Below, in pieces: positions 1 to 24,827 of a stretch of DNA of 24,827 nucleotides (positions are counted from its first letter, which is position 1; every line of letters starts with the position of its first letter). This stretch comes from Chromera velia (lineage: Eukaryota > Sar > Chromeraceae), in NCBI GenBank assembly GCA_018398765.1, contig JAHBMJ010005877.1, positions 37,604 to 62,430 on the forward strand. Reading direction: 5' to 3'. Both the position numbers and the translations under genes were made by a program. The notes beneath the pieces are model-generated. The model made no database searches and was not told the origin of the DNA. It saw only the letters and a program-made list of their open reading frames with translations.

Positions 1-14
1 GTGTGCGTGTGCGT

Positions 15-50
<36 letters not shown>
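1..50. repeat. (GT)n microsatellite
   Basis: Alternating gt with a few gc and at interruptions, at the left edge. Confidence 0.9.
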
Positions 51-51
<1 letters not shown>

Positions 52-394
52 ACTGTTTCCGAAAGATTGTATGGATCGATGAATCCGATTGCCTGCCTGT
101 GTGCAATATAGAGCCGGAATGGCTTTTTTATTTTATTTGCATCCAATCCTCGATCCCTCTTCATTCGTCCTTCTTTGAACGCAGCATTCAATCAATTGAC
201 GCTCCTCTTCGTGCACGTTTTTGTATTTGTTGTCTGTCCTCGGGTCACCTACTGATCTGCCCCTCAGCTGTTCCCCGCCTGATTTTTTAATCGATCGTTT
301 CTGAATTGAATCTTCACATCATGTATCACTCCCCGGCCCCCAACTGATGAATTAATACGATGCCCCCCATGCACGCATTCATGCATTCATGCAG
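1..394 (+). other. Intron (last part) upstream of first visible exon
   Basis: It holds a (GT)n run at about 17-50 and no open frame resembling the globin. The acceptor at 391-394 (gcag) follows gcattcatgcattcatgcag. No exon carrying the expected proximal His of globin 1 was found here. Confidence 0.55.
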
Positions 395-1367
395 GGGGTG
401 ATTGACCGTCTGGGCATTCCCTTCGAAAAATTGTTCAAGAACTTCAAACTGGTCCCCAACCTCAGCAAGGTAGGTCAGTCAAGCAGGCAGGCAGCTAGCT
501 GGTTAGGCAGAATGCTGTAAGCTCAGAGGGTACAGAAGTGATTTATTTGTTCCTCTGTGCCACTTCGTAGTCCACTCTCCATGCACAGATTTTCTTTACT
601 GTTACATGCGAGTCGCAATCGACGTGCAAGCTTTTTTGTCCCCGGCCGTAGAGGGAAAAGACCATCTTTTCCTGCTGACCATCTTTTCTTTCGCTCCCTC
701 TTTTTCTGCTAACTGCAATGTTGCAGATCCAGGGCGTGGTTCTGCAAACGATGGAAGAGGTGGTTGGAGCACAGTGGTCAGTCAGTCAGTGAATCAATCA
801 GTCGATGCGCCCCCCACAAAGCGACAGACAAATTAAGGAGGTCTCCGGTTGGTATTCATTCAGGAGAACTGAAAAAGGTCGCCTGTCTATTCTTCCCATG
901 CACACGCCAGCAGCAGCAGCTTGGCGAAGCACACTACCTCATGCTTGTGAAAGTCCGCAACGCCCAGCTAGGTTCTTTTCCTCCAGAGGGAAAGTGAAAG
1001 TGTGTCTAGACAGACGGTGGCGCTACGGGCAGGCTCAGGAGGATAACAGGAAAAGAAAAGGAATCCTTCATGCATGCTTGGCAGCTTTCTCCATCGTCAC
1101 TCGATCGTTACATTTCGCTCTTTTCTCTTTTTTTCGGAGCTGCTCTGCTCTGCTCTGCTCGGATTCCTCCCTCCCTCCCTCCTTCCCGACCCGGGACGAG
1201 GACCACATAATGGCATACTGAGCCTCTTATCTTATCGATTTCCTCCTTGATTAGTTTATGATTCATGCATTTTTATAATTAATTTTATTTTGGTGCAGGG
1301 ACGAGGACCACATGATGGCATGGGAGTGGCTGTGGTCTCTGGCGACTGTGGAAAGGAGCGTGAACGC
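395..1367 (+). other. Globin domain 1, C-terminal half (F/G/H helices)
   Basis: Residues 1-64 read [17 protein letters not shown], then a short stretch, then [18 protein letters not shown]. The first motif has the spacing G-V-x7-F-x3-F and the second W-x7-W. Globin 2 of the same protein has exactly the same spacings (GV-x7-F-x3-F at 268-281, W-x7-W at the G-H turn). The spacings also match the usual FG corner, G helix and H helix of non-vertebrate globins. The proximal His should sit four residues before G1, in an exon to the left of the window, so heme binding by this domain cannot be judged here. Three small exons (395-469, 727-776, 1299-1367) encode it. Confidence 0.72.
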
Positions 1368-1565
1368 GTGAGTCAGACAGAGGGAGAGGGGGGTAGGGGA
1401 ATTCATTCGGCTCTGTCTGTGTTTTGGTCTCTGTTTTCGTTCTTGCGTGGTTCGGTGTCCCTTTTTTCTCCTTCACCCTCGTGTGTTTTTTTCTGCCTTC
1501 CGCTCTCAGTGAGTGCGTGCGTGTGTGTGAGTGTATGTATATATATATATATAGATATATACATA

Positions 1566-1597
<32 letters not shown>

Positions 1598-4500
1598 TGT
1601 GCATTTGTTGCGTGTGAACGATGAATGAAATTTTCTTCTTCAGGTGGCGCTCCACCGACCGCGACATTCTTCTTCAATCCTGGCTGGCAGTGGAGAAGGT
1701 GATCTTGCAGGAGATTGCGGACAACGCTCCGGAGGGCGCAGGGCGGGATTTCTTTGCGGAGGAAGTTCAGCCTGGAGCCGTGAAGAAGGCGGGGTTTGCA
1801 GTGGACGATGATGAATTGGGGGAGGGCGGGGGGAGTGAGAGGCAGTCAGGGAAGTCAATGAAGTCGACTAAGAAGAAAGGAGGGGGAAACATCTGGCAAA
1901 GGTTCTTTGGGAACAACGGGGGGGGGGCGGATGATGACAACAAATCGGCAATTTCGGGGGCATCAAAACAGCGCAAGTCCAAACAGACTGAACAACTCAA
2001 AGCGAGACTGAGTGAAGCACCCAAGGTGAGCAAGTGCAGGGGAGGGGGGGCGGACACCTCATCCACAGAGAAACTTAGACACAGCAAGAAAAGAAAGGAG
2101 GGAGGAAGAGGGAGGATTCTGATGGTGAATTCATTTTTTGACAGAACAAAAATAGGGTTCTTTCACTCACTCTCTCGATCCCTCTCTGGTTGTCCCACTC
2201 TCCCTTCATATTTGACTCAGATCACTCTGTCCGCTCAATGCATCAGTCATAAAACCAACAACCTCCAGCTTTGTGGCATTTCAGAACGAATTAAGATCGC
2301 TCTCCAAAACGACCGGGCCAGGTCTTTCCATGCATTTGTTCCTTCCTCTTCACCTTCTTTCTTTCACTTCTTTCTTTGCATGGCTGGACGAGGTCGGATG
2401 AATTTAAATAAAGAAATGAAATGACCTCAAATGATGCAGGTGACATGGGAAGTCGCCGAAATCTTCGCACGGAAGATCTTCAAAATGTTCGCCACAGACG
2501 CGCCAACTGTCGACTCCATCTTCGTCAAACACAGAGACGTGAGTCTGTCAGTCAGTCAATGAATCAGCTAGAGATTCCGACAGACAGTCAGGCAGCCGTC
2601 TGAACGGACTGATCGATTTGACGAATCCATGCTGTGAAAACAGTGAACCATCAGAACATGATGAGAGTGTACCTTCGAAGTCGCATAACCAGCTGAGTGA
2701 GTCTGGCGTGCTGCCTTCGACCTTCGGGCTCTCTGTAGCTTTCTTCAAGCGATCCTTTTCTGTTGCCTCCATCTCTCACACCAGCCATCCGGCATGTTTT
2801 CGTGATCGTCAAATTCTGCTTTTCTGTCTGCAGGCGTACACCCACACGGTCCAGGGCATCCTGAATCGACTCCTCGCGTACATCAACGACCCTCATGTCA
2901 GTCAGTCCGTCAGTTCTTCGCATTCATTCCTTCCGCAATTAATCTCTCTTTTTGAATGAATGGGTTCATTATCGGGGGGTCCCTGCCGGCGTGCCTCGAT
3001 GCCCTTCCTCGCTAGCTGGAGGAGAGACAATGCAGGGGATGGTATCCGAGGTACGAGCTGTCGTGGGTGGGACATCACTCACTGGCATTCACCGCACGAT
3101 CGTTCATTCATTCATTCATTCATTCATTCACACTGCAGTTGCTCTGGATTGAAGTCATTTCTTCTTCTACTTATTCCATCTCTCTTTCTTTCCTCTTCTC
3201 TCTCTCACACACACTCTCTCTCTGTGTCTGTGTGTGTGTTTGTGTATGTGTGTCGTCTCTCTCTTCATGACGTCATTTGGACCAGGTGCTATAGATCCAG
3301 GCCGACGATCGAGTTGGCAGAATGTTCTTATGGTCACTTTCAATATTTCTTCATTGCCGCTATGATCAATATTTCTCTTACACGTATATGTGCATGCATA
3401 CATAAATACATAAGAATGTATGTATATTTGAATGAATGTTGTTCCTCTCTCTCTCTGTGCGTCTCAGTTGCTCTGGATCGAGGACGAAGAACTGGCGCTT
3501 CGACACATCAAATACGGAGTGATGCCGGGAGACATTCCGATCTTCAGAGAAATCTTCCTGGCGACTTTCCAAGATATTGCCGCAGGGTCGTGGACAAAAA
3601 GGTGCGTCGGTCTGTCTGGCTGACTGTCTGATTAATCCCTCTCTACCTCTTTTTCTTTCACACACACACTACACTCACTATCTTTTTTTGTGGCAAGAGA
3701 CTCTGCCGATCCTCGCTTCTATCTATCGATCTAGGATCGATCTATCTGTCTATCTATCTTGGAAGGATCTATCGGTCGGTCTGTCACTATGTCGGTCTGA
3801 CTATCTTTCTGTCCACGTATCTTTCTTTCTGCCTATCTGTTTCGCTTGGATCTGCCCATTGTTTCCTGTGCACTGTATGTGTGTATGTATGTATGTATGC
3901 ATTCATGCATGTATGTAGGTATGTGTGTACGATTTTCCCCGACTTCACGCACGCAGGTACAACGACACCTGGAAGAAATACCTTTCCATTACCCTCTCGG
4001 GGCTCTCTGAGGTTTTGGTCTCTGCCCTCGACCCTGTGGCCAAGGCACTCATCATCCATTCGCCCTCAGATCTTATGCAGGGCCTGAAGGAGGCCCCCAG
4101 GGGACGACGGGCAGAAATGGGTAGGTCTTTTTTTTTTCTTTTTCATACAGAATGGGTAGGTCATAGGGATGGAAGGAAGGAAGGAAGTAGGGGGACAAAC
4201 AAGGGAATCAGACTGGAGGGGGGAAGGGGGATGGGTGGACGGGGACAAGGAACGTGGCGCTCCCTCGTGAGTTCTGTCTGCTGCAGACTGCATGAAACGG
4301 CCCAAGAGTCTTCAGAGTGTGGAGCATAACTGGAAAGAGAGCGTTTTTCATTCTCCTTCTCTCTTTAATTCTCGATAGGCTTTTCATTTCTCTTCCTCTC
4401 CTTCTCTCCCGTGCTTCCTTCCTTCCTTCCTTCCTTCCTTCCTTTATCCCCTCCTTTGTCTCTTTTCTGGCCACATTCCGAAAAACTCGGTTGCCTGCGC

Positions 4501-7500
4501 GGAAGAATGACGTCTCTCCTTCCAGTAACACACAGAGATCTCTTTTTTCGTTTGTGTTTCCTTTTGCGTCCTTTCCTTCCTTCCACCCTTCCTTACCTCG
4601 TGGCTGCAGCGTGCCAGATTGTGATCAAGGGAGAGTCCAAACCAGTGATCTACTGGTCAGTCGGCCTGCGTCCCTGTGTTTCCTTTCTGTGTGTGTAGTG
4701 CGTCCGTCGACTCGTCTGTTTGCCCGTCTTTCGGCCTTTTTATACTTTTGTCGGTTTCTCAGTCGGCTGGTCTCTCTGTCTGTATACGAAGCTGTCCTTT
4801 CTTTGTTGGTTTGTTTGAATAAGCTTTCTTCATTCTCTCCATTCCATTGCTCGATTGAGTACTTTATTGATGGTTTTTTTTTTGAAGGAAAAACTTCTTT
4901 TTTAATTTCTTTCTTCTGATGGTCGATGTGCCCGTACATGCATGCATTTTAGGATGGGTACAGGATGATCAAGGTATGCATTCATCTTCATACATTATGT
5001 GTAAACAAGAACTCTGTATGAAATGAACACAACACATGCATGCATTCATGCATTTTTGGATGGATGGATGGATGGATCGATGGATGGATGGATGGATGGA
5101 TGGATGGATGGATCGATGGATGGATGGATCGATGGATGGATGGATGGATGGATGGATGGATCGATGGATGGATGGATCGATGGATGGATGGATGGATGGA
5201 TCGATGGATGGATGGATGGATGGATGGATGGATGGATGGATCGATGGATGGATGGATGGATGGATGGATGGATCGATGGATGGATGGATGGATGGATGGA
5301 TGGATCGATGGATGGATGGATGGATGGATGGATGGATGGATGGATGCAGGATGATTGAGGCAGGGCACACGAAGCTTGTGAAGATCCTCATGCGAGACGT
5401 TTTGGCAATTCGGGCCAACAGATCCGGAGTCTGGTGGGGGGGTTCTACATTGTGGGAGTGGTACGGCAAGGATCTGGTGAAGACGATCTGCCAGATGGCC
5501 CCTGAGGCCTCCTCAGACCTCCTCGACGGTCATATCTGGTGCTCCGATGTGGTGGGTTTCTTTTCTTTTCTTCTTGTCTTTTCTGTTGTTTCACTCAAGC
5601 TCCTTTCGGTTTAGATCGCTTCTTCTTCTTGTTCATAGGAAAAGAGGGAAAAGATCGACTTATCTGATTCGGGGGGGGGCGGTGAAGAGAGGTAGTGCAA
5701 AAAACGGAAAGAGCCTGACGCAAACCGAAATTGCTCTTCTTTCCACAGTTATTGCAATGACACGAAGAGCAGACTGTTAGAAGCACAAAAGATCTTAATG
5801 CCTCCGTGCATGAACTGCAGGTCGTGCGGGGGAAGCGTCGCGTGATCTTCTACGTCCGCGATCTGTGGGGAGACTCTACTCGTCTGACTTCCTCAGGAGA
5901 GCCGATGTACAAGTCCGTTGCTGAGTCCCCTCTGGCCCTTCTGGTTAGGATGCACGACGTGAACGTGGCCTCTCACCCTCTGGTGCAGTTCCTCGTCGAG
6001 AAGAAATGGACGCTGTTTGTGAGGAAACAATTCCTCATGCAGGAACTTATGGGCCTCTTTCAGGTCAGCCAGCCGGCCTGCATGGGAAGAGAGAGGTGCC
6101 CAGGTGCATGATTGTGGTTGTCTGCATCTTGGATTGATTTTGTGTCTGCATGATCGAGTCCGTTTCCTCGTTCAAAACAAACAAAATGATTAATGCAACT
6201 TTGGCGAGTAGGATTGCGTGACGGTGTCTGGAGGGACGGGTGTTGGAAAGTAGAAAAGAGAATGGATGATCCAAAGAGAAGAGGGAAGCGCTTTGGTGAA
6301 GTGGTCAGACGAGGGTAAACTCTTCTTTTCTCTTCTTGCGTGGGGAAACAATCTGTGTGGCCACGTAAATGAAAAAGAAACGGTTGTTGTGTGACGTACA
6401 TTAATGCTTCTGAACACATTCATTCGGCTCACATGATTGCCCCTGAATGCACAGATTCTGGCTCTGTGTCTCGGCTACGTGTGGCTTGCGGATTCGCAAC
6501 CGGGGGCTGCGTTCGTCTGTCGGGCGATCGTGTGGACAATTGCTGTGATCTGGTTCGGCATCTTCATCTCCAGATGCCACAAACAAATCCAAATCAAAAT
6601 GTACCGGTAAGTGGGTAAGTGCACGAGTATTGTTTTTAGTGTCCGTTCTTGACTGCAAAACTAGTCCAGCAAAAAAAGAGGGAGCCGCGTGCACTCGTCT
6701 GCTGTATGCAAGCACGCAGGATAGAAACGAGTGGAATCTTTCGAAGGGAGGCACGTGCATATGTCAGAGCGATGCCCTGCCAGTCGTCGGATATTGCAGT
6801 TCTGTGTCAAAATTATTCATACATACATATTCTGGCACGAGACCGGTGGATATCTCCTGAATCATTATCGTCATCATGTTCTGTCCTTCTTATTTTCCCC
6901 CTGACCTTTGTCTTTCGGCTTTCCGTCTGCCTCCATGCATGCAGCCCCAAGCTAGCGGGATTCGACGTGAAGTGCGAGGTGCCGGTCACTGCGGCGTCTT
7001 CGTGGAACGTCCTGAGAACCTTCGCTGCCCTGTTCATGATCGTCATCGCAGTGGAGGAACTCGTGCTCAACGGGGCGGCAGGGATCACTTCAGGCAAGGT
7101 GGGCTGTCGAGTGAGTGCATTTAAATTGTGTTCGGGCGGGTGAGTTTTGGGGGGACAAACTAGTGAGTGGGCGAATTCTGTAGGGCAAAATTCTTGGAAG
7201 ACCGTTACGGTTGACAAAGAACTTTGTTTTGTGTTCGCTTCACGTCTTTGCAAAAGAAAGAGAACAACTGCTGTCTGGTTGGATGTACCAACAGGCAATC
7301 TGAAAATGTAGTTTTTCAAAGCTGAACTAAATCAGGTTCGTCTCCTTTTTTTTTTCTGGACTTTCTCTCCTTCCTCGTTTCTGCTGATGCCCCTTCCTGA
7401 ATCAACGATTCGATGAACGTATGGATGGATGAAGAAATCCATGGATGAATGAATTAATGCAGTCGATCATCTCCCAGGAACCAGACGCCACCGCGATCCT

Positions 7501-9412
7501 GAATGCCTTCGGAGTCCTCATTCTCTTCATGTCCTCCCTCCAGCTGATGATGGCTGATCCACGACTCTCCGAGCTCCTCCTCGGCACTCAGGTGCTCTTG
7601 AACGTTGTTGCCAAATACACCGTCATCCTGGTCAGTCAGTCAGGAAGGATCACAGGCAGGCAGGTAGACAACTAATCAATCACTCAAGCAGTAGACTAAG
7701 AAAGCAAGTCGAGAAGGAATGATGCTTCGCTGAAAAGAGAACACCTCATCGAATGGGTCGTGCCGTGCCTGTGGTTTTCTTTCTGTGTGCGTGTAACTCC
7801 GCAGAGAAAGAAAGCCCTCCTCATCCTCATCAGCGCTTTCTTTGCATCAATCAGACGACAGAAAAAAAGAGAACACGCGATCGATCGATCGGAAAAGAAA
7901 TTCGGACAGTGACATGGCAAGCAGGCAAATTGAAAATTCGTTGTGTCTGTGCACCTGCCTGCGTGTCTGCGTGTTTGGCTTCAGGGTTTGTTCGTGATTG
8001 CCTTCTCTGTGCTGATCACGTTGATCGCATCTGACACCGCGGCATTCGCAACCTTTGAGGTTGCCCTCGCAAACATGTCGGCCCTCGCACTGGGGGCATA
8101 CGAGGTCGACCTTTTGGAGGCGCAGTCGGCAACATCAGTGAGAGTAAGTCGACCGATCAGCCAGGCTGCCCGAATGCTCGTGGCGGGAAGCAGCGTTTGT
8201 GGTCCAATGTTCGCGCATGCCTTTCCATTGGAGAGAGAGGTGAACTGAGGGAAGGAAGAAATCAAGTCGTCGAACGAATTCATCTGGGTACTTTGAATGG
8301 CCCAATTTCGACCTCCCCTTCTTGTCATCTTACTCTTTCTATCTTCGATACTGTCTCTGCCGTGACCAATTGCTGTCACTCGCTCTGTGCCTTCTCCAAC
8401 TTTTAACATGTTGCTAGCGCTGTTGCTTTTACTACACTGTTTCTGTTCTTTTGACTCTTGTGCCTGTATGTCTTGCCGTTGTGTCCTGAGCAGATCGTGC
8501 TGGTGCTTTACTCTCTGGCGACAGCGCTTCTGCTGATCAACGGTCTGGTGGCAGTGATGATCGCTGTGTATCAACAGGAGAGGGGGGACATGGAGAAGAA
8601 GGCAATGCTCGGTCTGGCAGAAATCGTGACGGAGTTCGAGTCCGTCAACTCAACAGAGTTCCTCAAAAAGGTGAGTCAGTGAGTAAGTGAGTGAGTGAGT
8701 GGGGTAGGTGTGTTAGTCTGTCTGTCCTTCCGTCCGTCTTTGCATGAGTGTTATGAAGGGACTCAGTCAGACTGAAGCATGGATCGAATCGTGACTGTAA
8801 AGATGCCTGAAGACTGTTTTTACGTACGAAGATTGACAGCAGACTCTTCAGCAAATTCTCTCCGAGCATGCAGAGGTCCAAGGTGATGCAGATGGACAGG
8901 AACGAATGAATGAACGAATGAATGAGTCAAGGAAGGAAGGAAGGAAGGAAGGAAGGAGAGGCGTCTTTTTCAATCCGTTCGCGATGTGTGAACGCAAATG
9001 TATATAAATGCCCGAATGACTGTCTGTTGTATTGTTTTTCTCTGTGTCCACCTCCTTACCTGCCTGTCGGTTTGTCTGTCTGCCTGCGTGTTTGCATGAT
9101 TGCAGATTTCGGACAGTTTGAATTTCTCCCGGCGACTCTCCCTGGATGACGTCAAAGAGATCGGGCCCGACGGGGGGATCGAGGCCTTGGTGGACGCATC
9201 CACATTCACTGTACGTGAGAATATAAATAGAATAAGCATGTAGAACTGATCTAAGACTGTGCATCGAGATCTTGCATGGTGTATGGGAGGTGCGTTCGTG
9301 TGCGTGTGTGTGTGTGTGTGATTTCGTTAATTCCAAAAGGGCATCTATCGCATGGTTCCCGCCCAATTGCCTCGTTACCTGCCTACCTGCCGGCCTGCCT
9401 GCCTGCCGTTCC

Positions 9413-9445
<33 letters not shown>

Positions 9446-10840
9446 TTCTTTCCTTCCTTTCTTTCTTTCTTTCTTTCTTTCTTGTGTGTATGGGCAGATA
9501 AAGAGAGCATTCAAGCAGGTTCTCCTGTCACCCGACCAATCAAATCCACATACTCTCCTTCGCCGCTTGTCTGCCTGCCTGTGAGTTTCTTCTTCTTTCG
9601 TCTTTCTTTGCATGCAGGTGCCTGGGTATACAGAGAGGGGCAGAGCAAGCAGAGTCGAGAGATATGACAGTGAGGAGGGCCCAGAGGTCTGTCGGTCTGC
9701 GTGGTTGTTTAAAAGTCTATTCTCGTCTCTTTTCTTGTTTGGACAATTCATTTAGTGTCAGAAGGCTTTCAGCGGAGCGAAGACAATAAGAGAATCCTTG
9801 CTCTCATTTTTCCCCGTTCATTCGTGTGCACTCATTGAATCAGAAAAAAGACAGGCTGATCTTTGTTATGCTTTCTTTCGAGTTTTGCGTAGAGATGAAA
9901 GATCCACACGGCTTTCCTACATGCTTAGTCAGGCCTTTCGTTTCTTTTCTCTTTGTTTGTTTGTTTGTTTGTTTGTTTGTTTCGCTTCTCTGTGTGGAAG
10001 GATGGATGTGTTCTCTGACTTGGCTGCATGGTGGTGATTTTCTCTTTCTCTGATGGATGATGCATTTTTTGTTCCGTCTTAATGTAGTCTTCCCCGTCAG
10101 CATATACCTGTGGTCCATTTACTTTCATTGCATCGTTCGTGCTTCAAAAGAACGTCTGTCTGCCCACTTGAATGCAGGCTCCGTGGCCAGACGAGAGCGC
10201 AGGAGCGGGAGGTGCGGTGGAGGGTGGGGGCCAGAGCGTGTACACAGAGAAGGCGATGACTTCCTTGAGAGAACTGGAGAGAGAGGTGAAGAACATGAGG
10301 GCTCCTGCCAACAGGCTCTTTAGATACGTACGTTTTTCTGCCTTTAGTTATGCCTTTTTGGTTAAATGCTTCACTGTGTTACTCTGCACAATTCATGAGT
10401 TTTTACCACTTTTTTCTGACTTCACGCGTTGCGTTTTGTCGCTCTGCAAGTAAACTTCTTGTTTGTCTATTTGACCTTCTTGCCGGTGTGTCTGTGTGTC
10501 TGGGTCGCTCCGAGTTGCTCCATCGAGGTGCTCAGTAGCTTGTGACTGATTGTTTCTCACTCTTCTTTCTTTCAAGTGTTTGTTTTTTGATTTGTCGTCT
10601 TTGTGAAATCCCCATGCACAGCCCGATTTATTTCCGCATGCGGTTTCTGATTCTCTTTTTTTGATTTTGTTTCTGATTCTCTTTTTTTGATTTTGTTTCT
10701 GATTCTCTTTTTTTGATTTAGCCTGATTTGCCCCCCGTCCGTCCGTTCAGGTGAAGAAATCTGCGAAGAACAGACCCCTCGAGGAGATCGACGAGAACAG
10801 GTCTCATGCCACACGCAGCAGCCAGGGGGTTGTCCTCTGA
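395..10840 (+). CDS. Tandem globin - TRP-like ion channel fusion protein (5' end outside window)
   Basis: Exons, all GT-AG: 395-469, 727-776, 1299-1367, 1644-2025, 2440-2538, 2834-2896, 3036-3050, 3468-3601, 3957-4120, 4610-4655, 5350-5551, 5821-6063, 6455-6606, 6945-7098, 7463-7630, 7985-8143, 8494-8670, 9106-9210, 9618-9686, 10178-10327, 10751-10840. Phases agree at every junction and the joined frame has no stop before TGA at 10838. Residue numbers below count from the first visible codon (G1). Order: globin 1 C-terminal half (1-64), globin 2 (66-315), linker (316-480), six-TM TRP-like channel (about 490-760), cytoplasmic tail to 921. From family knowledge, the globin should bind heme and the channel should pass cations at a membrane. 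Gating by O2, NO, CO or redox is my inference. The start codon is not in the window. The 15-nt exon 3036-3050 and the exact donor at 5548 or 5551 are the least certain joints. Confidence 0.85.
1193..1216 (+). repeat. Partial copy of an exon start inside the preceding intron (copy A)
   Basis: It matches 23 of 24 bases of 1298-1321, the acceptor G and first 23 bases of the exon at 1299. It sits 105 bp upstream, in intron 777-1298. The single difference turns the exon's ATG into ATA. There is no AG just before it, so it should not act as an acceptor. Confidence 0.85.
1505..1605. repeat. Compound (GT)n / (AT)n microsatellite
   Basis: A gtgtgt tract, an ata/tat core near 1538-1562, then gt again. 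It lies in intron 1368-1643 and creates meaningless CVCV and IYIY reading frames. Confidence 0.9.
1750..2025 (+). other. Low-complexity insert within globin domain 2
   Basis: This part of exon 1644-2025 encodes residues of about 101-192, rich in Gly, Lys, Ser, Asp and Glu, with GGG and KSTKKKGGG runs and a poly-G stretch at 1918-1926. It separates helix A from helix B of the globin. Globins normally join A and B with only a few residues. The frame stays open across it and the exon ends in phase 0 at a gtgagc donor, so I read it as translated. Confidence 0.65.
3036..3050 (+). other. Probable 15-nt microexon (residues GMVSE)
   Basis: An acceptor (aatgcag, ending 3035) and a donor (gtacga, from 3051) flank 15 in-frame bases that add five residues between the globin E and F helices. 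Without it the E-to-F spacing equals that of myoglobin, with exon 2834-2896 joined straight to 3468, so it may be skipped or be an alternative exon. Confidence 0.45.
3101..3130. repeat. (ATTC)n tract
   Basis: About seven attc units in the intron between 3051 and 3467. Confidence 0.85.
3136..3154 (+). repeat. Partial copy of an exon start inside the preceding intron (copy B)
   Basis: CAGTTGCTCTGGAT followed by tgaag matches the acceptor CAG and start of the exon at 3468 (3465-3483) at 17 of 19 bases. It lies 329 bp upstream. Unlike copy A it keeps a usable-looking ctgcag acceptor. Confidence 0.7.
4417..4444. repeat. (CTTC)n microsatellite
   Basis: Seven cttc-type units in intron 4121-4609. 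Confidence 0.9.
4961..4975 (+). repeat. Possible exon-start copy (copy C) upstream of the GGAT array
   Basis: CAGGATGATCAAGG resembles the acceptor and exon start at 5347-5360 (CAGGATGATTGAGG), 12 of 14 bases. Because ggatg is common in this intron, chance similarity is possible. Confidence 0.35.
5057..5346. repeat. (GGAT)n array with GATC variant units, abutting a splice acceptor
   Basis: About 290 bp of ggat repeats. Nine units carry a C (positions 5078, 5114, 5130, 5162, 5178, 5202, 5242, 5274, 5306), giving GATCGAT. The spacings are 36, 16, 32, 16, 24, 40, 32 and 32 bp, mostly multiples of 8, suggesting block duplication. The array runs straight into the gatgcag acceptor at 5349. Open reading frames across it (WMDG or HPSI repeats) are artefacts. 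Confidence 0.95.
6020..8670 (+). other. Six-TM TRPV/TRP-like ion transport domain
   Basis: Hydrophobic segments in order: S1 [18 protein letters not shown] (exon join 6063/6455), S2 [15 protein letters not shown]3 [21 protein letters not shown]4 [21 protein letters not shown]5 [19 protein letters not shown], and S6 [20 protein letters not shown] running into MIAVYQQ. Between S5 and S6 is a TRP-style pore turret and re-entrant helix, [21 protein letters not shown]4 has no Arg or Lys ladder, so a voltage sensor is unlikely. The post-S6 helix [21 protein letters not shown] resembles the TRP-box region. From family knowledge this should assemble as a tetramer and pass cations. Ion selectivity cannot be predicted with confidence. 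Confidence 0.78.
8090..8107 (+). other. Predicted pore selectivity segment (LGAYE)
   Basis: Residues 708-712, L-G-A-Y-E, followed by V-D (713-714), fall where TRPV channels carry G-(M)-G-D-L-E type filters. The acidic E712 and D714 are candidates for the ion ring. Assigned by position relative to S5 and S6 only. Confidence 0.5.
8874..8882 (+). other. Possible 9-nt microexon (residues RSK)
   Basis: A gcatgcag acceptor and a gtgatg donor flank AGGTCCAAG, phase 0 on both sides, inside intron 8671-9105. Including it inserts RSK between FLKK and ISDSL without breaking the frame. There is no other support, so I leave it out of the main model. Confidence 0.2.
8917..8956. repeat. (AATG)n then (GGAA)n tracts
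   Basis: Tetranucleotide repeats in intron 8671-9105. Confidence 0.85.
9415..9483. repeat. (TTTC)n microsatellite
   Basis: About 17 tttc units with a tccttcc interruption, in intron 9211-9617. Confidence 0.9.
9954..9982. repeat. (TTTG)n microsatellite
   Basis: Seven tttg units in intron 9687-10177. Confidence 0.9.
10647..10720 (+). repeat. 26-bp tandem repeat, 2.8 copies
   Basis: Unit starts ctgattctctttttttgatt at 10647, 10673 and 10699. It is T-rich and lies 30 bp upstream of the last-exon acceptor (10750), so it acts as a long pyrimidine-rich tract. Confidence 0.9.
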
Positions 10841-12300
10841 GCTTCCTTCCTTGCTTTTGTTTTTTTCCTTGCTTGCTTGCCTGGTCACCGGAGGTGTAAG
10901 AGAGTCTGCATGCATGTAGAGAGGGAGGGAGGGAGGGAGGGTGTTTTGTTCTTTCGCAGTGACGGGAAGGGAACGAAAGGCGTAGGTCTGCATGTGAATT
11001 TTCCGTTCGGCCGACGTCTTTTCGGTCTGTTGGGGTGTATATTGCCTAATCGAACCTTGCTTGCGGGACTGGCACTCAGCAGTTCGCATGCAAACGCAGA
11101 GAGAGACGCCATGACGATGAAGGAATGAAGGCATGAATGCATTGATGGATGGATGGACCAGCGTGGTGTGAGTGAGTGTCCATGAACCGGCAGGGAATGG
11201 GAGGAGAAGAGGTCTGAGGGTAAGAGGTCTGAGTAGGAGGAGGAGTAGGAGGATCTGCGTGTGCATCGTGAAGGTAAGAGATCTGAGGCAAAAAAGGAAT
11301 AAGCTCGGGGGGGAAATTGACTCGAATGGAAGGGAGCAAGCAAGGAGAAGTGAAAGAGAGGGCGGCAAAGCAGGGGGGAGACAACTTGGGAAGGGGGCAG
11401 CAGACATTCACTGGCAGTCTTTTGTCTCTGTCTTTCTTTCTTTCTTTCTTTCTTTCTCTTCATTCTTTCTCTGATTCTTTTTTTCTCTCTCTCTTTCCAC
11501 CTCCGGGAAAGAACGACCCGCCTGTCGGGGTGGGGGGAAGGTCCCGCATCTCCTTCCTTCTTTTTCCGATACGAGACAGCAGGCACACGTAGAAAGAGAG
11601 AGAGAGAGAGAGGGGGAGAGACAAAAAAACAAAACACCGGGAGGGGGGGCCCTCAGTTCGACTCTAGAGGAGCCTCTGATGCATTGGATTGAATCGAATC
11701 ATGTGGGGGTGAGTGAGGGAGGGACGGGTTGGATGGATAGATCGATTGATCAGCTTTCTTGGTTTCAGAACAAAAGGAGAGGGAGGCACATGGATCGATA
11801 CAGAAAAGCAAAGGCCGGAGACACGACGCGAGTTGAGAAAAGGAGACAAAAGCGGGCAAACACGTAAACAGACAAACAAATAGAATCAAGGGTACATGGA
11901 AGGAAGAGGAGAGGCCACAACCGAATCTCTTTCTTGGGGAATTTTCATGAAGTGATCGATCGATCTTTTTGCCGATCGATCGGTGCGATCATCGGATAGT
12001 TGCTTGTTTGCTATTTTTGGACTTTTATGACTGCATGGGAGGGAGAGGGAGAACAAAAGAAAGGATTGAAAAAAGGGGCGAAGGAAAAGACAAAGAGAGA
12101 AAGAGAAGCAGACAATTCCATGAAAGAACTGATTCCACTCACGCCTTGCAGCGAAGTGCTTTGCGAAGCGTCTGGCAGAAGGAATCAAAAAAAGAAGGAA
12201 GCTTTCGAGGGAGGGTTCAGTGGGAAAACTCGTTGGACTGTCGACCTGTTTCTGGCATGGGATCGCATTGGTGACAAACAATGACTGATTGATGATTCAA
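10841..12300. other. 3' flank of the globin-channel gene, no recognised gene
   Basis: The region probably includes the 3' UTR. It holds (GGGA)n near 10920-10940, (CTTT)n at about 11433-11457, a GA run near 11590-11612, and a gatcgatcgatc cluster near 11955-11985. Open frames here, on both strands, are low-complexity and show no family motif. I could not place a polyadenylation signal with confidence. Confidence 0.5.
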
Positions 12301-13546
12301 TCATGAATCAACACTTTATTTGCGGGCCCCGCTTGGCCTAAAATGCAAGCTCGCGTCGGCTCATCAACATTTGTGATTGCTCTTTACCTCTCCAAACAAA
12401 AACAAAAACATGAAGCGTAGATCTTCCCCGCAAAACTAGCCATCTTGTCCCCATGTAAAGCTATCTTTATTGTGAAACTCTACTGCTACTACAAAAAACA
12501 AGTATTAAACTTGTACTGTGCATTTGTTTCTTTATCAGATGTTACTTCTGAAAACTTTTTTTAAACCAATTATAATAAAAGCTTGGAAACTAGCTTGGAA
12601 ATATTATATAATTTTATTTCCTGTTATTTTATATTCTTTAATAGATTTTTATGGTATACTAGTTGTGATATTAACACGATACTACTATTACAAGCGGGGA
12701 TGGTTATACACCTAAATAAACCCCTGAAACTGAAGCTGGAATTTACGGTAATAGTTAATCTTTAAGACTTATAACTTGTCCTAGAACTTGTGGTTAGTTC
12801 ATTTGATTTTTAAGTATAATAGTTACTACTACGGCCATTGAGCCACTTATATTTTTTAAAAGTATGTGATAGGTTTTAAGTTGTGTTTATTAAATGCGTA
12901 CAGAAGCCTTTTTAGTAGCCTTTTTAGAGAGGAAGAGTTTAAAAAAACGCATTAATAACATGATGTAGCAGCTATGGTAAACTTCTAAAGTATATACAAT
13001 TCTAAATAAAACTAGATCGAAAGAAATCTAGAAAGATATTTGACTAGACATTTGAACGTGCTGCACGCACCCGTGAACCATTGGTTCACTTTTTAGTCAC
13101 AAATTGCCACAAATTCATTTTTAGGCAAAAACGCTTTTTATGAGGGGCTAAAACCCCCCTAAAAACATGCTAAAACCCCCTTTAAAACCACAAATTTCAC
13201 TTTTTAAAGAGGCTTCAAGTTTTTTAAACATTCAAGAGTGCGTAGTTCATTTAACTTAAGCTAAACTTGTTGTAAAGAGAACGGAATCTATATATATATT
13301 GGTCTTTTAACGATTTCATCATCATCATACGTCATCGCTATTGGCCCATAGTAGGCGTCTAGCGTTCGGCAAGTCACAACACGCAAGGCAGATTGTTAAA
13401 TGATGGACCATTATTTCACAACATTTGGCAAATAGCTTAACAACTGCATTTCTTCTCAAACTCTTCCACTTCTGGCAGGGCGTGCTTGCGTATGAGCGAG
13501 GCTGCTTCATGTGATGTTGACTGACAACTATACCATGCCATCTCAT
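12300..13546. other. AT-rich island with no recognised gene
   Basis: Base composition turns sharply AT-rich here and the simple repeats typical of the rest of the window disappear. Only short reading frames occur (for example 65 codons at 12518-12715). It contains an 8-bp-arm hairpin gtgaacca-t-tggttcac (13074-13090) and two taaaaccccc-type motifs at about 13148-13183. Foreign or relict mobile DNA is possible, but I see no diagnostic motif. Confidence 0.5.
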
Positions 13547-14416
13547 TACCTCCCTGTCACTATCGACTGAAACTTTTTAGGAGATTCAAGTTTAGCCTAA
13601 GTTCTGCGCTTTTCACCTATAAAATTCAAGTCTATTCCAAAGTTCTGCGCTAGGTCAATTTTTACTAGTCTTCAATACCACAGTGTAACCACACCTTGTT
13701 ACACCTTGTCTTACATAAATTTTTCCACTTAAATGTCGTCGTGACTCTCATTGAGGGTTTCGATCATTCTCAAAAATGTGAATGATGTTCAAATTTGAAG
13801 GGCCTTCTCTTGTGCGCAGCAACACACAGAGCCCAAGCCGGCCTGGCAACTCTCTGATCTGTTTTTTGCTTCTGTTTCTGTATTTTGTTGGCTCTCTGCG
13901 ATATGCAGAAGAGAAGATGATGAAGGCTATCATGAAGCTGCAGAGGAAGAAGAAGAAGAGTCTGGGGAAGAAAAGACGTCAGCAACAACAGAAAAAGAAG
14001 ATCAATTGTGATCGATTATCACACTGCAGGTGCATTCGAAGAAAAACCTGTACAAGACGAGAAAGAGCCACTGTAACTAAAATCTAACAGTCAGTCTTTC
14101 TCTAACAAGCTGTACAAGTGCATACAGATGCTCGGAATGGCTCAAAACGTACATAAGCAGAGTATGTATCCCTAGATATATCCATGCATACGTCGATATC
14201 GTAGGTGGCTCGGGACATGCATGTCTTGATCGCACGTTGATGTCGCTGTGCCGCGGCGACTTCGTCATATTGACGTTTTGCGGCTTTCGGCCGCAGCATC
14301 CTCCGAAGTTCTGCACCCCTTATATCAAAGCACACTCCAAACTTCTACAACAAAGTTCAAAACTATTTCGAACTTCTGCGGCCTCAGTTCAAGGAGTCGA
14401 TAGTGACAGGGGGGTA
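13547..14416. mobile_element. Putative non-autonomous hAT-like DNA transposon (870 bp)
   Basis: The terminal inverted repeats are 13547-13568 and 14395-14416, 21 of 22 bases matching (tacctccctgtcactatcga... against its reverse complement). Directly outside them are catctcat (13539-13546) and cacctcat (14417-14424), an 8-bp direct repeat with one mismatch. An 8-bp duplication is usual for hAT, P and a few other class II families. Subterminal motifs aagttctgc occur near both ends (about 13600, 13640, 14306, with aacttctgc at about 14372). No transposase is present. The one 101-codon frame inside (13782-14087) is Lys-rich and resembles nothing I know. Confidence 0.6.
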
Positions 14417-14987
14417 CACCTCATAACGCTATCCTCTTCCCTGCTTGTACTTCCTAAGAATTTCCTTCACCTGACAGCCCTGAACCTAGCTTCCCTTCTT
14501 TTCTTTGACTGTCTAAGACTTTTTTGGCTGCTCAGAGTCTGGCTGTCTGGGGGCGAGGTCCTTGTGTGCTTTGTTTGTGTGAATGCGAAGCCCATAGGGA
14601 GTAGAAAACGTTCGTCCATATACCTCACACTTCGCATCTCCGTCTCTCTGCCCCTTTCTCACCTCCCTTTTCTTTTCCTTTTCCTCCGCTGCTCTCTTCT
14701 CGATTTAGCAACACACATAACAACAAAATCAGCCATAAAACCGTAGTAGTTTTGACGGGGGGACTTTGTTATTGACAATGGCCTTTGCATATCTTTGCAG
14801 ATCAATCGATTCGACAGTATTACTTTCAACTTACCTGTCTGTATGCATGGCCATCATGATGCTCTAGGAAAGTTGGAGACATGATAGAAAAATGATGGAG
14901 GAAACGTGGAACGAAGACTGCCTGGGGCCTCTTTTACAGTCGTAAGTCTTGAATTCCAGGTCATAAGGCTGCTCGCCAGTCGACAGT
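14417..14987. other. Intergenic stretch, nothing recognised
   Basis: Pyrimidine-rich near 14640-14700. Reading frames are short and without motifs. Confidence 0.5.
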
Positions 14988-14995
14988 CGGATACC

Positions 14996-15199
14996 ATCGA
15001 TGCATGTACCCGCATTCATTTTCATACAGAACAACGGATACCAATCGATGCATGTACCCGCATTCATTTTCATACAGAACAACGGACACCAATCGATGGA
15101 TGTACCCGCATTCATTTTCATACAGAACAACGGATACCAATCGATGGATGTTCCCGCATTCATTTTCATACAGAACAACGGATACCAATCGATGCATGT
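14996..15199. repeat. 48-bp minisatellite, about 4.3 copies
   Basis: The unit contains cgatgcatgtacccgcattc and acagaacaacgg. Copies begin near 14998, 15046, 15094 and 15142, and a partial copy starts near 15190. Unit-to-unit change is only one or two bases (gcatg/ggatg, tac/ttc, gat/gac). Because 48 is a multiple of 3, frames stay open on both strands. There are no unique spacers, so it is not CRISPR. Confidence 0.95.
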
Positions 15200-16265
15200 A
15201 CCATGCAGTGACAGCAGCGCTCTAATTTAATGAAGGCTGACTAGCTGTCGGTCTCTCAATTTTTATTTTGACATGCAATGAAAGCGCGGGCAAGAATCAA
15301 AATTCGATCGCCCCCCCATCCTCGTCGTGTTGGATCGGCTCTTGCAGTCCATCGGTTGATCAACTGAATGTCAAAAAATAGGATAGTCCCCCCATTGCAC
15401 AAACAAGAAAACAAGATGACCATGCAAGCAGCGGAGTAAGCAAAGCAAAACTCCATTAAGCTGGCCAGGGAGCCGCCATCAAAACATTCACAGACAGTCA
15501 GGCATGTAACAGTTCAGCATGCTCTGAGAATAGACCCCAGCTCGTCAGCTGACCGACAGCTGTGCCAATTAAATTTGACTGACACGCTGAAAGATCTAAA
15601 AGAGGACGCCCGCCCGCCCAAGTGCAGGCAAAGAGGCGGGCAGGCAGGCAGGATCACAGGGAGGCGAGCCAGAGATCGAGAAGAGATAGAGCAGTCAGAT
15701 CAGAGAAAGACTGGATCTCCCGATTGAATTAAGGCGGGAGGAAGGGAGGGAGGGAGCAAGGGAATGGATGGACAACTAGGGTGGATCCCGCACCCGAGCT
15801 TCCCCCTTAATTCCCCAATCATGTGTTGTGGATAATCAATCGACTCCCTTCCATGCACCCCCTTCCTTCCTTCGATCCCCTAGCTTGAATAAATTCTACT
15901 TGATCCAACTCCCCACTCCCCTTCCTTCATTTGTGCTTTTGACGTCAGTCAGCCGTTCTCAACAGACCTCTCTCTCCTCTGCCTCTAAACCTGGCAGAAA
16001 GAGAGTCCTCTGAGTGATTCCGTCAGGACTTCTTCCGTCACTCTCTTCCTTCCATTGCACAAACTTGCAGACTTTCCTTTTTGTCTGAACTATATTCCGC
16101 GGTTGTGCTTTGGGGACATGTCATCAATTACCTTCACCAATGCCCTCTAATTGTATTTGTCCTATCTGTCCCATATCAGGACTCCGTTGGCCTTCTAAAT
16201 CCATGAGAGAACTCTCGGTACTCTTCCGCTGCTTTTGCTGTTGTCGGCTGGGGGAACTCTGACTT
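15200..16265. other. Intergenic stretch / 3' flank of the polycystin-like gene
   Basis: It contains a short (CAGG)n run near 15637-15652. No gene recognised. No polycystin channel exon is visible on the minus strand here. Confidence 0.5.
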
Positions 16266-16862
16266 CTATCCCCCGGCGGTCGTTCTTTTTCCTTCATATG
16301 CCGGCTCTCTGTCCAGAAAGAGGGCAGAAAGGCCGCGGCAATGGGACGCTGCTGTGGGTGCCCCCCCTTTGCCTCCTCTTGCGCCACTGTTCTTCTGGAT
16401 GGACTGAGAGGCATAGACTGAAGGACAGTGTCTGGTTCGATGGCTATTTCTACCCCCTCCCCCCTCCTCAAGCTCTCCTTCCCCCTCTTCTCCCTCATCC
16501 ACGTGAAAGTTGCCCCTTTCCCCCCACCTCTCTTTCTGTCTTTGTCTCCCTGAGCCTGGCTGGTCCTCAGGCTCGCTCATCTGATTCATGCTACCCGACC
16601 TTCCTTCAATAACATGATCGTCCTCCTCCTCCTCTCCGACTCCCTCCTTTTCTTCTTCATTCGCGTCGATTTCCTCTGCCTCTGAATCGTCTACGAGGAA
16701 AACGGAACTGTCAAAACACTCGTCTCTGTCCAGTTGCTGTGTCTCTGTAGTCTCCAAAGCATCCAGGCTGTCTGAAGATTTTTGCCGAGACGACGACGAG
16801 AAATAGGAAAGCTCAGGAAGGCCTGACAGGACCCGAACAGCAAGACGGGAATTCCGTCGCAC
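16266..16862 (-). other. Acidic C-terminal tail exon
   Basis: Starts [21 protein letters not shown], then becomes very rich in Glu, Asp, Ser and Gly (for example [18 protein letters not shown]), and reaches TAG at 16268-16266. It has no polycystin channel TM6-TM11, no C2 domain and no EF-hand. An unseen donor inside this exon could extend the gene. Confidence 0.55.
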
Positions 16863-16879
16863 CTGCAGCAACACACAGG

Positions 16880-16924
<45 letters not shown>

Positions 16925-17086
16925 GAAGACAGTCAAGTTCAAAGAAGGGAGAAGAAGAGAGATAACGAGAAGATCAGGAACCAAAAGACGTCCGCGTGCA
17001 TCCGCGAGCAGACTTTCAGACGAACACAAACTGTAGCCTAGGCAAAGGAGCCGGTGCCTCGAAAAAACCGACACCTACGCACACAC

Positions 17087-17139
<53 letters not shown>

Positions 17140-17148
17140 CGCACACGC

Positions 17149-17193
<45 letters not shown>

Positions 17194-20100
17194 GCTACCT
17201 GCAGCGACTCATCGTTAAAGGCAAGGCAGAGAGGTGTCACTGAAAAGAATGCAGACTTCAACCAAACAAGCAAATGACGGAAATTCGATTCAGAGTAAGA
17301 AATAAATGTAAAAAGAAAGGCAAAGGGGGAATTCAAGAAAAAGGAAGGGACCTACAAGGAGTCTCATGAGTGCGGTGGTGACGAATGAGATGGCGAGAGG
17401 ACGAAAGAAAGAGTCGATGAGGAAACAGAAGCCGGAAGAGCTGAAGAATCCCTTCAGGTCTTCGGGAGTGGCCGCGTACACAAGAGAGAACATGAACAGA
17501 TAATAGGCGGAACCCAAGATGACCATTAGACCGAACACCCGTCCCACCCACTGGAGAATGAAGGCTCTCCTTAAATGCTTTTCCCTCTGTGCAGGAGGAA
17601 GAAGCCACAGCTGCTTTCTTTTGTTTCTTGTGAGGTTCAAATCCCCACGGAGGGGAGGCTTGCTGCTTCTTCTTTGTCCTTCGTTCGTTTCTTCCATGCT
17701 CATTTGTTCGGGTGTCTTCAGGACCTCAGATGACCTTAAAGTTCCCCCCTGTCTCCCTCTCATGCTTTCTTTCAAATTCGATCGAGATGAGTGTTCTCTG
17801 TCAGACAAGTTAGCACTTGAGGTTCCCATATTACATCTCGAATGCTTTTGGCGAAGTGCCTTTTTGGTTCCCTCCTCTCCCTCTCCTGTGACTCTGGACC
17901 GCGAGCGATTCGGACCCACACGGGTGGCACTGCTCAAAGATGATGACTGGAGACGCACGAAGCGCTCGGACGTAAATCTGCACTCAGTCAGGAAGGTAGA
18001 GGAGCAAAAAGAAGGAAAGGGGCTTATGAGAGTACATATAGATTGATGGAAAAACATGACTACCAGAGTGACTGCGTTTCCCCCTGCAGAAGTCAGCTTG
18101 CAAACTGATGCATGTATTTGGACGTGCAGATACGTCCTCATCAGGACGCACGCCCAGAAAGAAGGTTCTTTGAGCTTGTCAGACAATCATCCCGCCGTTC
18201 CACAAAATTTCAACTCTTCTACTTACCTGCTGAGTCTCCCGGTGACTTGTCTCATCATGCGCCGCCTGTTCTCTTCCTCCTGTCGAATCAAAAATTTCAC
18301 TCGGGATATTTTCAGTTGCCTCCCGCTTTTGAGATCTTCAAGGAGTGGAGTCAATGGCGCAATGAAGGGAGGGCGGCGGTAGATCAGTCCTTCGATGAAG
18401 GTCAGAGGGATGACGGAGACGATCTCTGAAAGGAAGGTCGCGAAAATGACCCGAAAGTTCCACGAAACGAAAATGGAGAAAATGCCCAAGAGAGCAGAGA
18501 AGATCTCCTGCACGTCTGTGTCTCCAGGATTGTACCCAGTGTTCTGCCCGTCAGACCCGAAAAAGACTGCTATCACCTGCACGCACACACGGGTCGGAGC
18601 ATGAATGAACTTCCTACTCACTTCATCGTTGAAGTGATCAATTGAGTGAATTCTCAGCAAAACCGATTGCGAATTGCAGGATGCACATACCTGCTCTCAA
18701 GTTCATGCAACGCAATTCGGCATAGAGAGAGCAGCTGCTTTCAAGCAACCCTACTGAAAGATGCCATCAATTTTTTTCTGTATTCATCTGCATTTCTCCC
18801 TCCGTTCTGAATCCAGACTGACGTACCGCCAGGGAGAATGCGATGTCTGCACAGGTCACGATGGCCTTATCCAACCTGGACACGCCCTCTTCCGAGCAGT
18901 CGACCAAATAAACAAACGGATGGTCCCTCATAAACGATCTCCACAGAGATCTTGGAGTGTTCCAAAGACAGGGTGTCACTGTCTTTGCCATCGATTGGGC
19001 GGCAATCTCTCGGCGAGTCCACTCTGCCGGCTTTCTTTTGTCTGCCGCTTCCCTCATCCTTCTCAGCCCCTCAGAAAGTTCGGAAGCAAAACTGTCGAGG
19101 TCTCCGCAGTCGTCATCCTCTTCCTTGCCTCCTCGCAGCTGGAGGAGAAACCTCTGTTGTCCGACTTTGCAGAACAACTGCAAGACGATTTTTTCTTCCT
19201 CTCCCTCCGTCTCTCTCTCTCGGTCTTCAAGAGAAGAGGCCCTCCCTTGCTCCGCTTTATCTCTTGGAGACACACGGACAGGACAGCTCTTGACGTGCAG
19301 GACCCGTTTGAAGGGAATGAAGAAAGCGTCCTTCTTCTCAAACACCAACGAACGCACGCAGGGAGGAAGCACACGACTCGGATGAGGAGCATCTTCTGAC
19401 GGGCAATCGTCCTCCTCACTGCGCGTTGGCGACCTGCGAACGAACTGAACAGAGGCACAAAAGGGAGAGTCGATTGGGAAACTCTTCAGATCAGCCGCAG
19501 AAAGCGAGATGCAGAGAAAAGGCGAAGACACACGTGCTGGCGAGATCACATGCAGGGAAACTTGAGGATGCATGGTGAGGCAACACATACTGACTTGCTT
19601 CTACACGAAATCGAAGTCGAAAGATCCAGAAAAGACCGACAGACAGACATGGAAGTCAGTGAGCCAAAACATAGACAGGAAGAAAAGGCAATCGATCGAT
19701 CGGGAGAACTCTCGTTCCATCCGTCCATTTTCTTCCTGAATTCGGCTGAGGTTTTCTCTCTCCAACAGAGTGAGATGCCGGTTTTCTGTAGCTCTACGAG
19801 CATACATGCCTGCGTGCCTGCCCTTCCTGTCCGACCAACTGAGCGTCTTTCTGCCCTCATACCTGAGAGAGGGAGTGGTCATCTCTCCCCAGCCTGACAG
19901 ACTGATTGATAGATGGACTGACTGACTGCCTGACTGACCTTGATACTTGAGTGATCGACAACGGATGCAGAGAGTGAGATCTCGATGCCCTTTTCTAAAA
20001 CTCCCCCTTCTTCTTCTCCCTGAAGATTCTCCGTCCCCTCTTCTTCTTCTGCACCCGACACCCTCTCACCCGACCGAGAGAGACAGGGAGAGGAAGCCCC

Positions 20101-23100
20101 CTCCCAAGCAGGGAGAGAGAGGGCAGAGTCAGCAGAAGAGGGCAGAGAGAAACCCAAAACACGCACGGTGACCGTGTGGCTGAACCGTCTAAAAATAAAT
20201 TTCCCCGGGGGTGAAGATTCAATCTGCACGTCGATGCCTTCACATGCCCTACGCCCTCCTAATTCCCACTCACCCCCTCTTGTGATGCCCTCATCACCAC
20301 CACCTTGCTCTCTCTCAGACTGATTGGGATCCTCTTCGGGACTGCTGGAGAAACTGATCATGCTGGGAGGGAGGGCATTTGTCTGATTGCGAAGGCCAAA
20401 TGGCTGGGGTAGAGCAGCAGCACCTTCACTTGCGACGTCTCCAAAGTCAAGGTTCTTCTCAAGCTCTCCATCTCTATTCTCCTCTTCCGTCGCTTTTGCT
20501 TTTGCTTCGGGCGTGAGGGAGCTGTGAGTGGGTATGGGGGGACGGAAGCCCTCAGGCTGCTGTGAGTGAGAAAGGATGACACCCGCGTCTTCTGGGGGTT
20601 CTCGGGGTGTGTCGGTGTTGCTTTTCTCTTCTTTTCGTTTCGCTTCTTTCCTTCTGCGGAGCCATGTGCGAATGCGGGCTGCGGCCTGCATCTCCTTCTG
20701 GAGTCTCGCGCGTTCTCTGAGTCTCAAGAGCGTTGGAAATAATGATGAGGTGCCTAGACGGACCATCACCCTTCCTTTTAGAGAAGAGTCTGATTTGAAC
20801 TCGGGCTCTGGAGGGACAAAGTCCGAAATCAAACCCTCAGTCATTCGCCATTGGTCCAAGGAAACTCTCAGAGCTGCTGTTTTCTCAGGAAATGGGGTGA
20901 CGATCCTGACGGATACACTGGACCTGACAGTGGGCGTTCTCACGATTTTGTTGTTGCACTTCGACTCATTCGTGCTCGTACTCAACTCTTCACCCTTTGC
21001 TCGCATGACAAAACCCGACTTACAAGAAGAAGAAGGAGGAGAACCGTTGGAGGAAAAGGCCAGGAAAGTCCCGTCAGCACAAAGATGCATTTCCTGATTC
21101 TCATTAGTCATCCCTGCCTTCACTGCATTTTCTGCAGCAGTTTGCAGAGTTTCGAGAGTCGAGACTTGACCGCTCTTCTCTACTTCCCCTCCTCCCTGCT
21201 GATCCTGTGTGACAAGTTCGGTGTACCAATTCTTCTTCCTCCATAGATTCAACGAGCGCCCGTTCCTCCAAAGCCCTCTGCATTTGCAGCACGAAGAGCC
21301 CACCCGGGAGAGATGCCAAGAGGGGGGGCCCTCCACTAGTCGACCTGCATGCAGGATATATAAACTTATGGAGGGAGGGGCAACAACAGAATCAAAAAGA
21401 AGAGCTGGAGGAAGATGCATCTCGCAGGCCTCTACAGACACACAACCATGCACCGGTACTACTCACACAGACGTCCTGGCACAGACCTGCACGTAGACCA
21501 TCCATCCGCTCTCACAGCCAAACAGCACGGCACACACGAACCCCGTCTCTCTCCCTCACGCACGCACACACAAGCACATGCAGAGAAGAGTACAGCGACC
21601 GACCAAGAAATGCATCATCGCCCACAAGCGCGTCCACTTTCTGTTGGCCACTCTGATGCGGCAAGGGACTCAAATGATCCAAGATGCTCGCACGGAGCAA
21701 AAGCACGAAGCAGTACAGCAAGAGTGCTGTGACTGTCCACATTGCCATATTTCCTGCATGAAAGTTTTGCGATGCAGTTTGAAAGTCAGAGAAAATCCCC
21801 ACATTCAGACTGGCGACCACTGCAACAGAGTCCGACCGCATCGACGCGAAGTCAGTTAGGTGGGAGCATCTGCAGTGGAGACGGGTCCCGTTGGAGCCAA
21901 GACCAAAGCACCCGTCGGAAGACCAATTTCCCCTGAGTTCGTCCCAAAAATGACATCCCTGCAGACAGACAGAAAGACACACACATACACACACACACAT
22001 ACACACAGACAGACAAACAGACGGATAGAAAGACGGACAGAAAGACAGACAGACAGACAGACAGAGTCGCTCAAGTCTTCTTTTTTTTTGTTTTCCGCAT
22101 GTCCTCTAAAACAGAGAGAGAGAGAGAGAGAGAAACAGGTTGAAACAACGGTGGCACAACAAGACAATCCAAGAGAAGTAGCAGACCAACCTTTCTAAAG
22201 TCGAATGGTTGACCCGCTCCCACATCTGCTTCTCTATTCTCCAACAAGAAAAGATCAACTAAGAATTCCCCCCCAACCGAAGAAGAAGCAGAAGTTAAAT
22301 CTCTCTCTGCTGCCTCTTGGTCTTCTTCCAATCTCCGTTGTCTCTTCAGTATCTGTGAATGTCCAGAGGGCATTTGGACACTGTGCCCGCACACCCTCAG
22401 ACTCACACTCGTGGTGCCCCCCCCCACTCCCGACTCTGCGTAGACCAATCCCATGGGCCAGTTGACCAGGCCACCATCGTCAGAGACGGACTGGCAGCCG
22501 CACCAGAGGGGCAGGAGAGGCCCACACCATTCTCTTCTAAAAGCGCATCGAAAAAATCACGTCCCCCCTCTACTCCCCTCTTCTGAGAAAACGCAACCCT
22601 CGCCCCTTGCGAAAAGACAATCTCCGTCTGTCCCTCTGCAGACGACGTCTGTTGTCTTTGCACTTTGTTTACTGTGATGAGAATCTCTTCAGACTCCAGA
22701 GAGGCCCCCCCTGCGCTTTGAAGTGCGGGGTCGGTGTCCAGGCGGCTCTCCGTGATCTCAGCTGACAGGGGAATCAACAGAAGAAAGAGAATAAAAAAGT
22801 CCGAGCTACCAAAATTAATTCAAAAAGTCCCTTGGGCATCAGCAACTTTGACAGGATTGACCCCAGTTACTTTGTAGACATCTTTTCACATACGGAGAGC
22901 GACAGACGCCGAGAGCGGAAAAACAGCATATATGCAGACATCAAGGCACCAAGCAAGTCGCACAGAAAGCACTTTAAGTCTCTGGTCGCATCGCCGCGAG
23001 ACGACCAGAGAGAATTTGTGTAGAACTTACTTGAATTCAATTCAGCTCGACTGACTACTTACTGACTGACTGACTGACTGAAGGCATTCACTGCACTGAG

Positions 23101-24115
23101 AACGGTCTGGCTGCTCCGTTGGAGTCCTCCTTCTCTCGAGAGGGTGGCGTTCTCTGAGTCCTCTTGCGTCCCCTCGGCGACTGCCTGTCTGCCCGTCCCT
23201 GCCATCTTCGTGAGTTCTCCCAGAGAAGAGGACAGACTCCTTGTGACGAGCCACAAATCGTCTATGGCTGCCTGGAGGTCGCTGCTTTCCCTCTGCTCCC
23301 CGAATGAGTCTCTCACTCGTCCCACCAGTCCGGCCACGACCTTCGACACCTGCAGGAATGACATTTTGATGATTTCTTTTTTTTAAAGTAAATGAATGAA
23401 TGCCATTTTGATGATTTTGTTTTTTAAAAGTAAATGAATGAGTGTCATTTTGATGATTTAAATTAGCCGTGAGGAGTGACAAGAACGATGTGTCGCTTCA
23501 TATTTGTACGAGACAGCAAACGTGCAGGTGCAGGTGAAGACATGATGGTGAAAAATAACATACCTAAAACGGGCCTGCATGGACTAGAGGTGTTGCAAGC
23601 ATTCTCAGAGAGGCGAAATTGCGTAAGCATTCACAGCGAGGTGAAATTCACAGAGAGACACGCATTCACGGACACAGGCGTTGTACTTCAGAGAATATCG
23701 AGAGACATTGAGGGAAGAGATACATGGATAGAAGGATGGATAGATAAAGAGAGATTGAGAGGTGCAGACAGACAAACGAACGGAGGAGGCCGGGGAATTT
23801 GTGACGTACCTTCTCTTCGGTTTCTGCCTGTTTGTTCACTGCTCTTGTCTTCTCCTCTTCTCCCATGTTTGAGATCTCCTGCACTGCTTGAGGGATCTCG
23901 GGAAGAGAAACCGCCCCCACGTTCCCGAAGACTTGACGAGAGAGAGCGGCCAGATCACGCAAGGTTGAGGGAGACACACTCGCACTGGTACTCTCAACTT
24001 CAGAGTATGAACTTTCAAGAGTCTCGGCCTCCACACGACCTCTCTGCATAGAGGATACGTAGAGAATGAGGCGAGGAGAAGTTTTGGCCCTCTTGTTCCT
24101 TCTTCCTTTCCCCAC
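16266..24115 (-). CDS. Polycystin-1-like protein with GAIN/GPS and five TMs (5' end outside window)
   Basis: Minus-strand exons in coding order: 24115-23810, 23349-23079, 22761-22191, 21958-about 21568, 21344-19939, 19444-18827, 18576-18227, 17977-17352 (or to 17356), 17239-17199 (or from 17255), 16862-16266 with stop TAG at 16268-16266. Phases agree except within 22761-22191, which needs one extra base (see the G-run feature). About 1,725 residues are visible. Domain order: helical GAIN-like region, GPS, TM1, a cytoplasmic loop of about 700 residues, TM2-TM3, basic loop, TM4-TM5, acidic tail. From family knowledge, polycystin-1 proteins are cleaved at the GPS and act as ciliary or surface receptors, usually with a channel half that I do not find here. 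Confidence 0.8.
16889..16919. repeat. (GA)n microsatellite
   Basis: About 15 ag units in intron 17198-16863 of the minus-strand gene. Confidence 0.9.
17080..17192. repeat. (AC)n microsatellite
   Basis: Two ac runs with a ctacgcacacgcacacg interruption, in the same intron. Confidence 0.95.
17352..18960 (-). other. TM2-TM5 with polycystin-1 signatures
   Basis: Pre-TM2 is [19 protein letters not shown]2 is [19 protein letters not shown] across the 18827/18576 join. TM3 is [18 protein letters not shown] followed by [11 protein letters not shown] long basic Ser-rich loop follows, then TM4 [20 protein letters not shown] and TM5 [20 protein letters not shown]. The R-P-L after a polar S-F pair in TM5 corresponds to the 'Q-P-L-K' stretch of polycystin-1. 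The donor after MRLL is unresolved: gtaggt at 17355 paired with acceptor 17256, or gtccct at 17351 paired with 17240. Both keep the frame. Confidence 0.75.
18900..21344 (-). other. Long cytoplasmic loop between TM1 and TM2, no recognisable PLAT domain
   Basis: Most of exons 21344-19939 and 19444-18827. It is rich in Ser, Glu, Pro and Lys, with a basic helix ([20 protein letters not shown]) that could bind calmodulin or membrane, and a beta-like patch ([16 protein letters not shown]). Polycystin-1 proteins usually carry a PLAT/LH2 domain here. I do not see its motifs, though a diverged copy cannot be excluded. Confidence 0.6.
21640..21740 (-). other. TM1 of the polycystin-1-like protein
   Basis: [18 protein letters not shown] followed by RASILDHL, about 35 residues after the GPS, where polycystin-1 and adhesion receptors place their first membrane segment. 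Confidence 0.8.
21842..21958 (-). other. GPS autoproteolysis motif
   Basis: The exon opens [17 protein letters not shown] and continues to [14 protein letters not shown]. Four Cys (C2, C17, C29, C31 of the exon), both Trp, and the H-L-T triad match the GPS consensus. Cleavage is predicted between Leu (21859-21857) and Thr (21856-21854). The H-L-T residues needed for self-cleavage are intact. Confidence 0.93.
21975..22066. repeat. (AC)n and (ACAG)n tracts before the GPS exon
   Basis: On the coding strand this is a gt/ctgt-rich tract ending at the ctgcag acceptor (21959), serving as its pyrimidine-rich stretch. Confidence 0.9.
22417..22425 (-). other. Frame break at a nine-base homopolymer
   Basis: Nine C on the plus strand (nine G in coding sense). 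Upstream coding frame (ending [10 protein letters not shown]) and downstream frame ([15 protein letters not shown]) differ by one base. Ten or seven G would join them and restore phase with the GPS exon. Confidence 0.7.
23359..23460 (-). repeat. 42-bp tandem repeat, about 2.4 copies, next to an acceptor
   Basis: Copies start at 23359, 23401 and 23443 (tgacattttgatgattt, tgccattttgatgatttt, tgtcattttgatgattta). It begins 9 bases upstream, in coding sense, of the exon at 23349. Confidence 0.9.
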
Positions 24116-24130
24116 CTGAAGTTGCTCCAA

Positions 24131-24265
24131 GTGAGGAAGGAAGTAAGGAAGGAAGTAAGGAAGTAAGGAAGGAAGTAAGGAAGGACGGAAGGAAGGAAGG
24201 AAGGAAGGAAGGAAGGACGGAAGGAAGGAAGGAAGGACGGAAGGAAGGAAGGAAGGAAGGAAGGG
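24131..24265. repeat. (GGAA)n array
   Basis: About 30 ggaa units with taag and ggac variants, just upstream (in coding sense) of exon 24115. Confidence 0.95.
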
Positions 24266-24383
24266 TGAGACTTTGAGGGCTCCCTCATCCGAAGGAACTT
24301 GAGAGAAACGAAGAAAACGACGTTGGACAAGACTCGCCAGAGAAAAAAAGGGATTGAAGAGGCGCCAGAGCTAGCTGTGCGAC

Positions 24384-24387
<4 letters not shown>

Positions 24388-24421
<34 letters not shown>

Positions 24422-24441
24422 TCTCCCTCTCTCTCTCTCTC
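24388..24441. repeat. (CT)n microsatellite
   Basis: ct runs with ccct interruptions. Confidence 0.9.
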
Positions 24442-24729
24442 TCTGTGTTCAGATGCAACCATGCATCTATCATACATGCATGACTGCATGTCGATCGTGC
24501 CTGCATGCTCCCTTCAATGTAATGTAACAGGACACCTGCCTGCTGCCATCTACCAAAGACCCATCGAGCGTGTCTGTCTGAAGGAGTGATCGAGGAGGAG
24601 GGCTTGTCTGTTTGCAAGGTAACGAGTCTGCCTGATGTTTGGAAATGACCTCTGGCAACGACAGCATAGATGCCCAGTTTACGTTGCAGTCACATCCATC
24701 AGCCAAGCGTGTTTTTACTTAGACGTTCA

Positions 24730-24826
24730 ATCCGGAAAAACCAGTCCATGTGATTTTCTGTCTGGATTTGATCGACACCGTAACTGTCACTGGTACACAT
24801 TTTTCAGAAACTCTGACCTCCAGAAT
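24730..24826 (-). other. Possible further exon of the polycystin-like gene at the window edge
   Basis: A minus-strand frame from 24826 reads ILEVRVSEKCVPVTVTVSIK then SRQKITWTGFSGLN. Alternating beta-type residues fit an extracellular Ig-like, PKD or REJ domain. Stop TAA follows. No convincing donor (gtctaa at 24724 is weak) and no link to exon 24115 could be shown. Confidence 0.3.
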
Positions 24827-24827
24827 T

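Follow-up and report, generated by a model that had tools for sequence, protein, structure and literature searches.

The window analyzed here, a stretch of 24,827 nucleotides of Chromera velia DNA, carries a gene that probably belongs to a multigene family of globin-coupled TRP-like cation channels with haem-based gating by gas or redox state. The sequence itself shows the fusion, both homologies, the family, and the conservation of the proximal His, and the predicted chain places an N-terminal globin ahead of a C-terminal output domain, which is the layout of globin-coupled sensors. Gas or redox gating is suggested by the conserved proximal His together with the domain order. If this reading is true, a globin and a TRP-like pore in one chain would constitute a direct haem-to-ion-current sensor. 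Such a one-protein system would make O2, NO, or redox gating of a channel testable by point mutations and would serve as a simple model for oxygen sensing by channels, itself an unsettled problem.

Exon modelling on the + strand divides positions 395-10840 into 20 exons and 19 introns, all GT...AG, with a single open frame of 916 residues that ends at a TGA stop codon at 10840. The initial annotation had described one continuous frame of 921 residues with phase agreement at 20 junctions. One frame does run from the globin into the channel through all 20 exons and stays open across the junctions, but its length is 916 residues and the junctions number 19. The gene limits given there are also revised. 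The start lies outside the window, where the 5' end falls in an upstream N run, and the 8,077 bases preceding the window read N. A candidate exon at 2221-2321, present in a first model, breaks the frame and was dropped. The modelled exons are as follows.

395..469, + strand: exon 1 of the model; residues 1-25; globin 2 F-G region, with Phe at the F8 position by alignment to C3489, C1946, C3646, C132, and C2621
727..776, + strand: exon 2; residues 26-42; globin 2, helix G-H
1299..1367, + strand: exon 3; residues 42-65; globin 2, helix H (AWEWLW)
1644..2025, + strand: exon 4; residues 65-192; probable globin 3 helix A (by eye), then a low-complexity insert
2440..2538, + strand: exon 5; residues 193-225; globin 3 helix B to CD, with the CD1 Phe
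2834..2896, + strand: exon 6; residues 226-246; globin 3 helix E, with Tyr227 (codon 2837-2839) aligned to E7
3468..3601, + strand: exon 7; residues 247-291; globin 3 helix F-G, with proximal His259 (codon 3504-3506)
3957..4120, + strand: exon 8; residues 291-346; globin 3 helix H and start of the linker
4610..4655, + strand: exon 9; residues 346-361; linker; the intron positions on both sides recur in paralogues
5350..5551, + strand: exon 10; residues 361-428; ankyrin-like linker (a 12-residue stretch, letters not shown, and LDGHxWCS)
5821..6063, + strand: exon 11; residues 429-509; linker end, pre-S1 (a 12-residue stretch, letters not shown), and start of S1
6455..6606, + strand: exon 12; residues 510-560; S1 (503-521) and S2 (529-547)
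6945..7098, + strand: exon 13; residues 560-611; S3 (582-600)
7463..7630, + strand: exon 14; residues 612-667; S4 (623-641), which has no row of basic residues
7985..8143, + strand: exon 15; residues 668-720; most of S5 (664-682) and the pore region (about 686-711)
8494..8670, + strand: exon 16; residues 721-779; S6 (721-739) and the TRP-type helix
9106..9210, + strand: exon 17; residues 780-814; C-terminal tail
9618..9686, + strand: exon 18; residues 815-837; C-terminal tail (RASRVE)
10178..10327, + strand: exon 19; residues 838-887; C-terminal tail (PWP)
10751..10840, + strand: exon 20; residues 888-916 and the stop codon TGA

The N-terminal part was previously described as two globin domains. 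Residues 1-62 are instead the C-terminal half of one globin (globin 2), and residues 66-316 are best read as one globin (globin 3) in which about 100 low-complexity residues are inserted between helices A and B, helix A being assigned by eye. The window protein contains half of the middle globin plus the third globin of the order found in the C3489 paralogue, which has three N-terminal globins and appears complete at its 5' end. The strong domain matches come only from family profiles, not from the single window sequence. Searched alone, the window protein yields no globin or ion-channel match in Pfam at E up to 10, and its single-sequence PDB search returns a globin at E 2e-4 and TRPV3 at E 0.03. 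The globin family profile A3 has its best PDB match in HGbRL (3wfw, E 6.8e-10), and globins account for all of the 60 matches listed of 127. The nearest solved globins to this profile are HGbRL, HGbI, and flavohaemoglobin. Among the paralogues, globins 1 and 3 of C3489 (30.8 and 25.3 bits) and the globin of C2259 (27.8 bits) score above the 22-bit Pfam Globin cut-off, and C3449 (20.6 bits) lies below it. Profile matches do not place the globin in the sensor/protoglobin lineage. The sensor/protoglobin Pfam family is not matched at E up to 1 in the members tested, where Pfam Globin matched, and neither protoglobin nor HemAT occurs among the 60 of 127 PDB matches listed for profile A3.

The proximal His (F8) is conserved in 21/21 members whose F helix was found and corresponds to His259 of globin 3 in the window protein. 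CD1 is Phe in the window protein, Trp in C132 and C731, and Phe or Trp in the readable rows. The aligned distal E7 residue is Tyr in 16/17 members, and Phe occupies B10 in 10 of the 13 family rows, the window protein among them; C2259 keeps a Tyr(B10)/Gln(E7) pair. With Phe at B10 and Tyr rather than Gln or His at E7, O2 binding is not assured. A Tyr at E7 is able to ligate ferric haem, as in haemoglobins M. The pocket therefore points to a redox or peroxide switch no less than to simple O2 binding. The middle globin is without a proximal His in all six aligned members. For globin 1, an F8-like His is present in C3489 and C1946 and, on a weak match, in C132.

The same residues bear on the strongest alternative, in which the globins are haem-free structural, pairing, or non-gas sensing modules and the channel is gated by stretch, heat, lipid, calcium, or another stimulus. 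This explanation is unlikely. It draws on the middle globin that lacks the proximal His, on the departure of B10 and E7 from the Tyr/Gln pair, and on the precedent of the Bacillus non-haem globins, which are mentioned in PMC4101818. The invariance of the F8 His wherever that helix is found, the aromatic CD1 residue, and the F8-like His of globin 1 argue against it.

In the favored reading of a haem-gated channel, the chain would run from the N-terminal globins through the ankyrin-like linker to six membrane helices with a pore loop, followed by the TRP-type helix and the tail. Globin 3, and probably globin 1, would bind haem. The globin would move when the haem ligand (O2, NO, CO, or H2S) or the iron redox state changes, and the linker would transmit this movement to the pre-S1 and TRP helices, so that the pore opens or closes. 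The middle globin, which has lost its proximal His, is probably a spacer or pairing module. A more specific scheme is tentative. The more than 20 globin-TRP genes may constitute a new class of haem-sensor channels whose distal Tyr has, in almost every member, shifted from B10 to E7. Ferric Tyr-His ligation, as opposed to reduced or ligand-bound haem, would then switch the cation pore in response to redox or reactive gas, and each cell could hold a graded set of channels.

The channel half of the window protein has six hydrophobic stretches and a pore loop between S5 and S6, as judged by hydropathy and the PDB profile match. The best hydropathy values of the six stretches range from 1.70 to 2.76. 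Weaker peaks at 300-325 (best 1.46) sit in the last globin helix. The channel profile A4 matches the TRPV channel Inactive (E 5.4e-12) and TRPV3 (E 9.3e-11) in the PDB over S5, the pore, S6, and the TRP helix, which is aligned beyond S6 to both proteins. Reversed A4 sequences give no match at E up to 1. The searches with globin and ion-transport profiles proposed in the initial annotation have a divided outcome, as the family profiles reach globins (E 6.8e-10) and TRPV (E 5.4e-12), but Pfam finds neither in the window protein. At E up to 1, Pfam Ion_trans matches none of the eight A1 members. Putative N-terminal ankyrin repeats, of the kind seen in TRPV, TRPA, and TRPC, are suggested by Pfam Ank_2 matches in two of eight members (best E 0.0025). 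Relatives were confirmed neither in viral contigs, scanned with a linker alignment (one peptide pattern), nor in a genome-contig collection, scanned with one linker protein (six patterns); both cover viruses and prokaryotes and have no bearing on other algae.

The conservation of the linker and the TRP helix suggests coupling rather than anchoring. It thereby speaks against an enzymatic role, in which the globin would be a membrane-placed NO dioxygenase or peroxidase and the channel merely its anchor or partner. The closeness to HGbRL, HGbI, and flavohaemoglobin among solved globins fits such a role. However, Pfam reveals no reductase domain in the protein, and the genome encodes a separate flavohaemoglobin (C3421, 403 aa; named from its sequence), which makes this alternative improbable.

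Like TRPV channels (Inactive, TRPV3, and TRPV1) and polycystin-2, the family has the S5-pore-S6-TRP helix arrangement (E 5e-12 to 3e-4), a KW pre-S1 motif, and a putatively ankyrin-like N-terminal stretch. Unlike in TRPV, the pore sequence differs and the family profile does not match TRPV S1-S4. To our knowledge, TRPV channels and polycystin-2 contain no globin. Globin-coupled sensors, such as HemAT and the globin-coupled cyclases, combine a globin sensor and an output module in one chain, and the globin-coupled proteins known to us act via enzymes or chemotaxis modules. Here, the predicted output is an ion channel, and the globin's matches are to Pfam Globin and to structures of the flavohaemoglobin type. 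HGbRL from Methylacidiphilum infernorum is a globin fused to a Roadblock/LC7 domain rather than to a channel (PDB 3wfw, PMC4476040). As in HGbRL, a 3/3 globin is N-terminal to another domain, and the two share a gapless profile match over 103 positions, equal CD1-F8 spacing, and the proximal His. HGbRL has Tyr B10/Gln E7, whereas the window protein has Phe B10/Tyr E7. The large chimeric globins of Guillardia theta are also algal and contain several globin domains per chain; they are reported to have a putative cytochrome b5 N-terminus, and the Findings section describes no channel (PMC4101818). A 2025 review counts an ion channel among possible gas-receptor outputs and, in the portion available, names no globin fused to one (PMC12755159). 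Titles and abstract beginnings retrieved by a literature search include no globin-channel fusion, and the main text of PMC4501334 has no word beginning globin, ion channel, or TRP ("haemoglobin" being outside this count).

Comparison within the genome strengthens and confirms the fusion. The predicted globin-TRP-like channel genes form a family of about twenty in Chromera velia, a size that suggests importance to the cell. The window protein or its pieces match 24 genome contigs, and in 22 of them a family globin is followed by the conserved linker on the same strand. An intronless frame in C2621 is 40% identical to residues 210-512 of the window protein (tblastn E 2.8e-79). Its exon (contig 65559-66570, minus strand) spans 337 codons with no stop and encodes a globin from helix C on, the linker, and two hydrophobic segments at its end. 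The fusion is thus independent of splice guesses, and the in-frame joining of a globin to a six-helix channel of TRP layout, as first proposed, is found in the window and, by family profiles and this exon, in paralogues. For 11 of the 19 introns of the window gene, one or more of the 10 paralogue models have an intron of identical phase no more than one residue away; under random placement (5000 trials), the mean number of such matches was 2.3 and the highest was 9.

These results leave very little probability for two adjacent genes, a globin and a TRP-like channel, whose exons were mistakenly read as one gene over the gap between them. The lack of Pfam matches to either half of the window protein would agree with such an artifact, but the C2621 exon and the globin-then-linker order in 22/24 contigs contradict it. 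Introns matching those at 4655/5350 and 5551/5821 in position and phase also occur in 7/10 and 3/10 paralogue models, respectively, and one matching that at 4120/4610 in 1/10. Pseudogenes or assembly artifacts are a similarly remote explanation, for although the C1929 copy has two in-frame stops and an N run adjoins the window, the window frame stays open across all 19 junctions and paralogues with 30-41% identity retain invariant motifs. In the remaining two of the 24 contigs, C2168 and C2906, the C-terminal part alone is matched. A second place in C2536 (64333-64554) likewise matches the C-terminal part only.

The window corresponds to C3948:37604-62430. Its gene occupies window 395-10840 on the + strand, where 20 exons joined across GT-AG introns yield a single open frame of 916 residues that closes with TGA. 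The initial annotation's proposal of one continuous frame running from globin to channel is borne out. Residue 1 of the window protein is the first complete codon, at 395. The gene itself starts outside the window, and the 8,077 bases upstream of the window are all N, a run that may be an assembly gap. Eleven of the 19 intron positions are shared, in the same phase, with a paralogue, whereas 5000 random placements share 2.3 on average and never more than 9. A long GGAT tandem repeat (window about 5057-5346) abuts the acceptor of exon 10.

The spliced protein yields exon-sized matches (29-58% identity) on 18 contigs of the 177.8 Mb genome beyond the window, and linker and globin pieces used as queries add five more, giving 24 contigs in total. 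The size, repeats, and GC of this genome would fit a chromerid alga. Once further sequence was fetched and aligned with splicing, a globin followed by a linker on one strand was found in 22 of these 24 (C3948, which carries the window, C2621, C132, C3489, C3646, C1946, C1757, C289, C2033, C731, C2153, C3864, C3460, C2203, C2536, C3449, C1217, C2669, C2259, C3831, C2176, and C1929). In C2168 and C2906, matches are limited to the C-terminal part. No linker without at least a partial globin was met in searches that score best candidates only. The C2669 linker was found in its first part only, and C1929 (locus L044) is a decayed copy, with only the last globin helix found and two in-frame stops in the linker. 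On the minus strand of C2153, three linker exons with equal scores (6395-6571, 7350-7526, and 8183-8359), spaced 0.8-1 kb, reflect either a tandem array or a repeat introduced by the assembly.

A home-made spliced protein-to-DNA aligner, which returned the window model as a control, was run on ten paralogue contigs. In five of them (C2621, C132, C3489, C3646, and C1946) the alignment spans residue 1 to at least 754, with the models doubtful past S2 in C2621 and around S4-S5 in C132. Single exons also bridge the domains. An intronless frame in C2621 matches window residues 210-512 (40% identity, E 2.8e-79); this stop-free exon of 337 codons lies on the minus strand at contig 65559-66570 and extends from globin helix C to two hydrophobic segments. 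By spliced alignment the exon corresponds to residues 212-553 and the two segments to S1 and S2, although this S1-S2 part is weakly aligned. One exon of C3646 matches 473-554, joining the linker end to S1-S2, and a stop-free stretch of C2033 matches 499-603. The channel was modelled, in whole or in part, in 8 of the 22 (the window, C3489, C1946, C3646, C132, C2621, C2033, and C289), and S1 in C3449; the remaining members were read only as far as the linker. Domain order, homology, and conservation are shown by sequence comparison.

Upstream exons in C3489 and C1946 encode an additional globin with its own His (LALRHYHYG and VALRHVHYG), as does C132 by a weak match (MSLRHVHYG). The C3489 model has 1306 residues from a predicted start Met in a 209-residue exon, with an uncertain C-terminal end. 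Its order is a low-complexity N-terminus, globin 1, globin 2 without a proximal His, globin 3, linker, channel, and tail. At F8, globin 2 has Phe, or Met in C2621, in all six members of our own alignment, and by itself it matches solved globins weakly (leghaemoglobin, E 0.075). In the window, globin 2 is represented by its second half and globin 3 is complete, which corrects the earlier placement of two globins within residues 66-315.

Pfam finds no globin in the window protein alone, which matches the solved globin HGbRL of Methylacidiphilum infernorum (PDB 3wfw) at E 2e-4. A ten-member globin 3 profile matches HGbRL (6.8e-10), HGbI (3.5e-9), and flavohaemoglobin (2e-7), and the best 60 of its 127 matches to solved structures are all globins. 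Pfam Globin matches four members of the eight-member family alignment (best 3.6e-7). C2259 and, in C3489, both globin 1 and globin 3 lie above the curated cut-off, and C3449 falls below it (20.6 vs 22 bits). The proximal His (His259 in the window) is present in 21/21 members with an F helix found. Separately, an intronless 403-residue frame on C3421 (locus L001, 1405-2616) reads as a flavohaemoglobin, by our own naming, and is the sole Pfam Globin match at E up to 0.001 when the genome is searched frame by frame.

The distal pocket of globin 3 can be compared with solved globins, since its CD1-F8 spacing equals that of HGbRL and HGbI and the alignment there is gap-free. The E7-aligned position is Tyr in 16 of the 17 readable members and Gln in C2259 (five of the 22 are unreadable). 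B10 is Phe in 10 of 13 rows, with Tyr in C2259, Thr in C289, and Trp in C2203. According to the structural report, HGbI has Tyr29(B10) and Gln50(E7), HGbRL has Gln49(E7), and helix E is shifted by three residues between the two (PMC4476040). C2259 retains the HGbI-type pair, supporting the E7/B10 alignment; the helix E shift makes the structural place of the family's E7-aligned Tyr uncertain.

Hydropathy places the following segments in the channel half.

Channel segments of the window protein (residues, by hydropathy)
503-521, S1
529-547, S2
582-600, S3
623-641, S4, without a row of basic residues
664-682, S5
686-711, pore stretch
721-739, S6

Two lesser peaks at 300-325 lie in the last helix of the globin. 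Pfam Ion_trans matches none of the eight aligned members at E up to 1 and was not found in the C3489 channel piece, but a five-member channel profile matches TRPV 'Inactive' (5.4e-12), TRPV3 (9.3e-11), and TRPV1 (1.5e-8). The match to TRPV runs over S5, pore, S6, and TRP helix; the KW pre-S1 motif matches weakly, and reversed sequences gave no matches at E up to 1. The eight-member alignment matches polycystin-2 (5e-9).

TRP channels have cytosolic N- and C-terminal parts. The globins would lie below the pore, with the ankyrin-like linker and pre-S1 helix as the connection. The globin-channel is predicted to carry haem, respond to a ligand, and couple this to gating; on the best reading, a change at the globin 3 haem would reach the TRP helix by way of the linker. 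Haemoglobins M offer an analogy for Tyr at E7, and by this analogy the E7 Tyr would favour redox or reactive-gas sensing.

The globin-channel can be classed as a globin-coupled protein whose output is new, outside the S-family globin-coupled sensors. No globin-channel fusion appears in the titles and abstract beginnings of the literature matches listed, and words that start with globin are absent from the main text of the paper on the Chromera genome (PMC4501334). Elsewhere, as in protist proteomes or subscription papers, an annotated yet undescribed example may exist. Ion channels in general are named as possible gas-receptor outputs in one source (PMC12755159).

Beyond the upstream N run, on the same strand, a stretch (locus L002, 333-1560) reads by eye as coding and looks like a membrane protein with a terminal RING-type CPICFE motif. 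On the minus strand of the window, a 527-residue open frame (19879-21462) has by eye an IQ motif-like basic stretch and no Pfam match at E up to 0.1. A further minus-strand frame (21512-22105) carries a GPS (GPCR proteolysis site) motif that clears the Pfam cut-off at E 8.5e-11, and is probably part of a larger membrane protein whose gene is convergent with that of the globin-channel. Among proteins with a GPS are the polycystin-1-like ones that partner TRP-type channels.
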